The notes below the pieces were generated by a model, which searched no databases, was not told the DNA's origin, and saw only the letters and a program-made list of their open reading frames with translations. DNA of 64,000 nucleotides from an uncultured Bacteroidota bacterium (GTDB taxonomy: Bacteria; Bacteroidota; Bacteroidia; Flavobacteriales_F; PHOS-HE28): contig CADEDY010000003.1 of assembly GCA_902826215.1 (NCBI GenBank), forward strand, positions 1 to 64,000. The letters run 5' to 3'. Positions 1 to 64,000 of the stretch are shown piece after piece (position 1 is the stretch's first letter; each line of letters opens with the position of its first letter). Both the position numbers and the translations under genes were made by a program.

Positions 1-306
1 CCGCTGCACGAAGTGGCGGAGCACCTCGTACAGGAACTTGCACGACGATGGGATGAAGAGGAAGGACAACCACTCTTCAACAGGCATGTCCAGCAGGTGG
101 ATCCCGATGATGTACCGCGGAGTGCACCCCCACACACCGTAGGCGGTGAAGATCGCGTCCCACACGAGGAACACCACGGCCATGACGGCGATCCCAGTGA
201 ACAACCCCGGCCATTTCGCCCGGAAGTGCAAGCGTGGCTCGAAGCTGGCCAACAGTGGGAAGGCCAGGCTCAGAAAGTCCAGTGCGAGGTAGTAGTAGTG
301 CTCCAC
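1..306 (-). CDS. Lycopene cyclase domain protein (3' end cut by window edge)
   Basis: The minus-strand frame runs off the left edge, so only the first 102 codons are present. It opens at a GTG (304-306), the first usable start after an in-frame TGA; no clear ribosome binding site is seen. Hydrophobic segments and the motifs FLVWDAIFTAYGVWG (residues 46-60) and DMPVEEWLSFLFIP (73-86) match the membrane-embedded CrtYcd/CarR-type lycopene cyclase domain, which closes lycopene ends into beta rings in carotenoid synthesis. Two local deviations from the usual family text are visible: WGCT where WGFN is common and IPSSCKF where IPYACVF is common. No other carotenoid gene is in the window, so the pathway context lies further left. 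Confidence 0.8.
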   Translation of the reverse strand, partial: MEHYYYLALDFLSLAFPLLASFEPRLHFRAKWPGLFTGIAVMAVVFLVWDAIFTAYGVWGCTPRYIIGIHLLDMPVEEWLSFLFIPSSCKFLYEVLRHFVQR

Positions 307-407
307 GATCGCAAAGGAACAACCGGAGGGCAGGATCGTTCAGAATACCGAGAACAAGAACGCCCCGTCCGGGATCGAACGAGGCGCTCACGTGTTGCCA
401 GAAGGAA

Positions 408-2255
408 TCACTGTTTCAAGAACGTGCCTGTAGCTGTTCGCTGGCCGTCATTCAATTCGATGTGGTATTGACCGGAAGCAAGTGTTCGAACGTCAACACG
501 GACCATGGATCCATTTCGCTGTACGGTCGTTCGCACGGTGCGGCCTGTCGCGTCGATGATCCGGACCGATGCATTTGCTTTCACCGATACAGGAACATCC
601 AACGTGATCAGGTCTATGGCCGGATTCGGGTACACGCCGATAACAAAGCTGTTCGCGCGTTCGCGGATCCCCGTGGTGAGGTCGGTAGCAGCCAGGTTCC
701 CGAAGAATGAAATGATCCCTCCAGCAACGAGCCTGTTGCCACCGATCAACTCAAGGTCGAATACCGGCCCGCCAAAGTCTGCGTAGGGTTCCACCTGATC
801 GGCCTCACCATTGAACACGGCTAGGCCAGTTCCAAAAGTGAGTCCGTCCTGCACGTAGAATGATCCGCCGATGAAGATCCGTCCATCATGTTCCAGGAGC
901 GCATTCGCATGCGTCAAACCGTCAACCGCAGAGAAGATGTAATTCTCGATGTTCGGCATCAGCGGTGTCCACAGGAGTGCATCGCCACTGAAACGCGCCA
1001 GTCCGAAATAGGTGTTGACCTCTCCGACCATGTCCCCTCCTGCATACAGTTCAGTGCCAAGGACCAAGAGGTCGTATACCGTGCCATCAAGTCCATCGCC
1101 GATCTGCTGCCATGAGTTCTCGTTCAAGCGGGCTGCGTGTAGAATGGTGTTGCCCGATGAAAGGAAATTATCCGTGAACGCACCACCGGCAACCAAGGTT
1201 CCATCGAAACTATCCAGCGCTAGAATCGGTCCGTTCAACTCCTGCCCGACCGGGCTCCAGTTACCATTGATCAAGCGTTGCACACTGTGGTCGATACCCA
1301 CGAAACCACTGCGTGCACCAGCGGCATACAACACGCCCTCGTGTTCGTGCAGCGCTGTGATTTCAGCGAACTTGCTGGAGAATACGGCACTCTGCTCCCA
1401 GGCGCTTCCGTTCCACTTCAGGAGGTCCACAGTGCCGGTGAGGAAGGATCCAGCGAGGTAGATGTCGCCATTGAATTCGATCGAGCAATTCACGTGGCCT
1501 TCCGGCAAACCGCCTATCTCGACGAAGTCGCTTCCGTTCCAACGGGCGACACTGTTACAAACGGTATTGCCTGCATGGAAGAAGTCGCCTGCAACGATGA
1601 GGTCGCCATTCTCCAAACGCAGCAGCTCTTCCACCTGCGCGCCATCGGTGCCGCCACCTAGCGCGATGTAGGGAACAGGTGGTGCATAGCCGGGTTGGAT
1701 CCATGCGAGCTCATCACCAGTGAAGCCATGCTCGCTGGCCCACGCTCCGATCTCGGGCCAATGCATGTCCCGTATGTATGCCGTCTCCATTTCCGCATCG
1801 ATCCGTGTTGCTAGATCCACGGCCCCGCTCGTGATCATCAATTGACCGACCGCGCAAGCCGTCCCGTTCGGGTCGATGAAGATCGGATTGCGATACGGGA
1901 GAACGTGGTTCTGTGGAAAGATCCCGCGATCGGCGTAGTGCTGCAATTCGCTCAGCAACGCCAACCGTTCGTTCAACTGTTCGGAAGAAATTCCTTCAGG
2001 TGCTTCGTGCTCCAACGTCCGTTCTACCAACAGGAGATGAGCGGCGATACGGTCGGCTTCGTCTGCATAGTGAACAAGCATGGCAGGGTCAACGAGCGCG
2101 CTTTGATGCAAGCGCCATTCGGCATTCACCTCTTCCATATGCTGGAAAAGAGGAGCTTCTTGCTGAGGTGACAATTGCGCGAATGCCCCCATGGACAGGG
2201 CGCAGAAGGAGAAGAGGGGTAAGGTGCGTTGCATGATGATGGGATTCAAGTTCAT
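408..2255 (-). CDS. Secreted T9SS type A sorting domain protein, propeller-like
   Basis: A 615-residue protein with a signal peptide ending near AFAQ (about residue 27). A start at 2234 (MQRTLPLF) would give a more typical signal peptide. The middle (about 200-510) holds degenerate repeats with text such as LRLENGDLIVAGDF and LLVLGTELYAGGDM, each an AGG- or GGD-containing strand; this looks like Kelch/beta-propeller blades. The C-terminus has the T9SS type A sorting signature (VYPNPAIDLITLDV, then SGQYHIELNDG), so the protein should be exported and anchored or released by the type IX system. The precise role is unknown. It lies downstream of nothing obvious on its strand and diverges from the kinase gene at 2363. 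Confidence 0.85.
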   Translation of the reverse strand: MNLNPIIMQRTLPLFSFCALSMGAFAQLSPQQEAPLFQHMEEVNAEWRLHQSALVDPAMLVHYADEADRIAAHLLLVERTLEHEAPEGISSEQLNERLALLSELQHYADRGIFPQNHVLPYRNPIFIDPNGTACAVGQLMITSGAVDLATRIDAEMETAYIRDMHWPEIGAWASEHGFTGDELAWIQPGYAPPVPYIALGGGTDGAQVEELLRLENGDLIVAGDFFHAGNTVCNSVARWNGSDFVEIGGLPEGHVNCSIEFNGDIYLAGSFLTGTVDLLKWNGSAWEQSAVFSSKFAEITALHEHEGVLYAAGARSGFVGIDHSVQRLINGNWSPVGQELNGPILALDSFDGTLVAGGAFTDNFLSSGNTILHAARLNENSWQQIGDGLDGTVYDLLVLGTELYAGGDMVGEVNTYFGLARFSGDALLWTPLMPNIENYIFSAVDGLTHANALLEHDGRIFIGGSFYVQDGLTFGTGLAVFNGEADQVEPYADFGGPVFDLELIGGNRLVAGGIISFFGNLAATDLTTGIRERANSFVIGVYPNPAIDLITLDVPVSVKANASVRIIDATGRTVRTTVQRNGSMVRVDVRTLASGQYHIELNDGQRTATGTFLKQ

Positions 2256-2362
2256 AACGTGTTCCGATCAAGAGACACGAGTAGTACAACGAAATGCTGC
2301 TTGAACTGTGATGGAAAGTTACGTTCGGGGGAAGTGAGGATCGCCTCAACTTTGCTCGCTCC

Positions 2363-2899
2363 ATGAAGAAGGTCGTCATCACCGGACCGGAAAGCAGCGG
2401 CAAGACAACACTCGCTGAAGCATTGGCTGCGCACTCCAACGGTGGCCTGGTCCGTGAGATGGTGCGTACCTATTTCGCCGAGCGCACTGGAGCGACCAAC
2501 AGGTATGAAGAGGCGGAGTTGCGTACCATCGCGGAGTTGCAGCTGCAGGAAGAGGAACGGATCGCGGAGCTCACTGAAGCTGGAGGCGGCCGGATCATTG
2601 TTTGTGACACCGACCTGATCACCATCCGCATTTGGGGTGAAGAAAAGTTCGGTCGAAGTGATCCGTGGATCGTGGAACGAACGGAGGAGAGGCGGTATGA
2701 TCTCTGGTTGTTGTGCAGGCCCGACATGCCTTGGGAACCGGATCCCCTGCGCGAGAACCCGAACGATCGCGACCGCTTGTTCGACGTGTACGAGTCCACC
2801 TTGAAGCAATTGCGTAAGCCCTATGTCGTGCTGGAAGGCGGGCACGGGCAGCGACTGCAAACGGCCATTGAAGCCATCGCGTTGCACTCCCGGACCTGA
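2363..2899 (+). CDS. AAA/NadR-like ATP-binding kinase
   Basis: A 178-residue P-loop protein. The Walker A motif GPESSGKTT is at residues 8-16, followed by a conserved region with VREMVRTYF and a likely Walker B/acidic strand IIVCDTDLITI near residue 80. This is the layout of the NadR kinase-like (COG3172) family, known for nicotinamide riboside kinase activity in NadR. The gene lies just upstream of the TPP-riboswitch TonB receptor. In several Bacteroidota such kinases sit with vitamin transporters, so a salvage kinase for thiamine or another imported vitamin is possible, but this is inference. A near-consensus -7 element CAACTTTG (2347-2354) lies 8 bases before the ATG. Substrate is not shown by the sequence. 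Confidence 0.8.
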   Translation: MKKVVITGPESSGKTTLAEALAAHSNGGLVREMVRTYFAERTGATNRYEEAELRTIAELQLQEEERIAELTEAGGGRIIVCDTDLITIRIWGEEKFGRSDPWIVERTEERRYDLWLLCRPDMPWEPDPLRENPNDRDRLFDVYESTLKQLRKPYVVLEGGHGQRLQTAIEAIALHSRT

Positions 2900-3010
2900 C
2901 TTTTCTCCGACGCGATAGAGAATATTCAATGGTCACCAAGAACCTCTGTACTTGTGACCATCGGATCTGCGCTCATCTGCTTGGTCCGCGTCATCTGCGG
3001 TCCGCCACCT

Positions 3011-3018
3011 TACATTTG
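3011..3018 (+). promoter_or_regulatory. Promoter -7 element upstream of TPP riboswitch
   Basis: TACATTTG exactly matches the Bacteroidota -7 consensus TAnnTTTG and sits about 10 bases before the riboswitch. No good -33 TTTG is seen at the usual spacing. Confidence 0.6.
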
Positions 3019-3027
3019 GACAGTCGT

Positions 3028-3099
3028 GCAACGGGGTGCCCTACCAAGTGGGCTGAGATCAAACCCGATGAACCTGCGCAGGTAATGCTGCGAAGGGAA
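3028..3099 (+). promoter_or_regulatory. TPP riboswitch (THI element)
   Basis: The sequence has the conserved THI-element blocks in order: ACGGGGTGCC (3031-3040), GGCTGAGATCAAACCC (3051-3066), GAACCTG (3070-3076) and GGTAATGCTGCGAAGGGAA (3081-3099). These blocks bind thiamine pyrophosphate. The element lies about 55 bases before the ATG of the TonB receptor at 3155, so it should turn the receptor down when TPP is plentiful. The expression platform is unclear; the region 3100-3154 contains GGACAATAGAACGGAGG close to the start and may be a sequestered ribosome site. Confidence 0.95.
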
Positions 3100-3154
3100 C
3101 AGGTCCGCAACTGAGCGGGCACCTCCGTGCAAGGACAATAGAACGGAGGAAACC

Positions 3155-5536
3155 ATGCAGAAATTCGTGATCGCGATCATCGCGTTGGTCCATGTGATCG
3201 GTGCTACGGCTCAAGTGCGCTACGCGGGTCAGGTGTTGGGGGAAGGGGATTCACCCTTGATGGCAGTGAATGTGGTGCTCGGTGACGACCAGGCTTTTGG
3301 GTCCGCCACCGATGGGGAAGGTCGTTTCGTATTGAACGGCTTGCGCAATGGTCCTCAGCGATTGCGCATGAGCCATGTCGGTTACATGATGATCGACACC
3401 GTGATCACTGGCGGGCAAGAAGTGGATCACGTGTTCCGGTTGCGCCCCGACATCGTAATGATGCGCGCTGCGGAGATCACCGCGTTGCGCGTGGGGGATG
3501 CGCCCTTTGCCAAGTCCATCGTGTCCAAGGAGGACATCGCGAAGAACAACACCGGCGTGGATCTGCCGTATTTGCTGGACCTGCAGCCCAGCGTGGTCAC
3601 CACCAGCGACGCGGGTACAGGCATCGGGTACACGGGCATGCGCATCCGCGGAACGGATGCGACGCGAACGAACATCACCCTGAATGGTGTGCCTTTCAAT
3701 GACCCGGAAAGCCAAGGCGCATTTTTGGTGAACCTGCCGGATCTCGCATCCAGTGCCGAGGACATCGAAGTGCAACGCGGGGTCGGAACGAGCACCAACG
3801 GACCTGCAGCGTTCGGAGCCACCGTGAATCTGAGGACCACATCCGTGAAGCGGGATCCATGGGCCAACATCGGGTTCAGCGGCGGTTCGTTCAACACCCA
3901 GCGTTACAGCGTGAGTGCGGGAACGGGGTTGATCAACGAGAGGTTCAGTCTCGACGTACGCCTGTCATCGATCACTAGCGATGGGTACATCGATCGCGCC
4001 ACCGCCGATCTGAAGAGCTACTTCCTGCAAGGTGCCTGGGTAGGGAAGAAACGTTCGTTGCGCTTTATCACCTTCCGAGGAAAGGAGGTGACGTACCAAG
4101 CGTGGGGCGGCGTTCCGCGTGAGGTGATCGACACGAACCGGACATACAACGAGTACACTTACAAGAATGAGGTCGACAACTACGATCAAACGCATCATCA
4201 GTTGCTCTTCGAAGAGAAGCTAAGCGCGAACACCACCTTCAACCTGACGGGTTTCCGCGTGGACGGCAAAGGCTATTACGAGAACTACAAGGCGGACGAA
4301 GCAAGTCCGGGTTACTTCCCGGCACCCATCGTGATCGGTGCTGATACGATCGCATCGAACGACTTCATCATTCGTCGCTGGCTGGACAACACGTTGCTGG
4401 GTGTGAATGCTTCCCTGGCGCATGGTTTCGGAAAGCACAAGCTCATCATCGGCGGCAGCTACAGCGACTATTCCGGCGCACATTTCGGTGAAGTGATCTG
4501 GGCGCGTTCTGCCGGTCCGTACAACAACGACTTCCGCTATTACGACAACGATGCGCGCAAGGTGGACGCCAACGTCTACGCCAAATTGAACTACATCGTC
4601 AGTGACCGCATCAACGTGTTCGGCGACGTGCAGATGCGCACGGTGAACTATGATTTCCTGGGCTTCGACGATGCGCAGAACAACCGCATCCAGAACAGCA
4701 CCTTCGCCTTCTTCAATCCGAAAGGCGGTGTCAACTGGCGCGTGCATGAAGGCGTGCGCGTGTATGGTAGCATTGCCATTGCGAACCGCGAACCGAACCG
4801 CGATGATTTCGAGGAGACCACACCGAGCAGTCGCCCAACGAGCGAACGGCTCACCGACTTCGAATTGGGCTACGAGCGTCGTTCGGCACGCTTCGCTGCA
4901 GGCATCAACGGCTACTACATGGACTACACGGACCAGTTGGTGTTAACAGGTGAATTGAATGATGTAGGTGCCGCGCTGCGCACCAATGTTCCGGAGAGTT
5001 ATCGCGCCGGGGTGGAATTGACATGGGCTGCGCAGCTCACCAAACGCCTGCGGTGGAAGGGCAACGCCACCTTCAGCAAGAACCGCATAAAGGACTTCAC
5101 GGAGTATGTGGACGATTGGGATACGGGCGGACAACGAACGTTCACATACGCCTCAGCACCGATCGCCTTCAGCCCGGACCTGATCGCTGGTAGTGAGCTG
5201 GGCTATCGTTTCTGGCATTCCGCGGGAAAGGGAAGCGCCGACCTCGCCTTGATCACGAAATACGTGGGCCGACAGTACATCGACAACAGCGGAAGTGCCG
5301 ATCGTGCATTGGACGCCTACGTGGTGAACGACTTGCGGTTGAACGTGGCCTTGACGAAGGTCTTCGGTATCCCGAACATCGACTTCAACCTTACGGTGCG
5401 CAACGTGTTCAGCGAGCTCTACGAAAGTAACGGCTGGAGCTACAGCTATGTGATGGATGGTCGTCGGCAGGAATTCGTTGGGCTCTATCCGCAGGCCCCA
5501 CTGAATGTTCTGGGAGGGCTGAACTTGAGGTTCTGA
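3155..5536 (+). CDS. TonB-dependent receptor, TPP-riboswitch controlled (probable thiamine uptake)
   Basis: A 793-residue outer-membrane receptor. Residues 1-20 are a signal peptide ending at ATAQ. A CarboxypepD_reg-like domain (about 22-100; TDGEGRFVLNGL, MSHVGYMMID) is followed by a plug (about 115-225; LPYLLDLQPSVV, GMRIRGTDATRTNITLNGVPFNDPES) and a beta barrel ending in the terminal phenylalanine strand GGLNLRF. The family imports substrates with energy from TonB-ExbBD. The substrate is inferred from the upstream TPP riboswitch: thiamine, a thiamine phosphate or a precursor. No thiamine biosynthesis gene is seen in the window. AGGA lies a few bases before the ATG, one of few starts here with a purine-rich leader. 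Confidence 0.92.
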   Translation: MQKFVIAIIALVHVIGATAQVRYAGQVLGEGDSPLMAVNVVLGDDQAFGSATDGEGRFVLNGLRNGPQRLRMSHVGYMMIDTVITGGQEVDHVFRLRPDIVMMRAAEITALRVGDAPFAKSIVSKEDIAKNNTGVDLPYLLDLQPSVVTTSDAGTGIGYTGMRIRGTDATRTNITLNGVPFNDPESQGAFLVNLPDLASSAEDIEVQRGVGTSTNGPAAFGATVNLRTTSVKRDPWANIGFSGGSFNTQRYSVSAGTGLINERFSLDVRLSSITSDGYIDRATADLKSYFLQGAWVGKKRSLRFITFRGKEVTYQAWGGVPREVIDTNRTYNEYTYKNEVDNYDQTHHQLLFEEKLSANTTFNLTGFRVDGKGYYENYKADEASPGYFPAPIVIGADTIASNDFIIRRWLDNTLLGVNASLAHGFGKHKLIIGGSYSDYSGAHFGEVIWARSAGPYNNDFRYYDNDARKVDANVYAKLNYIVSDRINVFGDVQMRTVNYDFLGFDDAQNNRIQNSTFAFFNPKGGVNWRVHEGVRVYGSIAIANREPNRDDFEETTPSSRPTSERLTDFELGYERRSARFAAGINGYYMDYTDQLVLTGELNDVGAALRTNVPESYRAGVELTWAAQLTKRLRWKGNATFSKNRIKDFTEYVDDWDTGGQRTFTYASAPIAFSPDLIAGSELGYRFWHSAGKGSADLALITKYVGRQYIDNSGSADRALDAYVVNDLRLNVALTKVFGIPNIDFNLTVRNVFSELYESNGWSYSYVMDGRRQEFVGLYPQAPLNVLGGLNLRF

Positions 5537-5724
5537 AGTCTCATCGAATAGGACTTTTATTGACGTGACGACGGAGAACGGATTCCTATTTCGTGGGGGG
5601 AACGGCCCCATTGACTTTCCGGTCCATTTCCGGGCAAGTCGCGTCCCAGCGTGGGGTAGGTAACTTTTGTTCTATTGGAGGCCGTAGCGGTTCGATCTAG
5701 TTTGGTCGTCCAATTCGAACGTCC

Positions 5725-7863
5725 ATGCGCATCTTCTTCACCATTCCGCTTTTGCTCTTGACCATGCTGGGATCGGCCCAGTTCGCTTTCGATGCAAGGA
5801 TCGTGGACTATGTCGGATTGAAGTTTCCTTGTGAGGGGGTGGTTCGTCCCGTGCTTGCGATCCGGAATGAAGGGACGACGCCGATGAGCGGCTGTGTGGT
5901 GGAGACCTGGAAGAACGGGATCCTTGTCAATACGTTCGATTGGCAGCTGGCGGTTCCGTCGGTGGAGGGAGAGTTGCGAAAACCCGCATTTCCTGAAGTA
6001 ACCGATGTGGTACCTACCGACGAACTCGAGTTCCGGATCAAGACCGTGAATGCAGTGCCGGACCAGAACGCGGACGGGAATATCAAGCTGATCGAAGTGG
6101 ACGCTGTCCATGCCTCAACGCCATCCACGGAGATCACCGTGAAGGTGGTCACCGACGATGCCCCCCAAGACCTGACCTGGGAGATCCGCAACGACTTGGA
6201 CCAACTCGTTGCCTCGGGTGGGCCGTATGCCGATGCCAATACCGTGATCACGGATCCGGTTGTACTCGATGCCGGTGTCTGCTACAACGTCAAGGCGGTC
6301 GATGGTGGGCGGGATGTCGTTTCCGGTGCGCGCGTTCAAGTGGTGAGCGGTCAGAACACCCTTCTTTCCTTTGAAGGCGCGCAGTTGATGGACGGCACCC
6401 GTCAAGGCTTGAGCACGGGCAGCGGAGCAGGTTGTACCGAGCAATTGATCATCGAATTGCATACGGACGATGCTCCTGATCAAACCAGCTGGGAGATCCT
6501 CGGTCAGGAGGATGGCGCGATCGTGTGCGCAGGCGCTGGGGACTACCCAGCCGGTTCCATCTTGACAGAAGCATGCTGTCTCGAGGTCGGTTGTTACCGG
6601 ATGCGCGTGCTCGATGCGGGTGGGGACGGGATCACCTCCGGGGGCTATGTGCTGCGGACGAGCGACACCATGGCCCGCATCATCGATGACCGTGATAACT
6701 TCAATACGGGTGCGTCCAGTGCGCTGTCAGGAGGGCAGGGTTTCTGCTTGCCCATCGGTGGTGATCGGACCATCTTCAGCAGTTGCGATAAGCTGGATTG
6801 GGTGACCAACAAGTTCATCGTCGCTTCGGAGAACGCTTCGGTCAGCGCGCAACTTGGGATCACCAATTCCACCAGTGGGTATGTTTTCTGGTTCTTCGAC
6901 CCGAACGGCAGCTTCAGCTACCGCCGTTTCCGCAGTCATGCGACCAGCGATGGATACGGTGCAGGTGCCACACGCGCTTGTCACTTCAGGGTGAACGGCT
7001 GGCTGAACACGCCCACGACCCCGCACTTGCCGCCGAACATTCTCCTGAACGTTCGTGTCCGCGGTCGTGTGGCCGGTGTGAATCAGGAATTCGGTCCGGC
7101 CTGCCAGTTCAGGATCGATCCCGTCCTGGCAGCGTGCCCACGAGTGAAGCTCCAGGACAACCCGCTCAGCAACTACTACAGCTGTGGAGTGAACAAGGTC
7201 TTCGGCGGAAGCAACAGCGCAGCCAACCGCATCACCTCCACACGCCCGCAACCCATTCCTGCAGTCAGCAGCGCTGATGTGCGTTACCAGTTCCGGTTCC
7301 GGATCCCCGGTGAAGTACCCAATGAAGGTTCCTGTATCGTTCGTCCCGTTCAGACGAGTGCAACGTTGTACTTGAACTGGTCCGGATCGGATCGTCTGAA
7401 GTGCAATACACAGTATGAGGTGGATGTGCGAACGAGCTTGGATGGTGGCACTACCTGGTGCTTCGGCGGAACGGATCCCGTTTGTGATCCATCGCCAACT
7501 CCATGGGGTACGGTGTGTCAATTGAACATTACAAGCAGCACATACTGCCCAAGCGCGGTCGCGGTAGAGGGCAGCAGCATGGCGCTGTCCTCTGATGCGA
7601 ACCTCACACTCTTCCCGAATCCCACTTCGGGCGATGCGCTCAAACTGTCCCTCACCGGTCTTGATGCATCATTGACAAGCGTGTCGTTCACCATGTTCGA
7701 TCTCACGGGAAAACAGGTCGCTATGCGGAACATTCCGATCGCAGATGGTCGTGTACTGGTCAATATCGATGAGGCCGCGTCGCTTGCCAGCGGTGTTTAC
7801 CTGGTACATGTACAAGCGGGCTCCAGTTCTTTCGTTGAACGGCTGGTCGTTCGCAAGGACTGA
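5725..7863 (+). CDS. Secreted T9SS type A sorting domain protein with two tandem repeats
   Basis: A 712-residue secreted protein with signal peptide MRIFFTIPLLLLTMLGSAQF. Residues about 130-225 and 245-330 are two copies of a module that begins with VVTDDAP...TWEI or LHTDDAPDQTSWEI and continues with a GVCYN/GCYRM strand, so an internal duplication is visible. The middle region (about 350-620) is cysteine-containing and fibronectin/Ig-like in texture, with no recognised catalytic motif. The C-terminal sorting domain is clear: LTLFPNPTSGDALKLSL, then SGVYLVHVQAG and VERLVVRKD at the end. It is probably a surface or extracellular cargo protein of T9SS; function unknown. Confidence 0.85.
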   Translation: MRIFFTIPLLLLTMLGSAQFAFDARIVDYVGLKFPCEGVVRPVLAIRNEGTTPMSGCVVETWKNGILVNTFDWQLAVPSVEGELRKPAFPEVTDVVPTDELEFRIKTVNAVPDQNADGNIKLIEVDAVHASTPSTEITVKVVTDDAPQDLTWEIRNDLDQLVASGGPYADANTVITDPVVLDAGVCYNVKAVDGGRDVVSGARVQVVSGQNTLLSFEGAQLMDGTRQGLSTGSGAGCTEQLIIELHTDDAPDQTSWEILGQEDGAIVCAGAGDYPAGSILTEACCLEVGCYRMRVLDAGGDGITSGGYVLRTSDTMARIIDDRDNFNTGASSALSGGQGFCLPIGGDRTIFSSCDKLDWVTNKFIVASENASVSAQLGITNSTSGYVFWFFDPNGSFSYRRFRSHATSDGYGAGATRACHFRVNGWLNTPTTPHLPPNILLNVRVRGRVAGVNQEFGPACQFRIDPVLAACPRVKLQDNPLSNYYSCGVNKVFGGSNSAANRITSTRPQPIPAVSSADVRYQFRFRIPGEVPNEGSCIVRPVQTSATLYLNWSGSDRLKCNTQYEVDVRTSLDGGTTWCFGGTDPVCDPSPTPWGTVCQLNITSSTYCPSAVAVEGSSMALSSDANLTLFPNPTSGDALKLSLTGLDASLTSVSFTMFDLTGKQVAMRNIPIADGRVLVNIDEAASLASGVYLVHVQAGSSSFVERLVVRKD

Positions 7864-7931
7864 GCAGGGCGTACCCGTATCGGTGCCTATCGCATCGCGC
7901 TGCGTAGTGCGACAGAAAGCGTTCTACACCT

Positions 7932-9929
7932 TCACTTCGAGCTGCGACGGACAAAGAACATCTCGAGGTCACCTTTGCCTTTCGCGTTCACTCTTCCGCG
8001 TTGTTCGAACGTGAATTCCGGGTCGTTCTTGATCAGCGAGAAGGTGTGTGCGCTGATGTTCACCTCGCCGACCTCGCCACTGCTCTCCATGCGCGATGCG
8101 GTGTTCACTGCATCGCCCCAGATGTCGTACTGGAACTTCTTCATGCCAACGATCCCGGCCACTACCGGGCCGGTGTGCAGGCCTACACGCATTTCGAAAG
8201 CAGGTGCTGATGCGGCATCGCGTTCCACCTTGCGCGCTTTCATGAAGGCCTGCATGTCGAGTGCCGCGTGGACCACGTCGGCCGGTGTTGCAGAAAGCGG
8301 GTCGGGCAATCCTGCCGCGCACATGTACGCATCACCGATGGTCTTTATCTTTTCGATGCCACGTTCGGTGATGATGCTATCGAAGGCCTTGAAGCAGATG
8401 TTCAGTTCGTGGACGAGATCCTCCGGCGTGAGTTGTTCGCTCACACTCGTAAAACCCTTGAAGTCCGTGAAGAGGATCGTGGCGCTTTCGAAATACTTCG
8501 CATCAGCATGCCCCTTCACCATCAGCTCACTGGCCACTTCCTTCGGCAGGATATTGTGCAGAAGATCATCGCTTCGGTCCTTCTCCTTGGAGATCGCCGC
8601 TCTGGACCTTCGCATGTAGCGCAAACGCGTCCAAAGACCGATGGCGAGAGCAAGGACACCGATCGCTGAAAGCAGGAACGCGTTCCGCCGATCGCGTTCA
8701 CGACCCAATTGTTCTTGATGGGCCAGTTCTCGGTTGTAGCGTTCCTGCACGTTCGAAAGGCTGTCGGCCAACATGCGCTCCTGGAACACTCGCGTCACTT
8801 CCATGCGGGCCACTTCCTTGCTGTCGTTCAGTGCGAGCAGTGAATCGTTCGCCTCTTGGAAGGCGCTTTGAGCGAAGAAGGCATTTCGGAAATCGCCAAC
8901 GGCTCGATAGGCCTGCATCAAGCACAATTGACATTCACGCTCCTGCTGCAGAAGGGCGTGTTCCTTGGCCAGTTCCAACCCCTGTTTACAAGTTCGTTCA
9001 GCGCGGATCGGATTGCCGAGGTCCAAGAACAAGTTGCCTCGGTTGATATAGGTGCGGGCCAGCTGTCGGATGATACCGAGGCCGGAAAGGATGCGTTCCG
9101 CCGAATCCAAACTGGCAAAGGCGTTTGCTGGCTGCTCAAGCTTTCCATAGACCCGGCCGAGGTTGTTGAAGGCCATGCCCAGTTCCAACTTCCGCCCCAT
9201 TTCGCGATACAAGACCATGCTCCGTTGGAACTCGTTCAGCGCGGTGTCCAATGCGCCGAGTTCCAGGTGTGTGGCCCCCAGATTGAGCAAAGCTTGAGCG
9301 CGACTTCGCTTGTTATCCAATTCCTCTGCCAGGGCGCCGCTGCGTTGGTAGTTCTCCAAAGCGGCTTGCAGATCACCCAACTCCGTATGGATGTTCCCGA
9401 TGTTGTTGTACGTGCCGGCAAGTCCCTCCTTGTTCCCCAACTCGGTATCGATCCGAAGGCTTTTGCGCAACTGCTCCAAGGCCAAGGGCAGATCACCCAG
9501 GTTCTTGTACACGTTGCTCATGTTACTGTAGGTGTTCGCCTCGCGTTTGCGATCACCCATGGCCTGCGCGGTGGCCAAACTTTGTTGAAAGAAGCCGAGT
9601 GACCTGGAGTAGTCGCTCTTCATGCTGCTTCCCACGGCGAGTGTGGTCAATGCTTCATAGACCGATCGCGGATCCGCACTTCGCTTCGCGAGAGCCAGTT
9701 GCTCCTGTGCCAATGCGATGCCGCTGTCGGGTCGTTCGAAGACAGCCTTCCACGCGAGTATCTGAACCGCCTTCAAGCGAGCGCTATCGGGCGCGGAGGT
9801 GTTCTTCCACACCCGCTGCAGCGAATCCGTCTGCGCGGCAGTAGGAAGTGTGAATAGAGCGAGAACAACGACCATCCACCAAGACACTTGGGGATCAAAT
9901 CGCCGGGTCATCGGATCGAAGGTCCGCAT
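7932..9929 (-). CDS. TPR-containing class III adenylate cyclase
   Basis: A 665-residue protein. An N-terminal hydrophobic export signal ends near TAAQT, followed by about eight TPR units (about 60-370; repeats such as NNIGNIHTELGDLQAALENYQRS), a coiled coil, a transmembrane helix (LLSAIGVLALAIGLW, near 415-430) and a cytoplasmic class III cyclase domain (about 480-660). Metal ligands D489 (ILFTDFKGF) and D533 (IKTIGDAYM) are present, as are K529 and D602, which select adenine, and N609/R613 for transition-state binding. It should therefore make cAMP from ATP. The TPR part would be periplasmic and may sense a partner. It follows the GGGP synthase gene by 9 bases and is probably cotranscribed. 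Confidence 0.9.
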   Translation of the reverse strand: MRTFDPMTRRFDPQVSWWMVVVLALFTLPTAAQTDSLQRVWKNTSAPDSARLKAVQILAWKAVFERPDSGIALAQEQLALAKRSADPRSVYEALTTLAVGSSMKSDYSRSLGFFQQSLATAQAMGDRKREANTYSNMSNVYKNLGDLPLALEQLRKSLRIDTELGNKEGLAGTYNNIGNIHTELGDLQAALENYQRSGALAEELDNKRSRAQALLNLGATHLELGALDTALNEFQRSMVLYREMGRKLELGMAFNNLGRVYGKLEQPANAFASLDSAERILSGLGIIRQLARTYINRGNLFLDLGNPIRAERTCKQGLELAKEHALLQQERECQLCLMQAYRAVGDFRNAFFAQSAFQEANDSLLALNDSKEVARMEVTRVFQERMLADSLSNVQERYNRELAHQEQLGRERDRRNAFLLSAIGVLALAIGLWTRLRYMRRSRAAISKEKDRSDDLLHNILPKEVASELMVKGHADAKYFESATILFTDFKGFTSVSEQLTPEDLVHELNICFKAFDSIITERGIEKIKTIGDAYMCAAGLPDPLSATPADVVHAALDMQAFMKARKVERDAASAPAFEMRVGLHTGPVVAGIVGMKKFQYDIWGDAVNTASRMESSGEVGEVNISAHTFSLIKNDPEFTFEQRGRVNAKGKGDLEMFFVRRSSK

Positions 9930-9938
9930 GGCCTGTGT

Positions 9939-10679
9939 TCAACCGTGGATGGCGGCGCTCATTTCGAAGATCCTTTCCGGATCATCTTCGAACGCGGTGC
10001 CGATCACCAACACATCGGCCCCTGCTTTGCAGAGTGATCGTGCCGTGTTCATATCACGGATCCCTCCACCAACGATGATCGGTAGGTCAACTTGCTCGCG
10101 GACCGCTTGGATCATCGCTGGGCTGACCGCGCGCAGCGCACCGCTACCGGTATCCATGTAGATGGCACGCAAACCCAGATAGGAGCCGGCCAATGCTGTG
10201 GCTGCAGCGATACCCGGTTTGTCGTGCGGCAATGGAATGGTCTGGCTCACATAGCTTACAGTGGTGGGTTTTCCACCATCCACCAGCATGTATCCGGTAG
10301 GGATGGCTTCGATACACATGGCTTTCAGTGACGGAGCAGCGGTCACATGGTGTCCGATGAGCAATTCGGCGTTTCGTCCACTGATCAACGAAAGGAAGAG
10401 CACCGCATCGGCATGCGCACTCAGTTGGGAGGGGCTTCCAGGGAAAAGAACAACCGGTCGATCGCTCAGTTCCTTCACCAATTCAACACATCGGTCGAAT
10501 GCGGCTGAAGTGAGCAGGCTACCTCCCACGAAGATCAGATCCGCCTTCGCCATGCATGCATTCTGCACGGTGCGTTCCAAACGAACTTCATCTTGCCCGA
10601 AGTCGGGGTCAATGAGCACGGCCAATTGCTTTCTGCCTGCGATGCGCGCAGTTTCGATGGAATGGAGCACGGTGCTCAT
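9939..10679 (-). CDS. Geranylgeranylglyceryl phosphate synthase-family protein (PcrB-like)
   Basis: A 246-residue TIM-barrel protein. Family motifs are visible: LAVLIDPDF (19-27), ADLIFVGGSLL (about 46-56), VVLFPGSPSQL, YMDTGSGA and IIVGGGIRD (phosphate-binding turns), and ADVLVIGTAFEDDP near the end. Members join a polyprenyl diphosphate to sn-glycerol 1-phosphate, giving an ether lipid precursor; Bacteroidota carry group II members that are active enzymes, while the end use in bacteria is poorly understood. It is the first gene of a two-gene minus-strand unit with the cyclase. A -7-like element TATGTTCG lies at 10684-10691, only 5 bases before the ATG. Confidence 0.9.
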   Translation of the reverse strand: MSTVLHSIETARIAGRKQLAVLIDPDFGQDEVRLERTVQNACMAKADLIFVGGSLLTSAAFDRCVELVKELSDRPVVLFPGSPSQLSAHADAVLFLSLISGRNAELLIGHHVTAAPSLKAMCIEAIPTGYMLVDGGKPTTVSYVSQTIPLPHDKPGIAAATALAGSYLGLRAIYMDTGSGALRAVSPAMIQAVREQVDLPIIVGGGIRDMNTARSLCKAGADVLVIGTAFEDDPERIFEMSAAIHG

Positions 10680-10683
10680 TGTG

Positions 10684-10691
10684 CGAACATA
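10684..10691 (-). promoter_or_regulatory. Putative -7 element for GGGP synthase/cyclase unit
   Basis: On the minus strand the bases read TATGTTCG, one change from TAnnTTTG, immediately before the start at 10679. The same TAnnTTCG variant recurs before other genes here. Confidence 0.4.
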
Positions 10692-10811
10692 CGGCGCGTT
10701 GAGCGGTAAGTATGTGAATGCATGCGTGGCTGTGTGTTGGACGTTGGTCGATCCATCAAGTTGCGTTGAGAACTGGGTCGCACATTCTTCATCCTGTGTA
10801 TCGGGCTGCGC

Positions 10812-10819
10812 TAGGTTTG
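10812..10819 (+). promoter_or_regulatory. Promoter -7 element for glycosyltransferase
   Basis: TAGGTTTG matches TAnnTTTG exactly and lies 87 bases before the chosen ATG at 10907. The rest of the divergent intergenic region (10680-10906) shows no other clear signal. Confidence 0.45.
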
Positions 10820-10906
10820 CGTCGACTGATCCTGATGCGTTGAAGGTTGCTCACCCGGCTTTATGGTAGAACCGGTGACCGACCCGCTGCGTACACAGCC
10901 ACCCCT

Positions 10907-12133
10907 ATGCGGAACAGACCCTTGAAAGTGTTGCAGATCGGATTTGCATGCGAGCCTGAGCGCGGAAGCGAACCTGCTGTGGGCTGGAATGTGGCCTTCG
11001 AGGCTGCAAAGAATGGTCCCATCTGGGTCATCACGGATCCATCGCACCGTGATAAGATCGAAAGCTGGTTGGCCGATCATCCAGAGGTGCGTATCCACGT
11101 GGCCTACCACCCGATGCCATCGTGGGCCCAATGGATGTGGAAGATCCAGTTCACCGTGAACCTGTATTACTACTTGTGGAATATAGGTGCGGCGAAGCTT
11201 GCCAAGCGCATGCATGCCGAACATCGGTTCGATGTGGTACATCACGTTACGTACGTCCGGTATTGGATGCCGAGCGCAGGGGCGGCGTTGGGGATCCCAT
11301 TCGTTTGGGGCCCGCTCGGTGGCGGGGAGTCCGCACCGTCCGGTTTCCTCCGTGGTGTTGGTTTCAAAGGATGGTTGGAGGAGCACATTCGCTCGGCCAT
11401 GCGCTGGGTCTTCGAGCTTGATCCGAGGTTGCGCTCCACAGCAAAGGCGGCAACGGTCGCCATCGCCTGCTCCGAGGACACAGCAGGGCGAATGCGCAAG
11501 CTCGGTGTGCGCGATCTGCGTGTGATGTCCAGCATCGGAATCACCCCGGGGGGATTGGGCTCGGTGGAGCAACGTCCAGCAGATGGTAAGGTGCGCTTCA
11601 TCAGCGTAGGCCGGTTATTGCATTGGAAAGGATTCCACTTCGGCTTGGAAGCGTTCGCCAAGGCCGATCTGCCGAACGCGGAGTTCGTGGTGGTCGGTCG
11701 AGGTCCGGAGATGGAACGATTGAAAGCACTGGTAGCGAAACTGAGGATCGAAGACCGTGTGACCTTTACCGGGGAGCTTCCATGGCGCGAGGGACTGAAG
11801 CAATTCCAGTCAGCGGATGTACTCGTTCATCCGAGTCTGCACGATTCCGGCGGCTTTGTACTGTTGGAGGCCATGGAAATGCGCAAACCGGTGATCTGCT
11901 TGGATCTTGGCGGGCCTGGTGTGTATGTGAACAGTTCAACCGGGTACGCCATTCCAGCGCACGCCATTGAGCAGGTGATCGCGGACATGGCTCGGGCGAT
12001 GCGCGAACTCGCTGGCGATGAGGAATTGCGGAAAAGGCTCGGCCAAGCAGGCCACCAGCGGGCAGTGAACGAATTCACGTGGGAGCGGAAGGGCGCCGAT
12101 ATGGAACGCATCTACCAGGAGATCGCGCTATAG
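10907..12133 (+). CDS. Glycosyltransferase family 4 (GT-B) protein
   Basis: A 408-residue GT-B glycosyltransferase. The N-terminal Rossmann half begins KVLQIGFACEPERGSEPAVGWN, typical of the family. The C-terminal half has RFISVGRLLHWKGFHFGLEAFA, then FVVVGRGPEMERL and the donor-binding segment HPSLHDSGGFVLLEAMEMRKPVI with the conserved E-x7-E pattern. It transfers a sugar from a nucleotide donor in the cytoplasm, probably for surface glycan or lipid glycosylation. The ATG at 10907 (MRNRPLKVLQ) is preferred over an in-frame start at 10847, because the extra 20 residues do not resemble the family. Acceptor and donor are not known. No other glycan gene is adjacent. Confidence 0.88.
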   Translation: MRNRPLKVLQIGFACEPERGSEPAVGWNVAFEAAKNGPIWVITDPSHRDKIESWLADHPEVRIHVAYHPMPSWAQWMWKIQFTVNLYYYLWNIGAAKLAKRMHAEHRFDVVHHVTYVRYWMPSAGAALGIPFVWGPLGGGESAPSGFLRGVGFKGWLEEHIRSAMRWVFELDPRLRSTAKAATVAIACSEDTAGRMRKLGVRDLRVMSSIGITPGGLGSVEQRPADGKVRFISVGRLLHWKGFHFGLEAFAKADLPNAEFVVVGRGPEMERLKALVAKLRIEDRVTFTGELPWREGLKQFQSADVLVHPSLHDSGGFVLLEAMEMRKPVICLDLGGPGVYVNSSTGYAIPAHAIEQVIADMARAMRELAGDEELRKRLGQAGHQRAVNEFTWERKGADMERIYQEIAL

Positions 12134-12277
12134 CCGATCAAGGGTTCAAGCGAACCGATCCGTCTCTCGCGTGTTTACTTGCGCACAATGCTCGACAGAA
12201 CGGTCGTTGGAAGAGCGAAGTAGATCCGTAAGGACCTGAAATGCAGCTCCTTGATGACTTATCTGCCCTTAGCTGAA

Positions 12278-12308
12278 TTGTCTTTCAACCGTTAAAAACC
12301 TACCTTTG
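12278..12308 (+). promoter_or_regulatory. Promoter of adenosylhomocysteinase gene
   Basis: TTG (12278-12280) is followed, after 20 bases, by TACCTTTG (12301-12308), the best match in the window to the Bacteroidota -33/-7 pair. The ATG at 12316 is only 7 bases downstream, so the transcript would be nearly leaderless or translation starts at the in-frame ATG at 12322 or 12328. Confidence 0.7.
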
Positions 12309-12315
12309 CCGCCAT

Positions 12316-13641
<1,326 letters not shown>

Positions 13642-13661
13642 TCGATCATTCCTTCTTGAAG

Positions 13662-13690
13662 AAAAGCCCGACCGGATAGGTCGGGCTTTT
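13662..13690 (+). terminator. Intrinsic terminator after ahcY
   Basis: A perfect 12-bp stem (AAAAGCCCGACC paired with GGTCGGGCTTTT) with loop GGATA is followed by more T. It lies 20 bases after the ahcY stop and, being A/T-flanked on both sides, could also stop the convergent lipoprotein gene. Confidence 0.92.
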
Positions 13691-13801
13691 TCGTGCTATG
13701 GTGCTTCGAAGGATCTGCCGAATGCGCTTCAACCGGAAGTTCCTTACAACCGCCCTGCGGCTTTGCCAGCTACGATTAGCGACTAACGAGGAACACCCGC
13801 T

Positions 13802-14239
13802 TCAGTTGTAGATCCGCAGTATGGTGCCGTTGAACGACGTGTTGTAGCGCTGCAAGCTCAATGCCGAAGGGCCTTCAACAACACTGCCATCCGTGATCAG
13901 ATAGGCAGAATGACAGCAAGCCGTATCTCGCGCAGTGATCTGGGAATCATCCACATAAACGCGGCAGAGGTCGGCCGTCTGATATGGACAGTGGCGGTCC
14001 ATGGCAATGAAATTGTCGATCCCGGCACGGTAAACGATCAATCCAAGCGAGCCTCCACTGAGGTAAATCCATCCGCCGGGAACGGCCAAGTCGGCGTAGC
14101 CGGGGTTGTTCACATTGATGCTGATATCGATCGGATTCAAAGGTACTCCGCCCGGCTTATCCTTCTTGCAGCTTGGCAAGAGCACCACGCTCACCAAGGC
14201 AGCGGTCAGGATGGTTCCGAAGGTGGCGTGGCGTACCAT
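13802..14239 (-). CDS. Rieske-like lipoprotein with altered cluster motifs
   Basis: A 145-residue protein with a lipoprotein signal peptide: a hydrophobic stretch ends at LLPSCKK, with Cys at about residue 24 as lipidation site. The rest looks like a Rieske-fold domain: DRHCPYQTADLC (about 81-92), then DTACCHSAYLITDGSVVEGPSALSLQRYNT (about 107-136), where GSVVEGPS...L..Y is the usual end of Rieske domains. The four standard iron ligands (C-x-H and C-x-x-H) are not intact: the first box has CPY rather than CTH and the second has ACCH. It may bind no [2Fe-2S] cluster or bind it differently. A perfect -7 element lies upstream at 14262-14269. Confidence 0.7.
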   Translation of the reverse strand: MVRHATFGTILTAALVSVVLLPSCKKDKPGGVPLNPIDISINVNNPGYADLAVPGGWIYLSGGSLGLIVYRAGIDNFIAMDRHCPYQTADLCRVYVDDSQITARDTACCHSAYLITDGSVVEGPSALSLQRYNTSFNGTILRIYN

Positions 14240-14261
14240 GGGCAGGAGTAACGTGTAAGTG

Positions 14262-14269
14262 CAAAGTTA
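14262..14269 (-). promoter_or_regulatory. Promoter -7 element for Rieske-like lipoprotein
   Basis: On the minus strand the bases read TAACTTTG, an exact TAnnTTTG match, 22 bases before the ATG at 14239. Confidence 0.6.
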
Positions 14270-14341
14270 TCGTATGGTCCGGCACCGATCCGTCGAGCGC
14301 GCTGGATCTCGAGTGGCCACCGTCTGCCGTATCCTTGTGGC

Positions 14342-14635
14342 ATGTTCAGGAAGATCGTCAGTTCAATTATCCTATTGCTGGCCTTGGTTGCCGTTCCCCG
14401 TGTGGTCGTGGCCCAGGACGGTATATCTCGGAAGCAACAAGAGAAGAAATTGGAGAAGCAGGCGAAGGTGGACAAGAAGGAGAAAGCGAAGAAGGAGAAG
14501 TTCGACCGGAAACGGCATCTTTCCTTGCAGGACAAGGCCACGCGCAAACGGCTGAAGCGACATAACAAGCGTGCCGACCGGAATGGCAGCGACCCGCATC
14601 GCGATAGTTTCTTCCAGCGGACCTTTGGCTGGTAG
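14342..14635 (+). CDS. Small basic secreted protein, function unknown
   Basis: A 97-residue protein with signal peptide MFRKIVSSIILLLALVAVPRVVVAQ. The mature part is highly charged and lysine/arginine-rich, with a probable helix or coiled coil (KQQEKKLEKQAKVDKKEKAK) and a C-terminal GSDPHRDSFFQRTFGW. No known domain is recognised; short basic periplasmic proteins of this look are common in Bacteroidota. TATCCTTG (14330-14337), a loose -7 match, is directly upstream of the ATG. Coding is supported by a clear signal peptide and by the fact that it does not overlap another gene. Confidence 0.7.
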   Translation: MFRKIVSSIILLLALVAVPRVVVAQDGISRKQQEKKLEKQAKVDKKEKAKKEKFDRKRHLSLQDKATRKRLKRHNKRADRNGSDPHRDSFFQRTFGW

Positions 14636-14883
14636 GAATTCGGGATCGTCATACCAACTCGACCTTTGCTCGTTCCGAGGCTCCATTATGGGAAATGTTG
14701 CCGATATCTTTCGGCCATGTTGCGGAACGTGTTACTCCAGGATCAAGAGACTTCGACCTCCATCATCCGGTCGGTTGTTGGAGTGCTATATCTGACGGGA
14801 CTTCTCGGCGATCAGGTCGATCATGGAACTTTCTATATTAGCGCCCCCTCGTTGCCCTGTTACGCTGAACGTAAACCCTACAA
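14636..14883. other. Intergenic region before the surface operon
   Basis: These 248 bases hold no convincing gene. TATATTAG (14834-14841) is a weak -7 candidate for the TonB receptor at 14884. A short palindrome GCCGATATCTTTCGGC is near 14700-14716. Nothing else is evident. Confidence 0.4.
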
Positions 14884-17800
14884 TTGATGTTGAGAAGGTT
14901 ATTCTCCACAGTCGTCCTTTCCATTTGCGCCACGCTAGCCGTGCTTGCCCAAACGGGTTCTGGTAGCTTGAAAGGCAAGATCACCGACAAGAAATCCGGA
15001 GAACCGCTACCGTTCGTGAACGTCGTAGTGGAGAACCGTGGCACGCAAGTGTCGGGAGGAGCGACCGACTTCGATGGAGAGTACTTCATCAAACCGATCT
15101 CACCCGGTACTTATGACGTGATCGTGAGCTACGTGGGATATCAGCCCTACAAGCAAACAGGGGTGATCGTGAACAGCAACAAGATCACCTTCTTGGAGAT
15201 CGCGCTTAACCAAGGGATCGAGCTGAAGGAATTCGAGGTGGTGAAGTACACCGTTCCATTGATCGATCGTGACGGTGGCGCATCCGGTGGAACCGTGACC
15301 AGGGAAGATATCGCTAAGATGCCGGGTCGTTCCGCGGCTTCCATAGCAACCACTGTCGCTGGTGCCAGCACAGCAGGTACGGGTGGCGGCATCAGCATCC
15401 GGGGGTCGCGTTCGGAGAACACCTACTACTATATCGATGGTGTTAAGGTGCCTGCGGGAGCGGGAACAGGGCTGCCCAAGAGTGCGATCGAGGAAGTGCA
15501 GGTTGTAACCGGCGGTGTGCCAGCGAACTACGGTGACGTAACCGGCGGTCTGATCAACATCACAACGCGCGGCCCAAGCCGGAATTTCTTCGGTGGCCTT
15601 GAGTATTTGACATCTGGGTTCAAGACGGGAAGCGATATCACCAACATCGTCGGCCTGGACAAGTATGCCTTCAACCAGATCGAGGGTAGCTTGAGCGGTC
15701 CGATCCTTTTCAAGAAGGACAGCTTGGGCAACAAGACCAAGCCGTTGATCGGCTTCTTCGTTTCCGGTCAGTTCACGAATGTGGTCGATGGCTCGCCATC
15801 CTACTTGGGTGATCTGCGTGTTCGCCAAGATGTGCGCGAGCAGCTCTTGGCGAATCCGGGCCAATTCCGGCCGAACGGCGCCAACGATTTCATTCTCGCG
15901 TATTCGAGCGAATACCTGCGCTCCTCCGATGTGGAGTTGCTGAAGACCCGCCAGAATGCAGGTCAAACGAGTTACTTGGCTTCCGGCAAGATCGACATCA
16001 CGACCACACCGACCATCAACCTGACTTTGGGTGGTTCGATCGATTACAACGATCGTCAGGACTGGAATCGCAACAACTCCTTGTTGAATGCGGAGAACAA
16101 CTACCGCACGAAGGAGAGCACATGGAGGGGCTTCGTCAAGTTCACCCAGCGATTCACGAACCGCACGGCAGAAGAGGAGAAGAAGAGCACCATCCAGAAT
16201 GCGTTCTATACGCTTCAGTTGGACTACTCACAGTACCGCAATAACGTGGAAGACTACGTGCATGGCGATAGATTCTTCGATTACGGGTATGTGGGCAAAT
16301 TCGTGACACTCAGCGCACCTCAGTTCCAGATCGTTCCCGGATTGCCTTCACAATGGACACAGATCGGCTCCCAGGATACCCTTGTGCAGTTCACGCCCGG
16401 TACACAGAATCCTGATCTGGCAGCGCTGAACACCTATTACTTCAGCACACTGCCGCAGGAGCAATTCCCGATCAATTTGTTGGGAGGCGGCCCGGGAGAT
16501 CCCAATTACGTGGGCTACTACCGGAACTTCGTGGAAACACAGAACCGAGGTGCTCTTTGGAACGGTGATCGTCCTCGGCAGATCTACAATTTGTGGAACA
16601 GCATCGGATACATCGATGATCCGAATGGTGCGGAGTATCGGAAGCGTGCGAATGATCAGTTGCGATTCACAGCTTACGGAAGTGCTGACATTGGTGCACA
16701 TGCTGTTTCACTGGGTGTGGAGTACGAGCAATTGACACAACGTCGTTACGATCTTGCACCGATCGGACTTTGGACCAGAGCGCGCAACTTGGCCAACTTC
16801 CACTTGGGTGAGTGGCAACAGGATACCCCTACCGGTACCGTTTATTTACCGGGCACCTTCCCATTTGTTCTCTATTCGAGGAGCTATGGTTCGGACCAAA
16901 CCGTTTTCGACCGGAACCTAAGGACGGCCTTGGGCTTGGATCCGAACGGTGTGGACAACATCGACGTGGATGCCTTGGATCCCGGTGTATTCTCCTTGGA
17001 TATGTTCTCTCCGGATGAGTTGATCAACAACGGAAATAATCTTGTGGACTATGTTGGTTTCGACCACTTGGGCAAGAAGCTGACCAGTAAGCCTAGCTTC
17101 TCCGATTTCTTCGATGGCCGCGATGAGAATGGAAATGCAACACGCTTGCAGGCTCCTTTTGAACCCATCTACATCGCAGGTTATGTGATGGATAAGTTCG
17201 CTTTCGATGACATCATCTTCAACGTAGGTGTCCGCGTGGACCGCTACGATGCGAACCAGAACGTTCTGAAGGACAAGTACCTGTATCAGGATGCGTTCAC
17301 GGCAGGTTCAGCCGTGCCGGATCAAACCATTCGCGATCTGTTGGCCAACCGACCGGAAAATATAGGCGACGATTTCGTCGTGTACGTTGACAACTTCGAG
17401 AACCCGAATACGGTCAAGGGGTATCGTGATGGCGACCAATGGTACTCTGCGCAAGGCGTTGAACTCACAGACGGATCATCCTTGGCCGAAGCAGGGCAGA
17501 TCAAACCTTACTTGATCGAAGGTGGAAATGCTGGAAGTCTTACTGGTTCTGACCTGAGCAAGGAAGCATTCCGCGATTACACACCTGTGGTGAACGTGAT
17601 GCCGAGGGTGGCCTTCTCCTTCCCGATATCCGACGAAGCGGTATTCTTCGCGCACTACGATGTTCTTACGCAACGTCCTGGTGCCGTTCAGTCCAGGTTG
17701 AATCTGGTCGACTACGCGTTCATCCAGAACTCGGGCAACATCATTTCGAACCCGAATTTGAAGCCGACCAAGACCATCGACTACGAATTGGGCTTCCAGC

Positions 17801-18654
17801 AGGTGTTGAGCAAAGCCTCCTCGCTGAAGTTGTCCGCGTTCTATCGGGAACTGCGTGATCAGATCCAGATCCGGAACGTGATCAATGCTTGGCCTCGTGA
17901 CTACAGGACCTACGATAACTTCGACTTCGGAACAGTGAAGGGCTTCACCACATCGTTCGATCTTCGTCGCACCGGTAACGTGTGGATGCGTGCCAGCTAC
18001 ACCTTGCAGTTCGCCGATGGTACGGGTTCTGGTCCACAGACAGGTCTCAACCTGGTGAATTCCGGGCAGCCGAACTTGCGCACCATTGCACCGCTTGATT
18101 TCGATCAGCGCCACCGGTTCACCACCACGTTCGACTTCCGCTATGGAGGTGGCAAGGACTACAACGGACCGATGCTCTTCGGGAAACCGATCCTCGGACG
18201 TACAGGCGTGAACGTCGTGAGCGTGTTGGGAAGTGGAACACCATACAGCCGTAGCAGCATCGTTTACAACGAAGGTGCAGGCTCCGGTAGTCGTGCCTTG
18301 GATGGTACACTGAACGGTGCACGTTTGCCATGGCAGTTCACCACCGATATGCAGATCGATCGTGACATTCCCCTCACCTTCGGTGGAGGCGACGGCGACA
18401 AGGCGAAAAGTGCGGACCTGAACGTGTACCTGTTGATCACCAACGTGTTCAACACACAGAACGTCACCGACGTCTATCGCTACACCGGCTCTCCGAACAA
18501 CGACGGTTATCTGGCCAGTGCACAATCCCAACCGCAGATCGCCGCACAGGTGGATCCTGCAGCATACCGTGACCTCTACGCTTTGAAAGTGAACTCACCG
18601 TTCAATTACGGTGCACCACGGACGATCCGTTTGGGGGTACGTTTCAATTTCTGA
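14884..18654 (+). CDS. Large TonB-dependent receptor with carboxypeptidase-like regulatory domain
   Basis: A 1256-residue outer-membrane receptor. Signal peptide MLRRLFSTVVLSICATLAVLAQ is followed by a CarboxypepD_reg-like domain (about 28-115; GKITDKKSGEPLPFVNVVVENRG, TDFDGEYFIKPISPGTYDV), a plug (about 130-230; EDIAKMPGRSAASIATTVAG, GISIRGSRSENTYYYIDGVKV) and a very large barrel that ends in TIRLGVRFNF. It is longer than ordinary vitamin or iron receptors because of large extracellular loops. It is the first gene of a tight three-gene unit with a 1358-residue secreted protein (21 bases downstream) and a PorV/PorQ-like barrel, which suggests a surface complex and not simple solute uptake. 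The ligand is unknown. Confidence 0.88.
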   Translation: MMLRRLFSTVVLSICATLAVLAQTGSGSLKGKITDKKSGEPLPFVNVVVENRGTQVSGGATDFDGEYFIKPISPGTYDVIVSYVGYQPYKQTGVIVNSNKITFLEIALNQGIELKEFEVVKYTVPLIDRDGGASGGTVTREDIAKMPGRSAASIATTVAGASTAGTGGGISIRGSRSENTYYYIDGVKVPAGAGTGLPKSAIEEVQVVTGGVPANYGDVTGGLINITTRGPSRNFFGGLEYLTSGFKTGSDITNIVGLDKYAFNQIEGSLSGPILFKKDSLGNKTKPLIGFFVSGQFTNVVDGSPSYLGDLRVRQDVREQLLANPGQFRPNGANDFILAYSSEYLRSSDVELLKTRQNAGQTSYLASGKIDITTTPTINLTLGGSIDYNDRQDWNRNNSLLNAENNYRTKESTWRGFVKFTQRFTNRTAEEEKKSTIQNAFYTLQLDYSQYRNNVEDYVHGDRFFDYGYVGKFVTLSAPQFQIVPGLPSQWTQIGSQDTLVQFTPGTQNPDLAALNTYYFSTLPQEQFPINLLGGGPGDPNYVGYYRNFVETQNRGALWNGDRPRQIYNLWNSIGYIDDPNGAEYRKRANDQLRFTAYGSADIGAHAVSLGVEYEQLTQRRYDLAPIGLWTRARNLANFHLGEWQQDTPTGTVYLPGTFPFVLYSRSYGSDQTVFDRNLRTALGLDPNGVDNIDVDALDPGVFSLDMFSPDELINNGNNLVDYVGFDHLGKKLTSKPSFSDFFDGRDENGNATRLQAPFEPIYIAGYVMDKFAFDDIIFNVGVRVDRYDANQNVLKDKYLYQDAFTAGSAVPDQTIRDLLANRPENIGDDFVVYVDNFENPNTVKGYRDGDQWYSAQGVELTDGSSLAEAGQIKPYLIEGGNAGSLTGSDLSKEAFRDYTPVVNVMPRVAFSFPISDEAVFFAHYDVLTQRPGAVQSRLNLVDYAFIQNSGNIISNPNLKPTKTIDYELGFQQVLSKASSLKLSAFYRELRDQIQIRNVINAWPRDYRTYDNFDFGTVKGFTTSFDLRRTGNVWMRASYTLQFADGTGSGPQTGLNLVNSGQPNLRTIAPLDFDQRHRFTTTFDFRYGGGKDYNGPMLFGKPILGRTGVNVVSVLGSGTPYSRSSIVYNEGAGSGSRALDGTLNGARLPWQFTTDMQIDRDIPLTFGGGDGDKAKSADLNVYLLITNVFNTQNVTDVYRYTGSPNNDGYLASAQSQPQIAAQVDPAAYRDLYALKVNSPFNYGAPRTIRLGVRFNF

Positions 18655-18675
18655 TCGAACTGACAACGCAAGACC

Positions 18676-21600
18676 ATGAAAGGCACAACAGGAGCATCCT
18701 TCACCAGAACCTTCGCTCTAGGCCTCGTCGCGTTGCTCGTCCTGCCGACGAGCGCAAGAGAACCGGACCGTCCAGCGGGTTCGAGCGGTATTCAAGCAGC
18801 TCGTCCTAAGGCAGCTGCATGTGTACCGGCCTCCGAGGTCACACAGATCTCGTACAACAACGTACGGGCAGTGATCGAGAACGGTGGCAACATGTGGACC
18901 CGCCGAGGTGGTTCCAGCCGCTCGGGCTATGAGGTCCCCAAGACCGACGATTTCACAGGTGCTTGCGCGATCTATGCCGGCGGCCTTTGGATGGGTGGTG
19001 TTGGCCCAGACAATAACCTGAAGCTTGCGGCAGTTTTGTTCCGCGCCAATGGGAACGACTTCTGGCCAGGCCCGCTCACCAATACTGGTGATGCTTCGGT
19101 CAGTCCGGAGGTGTGCGAACAGTATGACCGTTTCTGGGTGACCGAGCGCGCTCAGGCAGAGACCCACATTCAGTGGATCCAATGCCAGAACGACCCGGAC
19201 AATTGTGACCTTGATGAGGTTTTCCCTGAAGGTTATTCCGTGCCAACTTCCTTTTCCTCTTGGCCTGCAGAAGGTGACGTGGATGAAGGACAGGACCTGT
19301 ATCTGGCACCGTTCTTCGATTACGACGGCAATGGTTCCTATGATCCCTTCACCGGCGATTACCCGGATTATGGTTTCGACGAGAGCGTGGAAGAATGCAA
19401 GAACAGGCAGCGAGAGGATCCGGTTAACCTGTTCGGCGACTACAACATCTTCTGGATCTTCAATGACAAGGGTGATGTTCACACCGAATCGTTCGGTGGA
19501 CAGCCCATTGGTCTCGAAGTTCGTGCGCAGGCCTTCGCCTTCAGCTCGAACAACGAGATCAACAACATGACCTTCTACAACTACACGGTCATCAACCAAG
19601 GCACGCAAACGTTGTTGAATACCTACTTCGGGCACTTCGTTGATCCTGATGTAGGCTGCTCGAATGATGACTTCGTCGGTTGTGATGTGCAACGCGGACT
19701 TGGATTCGCATACAACTGGGATGATCTGGACGATGCTAACTGTCAAGGCGCTGTGGGATATGGAGCACAACCTCCTGCAATTGGAGTGGACTTCTTCGAA
19801 GGCCCATACCAAGATGCCGATGGGTTGGACAATCCCGGCCCGGAGAGGAGTGTTGATGTGCTCGACTGCGTGGTCGCGCAACAACAGAACGGTATCCCAT
19901 ACAAAGGTTTGGGCATAGGTTACGGTGATGATTTCGCTGATAATGAGCGCTTCGGCATGCGGGCTTTCCTATACTGGAACCGTGATGGACCATTCGCCAC
20001 GAGTGATCCCGGTGCACAGGGTCACTTCTACAATTACCTGCGTGGTATCTGGAAGAACGGTCTGCCGATGACCTGGGGTGGAAGTGGCTACAACGAAAGC
20101 CCTGCCGCTGTGCAGACGCGTTACATGTTCCCATGGAGCAGCGATCCAGTTGGTTGGGGTACGAATTGTGCCGTTCAGCCGGATTGGCGTGAAACCCTCC
20201 AAGCTCCACAGGACCGTCGCTTCGTGCAGAGCGCAGGACCATTCACCTTGGAGCCAGGGGCATACAACAACATCACGCTAGGTGTGGTATACTCGCGTGC
20301 TGCAACTGGCGGCGCTGTCGCTAGCGTTCAGACATTGAAAGTAGCGGATGATAAAGCGCAATCGTTGTTCGACAACTGCTTCAAGATCCTGGACGGCCCG
20401 GATGCTCCGGATCTGGAGATCGTGGAATTGGACCGCGAGTTGATCATCTATCTCTCCAATCCCAAGGGTAGCAACAACAACGTAGTGCAACCGTTCGATT
20501 ACACGGAATTGGATCCGATCATTCCGGAGGTGGACGAGAACGGTGAATTGTATGACCGCGAGTACAAGTTCCAAGGGTACATGCTGTATCAGCTCAAGAA
20601 TGCTGATGTAAGCGTAGCTGATCTGGGTGATATTGAATTGGCGCGTTTGGTCTACCAAGGTGATGTGGAGGACGATGTCGCTCAGATCATCAACTATCCG
20701 TTCAGTGACGTACTGCAACTCCCGGTGCCAACGGAAATGGTCAATGGAGCGAATGTGGGTGTTGCTAGCTCAGTGCGCCTGTTAGAGGATGCGTTCGCAG
20801 CAGGCGATCCCCGGTTGGTGAACTTCAAGTCCTACTACTACTTGGCCATTGCTTACGGGTACAACAACTACGCACCGTATGATGTGAATGCACGAACAGG
20901 TCAACCATTCTCCTTCGTTGCTAGTCGAAAAGGTGCATTCGGTGCGATCCGCAAGTATGTGGGTATTCCGCATCGTCCGGATCCAGCAGCGGGTGGTACT
21001 GTGCAGAATTCGCTTTACGGCGATGGACTGCAGATCACACGCTTGGAAGGTCAGGGCAATGGTGGCAACGGTCTGGAACTCACTGCAGCTTCTGCGAACG
21101 AGATCGTCGCACAAGCTCCTTGGCGCAAGGATCAGATCACATACAGCCGTGGAAGAGGACCGGTGAACATCAAGGTGGTTGATCCGCTGAAGGTGCCCGC
21201 TGGCGATTTCGAGATCTGGTTCAAGGATGATACCCTGACACCTGGGGATCTGGACGATGCATATTGGTACATCGTGAGGCTTCCTGGTGGTTCGCCGAAC
21301 GATACGGTGCACAGTGAGCGCGTCATCGATCTGCCTTATGAGCAGGTGATCCCGCAGTGGGGTATCAGCGTCACGATCGACCAAGCGATCTACACCGGTG
21401 ATTTCACTAACCCATTGAGCGAAGGGTCCATCACCTACGCTGATCCATCAAAGGCGTGGTTCACCGGAGTTCCAGACGGAGAGGCAGAGATCGTGCAGAA
21501 CTGGATACGCTCGGGGATCTACACCAGCACTGATGCGCCGATCTACAACGACCGCGGCGATGTGGATGAACTCTATGAGAAGGTCCTAGGAGGAACTTGG

Positions 21601-22752
21601 GCACCCTGGTCTTTGGCCGGGCAAGCTGAATTCCAGCCGGGCACACCTTCGGAATCGAATCCGGAGTCCCCTCATGCGTCCACTGGTCTGGCGTTGATCA
21701 AGGACATTCCGAGCATTCAGTTGGTGATCACCAGCGATCGTAGCAAGTGGTCGCGCTCCCCCGTCTTCGAACAAGCTGCATCAGGAGGGGTCGGTGGAGC
21801 CACACGAATGGCGTTGCGTGCATCTCCGAGCATTGATAAGGATGGCCGGAAATCGGGTACGCCCGGTTGTAATGAGGGCGAGGCCCAGGTGACCAGTGCC
21901 ACGAGCATGGGATGGTTCCCGGGTTATGCGATCGATCTGGAAACCGGCGAGCGCCTGAACGTGGGGTACGGCGAGAACAGCTTCTGGGGAGGTGGGATCG
22001 GTCAGGATATGTTGTGGAACCCCAATGATCAGTTCTACACGAACACGGGATCTCCGTTCTTCGGAGGTTGTCATTGGATTTATGTATTCAAGAACGACCG
22101 ACGCACTTCAGGTGTGCCGAGTGGTGATCGTGTGCCGCAGTACGATGAAGGGGCATGGATCCGAACCAACATGGAAGGCAATGGAACGCAGTCCCGTCTG
22201 AAGGTCTTCCGTGCGATCGGCTGGGTCAGCAGCGCCATGGTGGTGCCAGGCAGCGAGTTCATGGGCACCGATGTGAAAGTGGTCATCGATGTCAAGAAGC
22301 CTTACCGCACCTATGTCGATTATCCAGGTAACCCTGCGCCGATCGTGCCTCTGCGGAATAACGGCCTACCACTGTACACCTTCTCGACCGGCGACCTGGC
22401 CGCAGAGAACGATGTTCTCACTGTAGCTGAGTCCTCGTTGGATCTGATCGATGTCGTTCCGAACCCGTACTACGCGTTCAGTGGCTACGAGACCACGCGA
22501 TTGGACAACCGCATCAAGTTCATCAACCTGCCGCAGGCATGCACCATCTCCATCTACAACGTGGGTGGAACCTTGGTGCGGAAGTACAGGAAGGACAATG
22601 ACCTGACCTACTTGGATTGGGACCTGAAGAATGCGAACAACATCCCGATCGCAGGTGGTGTGTACATCTGTCACATCGATGTGCCGGGGGTCGGTGAGAA
22701 GGTCGTGAAATGGTTCGGTGTGTTGCGCCCCATCGACCTACAGAATTTCTAA
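18676..22752 (+). CDS. Giant secreted protein with T9SS-type C-terminal domain
   Basis: A 1358-residue protein with an N-terminal signal (hydrophobic FALGLVALLVLPTSA). The body is rich in aromatic and acidic residues and in calcium-loop-like text (DYDGNGSYDPFTGDYPDYG near residue 215), with no recognised enzyme motif. Near the C-terminus, VVPNPYYAFSGYE, TISIYNVGGTLVRKY and IAGGVYICHIDVPGVGEKVVKWFGVLRP form a T9SS sorting-like domain, with an unusual extra tail ending RPIDLQNF. It lies 21 bases after the TonB receptor and 29 bases before the PorV/PorQ-like gene. It is probably an exported surface protein working with both; its function is not known. Confidence 0.85.
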   Translation: MKGTTGASFTRTFALGLVALLVLPTSAREPDRPAGSSGIQAARPKAAACVPASEVTQISYNNVRAVIENGGNMWTRRGGSSRSGYEVPKTDDFTGACAIYAGGLWMGGVGPDNNLKLAAVLFRANGNDFWPGPLTNTGDASVSPEVCEQYDRFWVTERAQAETHIQWIQCQNDPDNCDLDEVFPEGYSVPTSFSSWPAEGDVDEGQDLYLAPFFDYDGNGSYDPFTGDYPDYGFDESVEECKNRQREDPVNLFGDYNIFWIFNDKGDVHTESFGGQPIGLEVRAQAFAFSSNNEINNMTFYNYTVINQGTQTLLNTYFGHFVDPDVGCSNDDFVGCDVQRGLGFAYNWDDLDDANCQGAVGYGAQPPAIGVDFFEGPYQDADGLDNPGPERSVDVLDCVVAQQQNGIPYKGLGIGYGDDFADNERFGMRAFLYWNRDGPFATSDPGAQGHFYNYLRGIWKNGLPMTWGGSGYNESPAAVQTRYMFPWSSDPVGWGTNCAVQPDWRETLQAPQDRRFVQSAGPFTLEPGAYNNITLGVVYSRAATGGAVASVQTLKVADDKAQSLFDNCFKILDGPDAPDLEIVELDRELIIYLSNPKGSNNNVVQPFDYTELDPIIPEVDENGELYDREYKFQGYMLYQLKNADVSVADLGDIELARLVYQGDVEDDVAQIINYPFSDVLQLPVPTEMVNGANVGVASSVRLLEDAFAAGDPRLVNFKSYYYLAIAYGYNNYAPYDVNARTGQPFSFVASRKGAFGAIRKYVGIPHRPDPAAGGTVQNSLYGDGLQITRLEGQGNGGNGLELTAASANEIVAQAPWRKDQITYSRGRGPVNIKVVDPLKVPAGDFEIWFKDDTLTPGDLDDAYWYIVRLPGGSPNDTVHSERVIDLPYEQVIPQWGISVTIDQAIYTGDFTNPLSEGSITYADPSKAWFTGVPDGEAEIVQNWIRSGIYTSTDAPIYNDRGDVDELYEKVLGGTWAPWSLAGQAEFQPGTPSESNPESPHASTGLALIKDIPSIQLVITSDRSKWSRSPVFEQAASGGVGGATRMALRASPSIDKDGRKSGTPGCNEGEAQVTSATSMGWFPGYAIDLETGERLNVGYGENSFWGGGIGQDMLWNPNDQFYTNTGSPFFGGCHWIYVFKNDRRTSGVPSGDRVPQYDEGAWIRTNMEGNGTQSRLKVFRAIGWVSSAMVVPGSEFMGTDVKVVIDVKKPYRTYVDYPGNPAPIVPLRNNGLPLYTFSTGDLAAENDVLTVAESSLDLIDVVPNPYYAFSGYETTRLDNRIKFINLPQACTISIYNVGGTLVRKYRKDNDLTYLDWDLKNANNIPIAGGVYICHIDVPGVGEKVVKWFGVLRPIDLQNF

Positions 22753-22781
22753 GCCAGCGCTAGGATACAATACGGATCGAG

Positions 22782-23837
22782 ATGATGCGAACGATGGAAC
22801 GGAACGTGATGCTGTCGATGGCCTTGGTGGCCCTCACCTGTAGCACAGCCTTGGCAGGTAACCCTGACCGAGCTGGTTCAGCAGGTGCCACGCAACTGCT
22901 CATCAACCCGTGGGGCCGCTCTTCGGGCTGGGGCTTGGCCAACTCGGCTTCGGTGCGCGGTGTTGAAGCCATGTATGGCAACATCGCAGGTCTTTCACAA
23001 GTGAACAAGACGGAGATCATCTTCAGCAATACGCGGTGGCTGAGTGGATCCGGAACAACGATCAACAGCGTCGGTTTCGGCCAGAAAATGGGAGCCTCAG
23101 GTGTTCTGGGTATCTCTGCCACCACATTGGGCTTCGGCGACTTGGAGGTGACCACCGTAGATAACCCGGCCGGCGGTCGTGGTACGTTCAGTCCCACCAT
23201 GGCTAACATCGGCATTTCCTATGCCAAGAGCTTTTCCAACAGTATCCATGGTGGTTTGCTCATCCGGATGGTTTCCGAGAGCATCGCGAATGCCCGTACA
23301 CAAGGGGTGTGCTTTGATGCCGGGATCCAATACGTCACGGGCGAAAAGGACAACGTGCACTTTGGTATTGCCTTGAAGAATGTTGGACCAGCCATGAAGT
23401 TTTCCGGTGATGGTCTCGCCGTTCAAGGACTTCTCACCGGTGGTGCGGACCAGCTCACGTTGGAGCAACGCTCTGCACAATTCGAGATCCCCTCATTGCT
23501 GAACATCGGCGCAGCCTATGACTGGCACCTGAACGATATGCACCGGATCTCCTTCGCTGGGAATTTCGTCTCCAACTCATTCACGAAGGACCAGGGAGTT
23601 CTTGGTGTGGAGTACGCTTTCCGGAAAATGGTCCACCTGCGTGGAGGATACACGTATGAGAAAGGGATCACCAGTGATACGGACCGCACCACGGTCTACA
23701 CGGGGCCATCCGCAGGTATCAGCTTGGATCTACCCTTTGGCGAAGAGAAGAAGTCGGCTATCGGTATCGATTACAGTTATCGGTCGACAAACCCATTTGC
23801 GGGCATCCACAGCATCGGGGTGCGGGTCAGTCTCTGA
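22782..23837 (+). CDS. PorV/PorQ family outer-membrane barrel protein
   Basis: A 351-residue protein. A signal peptide (MLSMALVALTCSTALAG) is followed by the family opening GATQLLINPWGRSSGWGLANSASVRGVEAMYGNIAGL, then alternating strands and a terminal barrel strand ending IGVRVSL. This matches the FadL-like 14-strand PorV/PorQ family (related to T9SS PorV, which carries cargo from the translocon). True PorV usually sits elsewhere, so this is likely a paralogue dedicated to the adjacent giant protein or receptor. The chosen start could also be one of the ATGs at 22785, 22794 or 22809. It ends the operon, with a terminator 19 bases after its stop. Confidence 0.85.
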   Translation: MMRTMERNVMLSMALVALTCSTALAGNPDRAGSAGATQLLINPWGRSSGWGLANSASVRGVEAMYGNIAGLSQVNKTEIIFSNTRWLSGSGTTINSVGFGQKMGASGVLGISATTLGFGDLEVTTVDNPAGGRGTFSPTMANIGISYAKSFSNSIHGGLLIRMVSESIANARTQGVCFDAGIQYVTGEKDNVHFGIALKNVGPAMKFSGDGLAVQGLLTGGADQLTLEQRSAQFEIPSLLNIGAAYDWHLNDMHRISFAGNFVSNSFTKDQGVLGVEYAFRKMVHLRGGYTYEKGITSDTDRTTVYTGPSAGISLDLPFGEEKKSAIGIDYSYRSTNPFAGIHSIGVRVSL

Positions 23838-23847
23838 TCACATAACA

Positions 23848-23855
23848 TATCTTTG
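23848..23855 (+). promoter_or_regulatory. Promoter -7 element for greA
   Basis: TATCTTTG matches TAnnTTTG exactly. It abuts the terminator stem that begins at 23857, so the greA transcript would start inside the hairpin of the upstream operon. The ATG of greA is 65 bases downstream. Confidence 0.5.
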
Positions 23856-23856
23856 G

Positions 23857-23882
23857 AAAGAGGACCTTTCGGGGTCCTCTTT
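23857..23882 (+). terminator. Intrinsic terminator after PorV/PorQ-like gene
   Basis: A perfect 10-bp stem (AAAGAGGACC with GGTCCTCTTT) surrounds the loop TTTCGG. The downstream T-run is short, but the position after the operon's last stop is right. Confidence 0.85.
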
Positions 23883-23920
23883 CGCATAACCACCTTTACG
23901 CCAGCCATGGCGTTTGAACA

Positions 23921-24394
23921 ATGAGCACCACAGCCTACTATACCGAAGACGGGTTGCGCAAGCTCCAAGAAGAGCTGCATCACCTGCGAACCGTGGAACG
24001 CCCACACTTGAGCCAACAGATCGCCGACGCACGCGACAAAGGCGACCTTAGCGAGAACGCTGAATACCATGCGGCCAAGGAGGATCAAGGCCTTCTGGAG
24101 GCACGGATCGCGAAGCTGGAAGAAGTTGTGGCAAGCGCGCGTGTGATCGATATGGATCAAATGGATACGAGCAAAGCCTACATCCATTCCACGGTTCGTG
24201 TGAAACAAGTGGGCAGTGGAGCAGAACGGTCTTTCACGCTTGTCGCCGAAAGCGAGGCCGACATCAAGTCAGGCAAGATCAGTGTGAGTTCGCCGATCGG
24301 CAAAGGGTTGCTCGGAAAGGCAGTTGGGGAATTAGCTGAAGTGACCACGCCGACCGGCACCACCAAATTCGAGGTTCTTGCCATTACACGATGA
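23921..24394 (+). CDS. greA: Transcription elongation factor GreA
   Basis: A 157-residue protein, normal length. The N-terminal coiled coil (about 10-75) carries the acidic tip motif RDKGDLSENAEYHAAKEDQ whose Asp and Glu enter the RNA polymerase channel and stimulate transcript cleavage in backtracked complexes. The C-terminal FKBP-like GreA/GreB domain ends with SPIGKGLLGKAVGELAEV and a terminal strand KFEVLAITR. It is followed after 3 bases by the HIT-family gene, so both are probably cotranscribed. The start at 23921 (MSTTAYYTEDG) fits the family. Confidence 0.97.
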   Translation: MSTTAYYTEDGLRKLQEELHHLRTVERPHLSQQIADARDKGDLSENAEYHAAKEDQGLLEARIAKLEEVVASARVIDMDQMDTSKAYIHSTVRVKQVGSGAERSFTLVAESEADIKSGKISVSSPIGKGLLGKAVGELAEVTTPTGTTKFEVLAITR

Positions 24395-24397
24395 ACC

Positions 24398-24787
24398 ATG
24401 CCCAGTCTATTCACCCGTATCGTCAATGGGGAGGTCCCCAGCTACAAGCTTGCAGAGAGCGAGGACTATCTGGCTTTCTTGGATGTGAAGCCGGTTCGCA
24501 TCGGCCATGCGTTGGTGATCCCGAAGTTGGAAGTGGACCATCTTTTCGACCTTGAAGGCGAGCTGCTGGAAGGCATTCTGCCGTTTGCAAAGGAAGTAGC
24601 GCGCAAGATCAAGGCGGTGGTTCCGTGCACCCGCATCGGGATCAGTGTCATCGGGTTGGAGGTGCCGCATGCGCACATCCACTTGATCCCGATCGATTCT
24701 TTGGCCGACATGGATTTCACACGAACCCGTGTGGAGCTTTCACCCGCCGAATTCACCGATCTGGCGGAACGGATCCGCAAGGCGTAG
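24398..24787 (+). CDS. HIT family nucleotide-binding hydrolase
   Basis: A 129-residue protein with the histidine-triad motif HAHIHLIP (about residues 90-97) that holds the catalytic histidines, plus the N-terminal FTRIVNGEVPSYKLAESEDYLAFLDVKP and GHALVIPK, typical of the Hint/HinT branch. Members cleave nucleoside phosphoramidates or adenylyl-protein linkages; the physiological substrate is usually unclear. The gene begins 3 bases after greA, an arrangement common in Bacteroidota. Confidence 0.95.
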   Translation: MPSLFTRIVNGEVPSYKLAESEDYLAFLDVKPVRIGHALVIPKLEVDHLFDLEGELLEGILPFAKEVARKIKAVVPCTRIGISVIGLEVPHAHIHLIPIDSLADMDFTRTRVELSPAEFTDLAERIRKA

Positions 24788-24795
24788 CGCCCGTC

Positions 24796-25407
24796 TCAGA
24801 CAACGCGATCCGGGTTGTTCCGGAGGAAGGCTGACCAATTGTTTCCTCCTTTTCCCTTGCTTGAGCTTCCGGATGCGCGGCCGGTCTGTGCGAAGAAATG
24901 ACAGACGGCAACAGCAACGGCATCCGTGGCATCGGTACTCGTCGGTAGTTCCTTGATACGCAGAATGCTCAGCAGCATGGCCGCAACTTGCTCCTTTGCG
25001 GCGTTACCATTTCCCGTTATGCTCTGCTTCACTCTTTTCGGCGCATACTCCACCACGCTCAGGTCGCGCTGTAGTGCAGCGGAGATCGCAACACCTTGTG
25101 CGCGCCCCAGCTTGAGCATGCTCTGAACGTTCTTTCCGAAGAACTGCGCTTCGATCGCCAATTCATCCGGCAAATGCCGCTCGATGATCTCGGTGGTGCT
25201 CCGGAAGATGGCGCGCAGCTTCAACGTGTGATCGTCCCCCACAGGGAATCGGATCGCCCCGGCTTCGAGCAAACGGGCCTCTGAACCATCGACCCGGATC
25301 ACGCCGAACCCCATCACGGTAGTGCCCGGATCGATGCCAAGGATGATACGCTCCACCCCGGGCCTACTTTTGGCCGATCGCCCGTCTTGGGGTTGATCAC
25401 TTTGCAT
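24796..25407 (-). CDS. ruvC: Holliday junction endodeoxyribonuclease RuvC
   Basis: A 203-residue enzyme that cuts Holliday junctions in concert with RuvAB. Catalytic acidic residues of the RNase H fold are visible in IILGIDPGTT (Asp about residue 25), LAIEAQFFGKN (Glu) and TDATDAVAVAVCH (Asp residues near the C-terminus). The last 30 residues are a basic, low-complexity tail (SGSSSKGKGGNNWSAF) not typical of short RuvC. The ATG at 25407 shares the palindrome CATG with the start of the divergent flippase gene. An alternative GTG start at 25356, giving VERIILGIDPG, would avoid that overlap and fits most RuvC N-termini equally well. Confidence 0.93.
   Translation of the reverse strand: MQSDQPQDGRSAKSRPGVERIILGIDPGTTVMGFGVIRVDGSEARLLEAGAIRFPVGDDHTLKLRAIFRSTTEIIERHLPDELAIEAQFFGKNVQSMLKLGRAQGVAISAALQRDLSVVEYAPKRVKQSITGNGNAAKEQVAAMLLSILRIKELPTSTDATDAVAVAVCHFFAQTGRASGSSSKGKGGNNWSAFLRNNPDRVV
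25365..25372 (+). promoter_or_regulatory. Promoter -7 element for flippase-like/GT2 unit
   Basis: TACTTTTG is an exact TAnnTTTG match, 33 bases before the ATG at 25406. It lies inside the extended ruvC reading frame. Confidence 0.5.
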
Positions 25408-26374
25408 GGGCCGTGGATCGCTGTTGATCGTTCGTTGTGGGATCTTCCTGCTGGCGTGTGGATTCCTCTACACCCGCATGGTCGGTCCCAAAGGTATTGT
25501 CGCCTTGGCGGATCAGCTGCCTGCACTCGACCTGTCGTATATGCTCGTCGGTTCCGTGCTGTTGCTGATGGTGTTGAACTGGGCCTTGGAGGCCAGCAAG
25601 TGGTGGCTTCTGCTGCGGCCGGTGGAGCGATTGTCGTTCGGTCGAGCCTTCATGGCTACGATCGCTGGAACAAGCGTCGGCCTGATCACCATCAATCGCA
25701 CGGGCGAGTTCCTTGGTCGTATTCTTTTCTTGTCTCCAGAGAACAGAGCGAGCGGTGCATTCGCAAGTGCTCTTGGTAGTATCGCGCAGTTCCTGGTCAC
25801 CTTGGTACTGGGTAGCATCGGGTTGATCGTCCTTTTGTTGAGCGACAACGCCTTGCCATGGGCGGAACAATGGGTCACGTTGGCCGTGGTGATGCTCGCA
25901 GCGTTGGTCGCTGTCATCGCCACGACGTTCTATCTGTTCCCGAGGATCCTACGGCAACTTCTCTTGCTGATCCCATTCCTCAGCCGATTGGAGAAGGCCT
26001 CTGCGGTCCTTGGAAAGTACCAACAAGGCGAATTGCTTCACGTGCTCTTCCTGAGCTTGGTGCGCTACGGGGTCTTCACTTTCCAATACGTACTGGTGCT
26101 CTGGAGTGTTCAAGTGGACGTTTCTTGGGGCGCCTTGTTCGTCGCGGTCCCGGTCATCTATTTGCTTGCCACATTGATCCCATCCATCATGCTCACGGAG
26201 CTGGGCGTCCGCGGTTCAGTAGCCGTTGCCGTGCTCGGTCCGTTGGGCGCGAACGAAGCAGCAGCATTGCTGGGCACCACGATGCTCTGGAGCATCAATG
26301 TTGCATTTCCTGCCATCGTGGGTAGTGTGTTCATGCTCCTCATGCGGATCCGTACGAAAGCCGAACCACGATGA
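25406..26374 (+). CDS. Flippase-like integral membrane protein (LPG synthase TM/UPF0104 type)
   Basis: A 322-residue protein with about eight transmembrane helices (for example FLLACGFLYTRMVG at the start and FLVTLVLGSIGLIVLLL near residue 140) and no soluble catalytic domain. It resembles the transmembrane part of lysylphosphatidylglycerol synthase and related flippase-like proteins that handle lipid-linked molecules. Conserved text TINRTGEFLGRILFLSP (about 92-108) matches the family's loop with the N/R-x-G-E motif. It overlaps the downstream glycosyltransferase by 4 bases (ATGA), so the two should be translationally coupled and may act on one lipid or glycan. Confidence 0.8.
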   Translation: MGRGSLLIVRCGIFLLACGFLYTRMVGPKGIVALADQLPALDLSYMLVGSVLLLMVLNWALEASKWWLLLRPVERLSFGRAFMATIAGTSVGLITINRTGEFLGRILFLSPENRASGAFASALGSIAQFLVTLVLGSIGLIVLLLSDNALPWAEQWVTLAVVMLAALVAVIATTFYLFPRILRQLLLLIPFLSRLEKASAVLGKYQQGELLHVLFLSLVRYGVFTFQYVLVLWSVQVDVSWGALFVAVPVIYLLATLIPSIMLTELGVRGSVAVAVLGPLGANEAAALLGTTMLWSINVAFPAIVGSVFMLLMRIRTKAEPR

Positions 26375-27507
26375 CCCCATTGCTCATCGCCGTAGCACTA
26401 TTTGCGATCGCTCTCTTGCAAGCGATATTGCTCAGTGGATGGAGGGAAGCTTTGCGGAAGACCGAAGTCGATACCGTTGAGGGCATCGTTGTACCGCTAG
26501 GATCGGTCACCGTGGTCATCCCGGCACGCAACGCCGAGAACACGCTCACACCATTGCTACAGGACCTGTATGCACAGAAACTGTCGAAGGAACGGATGAG
26601 CGTGGTCGTTGTCGATGATCACAGCGAAGATGGAACCGCCGCTATCGTGACGAGCATGATGCGTTCATGGCCCGGCCTAGGCTACTTGTTGAATGATGGA
26701 GAGGGAAAGAAGACGGCGATCGGTACGGCTGTGCTCCAAGCGAAAGGGGATTTCATCGCACTCACGGACGCGGATGCACGGTGCGGGCCGGATCGCATCG
26801 GGCGGATGGTCGCTCGCATGGAGCAGGATCAACTTGATCTCTTGCTGGCCCCAGTGCGAACGGTCGGCGAACGCAGCTGGCTCGGAAGGTTGCAGGAGAA
26901 CGAACAAGCTGCCTTGATCGGTGTGGCTGCTGGTGAAGCACTCCTGGGTCGACCGATGTTGGGGAATGGTGCGAACATGGCGTTCCGTCGATCGGCATTC
27001 ATGGCGGTGAACGGTTTCGTCGGAGATCGCTATGCGAGTGGCGATGATGTATTCCTCATTCAGCGAATGAAGGAGGCCAGGAGATCGATCGGTTATCTCT
27101 GGGATGCTCAAGCTGCGGTCACGGTGAAAGCAGAGACGACATTTTCATCGGCTTTGCAACAACGATTGCGTTGGTCCGGGAAGATGCGCGGTATCAAAGG
27201 CGCATCTTCCTGGCTTGGCTTCGCTGCGGTCCTTTTGCCGTGGGCTCTTTTCATTGCCACGTTGTGCATTGTTCCGCACGCACTGGATCGCGAGTACGGT
27301 GCAGAAACGTTGCTGTTGCTCGCGGTTGCTTGGCTACTGTGGTATGCACCCGTGATCCGGCTCGTTGCCGAGGTCGAACGATTTCTTGATCAACGGAACT
27401 CACCGGTGTCAACGATCCTTTCCTACACGGCTTTCACGTTCTACGCACCGCTGATCGCCATAGCCGCACTGTTCATTCACCCGCGCTGGAAAGGGCGCCG
27501 GATCTGA
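26371..27507 (+). CDS. Family 2 glycosyltransferase, membrane-bound
   Basis: A 378-residue protein. An N-terminal membrane helix (LLIAVALFAIALLQAILLSGW) is followed by a GT-A domain with VTVVIPARNAENTL (nucleotide-binding start), the DDHSEDGT and TDADARC metal-binding DxD-type motifs, GNGANMAFRR and QRLRWSGKM (QxxRW-like motif typical of processive or polyprenyl-sugar GT2 enzymes). Two or three C-terminal helices end at IAALFIHPRWKGRRI. It probably adds a sugar at the inner membrane face. It overlaps the flippase-like gene by 4 bases, so the pair likely serves one pathway. Confidence 0.9.
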   Translation: MTPLLIAVALFAIALLQAILLSGWREALRKTEVDTVEGIVVPLGSVTVVIPARNAENTLTPLLQDLYAQKLSKERMSVVVVDDHSEDGTAAIVTSMMRSWPGLGYLLNDGEGKKTAIGTAVLQAKGDFIALTDADARCGPDRIGRMVARMEQDQLDLLLAPVRTVGERSWLGRLQENEQAALIGVAAGEALLGRPMLGNGANMAFRRSAFMAVNGFVGDRYASGDDVFLIQRMKEARRSIGYLWDAQAAVTVKAETTFSSALQQRLRWSGKMRGIKGASSWLGFAAVLLPWALFIATLCIVPHALDREYGAETLLLLAVAWLLWYAPVIRLVAEVERFLDQRNSPVSTILSYTAFTFYAPLIAIAALFIHPRWKGRRI

Positions 27508-27564
27508 ACTGATACAGTTCGGTCCAATGGACGCGGGATCAACGCGGAATCTCGCTGTCCGGAC

Positions 27565-27954
27565 CTAGAACGGCAGGTCGTCATCATCACCGCCGACCGG
27601 TGGCATATCCGCCATCGTAGGAGCAGGTGCAGAATGACCTCCGCCGTGTGACGGGCTTGAAGCCGCAGCGCCCGTGCGCTCGATCCGGTTGCCGCTCAGG
27701 CTGAGGAAATACTTCGTTACACCGTCCTTGCCGGTCCATTCGCGGCCGTTCACGAAGCAGGTCACTGTCACCTCGTCGCCATTGTTGAATCCATCCAACA
27801 AGCCGCAACGGTCCTGCGTGAATTCCACGGGAATGTGCTGTGGCCGTTGACCACTTGGTTCCGTGATGACCAATTCGCGCTTGCGGAACTTGTCGCTCAC
27901 GTCCTGGGTCTTACCGATCTGCTTGATGTTTCCGGTGATGGTTACTTGTGCCAT
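27565..27954 (-). CDS. DUF3127 protein with SSB-like acidic tip
   Basis: A 129-residue protein, MAQVTITGNIKQIGKTQDVSDKFRKRELVITEPSG... through RIERTG, matching the DUF3127 OB-fold family of Bacteroidota (about residues 1-95). A glycine/serine/proline linker follows, then the last residues GGDDDDLPF, which look like the SSB C-terminal tip (D-D-I/L-P-F) used to recruit repair proteins. It is probably a single-stranded nucleic acid-binding protein; direct evidence for the family is limited. No near neighbour is functionally linked. Confidence 0.85.
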   Translation of the reverse strand: MAQVTITGNIKQIGKTQDVSDKFRKRELVITEPSGQRPQHIPVEFTQDRCGLLDGFNNGDEVTVTCFVNGREWTGKDGVTKYFLSLSGNRIERTGAAASSPSHGGGHSAPAPTMADMPPVGGDDDDLPF

Positions 27955-28002
27955 GTCGTAGTGCTTTCTTTTTCGACGCGTTCGGAACGCGCTTTTGTTC
28001 GA

Positions 28003-28899
28003 TTATCGTGCGTTGTAGGCGAGGATCGTTCTCCACGCTTCGTCCACAAGGCCTTTTCCAATGAGTTCATGAGCCTGACGATGCAGCGCTGCAAGCAATT
28101 CAATGGGTCGGTCCTGTAACGAGATGAAGGTATCGCTCAATTCGGTGAGCTTGTATTCGTTTACCGCTGTTTCGTCCGGAATGGAGAGGACGGCTCCGAG
28201 CTTCCCCAGGTCGCTCCCCGTTAGAACAGCACTGTGCCGCGCTTCTTGGGGTAGGCTGTCCACTCCAACACCAAGCTGGGTGGTGGGCTGGGCCAGTTCA
28301 AAGAGCGCATCCCCGTGGGCGCGGCAGTAGAAGTTGCCGCCCATGCGGCCCACCAGGTCTATGCGCCGTTGGTCGATCTTGCCGCGTTCGTCAAGAAGGT
28401 TCTCATCCACATGGATCATCACCACCTCACAGATGACGAGATTCCCAGCACCACCTCCTGTGCCGGTCTCGATCACTTGGTTCACCTTGCATTCGAACTG
28501 GACCGGACTCTCCTTTACCCGGAACGGGCGCACCTTTTCGGATGGGATGGCGGTGAAGCCGGCTTTCTCGAATTCATTCACCCCTTCTGGATACTCCGTG
28601 CTCGCCAATGACGTCTGGTGCACCATGGAATAGGTGACCACGTTTATCACCACTTCGGGCACGTCCTTCACATTGTGGTAGCTGTGCTTGGTGGTGTTAT
28701 CCCGGCCCCGTCGTGCAGGGCTGAAGATCAAGAGTGGGGGATTCGCCCCGAAAACGTTGAAGAAACTGAAGGGGCTCAGGTTCGGACGGCCCTCTGCATC
28801 CATGGTGCTTGCGAACGCGACCGGGCGAGGTCCAATGGCTCCGACCAAGTAACCGTGCAGCTCCGGTATGGACAATTCAGTGGGGTCGAAGCGTTTCAT
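28003..28899 (-). CDS. Flavin reductase family protein
   Basis: A 298-residue protein with the FMN-binding split-barrel domain (about 15-200): LVGAIGPRPVAFASTMDAEGRPNLSPFSFFNVFGANPPLLIFSPA is the family opening, where the RPVA.AS and N.SPFS loops hold the flavin. A C-terminal helical part (about 215-298) is additional. Members reduce flavin with NAD(P)H or bind FMN; partner is unknown. The ATG at 28899 (MKRFDPTELS) is chosen; an in-frame upstream start at 28995 would extend over the promoter and is unlikely. A -7-like TAACTTCG lies at 28926-28933. Confidence 0.9.
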   Translation of the reverse strand: MKRFDPTELSIPELHGYLVGAIGPRPVAFASTMDAEGRPNLSPFSFFNVFGANPPLLIFSPARRGRDNTTKHSYHNVKDVPEVVINVVTYSMVHQTSLASTEYPEGVNEFEKAGFTAIPSEKVRPFRVKESPVQFECKVNQVIETGTGGGAGNLVICEVVMIHVDENLLDERGKIDQRRIDLVGRMGGNFYCRAHGDALFELAQPTTQLGVGVDSLPQEARHSAVLTGSDLGKLGAVLSIPDETAVNEYKLTELSDTFISLQDRPIELLAALHRQAHELIGKGLVDEAWRTILAYNAR

Positions 28900-28925
28900 C
28901 GGGCTGTTCTCGCAGGCATAGGCGG

Positions 28926-28933
28926 CGAAGTTA
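28926..28933 (-). promoter_or_regulatory. Putative -7 element for flavin reductase gene
   Basis: On the minus strand TAACTTCG (one change from TAnnTTTG) is 26 bases before the ATG at 28899. Confidence 0.4.
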
Positions 28934-28974
28934 ACGGCACATTGCCAACCGCTGCCCGATGCGATGAAGGCCGC

Positions 28975-28982
28975 TATCTTTG
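28975..28982 (+). promoter_or_regulatory. Promoter -7 element for tRNA-Leu
   Basis: TATCTTTG matches TAnnTTTG exactly and ends 11 bases before the tRNA 5' end, the expected distance. Confidence 0.65.
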
Positions 28983-28993
28983 CAACCCTTCCC

Positions 28994-29075
28994 ACGGACG
29001 TGGCGGAATTGGTAGACGCGCCAGACTTAGGATCTGGTGCCGCAAGGTGTGGGGGTTCGAGTCCCCCCGTCCGTA
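28994..29075 (+). tRNA. tRNA-Leu (anticodon UAG)
   Basis: Acceptor arms ACGGACG (28994-29000) and CGTCCGT (29068-29074) pair perfectly, with discriminator A at 29075. The anticodon stem CCAGA/TCTGG closes a 7-base loop CTTAGGA with anticodon TAG (29028-29030), which reads CUA codons. The T-arm GGGGG-TTCGAGT-CCCCC and a long variable arm (GGTGCCGCAAGGTGT) fit a type II leucine tRNA. CCA is not encoded. It lies between the divergent flavin reductase gene and trigger factor. Confidence 0.97.
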
Positions 29076-29215
29076 CTTTGTCCGTCGTTGCTTCATCGCA
29101 ACGGCGGACTTTCGTTGAATACCTGACAGCATTCCGGACAAAAAGGCTGGATCACACCTCGGCCTAGGAGTTGCCAGCAGGACCCACCTGAAGAACCGAC
29201 CGTTTTTACGAGACC

Positions 29216-30571
29216 ATGAACATCGAACGCGAAGAGACCGGGAACCTCACAGCCACCTTGAAAGTGAAGTTGACCCCAGAGGACTACACGCCCGGCGTGG
29301 AGAAAGCACTGAAGGAACAGCGCAGGACAGCCGTACTTCCGGGCTTCCGTCCGGGGCAGGTTCCCATGACCATCATCAAGAAGAAGGTGGGGAAGGCCGT
29401 GTTGATCGGTGAAGTGGAACGATTGATCGACGCCAACTTGCGTGATTACCTGCAGACCAATGCCATCCGCGGGTTGGGTCAGCCGCTTCAGAAGCACGAG
29501 AACAACGCGAGCAACGACTGGGAGCAGCCGGGAGAATTCACCTTTGCGTACGAATTGGGCCTCGCGCCCAACTTCGAGATCGACCTTTCCGATAAGCTCG
29601 GAGTCGAGTATCCAATGGTGGACGTTAACGATGACCTTGTTCAACGCGAGGTCACCGACATGCAGCGGCGCTTCGGTGCGGTGGAAGACGCGGAGGTGAG
29701 CGCCGACAAGGACATGCTTCTCGGTGATCTGATCGAGCTCAATACCGATGGCAGCATCAAGGAAGGTGGGATCATGAACCGTGCGACGATGAGCCTTGAG
29801 TTCATCGCCGATGAAGGCAGTCGTGCATCGCTTATCGGAAAGGCCAAAGGTGATGAGGTCGTCGTGGATCCGCACAAGGTCTCACGTGATCACGAGGACC
29901 TCGCCCGCATGTTGGGCATCGAGCGCGACCGGATCCACGAGTTGGAAGGAAATTTCCTGTTCCGCATCGTTGAGATCAAGCGAATGGTCCCGGTTGAATT
30001 GGGGCAGGATCTCTTCGATCGTGTGTACGGCAAGGATGCTGTTGCAGATGAAGCCGGTTTCCGTGCTAAGGTCAAGGAAGGCTTGGAGAGCATGTTCCGC
30101 CGCGACAGTGATCGCATCTTCAAGCGGTTGGTGATGAAGAAGTTGAATGAAGGGTCGAATTTCGAACTGCCCGACACCTTCCTGAAACGGTGGATCCTGG
30201 AGACGAGCAAGGAGCCCGTATCACCCGAGCAGATCGAAGAGAGCTACGCGGGGTACTCCGAAGGATTGAAGCGTCAATTGCTGGAGGACCGTGTGATCGA
30301 GAAGTACGGCCTGGAGGCGAAGGGTGAAGAGCTCGATGCGTTCGCGAAGCGCTACGTCTCCGACCAATTCATGCAATATGGCATGCCGGCACCTGAAGGC
30401 GAGCAACTGCAGCAGTTATCCGCTCGCATTCTCGGTGACCGCGAGCAGATCGGCCGGATCCGCAACACCATTGTGGAGCAGAAGCTGATCACCCATTTCA
30501 AGGCACTCCTGAGCCCCAAGGAGAACAAAGTGAGCTATGACACGTTCGTAACCTTGGCTCGAACGGCGTAG
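29216..30571 (+). CDS. tig: Trigger factor (ribosome-associated chaperone)
   Basis: A 451-residue protein, usual length for Bacteroidota. The ribosome-binding signature GFRPGQVP (about residues 42-49) is in the N-terminal domain. The PPIase-like middle (about 160-250) is diverged and the C-terminal helical arms (about 260-451) cradle nascent chains. It docks at the ribosome exit and aids early folding. It is the first gene of a run with clpP, clpP and clpX in the same direction, the normal Bacteroidota and Gram-negative tig-clpP-clpX order. The start at 29216 ([10 protein letters not shown]) matches the family. Confidence 0.95.
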
Positions 30572-30617
30572 GTCGGGAGCAAGGATCCAGTCATTTTACC
30601 ACTCCAACGTTCAGCGC

Positions 30618-31283
30618 ATGTTCCCTGAGGACGAATTCCAGAAGTACGCCACGAAGCATCGGGGCATCAGCAGTGCCACACTGCACAGCTATGTGAGTGC
30701 GTCGGTCACGCCGTACATCATCGAAGAGCGCCAGCTCAATGTGGCGCAGATGGACGTGTTCAGCCGGTTGATGATGGACCGCATCATCTTCATGGGCACG
30801 GCTGTCGATGACCAAGTGGCGAACATCATTCAAGCGCAGCTCCTTTTCCTGGAGAGCGTGGACGCGAAGAAGGACATCCAGATCTACCTCAACAGTCCTG
30901 GAGGTGGCGTGTATGCGGGCTTGGGTATCTACGACACCATGCAGTACATCAACCCCGATGTGGCCACGATCTGCACCGGCATGGCAGCCAGCTTCGGCGC
31001 AGTGCTTTTGTGTGCAGGGGCCAAAGGGAAGCGCAGTGCGTTGCCACATGCGCGGGTCATGATCCACCAACCTCTCGGTGGCACCCAAGGTCAAGCACGT
31101 GACATGGAGATCGCCATCAAGGAGGTGATCAAGGTGAAGAAGGAGTTGTATGAGATCCTCAGTCAACACACCGGCCAGCCCTACGAGAAGATCGAGAAGG
31201 ACAGCGATCGCGACTACTGGATGATCGCCAGCGAAGCCAAGGAGTATGGCCTGATCGATGAGGTCCTCGTGAAGTCGAAATAG
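30618..31283 (+). CDS. clpP: ATP-dependent Clp protease proteolytic subunit, copy 1
   Basis: A 221-residue serine protease. The catalytic triad is complete: Ser in [11 protein letters not shown], His in ARVMIHQP and Asp in DRDYWM (about residue 193). It forms tetradecamers that ClpX feeds. It is about 80% identical by eye to the next gene (31316-31984); most differences lie in the N-terminal ~30 residues and in the handle region after IHQP. The gene begins 46 bases after tig and ends 32 bases before copy 2. Confidence 0.97.
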
Positions 31284-31315
31284 TGTCCAGAACGAACCAA
31301 CACACGGATCATTCC

Positions 31316-31984
31316 ATGTACCCCAAAGACGAATTCCTCAAATACGCTGTCAAGCACAAGGGCATTACCAGCACGGCACTTGGTAGCTACGTGAACGCTT
31401 CGATGACGCCGTACATCATCGAAGAACGCCAGCTCAATGTGGCGCAGATGGACGTGTTCAGCCGATTGATGATGGATCGCATCATCTTTTTGGGCACGGG
31501 CATCAACGACCAGGTCGCGAACATCATCCAAGCACAACTGCTTTTCCTGGAAAGCGTGGATGCCAAGAAGGACATCCAGATCTACATGAACTCCCCAGGG
31601 GGTAGTGTGTACGCAGGACTGGGCATCTACGACACCATGCAATACATCAACCCCGATGTGGCGACCATTTGCACAGGGATGGCCGCGAGCATGGGTGCCG
31701 TGCTGCTCTGCGCCGGCACCAAGGGCAAGCGCAGTGCGCTCAAGCACGCTCGGGTGATGATCCACCAACCGATGGGTGGTGCCGAAGGACAGGCCAGCGA
31801 CATGGAGATCACCGTGCGCGAGATCCAGAAGTTGAAGAAGGAGTTGTACGAGATCATCGCGAACCACAGCGGCCAGACCATGGAGAAGGTGGAGAAGGAC
31901 AGCGACCGCGACCATTGGATGGTCGCGGAGGAGGCGAAGGCCTATGGCATGATCGACGAGCTCTTGGTCCGGAACGTGAAATAG
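31316..31984 (+). CDS. clpP: ATP-dependent Clp protease proteolytic subunit, copy 2
   Basis: A 222-residue ClpP with an intact Ser ([11 protein letters not shown]), His (VMIHQP) and Asp (DRDHWM) triad. The ATG at 31316 is chosen because [16 protein letters not shown] aligns with copy 1; an in-frame start at 31283 adds 11 residues that do not align. Having two complete, close ClpP subunits next to clpX raises the possibility of mixed ClpP1-ClpP2 rings. A GC-rich hairpin (32015-32046) separates it from clpX. Confidence 0.97.
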
Positions 31985-32014
31985 ACGTTCAACCTACTGA
32001 TATCCAAGCAAGGG

Positions 32015-32046
32015 CGAAGGCCGGGTGGTGGACCACCCGGCCTTCG
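32015..32046 (+). terminator. Perfect 14-bp hairpin between clpP copy 2 and clpX
   Basis: CGAAGGCCGGGTGG pairs with CCACCCGGCCTTCG around loop TGGA. No T-run follows (ATGTATCTTGC), so it may be a weak terminator, an attenuator or an mRNA-processing/stability element. TATCTTGC just downstream is a loose -7 match that could start a separate clpX transcript. Confidence 0.6.
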
Positions 32047-32100
32047 ATGTATCTTGCGAGGCTTAACGCTCGTAGTACGCGTTCAGGCCAGGCCCCTACC

Positions 32101-33339
32101 ATGGATAAGAAAGAGATCAAGTGTTCGTTCTGCGGTCGCGATAAGCAGGATACGAATGTCCTTATTGCAGGCATCACCGGGCATATCTGTGATAGCTGCA
32201 TCGCGCAAGCCCAGAATATCATTTCGGAGGAGCTTAGCCAGCGCACGCGTTCCGAAATGGAGGGCAGCTTGATCATCCAACGCCCATCGGACATCAAACG
32301 TTTCCTGGACGAATACGTCATTGGTCAGGAGGATGCCAAGAAGGTTTTGAGCGTTGCCGTGTACAACCACTACAAGCGTCTTCTTCAGAAGCCCGTCAAC
32401 GCTGCTGATGATGTGGAGATCGAGAAGAGCAATATCATTCTGGTCGGTGAGACCGGAAGCGGAAAGACGCTCTTGGCGAAGACCATTGCCCGTATGTTGA
32501 ATGTTCCCTTTGCCATTGCCGACGCTACCGTACTTACGGAAGCAGGCTATGTCGGCGAGGACGTCGAAAGTATTCTTAGCCGACTCCTCCAGGCCGCTGA
32601 CTATGACGTTAGCAAGGCCGAACGTGGTATCGTCTTCATCGATGAGATCGACAAGATCAGCCGGAAGAGCGACACACCGAGCATCACCCGCGATGTCAGT
32701 GGTGAAGGTGTTCAGCAAGCCTTGTTGAAACTGTTGGAAGGAAGTACGGTCAGCGTGCCACCGCAAGGAGGTCGCAAGCATCCGGAGCAGAAGCTGATCC
32801 AGGTGGATACGCGGAATATCCTCTTCGTTTGCGGTGGAGCCTTCGATGGCATCCAGAAGATCATTGCGCGGCGCGTGAAGAGCAGTGCGGTGGGGTACAG
32901 CGCGAGCAAGGAGCAGCGTATCAACGACGAGCACCTGTTGCAATACGTCGGTCCCACGGATCTGCGTTCGTTCGGCCTCATTCCCGAGCTCATCGGTCGT
33001 TTCCCGGTGCTTACCTATTTGGATCCACTGGATCGGGAGAGCCTTCGCAGGATCCTGACCGAGCCCAAGAATGCGCTGATCAAGCAGTACGTGAAGCTCT
33101 TCGAAATGGACAAGGTGAAACTCACCTTCGACAAGAAGGTGCTCGATTTCATCGTGGAGAAGGCCTTCGATTACAAACTAGGCGCTCGTGGTCTGCGCAG
33201 CATTTGTGAGGCGATCATGACGGACGCCATGTACGAGATGCCAGGCGCGCCGGATCGTCCGTCGGAGTTGCGCGTTACGCTGAGTTACGCACGTGAGAAG
33301 TTCGATCGCTCACGTCTCAGCAATCTGAAGGTGGCATAG
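32101..33339 (+). CDS. clpX: ATP-dependent Clp protease ATP-binding subunit ClpX
   Basis: A 412-residue AAA+ unfoldase, normal length. The N-terminal zinc-binding domain has four cysteines (CSFCGRD...CDSC, residues about 8-35). The AAA+ core has Walker A GETGSGKT, pore loop GYVGEDVES, Walker [11 protein letters not shown] and the sensor/arginine regions toward the C-terminus (ELIGRFPVL). It unfolds tagged substrates and delivers them to ClpP. The ATG at 32101 is chosen because the zinc finger begins there; a much longer upstream frame overlaps clpP copy 2 and is not used. Confidence 0.97.
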
Positions 33340-33350
33340 GACCTGCGGGT

Positions 33351-33358
33351 TAACTTTG
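33351..33358 (+). promoter_or_regulatory. Promoter -7 element for DUF2911 gene
   Basis: TAACTTTG matches TAnnTTTG exactly, 46 bases before the ATG at 33405 and directly after the clpX stop. Confidence 0.55.
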
Positions 33359-33404
33359 GACCCCGTTAACCCCCGGCCATTCATCGTGGCCTGAAACCCT
33401 TCCT

Positions 33405-34244
33405 ATGAAAGCAGTATCACTTGCATTTTCCGTGCTGGTCGCAACGACCATTTCCGCACAAGACCTCCCACAACCAAGTCCTAAAGGTCATGTGGACCAG
33501 GTCGTTGGCCTCACCGATGTGAAGATCGATTATTCGCGCCCAAGTGCAAAGGGCCGCGTGATCTTCGGTGAACTGGTGAAGTACGATGCGCTATGGCGCA
33601 CGGGTGCCAACCTCAACACCACCATCGAATTCAGCGGTCCCGTGAAGTTCGGCGATGTGGACATCGAGGCCGGAAAGTATTCTCTCTTCACGGTTCCTGG
33701 AGCCAAGACCTGGGTGGTCAAGCTGAACAAGAATGTGGAGCTATGGGGTGAAGATGACTACAAGGAAGAAGAGACCGTAGCCTCGATCAAAGTGGAAGCC
33801 ACTGCGACCGAATTCACCGAGACGCTCACCCTCGAGTTCGCGAACCTGAAGGATGATAACGCTGACCTGGTGATACGTTGGGAGAAGACCAAGGTGACCA
33901 TCCCGATCGTGACCGACGCGACCAAGCAAGGGATCGCGAACATCATGGAGGCCATTAAGCAAGGAGAGATGAAAGCGGGTGGCTACAACGGCAGTGCCCG
34001 GTTCGCACTGGATCGGGGAACCATGACGAAGGAGGCGCTGGAATGGGCGCAGAAGAGCGTTGCCATGGATCCGAAGTTCTGGAGCATGCACACGCTCGCA
34101 CGTGCGCAGGCGGCGAATGACCTGACGAAGGACGCTGTTGCCACCGCCGAGCAGAGCATGAAAATGGCGCAAGAAGCCAAGAACGAAGCCTACGTGAAGA
34201 TGAACCGCGAGCTGATCGAGAAGATCGCTAAGGGCGGGAAGTGA
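33405..34244 (+). CDS. DUF2911 domain protein, secreted
   Basis: A 279-residue protein with signal peptide MKAVSLAFSVLVATTISAQ. The DUF2911 domain (about 25-175) is recognised by VDYSRPSAKGR-like text (VKIDYSRPSAKGRVIFG), YDALWRTGANLNTTIEFS and AGKYSLFTVPG. The C-terminal part (about 185-279) is helical and resembles TPR-like repeats (ALEWAQKSVAMDPKFW). Role unknown; DUF2911 proteins are common in the periplasm of Bacteroidota. A second family member with extra TPRs is at 46523-47602. Confidence 0.9.
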   Translation: MKAVSLAFSVLVATTISAQDLPQPSPKGHVDQVVGLTDVKIDYSRPSAKGRVIFGELVKYDALWRTGANLNTTIEFSGPVKFGDVDIEAGKYSLFTVPGAKTWVVKLNKNVELWGEDDYKEEETVASIKVEATATEFTETLTLEFANLKDDNADLVIRWEKTKVTIPIVTDATKQGIANIMEAIKQGEMKAGGYNGSARFALDRGTMTKEALEWAQKSVAMDPKFWSMHTLARAQAANDLTKDAVATAEQSMKMAQEAKNEAYVKMNRELIEKIAKGGK

Positions 34245-34262
34245 GCATTGCAACTACCATTG

Positions 34263-34290
34263 CGAAGCCCTCCCTGACCGGAGGGCTTCG
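34263..34290 (+). terminator. Terminator hairpin between convergent DUF2911 and SDR genes
   Basis: An 11-bp perfect stem (CGAAGCCCTCC with GGAGGGCTTCG), loop CTGACC, followed by TTGTTT. It lies 18 bases after the DUF2911 stop and 27 before the SDR stop, and could serve both. Confidence 0.85.
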
Positions 34291-34317
34291 TTGTTTCCGA
34301 AGGCTATCAGAGCAGGA

Positions 34318-35043
34318 TCACATGCCCATGCTCAGGAATCCACCATCGACCGCCAAGCACTGTCCGGTGATGAAGGAAGCTCTATCCATGGCGAGGAACG
34401 CGATGCTTGCGGCGACTTCCTGCGGTTCTCCAACTCGACCCATGGGCGTTCGGGCGAGTATGCGGGCGTAGCGATCGGGTTGTTCGAGCACCGGTGCCGT
34501 AAGTGGTGTGCGGATGTACCACGGAGCCACGGCGTTGACGCGTATGCCATCGGCACTCCACTCCACGGCCAGGCTGCGCGTTAATTGCACCAAGGCTGCT
34601 TTGCTCATGGCATAGGCGCTCCCGCTTCCGACATCTACCATGGCCGCCACACTGGCCACGTTCACCACGGCCGATGACCGACCGCGCTTGAGCAGTGGGT
34701 GCAACGCTCGAAGCAACGAGGCCGGTCCGATCAGATTGATCGCAAGCACATGCTCTTGTTCGGTATCATTCATCTCGACCCACGGCTTGCGAATGTTGGT
34801 GCCGACGTTGTTGACCAGCACATCCATCGCCCCCCATCGATCGGTCAATGACGCGACGAGCTTGGCCCGGTCGTTCGCCGATGTCATATCGCAAACAGAG
34901 CATCGCGGATCATCGATCATTGTGCGCGCGGTGAATTGAACTTCAGCGCCGAGGTCACTGAACTCCTTTACGGTTGCTGCACCGATACCTCGCGTTCCAC
35001 CGGTGATCAGGACGCGCTTTCCTTTCAGATCCCAAGACTGCAT
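34318..35043 (-). CDS. SDR family oxidoreductase (tropinone reductase-like)
   Basis: A 241-residue short-chain dehydrogenase. Nucleotide-binding TGGTRGIG (residues 13-20), NNVGTN, the catalytic Ser (VNVASVAA), YAMSK (Tyr-x3-Lys) and RVNAVAPW are all present. The text [10 protein letters not shown] and ending [10 protein letters not shown] recall the tropinone reductase-like branch. It should be an NAD(P)(H)-dependent alcohol or ketone oxidoreductase of unknown substrate. The ATG at 35043 ([16 protein letters not shown]) is chosen; an earlier frame to 35106 passes through the upstream terminator hairpin. A loose -7 element (minus-strand TACATTGG) lies at 35047-35054, 3 bases before the ATG. 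Confidence 0.92.
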
Positions 35044-35080
35044 GCACCAATGTACGTGTACAGAGGTCCGAATGAACAAG

Positions 35081-35110
35081 CCCCTTGGACCCAGGAAAGG
35101 GACCAAGGGG
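35081..35110 (-). terminator. Terminator after T9SS gene 1
   Basis: On the minus strand a 12-bp stem (CCCCTTGG... with CCAAGGGG, one mismatch) follows the stop of the gene ending at 35134 and is trailed by CTTGTTC. Confidence 0.75.
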
Positions 35111-35133
35111 CTAGGATGCTCGAATAGAGTCGC

Positions 35134-37059
35134 TTAGTTCAGCGTGATACGCTGCACAAAGCTCAGAGTGCCATTGGAAACACGAACACTGTACACGCCA
35201 TCAGCGAAACCAGCGAGGTCCAACACAATGTTACCTGTGAACACGTTGGTCATCACTTTTGCGCCGAGCATGTTCTGTACTTCCACGGTGTACTTTTCGC
35301 TCTTCACGCTGTTGATGCGCAAGATGCCGTTCGTTGGGTTCGGGAACATGGTTAGACCTTCCAACTCGTTGTATTCGTGCACGGAGATGTTCGGATCAGA
35401 GGTCATGCGAATGGCCCACGCGGTACCATTCCCACCGTAAAGGAACTGATTGTCCGGATCGAATGGAAGCCAAAGAACGCTTGCAAGCGCAGGTTGTGGA
35501 ACGGTTTCGTCATCGACCACGTACACGTCGGCATTGCCGTCGGCATACAGACTTGCCACTGCATAATAGGCTCCAACATCCAATGTCACGGGGAATGGGA
35601 ATTCGATCGTCACTTTACGCGCTGTGATCTCCGCCTGAGTGAGGATGTGGAAATCGGACTCCGCTAGGGGAAGATTCACCACCGACGGGTTGGCCAAGAC
35701 ATCCGTAGTGTCCAGTATGCTGATCACGATCGCACCTCCCGGGTCGCTATTGCCATCCAGCCCGATCTCGAGTCCGGTGACCGTGTAAGGGGCGTTGATG
35801 TAGTACATGGTCATCAGTTTCACATCCTCGGTATTGCCCTCGAAGGACCCTGTTCCTGTTGGCGTCAGAACCTCTGTGATGCCAGCCGGGTGGTTACCCA
35901 CGTTATCCAGGGCGTAGATATCGTTCGTTACCTCGAAGGATCTCAGACGCGTGTTGTCACTGATGTTGCCGTCCATCAGGATCTGATCACTTGTCACCGA
36001 GTAGGTTCCGGTGAAGTTGCCCGTGGGGAGTGCGGGTAGGATCACATCTTCATCGGTGATCACCGTTTCTTGCGAAGACAAAGTGCCAACATCCGTTGAA
36101 ACGGCGAAGACCTCATTCCCGTCGGTGTCGGCATAGCTGATATCAACGACCACATTGGTTTGGTCGAGTGCACCGAAATCGAGAAGCTCAGCCCCGAGGT
36201 TGATCGTTACGGGGAGCTGTGATTGGGGAATGCGACCGTATTCTTCACCAAGACCGGTGGTTGATTGATAGCCGTAGTTCATTACGATCTCGTTGTCGGG
36301 AAGTGGTGAAAGAGAGAGGTCGTCAATGGCCCAGTAATATTCCCAATCGCCCTGCCATTCGAACTGGAGATAGACTGTAGTTTGGTTCGCAGCAACGCTA
36401 GTGATATTGACTTCAACGGTCTGCGGGTTTGCGGAGAAACGGGAGCAGGGCGGTGCAGGTGAGCCGGCCTCAAGACAAGGGAACGGAAAGAATTCCTCCC
36501 AGTCGAACAAGTTGGTGCTCACACGCAGTTTCACGAACTCGTTCGCGTCGTTATTGAAGACACCGATCGTACTATGCATACTGAAGAGCACGGTACTCTG
36601 GCCGGAGCAATCAATGGCGCTCGTTGTCAACCGCGTCAAATGTTCTGTTGCAGGTGCGACGGCAAGACCGCGATCCGAGTTGGCCCAGAGATAGCCGTTC
36701 GAAGCGCCGGCTCCGTCGAAAGAATCGATCTCGTCGAAGCCGCCGGAGGCCGGGTCGACCGCATTGGGGTTATTTGACCACTGGAAAAAGACAGGGTCAT
36801 CCGCTGCCGGAGTGAGGTCATCCACATTGGTCCAACCAAGAGGAATGGCACCGCCTGAGAAGTCTTCGGTGTAGAATGCGACACCACGGTCCACTGCAGA
36901 GATCAAGTGTGGTCCTGCTGTAGGGCGCGGATCCAGCCCGGTGGACCGGAAGGACTTACCGTATTGGACGGATGTGTTCGCAACCCGTTGAGCGGTTGCT
37001 GGTAAGCAAAGGGTAGATAATGCAAGTACTGGTGCAAGGAGTAGTTCGTTGTATGTCAT
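35134..37059 (-). CDS. T9SS cargo protein with choice-of-anchor J domain (tandem copy 1)
   Basis: A 641-residue secreted protein. Signal peptide MTYNELLLAPVLALSTLCLPATAQ supports the ATG at 37059 over an upstream in-frame start at 37164. A jelly-roll or choice-of-anchor J-type region (about 50-250; FYTEDFSGGAIPLGWTNVDD, VYLQFEWQGDWEYYWAIDDLSL) is followed by Ig-like/CARDB-like strands and the sorting domain FPNPTNGILRINSVKS...VRVSNGTLSFVQRITLN. It is the shortest-range relative of the third copy (39407-41320), to which it is alignable over its full length, and shares only the C-terminal part closely with copy 2. Probably surface adhesion or matrix; function unknown. Confidence 0.87.
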   Translation of the reverse strand: MTYNELLLAPVLALSTLCLPATAQRVANTSVQYGKSFRSTGLDPRPTAGPHLISAVDRGVAFYTEDFSGGAIPLGWTNVDDLTPAADDPVFFQWSNNPNAVDPASGGFDEIDSFDGAGASNGYLWANSDRGLAVAPATEHLTRLTTSAIDCSGQSTVLFSMHSTIGVFNNDANEFVKLRVSTNLFDWEEFFPFPCLEAGSPAPPCSRFSANPQTVEVNITSVAANQTTVYLQFEWQGDWEYYWAIDDLSLSPLPDNEIVMNYGYQSTTGLGEEYGRIPQSQLPVTINLGAELLDFGALDQTNVVVDISYADTDGNEVFAVSTDVGTLSSQETVITDEDVILPALPTGNFTGTYSVTSDQILMDGNISDNTRLRSFEVTNDIYALDNVGNHPAGITEVLTPTGTGSFEGNTEDVKLMTMYYINAPYTVTGLEIGLDGNSDPGGAIVISILDTTDVLANPSVVNLPLAESDFHILTQAEITARKVTIEFPFPVTLDVGAYYAVASLYADGNADVYVVDDETVPQPALASVLWLPFDPDNQFLYGGNGTAWAIRMTSDPNISVHEYNELEGLTMFPNPTNGILRINSVKSEKYTVEVQNMLGAKVMTNVFTGNIVLDLAGFADGVYSVRVSNGTLSFVQRITLN

Positions 37060-37255
37060 GTGGTCGATCACGTCGGATTTGACCCGTAAACCAACGGCCG
37101 CTTGGACCAGAAGCCAAGCCCGTGGGCTGAGTTGTGCGATCGATCCATATGCGATGCCATGCATCGCAAGCCGGACCGATAGGGCTGGATGGGTTGACGA
37201 AGGCGTGATGATCGGTTTTCACGAACGGTTCATCAGAACAGAGGCATGAAAAAGG
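37060..37255. other. Intergenic spacer between T9SS copies 1 and 2
   Basis: No gene is seen in 37060-37255. A block GGTTGACGAAGGCGTGATGA (about 37191-37210) closely matches the spacer block near 39288-39308, supporting a tandem duplication that included intergenic DNA. Confidence 0.5.
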
Positions 37256-37287
37256 AACGCCCCCTGAAGCGAACTTCAAGGGGCGTT
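37256..37287 (-). terminator. Terminator after T9SS gene 2
   Basis: A 14-bp stem (AACGCCCC... with ...GGGGCGTT, one mismatch) and loop CGAA lies 17 bases after the minus-strand stop; a run of T follows on that strand (TTCCTTTTT). Confidence 0.88.
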
Positions 37288-37304
37288 GTTGGAAAGTGCG
37301 TTGC

Positions 37305-39122
37305 TTAGTTCAGCGTGATGCGCTGCACATAGCTCTGGGTGCCGTTGGAAACACGCACGCTGTAGACGCCATCAGCGAAACCAGCAAGGTCCAGCACGGT
37401 GTTACCGGTGAACACGTTGGTCATCACTTTCGCGCCGAGTACGTTCAATACTTCCACGGTGTACTTCTCGCTCTTCACGCTGTTGATGCGCAAGATGCCG
37501 TTCGTGGGGTTCGGGTACATGCTGATCCCTTCCAGCTTGTTGTTCTCGGAGATCGAGTTCGTACCAGTAACACCAAGGCGGATCGCGAACGCATTGCCGT
37601 TGCCGTAAACCGTTTCGTCCGATGGAACATAGATCAAGCTGCCGCCACCGACCAGGTCCCCTACGGTGATGTCGTCAAGAACGAAGAGGTCATTCGTTCC
37701 ATCCTGATAGGCTGTTACAGAAGCATAGTAACCACCTGGAGGCAATTCCAATGGGAAGTCAAGCGGGATCGAAACGGATCCAGCAGCGACATCACCGGCA
37801 GTGATCGTGTAGGGATCGGAGCTGGCCCAAAGCGTGTTGTTCTGGAGCGTCGCATAGTCTTGGGACAGGACGGTTGCCGAATCATAGATGGCAACGAACA
37901 TGAAACTGCCGGCACTTGAATTCGCAGAGATCTCAATTTCGATCGACTCCACGGTCACATCGGTCGCAGGTTGATAGTAGGTGAACATCTGGAGTATCGG
38001 ATCATCCGCATAGGAGCCGGAGCCAAATCCGGCAAGGTCCAAGTAGCCAGCAGGGTGGATGTCGATACCATCCAAGGAGTACAGCGTGTTGTTCACTTGG
38101 AAGGCGCGCAAGTACGTGTTGTTCTCAGGAGTATCGTCGTCAGCGGACTGGTCCGAAGAAACCACGAAAGTGCCTGTGTAGATGCCGGGTGCCAACGTGG
38201 AGATGTCCACGATCTCGTCCATGAACAAGGTGTCATCTTGGCTCATCGTACCCATAGCGCTCGTTTGTGCTACGACCAAATTGTTCGCAGCATCGCGAAG
38301 CTCCATGGTGATCGAAACGTTGGTTTGATCGGCGTAACCGAAGCTGTACACTTCAGCCCCCACTTCCAGATTGCCCTCCAACTGGTTGGAAGGGATCCGG
38401 CAGTACTGGTAACCTGGAGCATTGGTGGCAATGAACGAGAAGTTCATCACGAGGTCGTTCTCAGGTTGGTCGATGATCGCAACGTCATCCACCATCCATG
38501 CATAGTCACAACCACCTTCGTACCGGAATTGGACAAGCACACTTGCTTGACCCGCCGCAGCGCTGGTGATGTTCAGTCGCACCAGTTCCGGGTTATCCGA
38601 GCTTTCATTCGTTGCAAGTGCTGCATTGACCTCGAATGCTTCCCAGCTGTTGCCGCCGTCCGTGCTCACCTCCACCCAGGATGTGCCCTGATAATTGCGG
38701 TAATTCTGTTCGAACTGGAAAACGACACCTGTAGAGGCAGAAAGGTCAACAGGTGTTGCCATTCGGAGATAGGCATTCTGATTGCCGCCACAGTACAGGT
38801 CGGAATCATACAGGCCGTAACCGTTATCCGCAGTGGTGGAAACGATCGCGTCAATGGCGTAATCTCCTGAAGGAACAGCAGTTCCGATCACCCAGTTATC
38901 GGCATCCGCTCCGAGTCCAACGCCAACTACCCAGTTGTTCGGGTCGGAGAAGTCATCGGACCAGATCTCCGCACGATCGGTCGGGTATTGAATAGGGGTT
39001 GCAGTGGGTCGGATCCCGGCCGAGCGGGTCTTTTTGGTCAGCTGCGGGAAACTTCCTTGTTGCGCCGAGGTACTTCCCGCAAGAAGTGCGAGGGCCAAAG
39101 CTGGAACGTACAGTTTGCTCAT
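37305..39122 (-). CDS. T9SS cargo protein with choice-of-anchor J-like domain (tandem copy 2)
   Basis: A 605-residue secreted protein with signal peptide MSKLYVPALALALLAGSTSAQ. Its N-terminal half (about 50-220; IWSDDFSDPNNWVVG, SWVEVSTDGGNSWEAF, CDYAWMVDDVAI) is a jelly-roll/choice-of-anchor J-like region, but it is much more diverged from copies 1 and 3 than they are from each other. The C-terminal sorting domain YPNPTNGILRINSVKS...VRVSNGTQSYVQRITLN is nearly identical to both. It is probably exported by T9SS. A promoter-like block shared with copy 3 lies upstream (39158-39189). Confidence 0.87.
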   Translation of the reverse strand: MSKLYVPALALALLAGSTSAQQGSFPQLTKKTRSAGIRPTATPIQYPTDRAEIWSDDFSDPNNWVVGVGLGADADNWVIGTAVPSGDYAIDAIVSTTADNGYGLYDSDLYCGGNQNAYLRMATPVDLSASTGVVFQFEQNYRNYQGTSWVEVSTDGGNSWEAFEVNAALATNESSDNPELVRLNITSAAAGQASVLVQFRYEGGCDYAWMVDDVAIIDQPENDLVMNFSFIATNAPGYQYCRIPSNQLEGNLEVGAEVYSFGYADQTNVSITMELRDAANNLVVAQTSAMGTMSQDDTLFMDEIVDISTLAPGIYTGTFVVSSDQSADDDTPENNTYLRAFQVNNTLYSLDGIDIHPAGYLDLAGFGSGSYADDPILQMFTYYQPATDVTVESIEIEISANSSAGSFMFVAIYDSATVLSQDYATLQNNTLWASSDPYTITAGDVAAGSVSIPLDFPLELPPGGYYASVTAYQDGTNDLFVLDDITVGDLVGGGSLIYVPSDETVYGNGNAFAIRLGVTGTNSISENNKLEGISMYPNPTNGILRINSVKSEKYTVEVLNVLGAKVMTNVFTGNTVLDLAGFADGVYSVRVSNGTQSYVQRITLN

Positions 39123-39157
39123 TTGCTTGGTTCTGTTGATAGGTCAGGGTTGAACCA

Positions 39158-39189
39158 CAAAGGAAACGATTGTGACGGGGCGTTCCAAA
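39158..39189 (-). promoter_or_regulatory. Shared promoter block of T9SS copy 2
   Basis: On the minus strand TTTG (39186-39189) and TTCCTTTG (39158-39165) are 20 bases apart, close to the -33/-7 pair. The surrounding block (about 39154-39203) is strongly similar to that before copy 3, more so than other intergenic DNA. Confidence 0.55.
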
Positions 39190-39358
39190 CGATCCGAAAG
39201 GTTCTTTGAAACCGCAACCGATGCGATTCTTTCATGCTTAGTGCATGGACGACCGGCGTGATCCTCATGCCGGAAATGTGATGAACGGGTTGATGAAGGA
39301 GTGATGATCCGTTCCACAACGAAGGGTCCATTCCCAAGTTGTTGATCGTGAAAGCGAA

Positions 39359-39388
39359 CGCCCCCCTGAAGCGAATTTCAGGGGGGCG
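39359..39388 (-). terminator. Terminator after T9SS gene 3
   Basis: A perfect 12-bp stem (CGCCCCCCTGAA with TTCAGGGGGGCG) with a 6-base loop sits 18 bases after the minus-strand stop of the gene at 39407. It resembles the terminator at 37256 in sequence. Confidence 0.88.
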
Positions 39389-39406
39389 CCTGCAACAGTG
39401 GATGGC

Positions 39407-41320
39407 TTAGTTCAAGGTAATCCGCTGAACAAAGCTCTGGGTTCCGTTCGAAACGCGCACGCTGTACACGCCATCAGCGAAGCCAGCCAGATCCAACACG
39501 GTGTTACCAGTGAACACATTGGTCATCACTTTCGCGCCAAGCACGTTCAGCACTTCTACGGTGTACTTCTCGCTCTTCACGCTGTTAATGCGCAAGATGC
39601 CATTCGTTGGGTTCGGGTACATGGTGATGCCCATCAGTTCCTCATTCTCTTGCACGGAGATGTTGGGGTCGGTCACCAAACGGATCGCCCATGCCGTTCC
39701 ATTGCCGCCATAGAAGAACTGGTTGTTATCTGGATCGAAGGGGATCCAAAGAGCGCTTGCCAGAGCTGGCTGCGGCACTGTGTTGTCGTCGAGAATGAAG
39801 ACGTCACTTGTTCCATCAGCATAGCAACTTGCCACGGCGTAGTAAGCATTCACGTCCAAAGTGATGGGCGTTGGGAACGGAATGTTGACCACACCGGCGG
39901 CGATGTCAGCAGCGGTCAGAACGTAGAAATCGGATTCGGCCAGAATGTTCGTCACCACAGAAGGAGTGGAGAGCACATCGAGTGTATCCAGAATGCTGAT
40001 CACGATCGAGCTACCCGGGTCGCTTGCAGCACCGATGCCGATCTGCAACCCAGTGACCGTCATAGGGGTGTTGATGTAGTACATGTTCAGCAGCTTCACG
40101 TTCTCGCTGTTGTCCAAGAAGGAGCCCGAACCGGTCTGACTAACGGACTCCAGCCCAGCAGGGTGGTTGCCGATGTTATCCAAGGAGTAGATGAATTCGG
40201 TGACCTCGAAGGTGCGTATCCGGCTGTTATCATCCGTATTTCCGTCCAAACCGATCTGATCGCTCGTTACGGAGAAGGTTGCCGTGTAATCGCCGATACC
40301 GAAGGAAGAGATATCGATGTTGTCGTCGGCGATGGCCGTTTCCTGTGTAGTGATCGTGCCTACATCGATGCTGGAGTTATAAGGACCTCCTGGGCCCTCA
40401 ACGGTTAGATTCACTACCACGTTGGTCTGATCAGCTCCGCCGAAGTTCAATACCTCGCCGCCAACGTTCATGGTCGAAGGGAGCTGCGAAACAGGAATAC
40501 GGCCGTACTCTTCACCAAGACCGGTAGTCGACGTGTAGCCGTAGTTCAGAACGATCTCGTTGTCAGGCAATGGAGAAAGCGCGATATCGTCGATCGCCCA
40601 GTAGTACTCCCACAACCCCTGCCATTCGAATTGAAGGTAGACCGTTGGTTGATTCGCGGCTACGGAAGTGATGTTCACTGCAACTTCCTGTGGATTGTAG
40701 GAAAAGCGGCCGCAAGGCGGTGCGATCGCTCCTGTTTCCAAGCAAGGGAAAGGGAAGAAATCGGTCCAGTCGAAGCCATTCGTGCTCACACGCACCTTCA
40801 CGAATTCGCTGGCGTTGTTGTCGAATACTCCGATCGTACTGTTCATGGTGAAGAGTACGGAAGGCTGACCAGAGCAATCGATCGCCGTGGTCGTCAATCG
40901 AGTAAGGTGCTCCGTTGCTGGTGCTGAAGTCAGTCCCCGATCCGAGTTGGCCCAAAGGAAGCCGTCGCTGGCTCCAGGTGCCAAAAAGGTGAGGATAAGC
41001 GGCTGATTAGCAGCGGCAGGCGTCACGGCTGCTGCACTGTTCGCCCACTCGAAAAGGACCGGTGTGTCCACTATGGGGGTCAGGTCGTCCACGGTGGTCC
41101 AGCCGGCTGGGAATCCTCCGGAGAAATCCTCCGAATAGAACGAAGTGCCTCGTGCACCGATCGATGCCGGTGATGGACGTGGAGAAGATACTTGCGTCTC
41201 GCCGGAATATGCCTTGCTCAGCCCTAGGCTTCCAGGGGCCAAAGCATAGGGGCTGTGCTGTGCTGAGGCTGTGCCCGCAAGGAGCACAATGGCCAAGGCA
41301 GAATTGTACAGTTTGTTCAT
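39407..41320 (-). CDS. T9SS cargo protein with choice-of-anchor J domain (tandem copy 3)
   Basis: A 637-residue secreted protein. MNKLYNSALAIVLLAGTASAQ supports the ATG at 41320, not the in-frame start at 41347. It matches copy 1 along its length: FYSEDFSGGFPAGWTTVDDLTP, LWANSDRGLTSAPATEHLTRL, VYLQFEWQGLWEYYWAIDDIAL, then Ig-like strands and the sorting domain YPNPTNGILRINSVKS...VQRITLN. The near-identity of the last 70 residues across three genes contrasts with divergence elsewhere. Its role is probably that of a surface adhesin or matrix protein. Confidence 0.87.
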   Translation of the reverse strand: MNKLYNSALAIVLLAGTASAQHSPYALAPGSLGLSKAYSGETQVSSPRPSPASIGARGTSFYSEDFSGGFPAGWTTVDDLTPIVDTPVLFEWANSAAAVTPAAANQPLILTFLAPGASDGFLWANSDRGLTSAPATEHLTRLTTTAIDCSGQPSVLFTMNSTIGVFDNNASEFVKVRVSTNGFDWTDFFPFPCLETGAIAPPCGRFSYNPQEVAVNITSVAANQPTVYLQFEWQGLWEYYWAIDDIALSPLPDNEIVLNYGYTSTTGLGEEYGRIPVSQLPSTMNVGGEVLNFGGADQTNVVVNLTVEGPGGPYNSSIDVGTITTQETAIADDNIDISSFGIGDYTATFSVTSDQIGLDGNTDDNSRIRTFEVTEFIYSLDNIGNHPAGLESVSQTGSGSFLDNSENVKLLNMYYINTPMTVTGLQIGIGAASDPGSSIVISILDTLDVLSTPSVVTNILAESDFYVLTAADIAAGVVNIPFPTPITLDVNAYYAVASCYADGTSDVFILDDNTVPQPALASALWIPFDPDNNQFFYGGNGTAWAIRLVTDPNISVQENEELMGITMYPNPTNGILRINSVKSEKYTVEVLNVLGAKVMTNVFTGNTVLDLAGFADGVYSVRVSNGTQSFVQRITLN

Positions 41321-41357
41321 GATGATGTTTGAATGGGTAAAGATCAAGGTCGTAGAG

Positions 41358-41389
41358 CAAAGGAAACGATTGTGACGGGCCGTTCCAAG
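41358..41389 (-). promoter_or_regulatory. Shared promoter block of T9SS copy 3
   Basis: On the minus strand CTTGG (41385-41389) and TTCCTTTG (41358-41365) are spaced as in the copy 2 promoter; the block CAAAGGAAACGATTGTGACG is identical in both. The remaining upstream sequence to 41579 shows no gene. Confidence 0.55.
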
Positions 41390-41579
41390 CGGTTCGGAAG
41401 GTTTAGAACAACTGGATCTGATGGGATTCTCAAAGCCATTGGATCCGCCGAGGTTGGAGCTTTTGGAAGCTCGTCGATGGGATGAGTCGTTTGGTCGAGG
41501 GATCTCTCCGGTCGATAGTCTCGGCCGATCGTCGAATCCACCACCATTCTTGGTGTGATCCGATGGTCTCGGAGTGCGT

Positions 41580-43319
41580 TCAGTTCGATATTGCCTTCGA
41601 TCGCAAGACCGCTTGGAGTACCACGGCGAGCACCACCACGATCGCCGGTGCGATCAGGTTGTACCACAGGAAGGCGATCTCGATCGGGTCATGGATCGTG
41701 CCGTCTGCCGAAAAGGTGGAGAATACATCCATCCGGTCCAACCCAAAATGTACGAGGATCAACACCTGAGCCACGACCCCCGCAATGAACACGGCCGTCG
41801 CGCCAACATGCTTCACGAAAAAGGCCACTAAAAAGACCCCTAGAATGGTGCCGTAGAACAATGATCCAAGGATATTCACCGCTTGGATCAGGTTCTCGAA
41901 GAGCGAAAAGACCGCTGCAAAGACCAATGCCATCGACCCGAAGAGCACGGTGGCCCAACGCGTCGCAAGAACCTGTTCGCCGTCGCTGCGTTCCTTGCGC
42001 ACCACATCCACTACACTCGTTGTCGCAAGAGCACTTAGTTCCGCGCTGGTACTGCTCATCCCCGCACTGAAGATCATCGCCAGCAACAGACCCACGATCC
42101 CGATCGGCAGGTGGTCCATGATGAAGCTGATGAAAATGTAGTCCTTGTCGTTCGGTTCACGGTCAGGGAATTCGTTCCGTAATAATGATGCGGTCTCCTC
42201 GCGGATCAGCTTGTCCTCCGCCAGTGCCTCATTCAAGGAAGATGTCGCGGTGACCTTCTCATCCGCATCTCCGGCACGTTCCGCTTCGATCCACGCGATG
42301 GACCGCTGAGCGAGTTGTGCGGAGTTGGCTGCATGCATTTCTTCCAGATCCGCCATTTCTGGGCCAACGGGAGAGTCTTCCAAGGCCACCACATTTGCTG
42401 CGTTCCAATGGACCGGCGAGGCATTGAACAAGTAGAACACGAACACCAGCACACCGGTGAGCAGAATGAAGAACTGCATTGGGATCTTGAGCGCAGCGTT
42501 CATCCACAAGCCTTGCCGTGCTTGTTTGACATCCTTGCCGCCGAGGTAGCGCTGCACTTGGCTTTGGTCCGTTCCGAAGTAGGAGAGTTGCAGGAAGAAG
42601 CCGCCGATCAAACCGCTCCAAAGGGTATACTTCGTGGTCGGATCCCACGAGGTGTTCACGATGTTCATCTTGCCCAAGGCACCGGCCAATGCGATGCTTT
42701 CGCTGAAGGAAGCGTGATCGCTCAGGTAGTACACCGTGAACCCGAAAGCCGCGAAGATCCCGAGGAACATCACGGCCATTTGCTGTTTGTGCGTAACCCC
42801 CACGGCCTTTGCTCCTCCCGACGTGGTGTAGATGATCACCAGGACCCCGATGAACACGCAGGTCCATGCCAGCGGCCAGTGCAACACTTTGCTGAGGATG
42901 ATGCTCGGCGCGTATATCGTGATTCCCGCGGCCAAACTGCGTTGAAGGAGGAAGAGCCCGGCGGTGAGCAACCGCGTCCGTCCGTCGAAGCGCTTGCCGA
43001 TGAATTCATAGGCCGTATACACCTTCCACTTGTAGTACAGCGGGATGAACACGAAGCCGATGACCAACATCGCCAGCGGCAAGCCGAAGTAGAACTGGAT
43101 AAAGCCCATTCCATCCAGAAAGCCTTGACCGGGCGTGCTCAGGAAGGTGATCGCGGAAGCCTGCGTGGCCATCACACTAAGCCCTACCGCCCACCAGCGG
43201 TTGTCGCTGCCGCCTTTCAGGAAGCTATCGCTGGTGGCATCCTTGCGCGTTTTCCACACGCCATAGCCCACGATGAAGCCGAGGGTGGCCAACAGGATCG
43301 TCCAGTCGATCAGGTGCAT
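41580..43319 (-). CDS. Sodium:solute symporter family transporter
   Basis: A 579-residue inner-membrane protein with about 13 to 14 transmembrane helices. SSS-family hallmarks are visible: helix 1 region (WTILLATLGFIVGYGVW), AVGLSVMATQASAITFLSTPGQGF with the sodium-site TM1-TM2 segment, the GGAKAVGVTHKQQ loop, SYFGTDQSQVQRYLGGK and the C-terminal MIFSAGMSSTSAELSALATTSVVD. An acidic 70-residue insertion (about 330-400) is between helices. It couples sodium to uptake of a solute such as a sugar, amino acid or nucleobase; the substrate is unknown. In related genomes such genes often sit by PIG-L deacetylases; here the four-helix-bundle cassette lies between them. Confidence 0.92.
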   Translation of the reverse strand: MHLIDWTILLATLGFIVGYGVWKTRKDATSDSFLKGGSDNRWWAVGLSVMATQASAITFLSTPGQGFLDGMGFIQFYFGLPLAMLVIGFVFIPLYYKWKVYTAYEFIGKRFDGRTRLLTAGLFLLQRSLAAGITIYAPSIILSKVLHWPLAWTCVFIGVLVIIYTTSGGAKAVGVTHKQQMAVMFLGIFAAFGFTVYYLSDHASFSESIALAGALGKMNIVNTSWDPTTKYTLWSGLIGGFFLQLSYFGTDQSQVQRYLGGKDVKQARQGLWMNAALKIPMQFFILLTGVLVFVFYLFNASPVHWNAANVVALEDSPVGPEMADLEEMHAANSAQLAQRSIAWIEAERAGDADEKVTATSSLNEALAEDKLIREETASLLRNEFPDREPNDKDYIFISFIMDHLPIGIVGLLLAMIFSAGMSSTSAELSALATTSVVDVVRKERSDGEQVLATRWATVLFGSMALVFAAVFSLFENLIQAVNILGSLFYGTILGVFLVAFFVKHVGATAVFIAGVVAQVLILVHFGLDRMDVFSTFSADGTIHDPIEIAFLWYNLIAPAIVVVLAVVLQAVLRSKAISN

Positions 43320-43325
43320 GCTGTT

Positions 43326-43365
43326 GGAATGTAGAATGAAGAATTCAGAATGAAGAATGTAGAAC
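43326..43365 (+). repeat. Left inverted-repeat array of four-helix-bundle cassette
   Basis: The plus strand reads a tandem of short words built on AGAAT/GAAT (GAATGTAGAAT, GAAGAAT, TCAGAAT, GAAGAAT, GTAGAAC). It begins 6 bases after the symporter's start codon. The outer word GAATGTAGAAT is the inverted match of the right array's outer end. Confidence 0.85.
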
Positions 43366-43379
43366 GGGGACTTCGACCA

Positions 43380-43760
43380 TTATTTCTTCTTGTCCCGGTT
43401 GCGCTCAGCGGTTTTCACACTGGCTGCGAAAATGGCAACCAACTCCACTGCTTCGTTCAAGAGCCACGCGTTCTCCTTGACGCTGGGGTCCATCAATTTC
43501 GCCTTGAACTGGACGCGCAGGTTGTTCCGTGATTCGCGAAGTTCTTTCAGCGCCAATTTCATTTTGTGAATGAAGTCGGCGGTCGATTCCGACCCTTGGA
43601 CCTCACCATATTGCAGAGCCGGAGCCGTGCCACTTCGAAGCAATTGCTTTCCCAAGTGCAGCCCTGCCGTCGACTTTGGCATTCGATCCGTGTAAAGCAC
43701 GATAGCCGCACCGAACTCCACACACCGATCATCAAGATCATACTTCCGTTCTGTGCCCAT
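43380..43760 (-). CDS. Four-helix-bundle protein (23S rRNA intervening-sequence protein family)
   Basis: A 126-residue protein of the TIGR02436/IVP family. Visible family text includes CVEFGAAIVLYTDRMPKS, LGKQLLRSGTAPALQYGEVQGSESTADFIHKMKLALKELRESRNNLR and a final basic tail ERNRDKKK. Known relatives are encoded by intervening sequences in 23S rRNA genes and by Avd of diversity-generating retroelements; biochemical role is unclear, with RNA or nucleic-acid binding suggested. The ATG overlaps the last unit of the right repeat array (TAGAATG). Both sides are inverted short-word arrays (43326-43365 and 43761-43853), so the gene looks like the cargo of a small mobile unit between a symporter and a PIG-L gene. 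Confidence 0.92.
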   Translation of the reverse strand: MGTERKYDLDDRCVEFGAAIVLYTDRMPKSTAGLHLGKQLLRSGTAPALQYGEVQGSESTADFIHKMKLALKELRESRNNLRVQFKAKLMDPSVKENAWLLNEAVELVAIFAASVKTAERNRDKKK

Positions 43761-43853
43761 TCTAGATTCTGCGGTTCTTAATTCTGCGGTTCTACTGTTC
43801 TAAATTCTAAATTCTTCTGTTCTTCTGTTCTGCGATTCTTCTATTCTACATTC
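43761..43853 (-). repeat. Right inverted-repeat array of four-helix-bundle cassette
   Basis: Read on the minus strand from 43853 it begins GAATGTAGAAT, A, GAAGAAT and continues as about ten units of the kind CGCAGAAC, AGAAGAAC, TTTAGAAT. The first 18 bases match the left array's outer end apart from one inserted A. The array overlaps the TGA stop of the PIG-L gene (43852-43854). With the left array it forms imperfect terminal inverted repeats around the four-helix-bundle gene. Confidence 0.85.
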
Positions 43854-46419
43854 ACTTGTCACTCCGCCGCGATATCATATTGGCGAACAAGCGATACGCC
43901 CCCGGCACTCCCGCCGGCAACTGCCTGAAAAAGCTGATCCCCGTGTAGATGAACCGTCCTTTGCCATGATCGGCCACGATCAGCGCGCCGTTCAGTGGTT
44001 CTTCGCCGGGATCGTTCCACGCGATCAGCGGGGTGTAGTTGGTCCCGAAGTCACTGGCGAAGTAGAGGCCGCGTTCCTGCACCCAGCCATCGAAGTCGGC
44101 GGCGGTGATCTTGTTGGGTGTATTCAGTAACGGGTGCTTGGGATCGAGGAAAGTGGGCGGCGCTTCCTCCACCGTGACACGACCGCGACCGATGGTGAAC
44201 GGATGTGGCCCCAGCGTGGCGGGATCGATCTGGAAATCGCTGGCGCCGGAGAAGAAGCGCGGCGTGGTGTTGTACTGCACCACCAGGGTGCCACCTTGCT
44301 CCACGTAGTGCAGCAGCAGCGGGTGCAGCTCCTTCATGCCCTTGTTGCTGTTGTAGGCGCGGATGCCGACCACGATGGCGTCGTACTTCAGCAGCTCTTC
44401 CAATTTGGCCGCTTCGGGCTCAACGAACTCCACTGTCACGCCCAGTTGCTCCATGGCCTGTGGCACGTCATCGCCGGCGCCTTTCACGTAGCCCACGCGT
44501 TTGGCGGTGGTCTTCACGTCCAGCGGCACCAGCTTTACCTCGGCGGGTGTGTAGTACACCTGCGGTAGGATGTGGGGATAGTCGATCTCGTGCAACGTGC
44601 GGTCCGCTTTGCCTTTCGGACCACTGAGCGCGAACTTGACCGGACCGGCCTGGGCATTCTCACCGGGCATGAGTTGGAAGGTGAAACTCTGGCGCTCGTT
44701 GCGCTTGGCGATGTCCACCAGCTTCAGGTCCTTGGTGGTACCCCAGCCTTCGGGCAAGGTCACGTTCAACTGACCGGTAAGGCTGTCGGTGAGCGCCTCC
44801 ACTTCCACGGTGATGGATTGCGTGCCTCCAGTAGCAATGAGCACATCGGTCTTCGGGATCACCGAGGCCACGGGCGTGATGTACACCGGGCGGATGCGCT
44901 CGCCGGCGACGCGGTCGACCCATTTGTGTTCCAAACGACCGAAGTGATACCAGTCCATTCCCGATTCCATTTTGGTAGGAACGAACATCACTCGCTGGTA
45001 ATCGTTGGTCACGGCTAACCCAATTTCCCTTGAACTGATTTGATGGATGTTGGAATGTGGTCTTCTGAGCCAATGAGGTTCTGTCGTTCTGTAATATGGC
45101 TGCCGTGCAGTTGGTTCGAGAACTAGAGATGCGCTGTATGAAGGTGCAATTAAATTCATGGGTATACTATCCGTCGGGTGCTTAATCGTCGCGGCAGCAT
45201 GTAGTTCCTTCCCGGTGCGTGAGAAAGCTTTCGCCAGTACAGTGATGGAGTCACTTTCACTGAAGTACGGCCGATCACATAGAGCTTCATAAACAGCTCC
45301 AAGGCTTGCCGCTCTGATGAGGGCAACTTCCTTCTCACGTTTCATCGACCAGATGTCTTGTAGATAAGTAGCTGTGTCGTCTCGCATAAGCAGTTCATCC
45401 ATAGAGATTCCAAGCCTTGTCAACGCCTCAACACTCATGGCCGGATCACGAACATCATATGCCTTTATTATCTCATCGATGGATCGCGCAATAGATGCCC
45501 CTCCCTTCACCCGCCCCCATGTCATATCGATCCCCTCAAAAATGTCCTCCGTCTTCGGCCGGTCGCCTTTGATCAGCTTGAGGTATTCCAGCGATTCCCC
45601 CCGCGTTTCCGCCGCGCCAAAGCCCTGGCTCTTGTGCATGCTGCGGCTGCGCCCTGCGATCTCCGTGTAGCTCAGGCCCAGCAGCGGGTCATAGCCACCC
45701 ACGTCCACGCTGAACCAATCGGGGTCGTTCTTCGCGATGTCGGCCAGGTCCTTCTTCCACCAGGTGCTGCCGTTGAAGAAGAGGCGGCGCGGCTGCCACA
45801 CCTCCAGTCCTTGTTCCAACTGCTCCGGAAAGGCCTTGGGGTCACCGGCAAGGTCGAAGGCTTCCTCGGCGAGGATGGCGCTGGCCTCGTGGTGGCCGTG
45901 GCCCGCGCTGCGGTCGGGCGCGAAGCGGGTGATGATCACATCGGGCCGGAAGGTGCGGATCACACGCACCACATCGCTCAGCACTTCCTGCTTGCCCCAC
46001 TTCTCGAAGCTCTCGGCGGCGTTCTTGGAAAAGCCGAAGTCCACCGCGCGGGTGAAGAACTGCTCGCCGCCATCGATGCGCCGCGCTTCCATCAATTCCT
46101 GCGTGCGGATGATGCCCAGCGCGTCGCCCAGTTCGGGACCGATCAGGTTCTGTCCACCATCGCCGCGTGTGAGGCTGAGGTTGCCGGTGCGCACCTTCTT
46201 GCCATTGGCCAGCCACGCGATCAGTTTGGTGTTCTCATCATCGGGATGCGCCACGATGTAAAGCACGCTGCCGAGCACGTTGAGCTTCTGCATCTTGTGC
46301 AGGATCTCAGCGGCGTTGGGTTGGGCGGGAGGGCGTTGGGCGAAAGTGGCAAGTGACGAGGAGAAAGTGGCAAGTAGTGCCAGCGACAGGCGTAGTGCCT
46401 GGGAAAGGCGGTGGTGCAT
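43852..46419 (-). CDS. PIG-L family deacetylase with C-terminal extensions, secreted
   Basis: An 855-residue protein. Signal peptide MHHRLSQALRLSLALLATFSSSLATFAQ supports the ATG at 46419, not an in-frame start at 46488. The N-terminal PIG-L domain (about 45-300) has the zinc-binding AHPDDE motif, TRGDGGQN, and GHGHHEAS as later ligand. A middle NEW3-like beta region (about 530-600) and a C-terminal Rossmann/amidotransferase-like domain (about 640-855; YDAIVVGIRAYN, GGTLVVQYNT) follow. It probably removes N-acetyl groups from a sugar-containing substrate outside the cytoplasm. The segment encoding about residues 300-465 is visibly more AT-rich than its flanks. Confidence 0.88.
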   Translation of the reverse strand: MHHRLSQALRLSLALLATFSSSLATFAQRPPAQPNAAEILHKMQKLNVLGSVLYIVAHPDDENTKLIAWLANGKKVRTGNLSLTRGDGGQNLIGPELGDALGIIRTQELMEARRIDGGEQFFTRAVDFGFSKNAAESFEKWGKQEVLSDVVRVIRTFRPDVIITRFAPDRSAGHGHHEASAILAEEAFDLAGDPKAFPEQLEQGLEVWQPRRLFFNGSTWWKKDLADIAKNDPDWFSVDVGGYDPLLGLSYTEIAGRSRSMHKSQGFGAAETRGESLEYLKLIKGDRPKTEDIFEGIDMTWGRVKGGASIARSIDEIIKAYDVRDPAMSVEALTRLGISMDELLMRDDTATYLQDIWSMKREKEVALIRAASLGAVYEALCDRPYFSESDSITVLAKAFSRTGKELHAAATIKHPTDSIPMNLIAPSYSASLVLEPTARQPYYRTTEPHWLRRPHSNIHQISSREIGLAVTNDYQRVMFVPTKMESGMDWYHFGRLEHKWVDRVAGERIRPVYITPVASVIPKTDVLIATGGTQSITVEVEALTDSLTGQLNVTLPEGWGTTKDLKLVDIAKRNERQSFTFQLMPGENAQAGPVKFALSGPKGKADRTLHEIDYPHILPQVYYTPAEVKLVPLDVKTTAKRVGYVKGAGDDVPQAMEQLGVTVEFVEPEAAKLEELLKYDAIVVGIRAYNSNKGMKELHPLLLHYVEQGGTLVVQYNTTPRFFSGASDFQIDPATLGPHPFTIGRGRVTVEEAPPTFLDPKHPLLNTPNKITAADFDGWVQERGLYFASDFGTNYTPLIAWNDPGEEPLNGALIVADHGKGRFIYTGISFFRQLPAGVPGAYRLFANMISRRSDK

Positions 46420-46452
46420 GGGGCTAAGGTAGAGTTGGGCTTCTAGCAAATA

Positions 46453-46520
46453 GCCACGAGCCGCGAGCTTGCTCCTGGATGGCAGCAAGCTCGCGGCTCG
46501 TGGCTCGCTCAGCTCGTGGC
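46453..46520. repeat. GC-rich inverted-repeat hairpin of short words
   Basis: Two 21-base arms (46453-46473 and 46484-46504) pair perfectly around CCTGGATGGC. The words are variants of GAGC/GCTC (for example CACGAGCCGCGAGC, then GCTCGCGGCTCG, continuing CTCAGCTCGTGGC to 46520). It lies between the DUF2911-TPR and PIG-L genes and may be a terminator or a solo repeat element related in architecture to the arrays at 43326 and 43761. Confidence 0.8.
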
Positions 46521-46522
46521 GG

Positions 46523-47602
46523 TTATTTCTTCGCCGTCTCGTACCCGCTCGTATCCACGCCGAGTTTCTTCAAGCAGCGCACCGAATTGGCTTTCACATT
46601 CTCCGGCGGGTTCATGCTCAAGCTCTTCTTGAAGGACTTGATCGCCGCGGCAGTGTTGCCCACCATCATATATCCTTCACCGAGACTGTCGTGCGCGTTC
46701 GGGTCCTTGGGGTTGCGCTTCACGTTCAACTCGAACATGCGAATGGCCTCTTCCTGCTCTCCTTTGTTCAGCAGAGTATACGCGTAGGTGTTGAGTTGCG
46801 CGTTCGTCGCTCCATCGACCATCTGCTTCTTCAGCGCAGCGGCTTCGGTGGTCTTGCCCTGCGCAGCGAGCATGTCGGCTTTCAATGCTTGGTTCTCGAA
46901 GTTGGGTTGCAGGCGAATGCTGCGATCGACATAGCCCATGGCCTTTTCCGGCGCGATGTGCTCGTCGTGGCAGTAGCGTGCTGCTTCGTACCACGGTTCC
47001 CAATTGAAGGCGGTCAATCCCCGAAGTTGCGCATCAAGTCCGGCCACGACCACTGCGTTCACATCCACACCGATGTTGATCGGTACCTCGAGTTCGGCCC
47101 AGCGCAGGTTCAAGGTTGCGCTGTTCTTGGTGATGTTGGAGAAGGTGTAGTTGAGGTTTTCTGTCTTCGGACAGGCGTGAGGCTTCACCGTGGTGCGCAA
47201 CGCATCCATCTCCTTCTTGTAGAAGTAGGAACCCCATGCGCAGTGGTCTTTGCTGAGAACGATCGTCCAAGCACCACTGGTCGGGATCATGTGCAGTCCA
47301 TACGTTCCCGCAGCGAGGTCCTGACCTTCCACCTTGACATCGCTGCTCACGGTGATCGTCGTGTTCTCGTTCGCCCCTGCGCGCCACATTTCATCGTAGG
47401 GAACCACATCGCCCCAAATGGTGCGGGCTTTCACGGATGGGCTGCTGTAGTTGATCGTGATGTCGGTGGTACCGATGCGTTGCATCACACTCGCAGCTTG
47501 ACTTTCCACGGGAAGGTCCAAGAAGGTCCATTGCGCGGGCATCCGGAATGGATAGGCGACCAAGATGAGCAGGGCGATGGTGAAAAGACGAGAAGTGCGC
47601 AT
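46523..47602 (-). CDS. DUF2911 and TPR-repeat protein, secreted
   Basis: A 359-residue protein with signal peptide MRTSRLFTIALLILVAYPFRMPAQ. The DUF2911 part (about 30-180; DITINYSSPSVKARTIWG, YDEMWRAGANENTTI, AGTYGLHMIP) is followed by three or more TPR units (about 215-340; AAGYVD..., NTYAYTLLNKGEQEEAIRMFELNVKRNPKDPNAHDSLGEGYMMVG). It ends close to the hairpin at 46453. It lies 33 bases after the LytTR regulator gene and may be in its operon. Function unknown. Confidence 0.9.
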   Translation of the reverse strand: MRTSRLFTIALLILVAYPFRMPAQWTFLDLPVESQAASVMQRIGTTDITINYSSPSVKARTIWGDVVPYDEMWRAGANENTTITVSSDVKVEGQDLAAGTYGLHMIPTSGAWTIVLSKDHCAWGSYFYKKEMDALRTTVKPHACPKTENLNYTFSNITKNSATLNLRWAELEVPINIGVDVNAVVVAGLDAQLRGLTAFNWEPWYEAARYCHDEHIAPEKAMGYVDRSIRLQPNFENQALKADMLAAQGKTTEAAALKKQMVDGATNAQLNTYAYTLLNKGEQEEAIRMFELNVKRNPKDPNAHDSLGEGYMMVGNTAAAIKSFKKSLSMNPPENVKANSVRCLKKLGVDTSGYETAKK

Positions 47603-47635
47603 GGGTTATAGGGTGTGGTGGATGATCCGAGTGCT

Positions 47636-48412
47636 TCACACAGCCTGCTCCTGCAAGGCTTTTGCGATCTGCTCCTTGTAGCTGCGGCCGCTGACGATGC
47701 GTTCTCCGTTGGCCATGCTGAAGATGAATTCGTTGTTGCCACTGTAGCGCGTGCTCCGGATATGTGCCGTGTTCACGATGTAGCTGCGATGGATGCGCAG
47801 GAAACGCGCTGGATCCAACTCGGATTCCACGGCGTTCATCGTCATGCGGTAGAGGTGATTGCGATCCTTCAACTGAAGGCAGAGGTAATTCCCTTCGGCA
47901 CGAAGGAAGACGATATCATCCACGTTCACCTTGTATTCGCGGCCCTTGTCCCGGATCGTGAACACCTCGGTGTATTCGCTCTTCGCGTGCATGTGCTCGC
48001 GCATCAGGTCCAACAACTTGCCCGTGAGCTTGCTGTTCATGCGCATGTCGATATGCTTCTTGGCTTTCTCCAAGGAGGAGAAGAAGCGATCGTCGTCGTA
48101 GGGCTTCAGGAGGTAATCCACGGCATTGCGATCGAAAGCCTTGAGCGCGTATTGATCGTGTGCAGTAACGAAGATCACGAAGGGCTTGCGGTCATCCTCG
48201 ATGCGATCCAGCGTTTCGATGCCGTTCATCTGGGGCATCTGCACGTCGAGGAACATCAGATCAGGCCGATGCTTGCTCACCGCTTCGAGAGCTTCCAGAC
48301 CATTGCGGCATTCGGCGACGAGTTCGAGTTCAGGGTCTTGCGCCAACAGGCGTGCGATGCGAGCACGTGCAGCGGGTTCGTCATCGACGATGACGGATCG
48401 GATATGTTTCAT
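47636..48412 (-). CDS. LytTR-type response regulator
   Basis: A 258-residue protein. The receiver domain (about 1-120) has the acidic pocket D10/D11, phospho-acceptor D56 (LMFLDVQMPQ), T83 (FVTAHD) and K103 (LLKPYD). A LytTR DNA-binding domain (about 150-255; EGNYLCLQLKDRNHLYRMTMNAVESEL, FLRIHRSYIVN) follows. It binds DNA after phosphorylation by the upstream kinase gene, whose stop overlaps it by 4 bases (48409-48412). The chosen ATG (48412) sits in that overlap; an in-frame start at 48637 would add 75 residues unlike any receiver. Confidence 0.95.
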   Translation of the reverse strand: MKHIRSVIVDDEPAARARIARLLAQDPELELVAECRNGLEALEAVSKHRPDLMFLDVQMPQMNGIETLDRIEDDRKPFVIFVTAHDQYALKAFDRNAVDYLLKPYDDDRFFSSLEKAKKHIDMRMNSKLTGKLLDLMREHMHAKSEYTEVFTIRDKGREYKVNVDDIVFLRAEGNYLCLQLKDRNHLYRMTMNAVESELDPARFLRIHRSYIVNTAHIRSTRYSGNNEFIFSMANGERIVSGRSYKEQIAKALQEQAV

Positions 48413-49560
48413 GGCAGTTGCATTTTGATCGACTGGGATCGGGTGGGAGAGTGTTCGATGGGTAGTCCGATGCGCACATGGAAACCGCGCGATTCGGGTG
48501 ACTGGATGGTGAACGACGAGTTGTCGCCGTAGAGCAGTTGCACACGGTCCCGCACATTGCGCAGGCCGATTCCGCCGTTGTTCATTGCGTGTAGGACATC
48601 GGTACAGCCTTTTCCGTTGTCCACCACCTCCAGCCAAAGCCGATCACCTTCCTTGGAAGCCTTCACGACGATGTGCACCGTTTCGCCGGTGAGATCATGC
48701 CCGTGTTTGATCGCGTTCTCCACCAAGGGTTGAAGGACCATGCTGGGTACCTGTAGTCCGCTCAGTTCCGCAGGTATCTCGAAGTCCACCTGCAACCGAT
48801 CGCGGAAGCGCATGGCCTCGATGCCGAGGTAGTTGGAGATGTAGTCGATCTCACGCTCCAAGCTGACCTTGTCGTACTGGGTCTTGTCGAGTGTAACCCG
48901 CAGCAATTGTCCAAGTCGGCTCAGCACCGTTCGCGCGTCATTGATGTTCTCGTCCATCAGAGCGCTCACCGTGTTCAAGGTGTTGAAGAGGAAGTGTGGT
49001 TGCAGTTGTTTCTTGAGCGCTTGCAGTTGTGTGATCTGCAATTCGTTCTTCAGGTGCAACAGTTGTTCATGCTCCATGCGCTGCAAGCGTGCATTCTCCA
49101 GAGCGATCATCACGCCCATGAGCACCCAGTATTCCATGGTGCGCGAAACGATCGCAGGCGCCAGTGCGCTGTAAGCCCAAGATCGGTTGGCCGGATCCGT
49201 GAAATCGAAATCGCCGATGCGCTGGAGGATGGCATAGTACGCGGCGGAAGTGACGACTTCATGCAAGCTGGCGATCAGCAGGCTGAAGCCGAGGTGGATC
49301 AGGACCGTCCGCAGAATGGGCTTCCCTTGGAACGGCCAGTGACGAAGGATGGAGTAGACCAACGGACACAGCAAGGCCCAGAAGAGGAAGTTGAGGTAGG
49401 GTACAGGTGCTTCGCGCCACCAGTTGAACTCGCTCATGTTCTTCAGGTCGGCATACACGAAATGGTGCATGTAAGCCTGGAAGAGGAAGAGCGTTGCAAG
49501 CACCCCGGCGGTGATCAGGATGGTCCGGTAGCGGATCGGGGTCTGCTGGAAGTAGTTCAT
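48409..49560 (-). CDS. LytS-type sensor histidine kinase (His_kinase family)
   Basis: A 383-residue membrane kinase. Four transmembrane segments (about 12-30, 56-72, 84-102, 130-155) are followed by a dimerisation/phosphoacceptor region with LQPHFLFNTLNTVSAL (His189) and a HATPase domain (about 265-370; VENAIKHGHDL N-box, DNGKGCTDVL, GIGLRNVRDRVQLLYG). It senses an unknown envelope signal and phosphorylates the adjacent LytTR regulator, which it overlaps by 4 bases. The ATG at 49560 is chosen over an in-frame start at 49668, which would add residues with no transmembrane or family features. Confidence 0.93.
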   Translation of the reverse strand: MNYFQQTPIRYRTILITAGVLATLFLFQAYMHHFVYADLKNMSEFNWWREAPVPYLNFLFWALLCPLVYSILRHWPFQGKPILRTVLIHLGFSLLIASLHEVVTSAAYYAILQRIGDFDFTDPANRSWAYSALAPAIVSRTMEYWVLMGVMIALENARLQRMEHEQLLHLKNELQITQLQALKKQLQPHFLFNTLNTVSALMDENINDARTVLSRLGQLLRVTLDKTQYDKVSLEREIDYISNYLGIEAMRFRDRLQVDFEIPAELSGLQVPSMVLQPLVENAIKHGHDLTGETVHIVVKASKEGDRLWLEVVDNGKGCTDVLHAMNNGGIGLRNVRDRVQLLYGDNSSFTIQSPESRGFHVRIGLPIEHSPTRSQSIKMQLP

Positions 49561-49774
49561 TCGTTGCGGTGAACAGCCCCGTTCCCGATGCGAAAGGGAG
49601 GCGGGGCCGTTCGGTGGATCCGCGTTCGCGAATGAACCGGCATCCGGGATCGAAACTAGACCGGTCACCTGACGAACCCCAAGAGGAACGTGATGGACGG
49701 CAAGGGGTGGGACGAACGGTTCGGTGGTTTTCTGGGTTCCGCAGGCGGCTAGGACGGGACCGATGAACGCAGGA
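49561..49774. other. Intergenic region between kinase and folA genes
   Basis: No gene is supported in these 214 bases. A weak imperfect hairpin (CAGCCCCG...CGGGGCCG, about 49574-49610) lies just before the kinase ATG on the minus strand. No clear promoter element is found. Confidence 0.35.
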
Positions 49775-50305
49775 TCATAGATGACCGGTGATGGTCTGGT
49801 TCAAGCGTTCCAACACCACGAAACTGAACGGGTGCGCATGCCGCTCATCGGCATCGTGTTGGGTGCGACCCACTTCCTGCCACTCACCGGGGTCAAGCAT
49901 CGGGAAATGGGTATCACCTTCCACATCGGCGTGTACCAAGGTGAGGTAGAGGCGATCGATCAAGCGCATGGTCATTGCCTCGCGGTAGATCTGCCCACCA
50001 CCGATGATGAAGACCTCCTCATCATTCGCCAAATGCGCGATCTCCAACGCGCCCGTCAGGCTGTCGACCACCGTCGCTCCAGGTGCATCGTAGCCGGAGT
50101 TACGTGTGATCACGATGTTGGTGCGCCCTTTCAGCGGTCGGTACTTCGCCGGGATGCTCTCGTAGTTCTTACGACCGGTGATCACATGATGACCGGTGGT
50201 GATGCGCTGGAAGTACTTCAGGTCGTCCGGAAGGTGCCATGGCAGATCACCGTCCTTGCCGATGGTGCCATTGTCCGCGACGGCTGCGATGGCGGAAACG
50301 ATCAT
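49775..50305 (-). CDS. folA: Dihydrofolate reductase
   Basis: A 176-residue enzyme that reduces dihydrofolate to tetrahydrofolate with NADPH. The catalytic region [20 protein letters not shown] contains the key acidic residue (D28). [12 protein letters not shown] binds NADPH, with [14 protein letters not shown] further on. The last 30 residues include the family's [10 protein letters not shown]. It overlaps the upstream thyA by 4 bases (50302-50305), so the two-gene unit couples thymidylate synthesis to regeneration of folate. Confidence 0.96.
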
Positions 50306-51096
50306 ACCGAAACAGCGGCTTTGATGTGCGGGTGCGGATCGTAATCCTTCAAGGTGAAGTGCTCGAAGCTGAAATCGAAGAGGTCCGTTACTGAAGGGTC
50401 GAGTTCCATCTTCGGCAGCGGACGCACATCGCGTGTCAACTGCAAACGGGCCTGTTCCAAATGGTCGTTGTACAAATGCACATCACCGAAGGTGTGGATG
50501 AATTCACCGGGCTTGAGACCGCAGACCTGCGCCATCATCAACGTAAGCAACGCGTAGCTCGCGATGTTGAACGGAACTCCGAGGAAAGTATCCGCGCTGC
50601 GTTGATAGAGCTGACAGCTGAGCTTGCCATCGGCGACATAGAACTGGAAAAGACAGTGGCACGGAGGGAGCGCCATGCGATCCACATCCGCCGGATTCCA
50701 TGCGGTCACGATCAAGCGCCGACTATCCGGGTTCTTCTTGATCATCTCCACCAGCTTGGTGATCTGATCGATGCTCTGTCCGTTCGGCGCTGGCCAGTTG
50801 CGCCACTGGTACCCGTACACAGGTCCGAGGTTACCATCCGCATCCGCCCACTCGTCCCAGATCTTCACACCATTGTCTTGCAGGTACTTGATGTTGGTAT
50901 CGCCTTTCAAGAACCACAGCAACTCGTGGATGATGCTCTTGGTGTGCAGCTTTTTGGTGGTAAGGAGCGGGAATCCTTCTGCGAGATCGAAACGCATCTG
51001 GTAGCCGAAGCAGCTGATCGTTCCGGTACCGGTGCGATCCGTTTTGGAGGCGCCATGATCCAGGATGTGCTGAAGGAGGTCGTGGTATTGTTTCAT
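50302..51096 (-). CDS. thyA: Thymidylate synthase (ThyA type)
   Basis: A 264-residue enzyme, the length of Escherichia coli ThyA, making dTMP from dUMP with methylene-tetrahydrofolate. The catalytic Cys is in [15 protein letters not shown] (C146 region) and the dUMP-binding [20 protein letters not shown] and [20 protein letters not shown] segments are present, ending [13 protein letters not shown] -7-like element TAATTTCG is at 51113-51120, 16 bases before the ATG. It is the first gene of a thyA-folA pair. Confidence 0.97.
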
Positions 51097-51112
51097 GTGC
51101 GGAAGTACTGCG

Positions 51113-51120
51113 CGAAATTA
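51113..51120 (-). promoter_or_regulatory. Putative -7 element for thyA-folA
   Basis: On the minus strand the bases read TAATTTCG, one change from TAnnTTTG, 16 bases before the ATG. Confidence 0.45.
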
Positions 51121-51155
51121 CCCCTTCGAACCCAGTTCGGAACGTAACGCGGTCG

Positions 51156-52592
51156 TTACAGACCGAAGTAACCGCCGGAGTGGTCACCGTCCTTGCCGGG
51201 TTCCGGTTTCGGTTGATCCTCGATCGGCAAAGCCGCAAGCAAGCGCAGCTTCATGCGTTCATAGTAGCTCTTGCGATCGATGGCCATCGCCATCAGATAA
51301 CCGAAGGACGCGGCATACATCAACTGGAAGATCACGCTGTGGCGATCGGTCATTTCCAACACGAGGATCGCGCTGGTGAACGGTGATCGTGAAACGCCGG
51401 TAAGAAAGGCCGTCATGCCGGCAAGGATGAGCAGGTTGTGCTCGTCGCGTGTGGGGTTGAACCATTGTCCGATCCAACCGCCGATGGTGGCCCCGGTGCT
51501 CAATGCAGGAGCGAAGATGCCCCCCGCACCGCCTGCACTGAAGGAGAACAGCGAACCGAAGAAACGTGCCCCGATGGATCCGAAGGTCGGGTCGATCACA
51601 GGGTCGAAGAGGTAGGTTTCCAGCGTGTGTTTTCCGGATCCCAAGGTGGTCGGTCCCAGCCAAGCCACGGTTCCGGCGAAGATGAATCCACAGCAGAGCG
51701 CGAAGAGCCCTTGACCGAAGTTGGTCTTCAGGCTGCGGCGGATCCGATCGGTGATCAAGGCACCCCGGCAGAACAACGCCCCGGCAGCGCCGCTCACCAC
51801 GGCGATCACGAGGATCTTGTACATGAAGGAGAAGCCCACGGTCTTCACGCTCGGGTAGCCCAGGAAGAGGTACGGACCGAGCACCCACTGGGCCGTCATG
51901 CCGCTGATGATCACCGCTGTGAGCACCGCCGTTCGGAATTGCGCGATATGTGTCTTGGTGAGTTCCTCCACCGCGAACACGATCCCGCCAAGTGGTGTAT
52001 TGAATGCCGCGCTGAGACCAGCCGCGCCACCCGTGATCATCATGACACGACGGCTCACCTTGGGCCAGAAGGGAGGAAGCAGTTTGTGAACGATGCGATA
52101 CACACTACCCGCGATCTGCAAGGTCGGTCCCTCACGTCCGACAGCGCCACCGCCCAGCACCATGGCCATGCTACTCGCCACCTTGATGATGATGATGCGC
52201 AGATTCAAGAATCGCCAGGACCGATCCTCCTTCTTGTCGTTGGCCACTTCGATCGCGGCCATCAACTGGGGAATACCACTGCCGCTGGCCATCGGTGCGT
52301 AGCGCTTCACCAGCCACCAAGAGAGAACGAAGCACAACGGTGCGATCGCGAAGATCAAGAGCGGATCCTTGGCGAAGAGCCAGAGGTTGAAGGTCTCCAT
52401 CTGCTTGAAGAGCCAAGCATAGCCTACGGCCACCAAGGCAGTGACCATGGCAGCGACCTGGTACGGCAGCGTGAGCAGGAAGAGGTCCTTGGTGCGGTTG
52501 CTTCGCAGCTTCATTTGCAACCACGCAAGCTGCCCGGTGAGGTAGCTCTGGATACGCTCCAACAATTCGTTCTTCTTCGGCGCTTCGGACAT
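51156..52592 (-). CDS. ClC family chloride channel or Cl-/H+ antiporter
   Basis: A 478-residue membrane protein. Selectivity-filter motifs are GSGIPQ (Ser), GREGPT (external gating Glu), and GIFAP. The internal-type acidic pair is present in GGIVFAVEELTK, a feature of exchangers rather than channels, so Cl-/H+ antiport is favoured. It has about 10 or more hydrophobic helices and a short C-terminal tail (QPKPEPGKDGDHSGGYFGL) without CBS domains. The ATG at 52592 (MSEAPKK) is chosen because an exact -7 element TACATTTG (52604-52611) lies between it and the earlier in-frame ATG at 52622. Confidence 0.93.
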   Translation of the reverse strand: MSEAPKKNELLERIQSYLTGQLAWLQMKLRSNRTKDLFLLTLPYQVAAMVTALVAVGYAWLFKQMETFNLWLFAKDPLLIFAIAPLCFVLSWWLVKRYAPMASGSGIPQLMAAIEVANDKKEDRSWRFLNLRIIIIKVASSMAMVLGGGAVGREGPTLQIAGSVYRIVHKLLPPFWPKVSRRVMMITGGAAGLSAAFNTPLGGIVFAVEELTKTHIAQFRTAVLTAVIISGMTAQWVLGPYLFLGYPSVKTVGFSFMYKILVIAVVSGAAGALFCRGALITDRIRRSLKTNFGQGLFALCCGFIFAGTVAWLGPTTLGSGKHTLETYLFDPVIDPTFGSIGARFFGSLFSFSAGGAGGIFAPALSTGATIGGWIGQWFNPTRDEHNLLILAGMTAFLTGVSRSPFTSAILVLEMTDRHSVIFQLMYAASFGYLMAMAIDRKSYYERMKLRLLAALPIEDQPKPEPGKDGDHSGGYFGL

Positions 52593-52603
52593 CGGGGAGG
52601 CCG

Positions 52604-52611
52604 CAAATGTA
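52604..52611 (-). promoter_or_regulatory. Promoter -7 element for ClC gene
   Basis: On the minus strand TACATTTG matches TAnnTTTG exactly, 11 bases before the ATG at 52592. It decides the start codon of the ClC gene. Confidence 0.65.
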
Positions 52612-52672
52612 GCCCTACGCATCCGGGCGGTCCCTGAAGATGCGTGAACGTATCAACAAGCGCGCAGGACGA

Positions 52673-54328
52673 TCACTTCCCTACCAAGGTCGGGTCCACC
52701 AAGGTGTACTGGTAACTGGAGCTTCGGTCGAAGGCGCGAACGAGGATGTGTTCGCCGGTTCGGTCCATGAGTGCGCCTGTTGGGCAGGGCACAAGGCCAT
52801 CGGTCAGGAGCACGGCCGTTCCTTGCTGCGTAACCGTGCCGTTGGTGTCCAAGCGGGCCATCTTCAGCACCCCGGCTTCGGCAGGTGCCGCCAGCTTATC
52901 CTTCTTGCCTTTGCTATCGTTCGGGCTATCGGGTGTCATGCCCGAAGCAAGTATCGCATCCAAGCCCTTCGGTGTGTGATCATAGAGCAGGGTCACATCC
53001 TTCGCTCCCATGGTAACGGAAACGCCTTCGTAGGATCGGCCGGCGGTGGTCATGAAGGCACGCTCCAGGATCGTTTGCCATTGCACCGTATCGGCTGTGC
53101 CGATGTTCGTGACGCGGATATCGCCGCACAAGCGACGCATGGCGATGGCACCATCCATTGGCACTTCCAAGGCATCGTCAAGGAAGGTCTCCAACACCAA
53201 CACGCCGTTGTTCCAGTCCGGCATGATACCAATGATCTCGTCCGGCACCTTCGCGGTTCGCGATACGGTGGTCTTCTTCGCGCCGGGATCGATGCTGCCA
53301 TAGGCCATCAACTTCGTTTTGCGAATGGATGCATCGCGTTGATCCACCAACGCTGTGGTCTTCAACTTGGGGGCAAGCGGGTCGAAGGAGATCACCAGCC
53401 CCGGCTGTCCGGTCAAGGCTCCGTAGCGCATGGCGAGTGACACGCGGCCGCTATCCCGTTCGCAAAAGCGTGCGGTGGTCACGAAGTCCTTTTCCACGAG
53501 CAGGTCCTTTACCGTGTTGCCACGATCCGCCAGTGTGCTGAAGTGTAATTCGTGGCAGAGCTTGTCCTTCATCTGTTCTTCCGAGGCGCAGTGGAAGTGG
53601 TAGGCAAGCACATGGATCGTGCCGTCGTTCGACATGCTGATCTGGTGGATGCGACTGCTGGCGTCGGGGTATGGAAATTCCTTCAGTCCGCTCCACAATT
53701 CGTTGAACGACTTGTCCAAGTATGAGAACCAGATCCGCTTGTTGCCTTTGGTGCCGTAAGAGTAATTGCTCAGCAAGTAGTGTTCACCGTCAGGGGAAAT
53801 AGTGATGCGCTCGTTCTGCGCGAATTGCAAGCCTTGGCTCAGCAGGATCGGATCCGGCTGCGGGCGATAGATCAAGGTGTTCGATGGGTCGTTAACGTAA
53901 GGCAATGCGCTGGTCGCGATCCTTCGTAAACCTGTGAGTGTTGGTGCACCGCGATCCGTAACGCTCCCGATCGCATAAGCGTTCTCCTTCTTTCCCGAAG
54001 AAACGAGCAAACAATGCATGCTGCCGTCCACAACGATCGGTGCAACGCCGTTCCAGGTCGCGCCATCGAACGCATGGTCCTTCAAGACCAGCTCGTCGGT
54101 GGGTTTCAACTGTGCATCCAAACGCACCACTTTCGGCACTTGGAGGTCGAGCACGTAGACCAAAGCTGTTCCATCGCCGCTGAGCACGCCATCCACCACA
54201 TTGTGCTGATCACCGAACAGGTTCTTACCCGTGCGTTCGAAGCGTTGGCCTTGCTTCACCATTGCGGACTGGCCGTGGCAAAGGCTTAAGGCGAGTAAAA
54301 GGAGGAGAGAGGTGGAAAGTAGTCGCAT
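52673..54328 (-). CDS. Secreted protein of unknown function, propeller-like
   Basis: A 551-residue protein with signal peptide MRLLSTSLLLLLALSLCHGQ. The body contains repeating strand-turn patterns (for example ITISPDGEHYLLSNYSY and ISMSNDGTIHVLAYHF) of the kind seen in beta-propellers, spread over about residues 40-480. No known domain or T9SS sorting domain is recognised, and no lipoprotein box follows the signal. Gene order: 80 bases after ClC on the same strand and 35 bases before the CHAP-like gene. A loose -7 match (TACTTTCA) lies at 54349-54356. Confidence 0.75.
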   Translation of the reverse strand: MRLLSTSLLLLLALSLCHGQSAMVKQGQRFERTGKNLFGDQHNVVDGVLSGDGTALVYVLDLQVPKVVRLDAQLKPTDELVLKDHAFDGATWNGVAPIVVDGSMHCLLVSSGKKENAYAIGSVTDRGAPTLTGLRRIATSALPYVNDPSNTLIYRPQPDPILLSQGLQFAQNERITISPDGEHYLLSNYSYGTKGNKRIWFSYLDKSFNELWSGLKEFPYPDASSRIHQISMSNDGTIHVLAYHFHCASEEQMKDKLCHELHFSTLADRGNTVKDLLVEKDFVTTARFCERDSGRVSLAMRYGALTGQPGLVISFDPLAPKLKTTALVDQRDASIRKTKLMAYGSIDPGAKKTTVSRTAKVPDEIIGIMPDWNNGVLVLETFLDDALEVPMDGAIAMRRLCGDIRVTNIGTADTVQWQTILERAFMTTAGRSYEGVSVTMGAKDVTLLYDHTPKGLDAILASGMTPDSPNDSKGKKDKLAAPAEAGVLKMARLDTNGTVTQQGTAVLLTDGLVPCPTGALMDRTGEHILVRAFDRSSSYQYTLVDPTLVGK

Positions 54329-54363
54329 TCGCAGTAGGGTCTATTCGGTGAAAGTAGCAAGCA

Positions 54364-54972
54364 TCATTTCGGCAAGCGCAACCAGCCCAGCACGCGTTTG
54401 TTCTCAATGCGCCATTCGCCATCGGTCAGGTCCAGATCGTAGGTTCCACGCGGGCTCCCGGTGTTCTGTTGGATCACTTCCACTTCGCCGTTCTCCACTT
54501 GGCTCACAATGGCGACATGCCCGTATGCATTCCCGCGCCATCCATCCAGCACCACCAGATCACCAACTTCGGGCCGTGTAGCACTCGGGTTCGTGAATTG
54601 GATCAGGCCGCGATCCGCGTTCATCGCACCATCTTCCACACGGGGATCGAAGAGGTCCTTGGCATGACCGTAGCTGTTCGGCATGCGATGCGCGTAGTGC
54701 TCCAAGTAGTAGCGCTTCACGAATTCCACGCATTGGTATCTGAGACCCACGTTGTAGCCGTCCACGACATTCCGGCCACTCACGTTGCCCATGGATCCGT
54801 TGTGATACACGCGCACGTCGTTGAGTGAATCGATGGCTTCTCCCGTCCTCCATGCCTTTGCATGCGGGAGGTTCCCGGTTCGACCGGTCAAAGACCAAAT
54901 GACACCCGAAGTACAACCGACAAGTAGCAGACCGATCAACCATCGTGAACGACGAGAGAGTCGTGACGACAT
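54364..54972 (-). CDS. CHAP-domain amidase/peptidase
   Basis: A 202-residue protein with an N-terminal membrane anchor or signal (residues 10-27; WLIGLLLVGCTSGVIWS). The CHAP-like domain (about 60-200) has the catalytic Cys in RYQCVEFVKRYY and His in GNAYGHVAIVSQV, with a downstream NTG. These resemble cysteine-histidine amidase domains such as the N-terminal part of glutathionylspermidine synthetase and cell-wall hydrolases. It may cut peptidoglycan cross-links or an amide. It lies 4 bases after the nucleoside transporter gene. Confidence 0.85.
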   Translation of the reverse strand: MSSRLSRRSRWLIGLLLVGCTSGVIWSLTGRTGNLPHAKAWRTGEAIDSLNDVRVYHNGSMGNVSGRNVVDGYNVGLRYQCVEFVKRYYLEHYAHRMPNSYGHAKDLFDPRVEDGAMNADRGLIQFTNPSATRPEVGDLVVLDGWRGNAYGHVAIVSQVENGEVEVIQQNTGSPRGTYDLDLTDGEWRIENKRVLGWLRLPK

Positions 54973-54976
54973 GGGA

Positions 54977-56359
54977 TCACACCAGCATCCCGACGATCGT
55001 GGCGCTCAGCAACGAAGCCAACGTTCCACCGAGCAAAGCACGGAAACCGAATTCGCTGAGCCAAGCGCGTTTGCTGGGGGCCAGGGATCCGATGCCTCCG
55101 ATCTGGATGCCGATGCTCGCGAAGTTGGCGAAGCCGCATAGCATGTAGGTGGCCATGATGATGCTGCGTTGGTAGGTGAATGCACCGGTGGCCTTCATGG
55201 TCGCCAGACTTTCGTAGCCCACGAATTCACTGGCGATCACCTTCTGTCCGACGAGTTGTCCGGTGAGGGTGATGTCCTCGCTGGCCACACCGATCAGCCA
55301 CATCAGCGGCGCGAAGAGGTAACCCAGGATGAACTCCAACGAGAGGCCCTTGAAGTTTCCGTTGGACACACTGGCCACCCAAGGGTTGATCCCTGCGAGA
55401 TCACCGATCTTCAAGAAGATGTAGTTGGCCATGGCGATGAAGGCGAAGAAGACCAACAACATGGCGCCCACGTTCGCAGCGAGCTTCAGTCCTTCTGTGG
55501 TTCCGTTGCTCATGGCATCCAAGAAGTTGGAGCCTACGCGTTCCATGCTCACTTCCATCTTCTGCTCGATGGGTTCGGTCTGTGGAAAGAGGATCTTCGC
55601 GACCACCACAGCTCCCGGTGCGGCCATCACGCTTGCGGTCAACAGGTGCTTCGCGAAGAAGAGCCGTTGAACGGGGTCGTCGCCGCCAAGAAAGCCGACG
55701 TATGCAGCAAGCACGCCACCGGCCACGGTCGCCATTCCCGCCGTCATCACGAGGAAGATCTCCGAGCGGTTCATCTTGTCCAAATACGCTTTCACCATCA
55801 GTGGCGCTTCGGTCTGGCCGAGGAAGATGTTGCCCGCAGTACTAAGGCTTTCGGCGCCACTCAACTTCATGGTCTTGTTGAGCGCCCAGGCCAAGGCATA
55901 AACCACTTTCTGGATGACCCCGAGGTAGAACAGCACACTCGTAAGTGCACTGAAGAAGATGATAGTGGGGAGGATCTGTAGCGCGAAGATGAAGCCGACG
56001 CTCTTCACGTTCATCAGGTCACGGAACAGGAACTCGCTGCCGATACGGGTGAAGTCGAGCACCTTCACGAAGATCTTGCCTACGAACTCGAACGCCACTT
56101 GTACGAAGGGTACATAAAGGATCGCCAACGCCAGAACAAGTTGGAACGCAAGCCCGATACCCACCACCTTCCAATCGACGTGCTTGCGTTTGGCACTGAA
56201 GACCCATGCCAATGCCACCACCACGGCAACCCCGAGGACTCCGCGAAAGAGGCTCTCCGCGCTCGCTCCCGTCAATGGTGCCGGGGTGTTCTGGGCCAAC
56301 GCAGGGAAGGGCAGCAACAGCAGTGCAGGGAGGATCGCGCGGAGCGGTCGGTTCGTCAT
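54977..56359 (-). CDS. Concentrative nucleoside transporter (CNT family)
   Basis: A 460-residue inner-membrane protein with about ten transmembrane helices and an N-terminal signal-like segment. Family motifs GQTEAPLMVKAYLD (nucleoside-binding) and CGFANFASIGIQIGG (sodium/substrate site) are present, as is the STAGNIFLG loop. It imports nucleosides by coupling to an ion gradient. The ATG at 56359 (MTNRPLRAILPAL) is chosen over an upstream in-frame start at 56434, whose extra 25 residues do not look like a signal. It heads a two-gene unit with the CHAP-like gene. Confidence 0.92.
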   Translation of the reverse strand: MTNRPLRAILPALLLLPFPALAQNTPAPLTGASAESLFRGVLGVAVVVALAWVFSAKRKHVDWKVVGIGLAFQLVLALAILYVPFVQVAFEFVGKIFVKVLDFTRIGSEFLFRDLMNVKSVGFIFALQILPTIIFFSALTSVLFYLGVIQKVVYALAWALNKTMKLSGAESLSTAGNIFLGQTEAPLMVKAYLDKMNRSEIFLVMTAGMATVAGGVLAAYVGFLGGDDPVQRLFFAKHLLTASVMAAPGAVVVAKILFPQTEPIEQKMEVSMERVGSNFLDAMSNGTTEGLKLAANVGAMLLVFFAFIAMANYIFLKIGDLAGINPWVASVSNGNFKGLSLEFILGYLFAPLMWLIGVASEDITLTGQLVGQKVIASEFVGYESLATMKATGAFTYQRSIIMATYMLCGFANFASIGIQIGGIGSLAPSKRAWLSEFGFRALLGGTLASLLSATIVGMLV

Positions 56360-56430
56360 GTGCTTGGAATGGTGGAGCACGAAGATGACGAACGGGAATG
56401 ACCGGGGCAAGGCCGACCGGTGGCCTCCGA

Positions 56431-57027
56431 TCAATTGGTGCCTTCCCGGCGCTTCAGTTCGTCGCGGAGTTTCGAGGCCCCTTCGTAGTCCTCGTTATCC
56501 AAGGCCTCTTCCAATTTGGTGCGCAATTCCTCCACGGTCATCGATGCGGCGGTCTTGCGTTCGCCTTTGCCTTTCGCCTTGGCGGTTTCTTCCGCTTCCT
56601 CCTCGCTTTCCTCGCCTTCTTCCACCTTCAGACCAGCGGCGCTTAAGATGAATTCGTAGGTGAAGATCGGACAGTCGAACCGCAGGGCCAAGGCGATGGC
56701 ATCACTGCTGCGTGCATCTATCTCCACTTCCCGGTCCTTCAGGGTGAGCACCAGTTTCGCATGGAAGATGCCTTCGACCAGGTCGTTGATGATCACCTCC
56801 TTGAGCGTGATGCCCAAGGTGTCGCTCACGTTCTTGAAGAGGTCGTGGGTGAGGGGCCGCGCCGGTTTGATGTTCTCCACCTGGATCGCGATCGCCTGGG
56901 CTTCGACCCCACCGATGATGATCGGTAGTCGGCGGTCACCTTCCAGCTCCGAGAGGATCAGCGCATAAGCGCCCGCGTGGGTGTGGCTGTACGTGATACG
57001 TAAGAAGCGCAGCTCTACCTTGTCCAT
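56431..57027 (-). CDS. Bifunctional nuclease-family protein (DUF151) with UVR motif
   Basis: A 198-residue protein. The DUF151 domain (about 1-130; LILSELEGDRRLPIIIGGVEAQAIA, PLTHDLFKNV, IDARSSDAIALALRFDCPIF) resembles bifunctional nucleases. A lysine- and glutamate-rich linker then leads to a UVR-type motif (MTVEELRTKLEEALDNEDYE to about 195), as found in UvrB/UvrC. It may cut or bind nucleic acid. The ATG at 57027 is chosen; a -7-like TATCTTCA lies at 57042-57049. Upstream in 57062-57146 is an inverted repeat array. Confidence 0.9.
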   Translation of the reverse strand: MDKVELRFLRITYSHTHAGAYALILSELEGDRRLPIIIGGVEAQAIAIQVENIKPARPLTHDLFKNVSDTLGITLKEVIINDLVEGIFHAKLVLTLKDREVEIDARSSDAIALALRFDCPIFTYEFILSAAGLKVEEGEESEEEAEETAKAKGKGERKTAASMTVEELRTKLEEALDNEDYEGASKLRDELKRREGTN

Positions 57028-57061
57028 GCTTGGCGGGGCGGTGAAGATAAGATATGCTTTG

Positions 57062-57146
57062 GTTGTGGAGTTGGGGGGTGAACGTTGAGATGGTTGGGCG
57101 TTGGGGCCAACGCTCAACAACTTCAACAACTCCCAACCCTCTCAAC
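57062..57146. repeat. GTTG/CAAC short-word inverted repeat array
   Basis: The left half (57062-57104) is rich in GTTG words and the right half (57107-57146) in CAAC words, so the whole forms an imperfect hairpin. The central 12-bp stem (57093-57104 with 57107-57118) has one G-T wobble and a very small loop. It lies after the etfA stop on the minus strand and may be a terminator or a solo element of the kind seen at 43326 and 46453. Confidence 0.7.
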
Positions 57147-57151
57147 AGGGC

Positions 57152-58090
57152 CTACCGGTCCGCATTCAACTTCTTGGCCGCCTCGATCAGTTTGGGCAAC
57201 ACCTCGAAGGCATCACCAACGATCCCATAATCAGCAGCTTTGAAGAAGGGCGCTTCGGGATCCTTGTTGATCACCGCGATCACCTTGCTCTGGTTGACGC
57301 CTGCAAGGTGCTGGATCGCACCGCTGATGCCGATGGCGATGTAGCAGTTCGGGCGGATGGCCACGCCGGTCTGCCCCACGTGCTCGTGGTGTGGACGCCA
57401 GTGCATGTCGGCAACCGGGCGACTGCACGCGGTCGCTCCACCAAGCAGTTGCGCAAGCTCTTCGATCGGGCCCCAATTTTCGGGACCTTTCATGCCACGC
57501 CCTGCGCTTACCACGATCTCCGCTTCGGGCAGTGGAATACCCACGCCGGCTTTGCGCACTTCCTTCACGGTGATGCGCGCTGGACCGAGGTCACCGCTGT
57601 ATTCTTCCACGGCTGCCGTCCCTTCACCCTTGGCGATCGGGATGGAGTTCGGCATCAGACTGATCACTTTCACGGGGCTCGTCACCTCTAGAAAGGCTTG
57701 TGCTTTTCCGCTGAAGACATTGCGCTTGAACGTATTGCCTTCGGGCAGGGCGATCGCACCAGCGACGTGGCCTGCTTTCAATTTCGCGGCAACGCGCGGA
57801 GCAACGGCCTTTCCGGTTCCATCTTGCACGCAAACGATGGTGGTGACACCTTCCTTGGCGGCCACATCAGTCACCAGCTTCGTAAGCTGTTGACCATCCA
57901 CAGCAATGACACCGCGTGCCACGATCACCTTGCTCGCACCTTGCGCACCAAGGCTTTCCAAGTTGCTGCCGTTGCCGAAGGTCACCGCGGTAACAGGGCC
58001 ACCCGCAAGTTTGCTGGCATAGGTCACGGCCTCTTGTGCGGCCTTGGGGAGCTTATCTCCACGGGTATCAATGAATACGATCGTGCTCAT
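57152..58090 (-). CDS. etfA: Electron transfer flavoprotein subunit alpha
   Basis: A 312-residue protein. The C-terminal FAD domain has the family text GVAIRPNCYIAIGISGAIQHLAGVNQSKVIAVINKDPEAPFF with downstream ADYGIVGD. With ETF beta it passes electrons from acyl-CoA dehydrogenases to the quinone pool. The ATG at 58090 is used; a TTG at 58096 is in frame but less likely. It starts 2 bases after the etfB stop, so the pair is cotranscribed. Confidence 0.96.
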   Translation of the reverse strand: MSTIVFIDTRGDKLPKAAQEAVTYASKLAGGPVTAVTFGNGSNLESLGAQGASKVIVARGVIAVDGQQLTKLVTDVAAKEGVTTIVCVQDGTGKAVAPRVAAKLKAGHVAGAIALPEGNTFKRNVFSGKAQAFLEVTSPVKVISLMPNSIPIAKGEGTAAVEEYSGDLGPARITVKEVRKAGVGIPLPEAEIVVSAGRGMKGPENWGPIEELAQLLGGATACSRPVADMHWRPHHEHVGQTGVAIRPNCYIAIGISGAIQHLAGVNQSKVIAVINKDPEAPFFKAADYGIVGDAFEVLPKLIEAAKKLNADR

Positions 58091-58092
58091 GG

Positions 58093-58836
58093 TCAAATGA
58101 CTTTGGCTTCGGTGTGCAACAGTTCGATCAACTTCCCGGCTTCTTCTGCAGGGATCATCTTCACAGCGCCTTTCGGTGGCGGCAGTTCGAAGGACTTGGT
58201 CGTGGCCACGTTGTCCGTAACAGCGGCCGGGATCACCGTCAACGGCTTGGTGCGGGCCGCCATGATACCGCGCATGTTCGGGATACGTTGCTCGGCCATC
58301 CCTTTTGCGGCGCTGAGTGCGAAGGGAAGAGTCACCTCCATCACTTCCACACCACCGGGAACATCGCGTTCCACGGTCGCGGTGGTGCCGTTGAGGTCAA
58401 GCTTGCTGGCCAAGGCGATGTACGGAAGGTCCAACAGCTCAGCCACCATGGCACCTACTTGGCCGCCATTGTGATCGATCGTCTCCTTGCCGGCAAGGAT
58501 CAGGTCGAACCCCTTGTCCTTCGCGTAGGCTGCAACCTGCTCGGCCACTTGCAAGGCCTCGGTGGGCTGCACATCCACTCGCACTGCTTCGTCGGCTCCG
58601 ATCGCCAATCCTTTTCGGATCGTGGCTTCCGTATCGGCGGCCCCCACGGTGATCGTGGTGACGGAACCTGCGCCAACGGCTTCCTTCAACTCCAAAGCAC
58701 GCACCAGTGCATACCATTCATCGTAAGGGTTCACGATGAACGTGACGCCACTGGCATCGAATTGGGTGTTGCCATTGGTGAAGGCGATACGCGCCGTGGT
58801 ATCGGGCACTTGGCTCAGCAGAACGAGGATCTTCAT
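58093..58836 (-). CDS. etfB: Electron transfer flavoprotein subunit beta
   Basis: A 247-residue protein. It begins with KILVLLSQVPDTTARI and contains the family strand patterns and DLILAGKETIDHNGGQVGAM (AMP-binding loop, with GKETID), plus VMEVTLPFALSAAKGMAEQRIPNMRGIMAARTKPL near the end. It is the partner of EtfA at 57152. A -7-like TACTTTCG lies at 58876-58883, 39 bases before the ATG, and the divergent E1 beta gene starts at 58982. Confidence 0.96.
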   Translation of the reverse strand: MKILVLLSQVPDTTARIAFTNGNTQFDASGVTFIVNPYDEWYALVRALELKEAVGAGSVTTITVGAADTEATIRKGLAIGADEAVRVDVQPTEALQVAEQVAAYAKDKGFDLILAGKETIDHNGGQVGAMVAELLDLPYIALASKLDLNGTTATVERDVPGGVEVMEVTLPFALSAAKGMAEQRIPNMRGIMAARTKPLTVIPAAVTDNVATTKSFELPPPKGAVKMIPAEEAGKLIELLHTEAKVI

Positions 58837-58875
58837 CGGAACAGGAACGGTTCAGGTCGTGTGTTGTTCAGGCCG

Positions 58876-58883
58876 CGAAAGTA
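58876..58883 (-). promoter_or_regulatory. Putative -7 element for etfBA
   Basis: On the minus strand TACTTTCG (one change from TAnnTTTG) precedes etfB. Confidence 0.45.
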
Positions 58884-58954
58884 ACCACCCTGAAGCAGTC
58901 CTCCATCCGCAACACGACTTCGCTCCTGCGGAATGCTGCGTTGATGTGGCGTGC

Positions 58955-58962
58955 TACCTTCG
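58955..58962 (+). promoter_or_regulatory. Putative -7 element for E1 beta gene
   Basis: TACCTTCG, one change from TAnnTTTG, lies 19 bases before the ATG at 58982. Confidence 0.45.
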
Positions 58963-58981
58963 TGCCCCATTGAAATAGACC

Positions 58982-59965
58982 ATGCGTACAGTCCAATTCC
59001 GCGAAGCCCTCAACGAGGCGATGAGCGAAGAAATGCGTCGTGATCCCAACGTCTTCCTCATGGGCGAGGAGGTCGCGGAATACGACGGCGCGTACAAAGT
59101 GAGCAAGGGCATGCTGGCCGAGTTCGGCGAAAAGCGCGTGATCGACACACCGATCGCCGAGCTGGGATTCACGGCCATCGGTGTGGGAGCGGCCATGAAC
59201 GGCTTGCGGCCCATCATCGAGTTCATGACCTGGAACTTCGCCGTGCTGGCCAGTGACCAGATCATCAACCACGCCGCTAAGATGTTGCAGATGAGCGGTG
59301 GTCAGTTCAACGTGCCGATCGTCTTCCGCGGGGGCAACGGCAGTGCCGGTCAGTTGGCCGCCACGCACAGCCAGAGCTTCGAGGCCATGTATGCCAATGT
59401 GCCGGGCCTCAAGGTGATCACACCCTACACGGCTTATGATGCCAAGGGTTTGTTGAAGGCTGCCATCCGCGACAACGACCCGGTGCTCTTCATGGAAAGC
59501 GAGCGCATGTACGGTGATAAAGGCGAGATCCCCGATGGTGAGTACCTGTTGCCGATCGGTGTGGCCGACATCAAGCGCGAGGGCAAGGATGTCACCCTCG
59601 TAAGCTTCGGCAAGATGATGAAGGTGGCCTTGGATGCCGCGACCGAATTGGCCAAGGAAGGCATCGATGCCGAGGTGGTCGACCTGCGTACCATCCGTCC
59701 ATTGGACCATGCGACGATCCTGAAGAGCGTGAGGAAGACCAACCGCTTGGTGGTGATCGACGAGAACTGGCCCATCGCCAGCATCAGCAGCGAAGTTGCG
59801 TACCGCGTACAGAAGGATGCCTTCGACTTCTTGGACGCGCCCGTTATTCGCGTGAACCAGGCCGATACGCCCTTGCCTTTCACACCAAGCCTGATCGACG
59901 CTTCGCTACCTAGCGTGGAACGCGTGGTCAAGGCCGTGAAGGAGGTGATGTACGTGGTGAAGTAG
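58982..59965 (+). CDS. pdhB: Pyruvate (2-oxoacid) dehydrogenase E1 component, beta subunit
   Basis: A 327-residue thiamine-diphosphate-dependent subunit. The family text RTVQFREALNEAMSEEM, VFLMGEEVAEYDGAYKVSKGM, DTPIAELGFTAIGVGAAMNGLRPIIEFM and FRGGNGSAGQLAATHSQSFEAM is present, and the C-terminal transketolase-like domain ends VVKAVKEVMYVVK. With an E1 alpha it decarboxylates pyruvate or a branched-chain oxoacid. The alpha subunit and E2 are not in the window; pyruvate is favoured by general similarity but not proven. Confidence 0.93.
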   Translation: MRTVQFREALNEAMSEEMRRDPNVFLMGEEVAEYDGAYKVSKGMLAEFGEKRVIDTPIAELGFTAIGVGAAMNGLRPIIEFMTWNFAVLASDQIINHAAKMLQMSGGQFNVPIVFRGGNGSAGQLAATHSQSFEAMYANVPGLKVITPYTAYDAKGLLKAAIRDNDPVLFMESERMYGDKGEIPDGEYLLPIGVADIKREGKDVTLVSFGKMMKVALDAATELAKEGIDAEVVDLRTIRPLDHATILKSVRKTNRLVVIDENWPIASISSEVAYRVQKDAFDFLDAPVIRVNQADTPLPFTPSLIDASLPSVERVVKAVKEVMYVVK

Positions 59966-60013
59966 GGATAGGTTGAGGGTCCAAGTTGTGTGTTGCAATT
60001 CATTCCATTCAGG

Positions 60014-60352
60014 ATGAATAGACTCTTCCTCTTGCTGGCGTCGATTTTCTGGGTTTCGACTGCTAGTGCCCAGCGTGGTCGTGATCTTGGGTGGGTCCAA
60101 GGTACCGTGGTTGATGCGTCAACGAATGAGGGATTGCCTTTTGTCCGAATCATCTTTTCCAGCTCCACTGGTGCAGATACGACCGTCACCGACTTCGATG
60201 GCTTTTATCTGATCCGCACCCCGAAACGGAAATTGGCATTGCGGTTGGATCATACCGGATACGAGACTTACCGGAGTGAGGTGGATCCGAAGGACAGGAT
60301 CATTTTCCATGACATCGCCTTGTCGTCAGTGAAATTGAAGCTCGGCAATTGA
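60014..60352 (+). CDS. Small secreted CarboxypepD_reg-like protein
   Basis: A 112-residue protein with signal peptide MNRLFLLLASIFWVSTASAQ. The rest is a single CarboxypepD_reg-like beta-sandwich (about 30-105; WVQGTVVDASTNEGLPFVRIIFSSS, TVTDFDGFYLIRTPKRKLALRLDHTGYET). This domain is usually the N-terminal part of TonB receptors; alone it may be a surface or periplasmic accessory. The ATG at 60014 has AGG just upstream; a GTG in-frame at 59990 adds no signal features. The stop lies within a GGCAATTG word repeat that continues to about 60390. Confidence 0.8.
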   Translation: MNRLFLLLASIFWVSTASAQRGRDLGWVQGTVVDASTNEGLPFVRIIFSSSTGADTTVTDFDGFYLIRTPKRKLALRLDHTGYETYRSEVDPKDRIIFHDIALSSVKLKLGN

Positions 60353-60390
60353 CAGAGCAACGGGCAATTGCAGCTTGCCAATTGCTAACT
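60341..60390. repeat. CAATTG-word repeat cluster at gene end
   Basis: GGCAATTG, GGGCAATTG, GCCAATTG and similar words follow each other and pair partly with themselves (CAATTG is palindromic). The stop codon of the small CarboxypepD_reg-like gene falls in it. Weak, but similar in style to the other short-word arrays. Confidence 0.45.
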
Positions 60391-60427
60391 GCATCCTGCC
60401 ATCTCTCCAGAGTTCACAACCGTTTCC

Positions 60428-60435
60428 TATTTTCG
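60428..60435 (+). promoter_or_regulatory. Putative -7 element for membrane pyrophosphatase
   Basis: TATTTTCG, one change from TAnnTTTG, is 69 bases before the ATG at 60505. Confidence 0.4.
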
Positions 60436-60504
60436 CGCCCGCTTTCGTCCAAGGGGGATGGAACGCGCTGAAAGACAAAGACATACACAACACGATAGGA
60501 TAAG

Positions 60505-62694
60505 ATGGGAAGTGAATTGATGTACTACATCCCCGTGATGGGCCTCGTAGGCTTGGTGGTGATGGTGGCGAAGGCCATGTGGGTGAACAAACAGGATGCT
60601 GGCGACGCCAACATGCAGGAGCTAGCCGGCTACATTGCCCGCGGTGCCAGCGCCTTCTTGAAAGCAGAGTGGAAAGTACTCGGTGTGTTCGCCGTGATCG
60701 CTGCCGTATTGCTCGCTTGGAGCGGCACACTTCACCCCAACAGCGATTGGGTCATCGCCATCGCCTTCCTCATCGGTGCCTTCTTCAGCGCCTTTGCCGG
60801 TTGGATCGGCATGAGCATCGCTACCAAGGCCAACGTGCGCACGACACAGGCTGCGCGCACGAGCTTGTCACAAGCGCTCAAAGTGAGTTTCACCGGCGGA
60901 ACCGTGATGGGTCTTGGTGTTGCTGGCTTGGCGGTACTGGGTCTCAGCTCACTCTTCATCGTATTCCTCGGCATGTACGTAGGCGATGCTGGTGCCAATG
61001 GAGAAGAGATGATGAAGTGCCTCGAAGTGCTGGCGGGCTTCTCGCTCGGTGCAGAATCGATCGCGCTCTTCGCCCGTGTGGGTGGTGGCATCTACACCAA
61101 GGCCGCCGACGTGGGCGCTGATCTCGTGGGTAAAGTGGAAGCCGGTATCCCCGAGGATGATGCGCGCAACCCAGCGACCATCGCCGATAACGTCGGCGAC
61201 AACGTGGGTGACGTGGCTGGCATGGGTGCCGACCTCTTCGGATCCTATGTGGCCACGATGTTGGCGACGATGGTGCTCGGCCGCGAGGTCGTGAGCGCCG
61301 ACAACTTCGGTGGCATGGCCCCGATCCTCCTGCCAATGGTGATCGCCGGTCTCGGTGTGCTCTTCAGCATCGTGGGCACCTTCTTCGTGCGTATCAACAA
61401 GGACAGCGACAGCGTGATGAATGCGCTGAACCTGGGCAACTGGGGTTCCATGGTCCTTGTCGCCATTTCGAGCTACTTCCTGGTGGATTGGATGTTGCCC
61501 GAGACCATGCAATTCGTTCGCAACGGGATCTCCGTGGAGATTACCAGCATGAATGTCTTCTATGCGATCATTCTCGGTCTGGTCGTCGGTACCTTGATGA
61601 GCATGGTGACCGAGTACTACACGAGCATGGGTCGCCGTCCGGTGGACAGCATCGTGCAGAAGAGCGGCACCGGCCACGGCACCAACGTGATCGGTGGTTT
61701 GGCCATGGGCATGGAAAGCACCGTGCTGCCGATCCTGATCCTCGCAGCAGGCATCTGGGGTTCGTTCACCTTGGCAGGTATGTACGGTGTGGCGATCGCT
61801 GCAGCGGGCATGATGGCCACCACGGCGATGCAGTTGGCGATCGATGCCTTCGGTCCTATTGCTGACAATGCTGGTGGTATCGCCGAGATGAGCGGCCTGC
61901 CGAAGGAAGTGCGTGAGCGTACCGACAATCTCGATGCTGTGGGTAACACTACTGCCGCAACGGGCAAAGGCTTCGCGATCGCCTCTGCAGCATTGACGGC
62001 CCTCGCGCTTTTCGCAGCCTACGTAGGCATGTCCGGCATCACCGGCATCGACATCTACAAGGCCGATGTGTTGGCCATGTTGTTCGTTGGCGGCATGATC
62101 CCGTTCTTCTTCAGCAGCCTCGCCATCAGTGCCGTGGGCAAAGCGGCCATGGACATGGTGAAGGAAGTGCGTCGCCAGTTCCGCGAGATCCCTGGGATCA
62201 TGGAAGGCAAGGCGAAGCCCGAGTACGAGAAGTGCGTGGCGATCAGCACCAAGGCTTCCATCCGCGAAATGATCGCTCCAGGTGCATTGGCCCTGATCTC
62301 CCCCTTGCTCGTTGGATTCCTCGCAGGACCCGAAGCATTGGGAGGATTGCTCGCCGGTATCACCGTGAGCGGTGTGCTCATGGGCATGTTCCAGAACAAC
62401 GCCGGTGGCGCTTGGGACAACGCCAAGAAGAGCTTCGAGAAAGGCGTGATCATCGACGGCAAGGAATTCAAGAAGGGCAGCGAGCCGCACAAGGCCGCAG
62501 TTACTGGTGACACCGTGGGTGACCCATTCAAGGACACCTCGGGACCTTCGATGAACATCCTCATCAAGTTGACCTCCATCGTTGCGTTGGTGATCGCACC
62601 GCACATCAATGTGAACAAGGAGAGCGAAAGGGTGCATGTCGATCCTGTGTCCATCGAAGTGGTCCACACGATCGAAAGCACGACGAGTCACTGA
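60505..62694 (+). CDS. hppA: Membrane-bound ion-translocating pyrophosphatase
   Basis: A 729-residue protein with about 16 transmembrane helices. The PPi-binding acidic motif [44 protein letters not shown] is present (about 200-240). It hydrolyses pyrophosphate and pumps protons or sodium. The text [23 protein letters not shown] has Ala, not Lys, at the position that sets potassium dependence, so a potassium-dependent subtype is favoured; whether H+, Na+ or both are moved cannot be told here. The gene stands alone with its own terminator at 62713. Confidence 0.95.
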
Positions 62695-62712
62695 TCCTTC
62701 AGAACCTCTATG

Positions 62713-62740
62713 AAAGCCCCGGCCGCAAGCCGGGGCTTTT
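62713..62740 (+). terminator. Terminator after hppA
   Basis: An 11-bp perfect stem (AAAGCCCCGGC with GCCGGGGCTTT) and loop CGCAA is followed by TTCG, 18 bases after the hppA stop. Confidence 0.93.
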
Positions 62741-62839
62741 CGTTTCATGGTCATTCGGGTTGTTCCGTGACTGGACCTCGACTCGCCGCTCGAAAATGAC
62801 GTGGCGGTGATCGATGAAGTTGAAGGCCCCGACCGCAAC

Positions 62840-62878
62840 AACGAAGAAGCCCGGTCCAGTGGACAGGGCTTCTTCGTT
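62840..62878 (-). terminator. Terminator hairpin for deoxynucleoside kinase gene
   Basis: The minus strand has a 13-bp stem (AACGAAGAAGCCC with GGGCTTCTTCGTT) enclosing a second small hairpin GGTCC...GGAC. It lies 18 bases after the gene's stop at 62897 and is bidirectional in form. Confidence 0.8.
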
Positions 62879-62896
62879 CCAATGAAATGAGGCTGC

Positions 62897-63616
62897 TTAC
62901 TTCTTCTTCGCAGCTGCCTTCTTAGCTGGGGGCTTGCTCGCCGTTTTAGCAGTAGGCTTTGCGGACGCTTTCGAGATCGCCTTGGCGGGCGCAGCTTCCA
63001 TGGGGAACAAGCCGTGGATCTCCGCATCGATCCGGCTGATGATCTTGCCGAGATCCTCAGGGTCGGTGTGGAACCGGTTGTCCTCCACATCGATCACGAG
63101 TAACTTGCCCTTGTCGTACTTCTCGATCCAACCGTTGTAGCGTTCGTTCAAACGTTTGAGGTAATCGATGCTGATGGAGCTTTCGTAATCACGGCCGCGC
63201 TCGCTGATCTGCTTCACCAATTTCTCCACCGGCGCTTGCAGGTAGATCAGCAGGTCGGGCGGGGTGATCGAATTATCCATGTTGTTGAACAACCGGAAAT
63301 AGTTTTCGAAGTCGCGCGTCGTCATCAAACCCATCGCGTGCAGGTTCGGCGCGAAAATGAATGCATCCTCGTAGATCGTACGATCCTGGATCACGTTGCG
63401 CCCACTGCGCCGGATCTCCAACAACTGCTCGTAACGTGAGTTGAGGAAGAAGATCTGCAGGTTGAAGCTCCAGCGCTGCATGTCCTTGTAGAAGTCGAAG
63501 AGGTAGGGGTTGTTGTCCACGGCCTCTTGCAGCTGGTCCCACTTGTAGTGTTTGGCCAACAGTTGGGTGAGGGTGGTCTTTCCGGAGCCGATATTTCCTG
63601 CGATCGCGATATGCAT
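62897..63616 (-). CDS. Deoxynucleoside kinase with basic Lys/Ala-rich tail
   Basis: A 239-residue enzyme. The P-loop GNIGSGKTT is at residues 7-15; later motifs RTIYEDAFIF and LIYLQAPVEKLVKQISERGRDYE match the deoxynucleoside kinase family (dGK/dAK/dCK type). It phosphorylates salvaged deoxynucleosides. The last ~30 residues (after GLFPMEAAPAKA) are alanine/lysine/proline repeats ending PPAKKAAAKKK, an eukaryotic-H1-like tail seen in some Bacteroidota. The ATG at 63616 is chosen; a -7-like TATCTTCG lies at 63635-63642. Confidence 0.93.
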   Translation of the reverse strand: MHIAIAGNIGSGKTTLTQLLAKHYKWDQLQEAVDNNPYLFDFYKDMQRWSFNLQIFFLNSRYEQLLEIRRSGRNVIQDRTIYEDAFIFAPNLHAMGLMTTRDFENYFRLFNNMDNSITPPDLLIYLQAPVEKLVKQISERGRDYESSISIDYLKRLNERYNGWIEKYDKGKLLVIDVEDNRFHTDPEDLGKIISRIDAEIHGLFPMEAAPAKAISKASAKPTAKTASKPPAKKAAAKKK

Positions 63617-63634
63617 GATGGTTGCGTGGGAACG

Positions 63635-63642
63635 CGAAGATA
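63635..63642 (-). promoter_or_regulatory. Putative -7 element for deoxynucleoside kinase
   Basis: On the minus strand TATCTTCG (one change from TAnnTTTG) lies 18 bases before the ATG. Confidence 0.45.
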
Positions 63643-63689
63643 CCCGCACGCATGGAAGCGAGGCACGTTGTGGAAAAGTCGTGATCGGA

Positions 63690-64000
63690 TCAGCGCTCGC
63701 CGGGCAAAGGCTCGATCACGATGCGGTCTGCTGATCGCACATAGGCGTGACCGTGTTCGATCCGCACTTCCAAGGCATCGGCGCGCAGATCCTCGGAGAT
63801 GGGGATCTCTTCGATCGCGAAAGAGATCATGTCGTACACGAAAGCTTTGCCGTCCTGGAAATAGTACACCACACGATCTCGGACCTCGAAACTCTTCGCA
63901 CCGATGATCGGGATCGTCTTGACGTAGGTGCCGAAGAGGTCGAAGACAAGGATGCCGTTCTTCGGGTCGTTCAGGTAGAGGCGACTGTCGAATTCCTGCA
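63690..64000 (-). CDS. Propeller-like protein of unknown function (5' end cut by window edge)
   Basis: The frame is open to the right edge; about 103 codons are seen, ending at TGA 63690. The text RLYLNDPKNGILVFDLFGTYVKTIPIIGAKSFEVRDRVVYYFQDGK followed by AFVYDMISFAIEEIPI and a last YVRSADRIVIEPLPGER resembles six-bladed propeller or NHL-like repeats known in Bacteroidota beside a deoxynucleoside kinase. Start and full length are outside the window. It precedes the kinase gene by 73 bases on the same strand. Confidence 0.7.
   Translation of the reverse strand, partial: QEFDSRLYLNDPKNGILVFDLFGTYVKTIPIIGAKSFEVRDRVVYYFQDGKAFVYDMISFAIEEIPISEDLRADALEVRIEHGHAYVRSADRIVIEPLPGER

Follow-up and report, generated by a model that had tools for sequence, protein, structure and literature searches.

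A conserved Bacteroidota operon pairing a TonB-dependent receptor with a large type IX secretion-type surface protein and a PorV/PorQ-family barrel

Across the Bacteroidota, we identified one conserved operon that couples a TonB-dependent receptor (TBDR) with a large secreted protein and an outer-membrane barrel of the PorV/PorQ family. The three products probably form a surface capture-and-uptake complex built through the type IX secretion system (T9SS) rather than from surface lipoproteins; we put the probability of this reading at roughly 0.6. The gene order, its conservation and the T9SS-type C-terminal domain (CTD) of the large protein are established below, while delivery by this barrel, retention of the CTD, contact with the TBDR and uptake are inferred. 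The original prediction, made from the sequence alone, that the operon encodes a dedicated surface assembly or substrate-capture system distinct from the canonical PorV shuttle is supported.

The operon and its conservation

The operon lies in the 64,000-nt stretch of DNA analysed (the window; contig CADEDY010000003.1 of GenBank assembly GCA_902826215.1, uncultured Bacteroidota bacterium). Its features and those of the surrounding window are listed in Table 1. The first open reading frame was predicted from a TTG at 14884, but an in-frame ATG lies at 14887. The intergenic gaps are only 21 and 29 bases, and a strong hairpin with a perfect 10-bp stem (23857-23866/23873-23882) follows the third gene. 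It was missed by a simple terminator scan, but the 83-nt stretch folds at -29.6 kcal/mol, with a z of -5.8 against shuffled sequences.

Table 1. Features of the operon and its surroundings; positions are those of the window.
Feature	Position	Strand	Description
TBDR	14887-18654	+	1255 aa from the ATG; N-terminal CarboxypepD_reg domain and plug
Giant	18676-22752	+	1358-residue secreted surface protein
Giant aa 45-571	18808-20388	+	Predicted beta-supersandwich domain
Giant aa 215-230	19318-19365	+	Conserved Asp/Gly-rich stretch
Giant aa 572-1240	20389-22395	+	Predicted mostly beta, confidently modelled
Giant aa 1250-1349	22423-22722	+	T9SS CTD, predicted Ig-like
Giant aa 1350-1358	22723-22749	+	Fixed 9-residue tail, LRPIDLQNF
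Barrel	22782-23837	+	351 aa; PorV/PorQ-family outer-membrane barrel
Hairpin	23857-23882	+	Terminator-like
Small protein	13802-14239	-	Weak Rieske match
greA and HIT-family gene	23921-24787		Follow the module
Other TBDR and T9SS-tailed protein	3155-5536 and 5725-7863		Por_Secre_tail over cut-off; no PorV-type barrel

The plug domain of the TBDR scores 39.1 bits with PF07715 (gathering score 23.9). The barrel scores 132 bits with the PorV/PorQ family model NF033709 (cut-off 90), but only 47 of 250, 66 of 220 and 39 of 325 bits with the equivalog models for PorV, PorQ and PorV2, respectively, each of which is satisfied by another gene of the same genome. The 1358-residue protein, hereafter called the giant, belongs to no Pfam or NCBIfam family, and its C-terminus only grazes the T9SS models: the whole protein reaches 13.1 bits with TIGR04183 (cut-off 23) and 14 of 260 bits with the PorZ model NF052228, the latter over the CTD part only.

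The operon is not an accident of this strain. The giant was found in 44 of 45 genomes of a genus sample, in 204 of 247 genomes of a class sample and, more weakly, in 122 of 247 genomes of a phylum sample. TBDR sequence lies upstream and a PorV-type barrel downstream in nearly every intact locus of the genus and in most loci of class and phylum. Of 107 loci with enough flanking DNA on both sides (a few of which are duplicates or a shortened paralogue), 78 have both partners, 24 have neither and 5 have only one, so that receptor and barrel come and go together. About 22 distinct loci carry the giant alone, and it need not always be made with its own partners, although three genomes that hold such a solo giant also hold a complete cassette elsewhere. 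In three loci (L140, L141 and L145), a second giant gene follows in tandem, the order in L140 being TBDR-giant-barrel-giant. No conserved fourth module gene was found: greA and a HIT-family gene follow in about 47-49 of the related loci, so the position is old and stable, but these are housekeeping genes and we read them as neighbours. A relative of the small protein with a weak Rieske match lies upstream of the module in 26 loci.

Each part constitutes its own orthologous group. In a tree of 108 PorV-family barrels, the 63 giant-linked ones form one clade (100/99), apart from the PorV, PorQ and PorV2 of this genome and from the barrels of other modules. The giant-linked receptors group likewise; two rows inside their group had been labelled "other", one of which (locus L082) is itself giant-linked on a truncated contig. 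The genome carries PorV beside PorU, PorQ, PorV2 beside PorU2, and PorZ (C1:262-2601, contig C1 of this genome) elsewhere, so the operon's barrel is a fourth one and not a stand-in. A fifth, sub-cut-off PorV-family-like barrel (contig C10, 88148-88888; loci L184 and L188) has no assigned partner.

Sorting domain, tail and body of the giant

The CTD of the giant is T9SS-like but is not an ordinary type A domain: it scores 17.5 of 23 bits with TIGR04183 and 13.3 of 27 bits with PF18962. It likewise remains below the cut-off for type B domains (PF13585; 13 of 27 bits). A profile built from 82 CTDs found PorZ first among three solved chains, PorU being the only other T9SS chain. All 82 also match the PorZ model and TIGR04183, although the window's own score with the latter is below the cut-off. 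The AlphaFold model of the CTD (pLDDT 82.6) is Ig-like and closest to PorZ (Z 10.6) and PorU (9.1), followed by mirolase (8.2), RemZ (7.6), RemA (7.5) and NucA (7.4). Against the CTDs of the same genome, a profile built without the genus scores the giant at 196 bits, PorU and PorU2 at 22, PorZ at 11 and the 30 ordinary cargo CTDs at about 11 at most. PorZ and PorU keep their CTDs and are held at the surface by PorQ and PorV (PMC5562754), and their CTDs are also longer than cleaved ones (PMC11285876). The lengths of the extra beta-ribbon in PorU/PorZ-type and ordinary CTDs, compared by eye, overlap and were not used as a criterion. Retention of the giant's CTD is inferred from its likeness to PorZ and PorU, which does not prove an uncleaved CTD.

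The original prediction that the domain carries an extra RPIDLQNF tail is right. RPIDLQNF ends an extension beyond the CTD core that is exactly 9 residues long in 160 of 160 homologues, with a hydrophobic last residue in 159 (F in 131). The 160 include close relatives, about 107 being below 80% identity. Solo giants keep the tail too. By contrast, of 20 CTDs from the sister modules described below, 19 end 0-2 residues past the core and one has 6, while all 20 end in K, R or H.

The model of the body (aa 44-1240) is confident (pLDDT 89.7). Its N-terminal part (aa 45-571) has the beta-supersandwich fold of the N-domain of GH15/65/94/116 enzymes (Z 18.4 over 257 residues, 3.2 Å), a fold seen in carbohydrate-active enzymes, but no catalytic (alpha/alpha)6 barrel follows: the rest of the model has 12% helix, with only short helices. 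The conserved stretch at aa 215-230 (DYDGNGSYDPFTGDYP) is possibly calcium-binding. For aa 572-1240, which was not folded alone, no clear match to a known fold was found. Sequence searches of solved structures with the body profile, the TBDR or the barrel gave nothing. A 623-aa protein encoded elsewhere in the genome shares the N-terminal domain but carries an ordinary type A CTD (31.7 of 23 bits), and none of the genome's PorV-family barrels lies near it. This is a natural contrast: same domain, ordinary signal, no dedicated barrel.

Link to the T9SS and sister modules

The window's genome encodes SprA (2528 bits) as well as PorV, PorU, PorQ and PorZ. In the phylum sample, the giant occurs in 122 of 190 SprA-positive genomes and in 0 of 57 SprA-negative genomes. 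The negatives are dominated by few lineages, so this is consistent with dependence on the T9SS without proving it. Sixty-eight SprA-positive genomes lack the giant, so it is not a core T9SS part.

Ten genomes of other classes hold 6-20 PorV-family barrels each. Of 47 barrels examined in four of them, 19 lie in TBDR-CTD protein-barrel modules, 7 in CTD protein-barrel pairs (some of which look like PorU-PorV) and 3 in TBDR-barrel pairs. Within each of three genomes, the distances between CTDs and between barrels correlate (Mantel r 0.56-0.79, p 0.01 or less), as expected for modules that diverge as units, though this can reflect duplication of whole modules rather than binding specificity. None of ten sister cargo proteins has a Pfam body family.

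Sister modules (loci L213, L215, L216, L239, L240, L243 and L247) lie beside carbohydrate-active enzyme or carbohydrate-binding genes, like SusCD in polysaccharide utilisation loci. The neighbours include GH9 plus GH3, two chondroitinase-B-type (PL6) lyases, a PF10091 glucanase, GHL10 proteins and a CBM20 protein, but also amidase and phosphatase-type genes, and the association was not set against a random-neighbourhood control. The window operon itself has no carbohydrate-active neighbour. With the single model PF07980, no SusD_RagB hit was obtained in the window's genome or in five genomes with 11-20 PorV-family barrels (G332, G372, G423, G466 and G346), whereas others have hits; one genome (G304) has both 16 PorV-family barrels and 6 SusD hits, so replacement is not strict.

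A published Rhodothermus marinus alginate locus reads tonB-hypA (T9SS)-hypB (PorV/PorQ family) among alginate lyases, listed without comment on a system (PMC9530828), and plasmid pRMAR01 carries another trio (RMAR_RS14120-14110). These have the same gene order and kinds but are sister modules rather than orthologues of the giant: the CTD on pRMAR01 lacks the tail, and hypA is only 2,181 nt. Some heme-uptake clusters drawn for Porphyromonas and other Bacteroidota also include a T9SS-domain gene and a PorV/PorQ-family gene (PMC12106395, Figure 1). No description of the trio as a system was found in the open-licence papers searched.

A putative capture-and-uptake complex

We suggest that the giant crosses the inner membrane by Sec, as inferred from the T9SS literature, and that the dedicated PorV/PorQ-type barrel docks on SprA, takes the giant by its CTD and 9-residue tail and pulls it out. 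As with PorZ on PorQ and PorU on PorV, the CTD would not be cleaved and the barrel would stay as the membrane anchor. The anchored protein would then sit on or beside the TBDR made from the same operon and capture a ligand that the receptor imports, doing the job that a SusD lipoprotein does in SusCD. No member has been studied by experiment, and each of these steps is inferred.

In this reading, the operon resembles the PorQ-PorZ and PorV-PorU pairs of the T9SS attachment complex, in which a PorV/PorQ-family barrel holds an exported surface protein that keeps its CTD, but it differs from them by a separate barrel clade, a different cargo body, the tail and the TBDR. The type B pairs SprB-SprF and PG1035-PorP also have a cargo gene followed by its own FadL-type barrel (PMC9143113, PMC12618676), but here CTD and barrel belong to the PorV/type A side, and a TBDR is in the operon. 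As in SusCD and other TBDR-surface lipoprotein complexes, TBDR and surface partner come from one operon; the partner here, however, is a T9SS-type protein with its own barrel and not a SusD-type lipoprotein.

Alternatively, though unlikely, the barrel could carry and anchor the giant as a static surface layer or adhesin, with the TBDR only a structural or sensing partner. PorP/SprF-type pairs deliver and anchor surface proteins without import (PMC9143113, PMC12618676), the giant has no catalytic domain, and solo giants lack a neighbouring TBDR. However, a TBDR is the upstream gene in 80 of the 83 loci that have a barrel or a TBDR, and it recurs in sister modules, several of them beside enzyme genes. 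Less likely still, the barrel could be a transient substrate-specific shuttle, after which PorU cleaves the CTD and links the giant to lipopolysaccharide; PorV works in this way for type A cargo (PMC5562754, PMC10994853), and PorU, PorZ and PorQ are in the genome, but the CTD resembles the uncleaved PorU/PorZ CTDs at least as well as the cargo CTDs in profile, lies nearest to PorZ and PorU in predicted fold and has the fixed extra tail. That the TBDR powers export or release of the giant, as the TBDR Oar is required for PopC secretion in Myxococcus (PMC6434023), would fit the close operonic linkage but is improbable, since the giant has its own T9SS-type CTD and occurs, in the phylum sample, only with SprA, and nothing here points to TonB-driven export. 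Mere co-transcription of functionally separate outer-membrane proteins, which the short gaps alone would allow, is the least likely, given the order and orthology kept across the phylum and the joint absence of receptor and barrel.

More broadly, it is about as likely as not that Bacteroidota have a second general design for TonB-coupled capture, in which the surface partner of the receptor is a T9SS cargo held by its own PorV-family barrel instead of a SusD-type lipoprotein. This design would have multiplied into many ligand-specific modules in other classes, the giant being the most conserved, phylum-wide version, and it makes testable whether each PorV-family barrel carries and keeps one cognate cargo. 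It would explain why many Bacteroidota carry 10-20 PorV-family barrels when one PorV serves all known type A cargo, assign a role to a large family with no Pfam entry, and give SusD-poor lineages a capture system.
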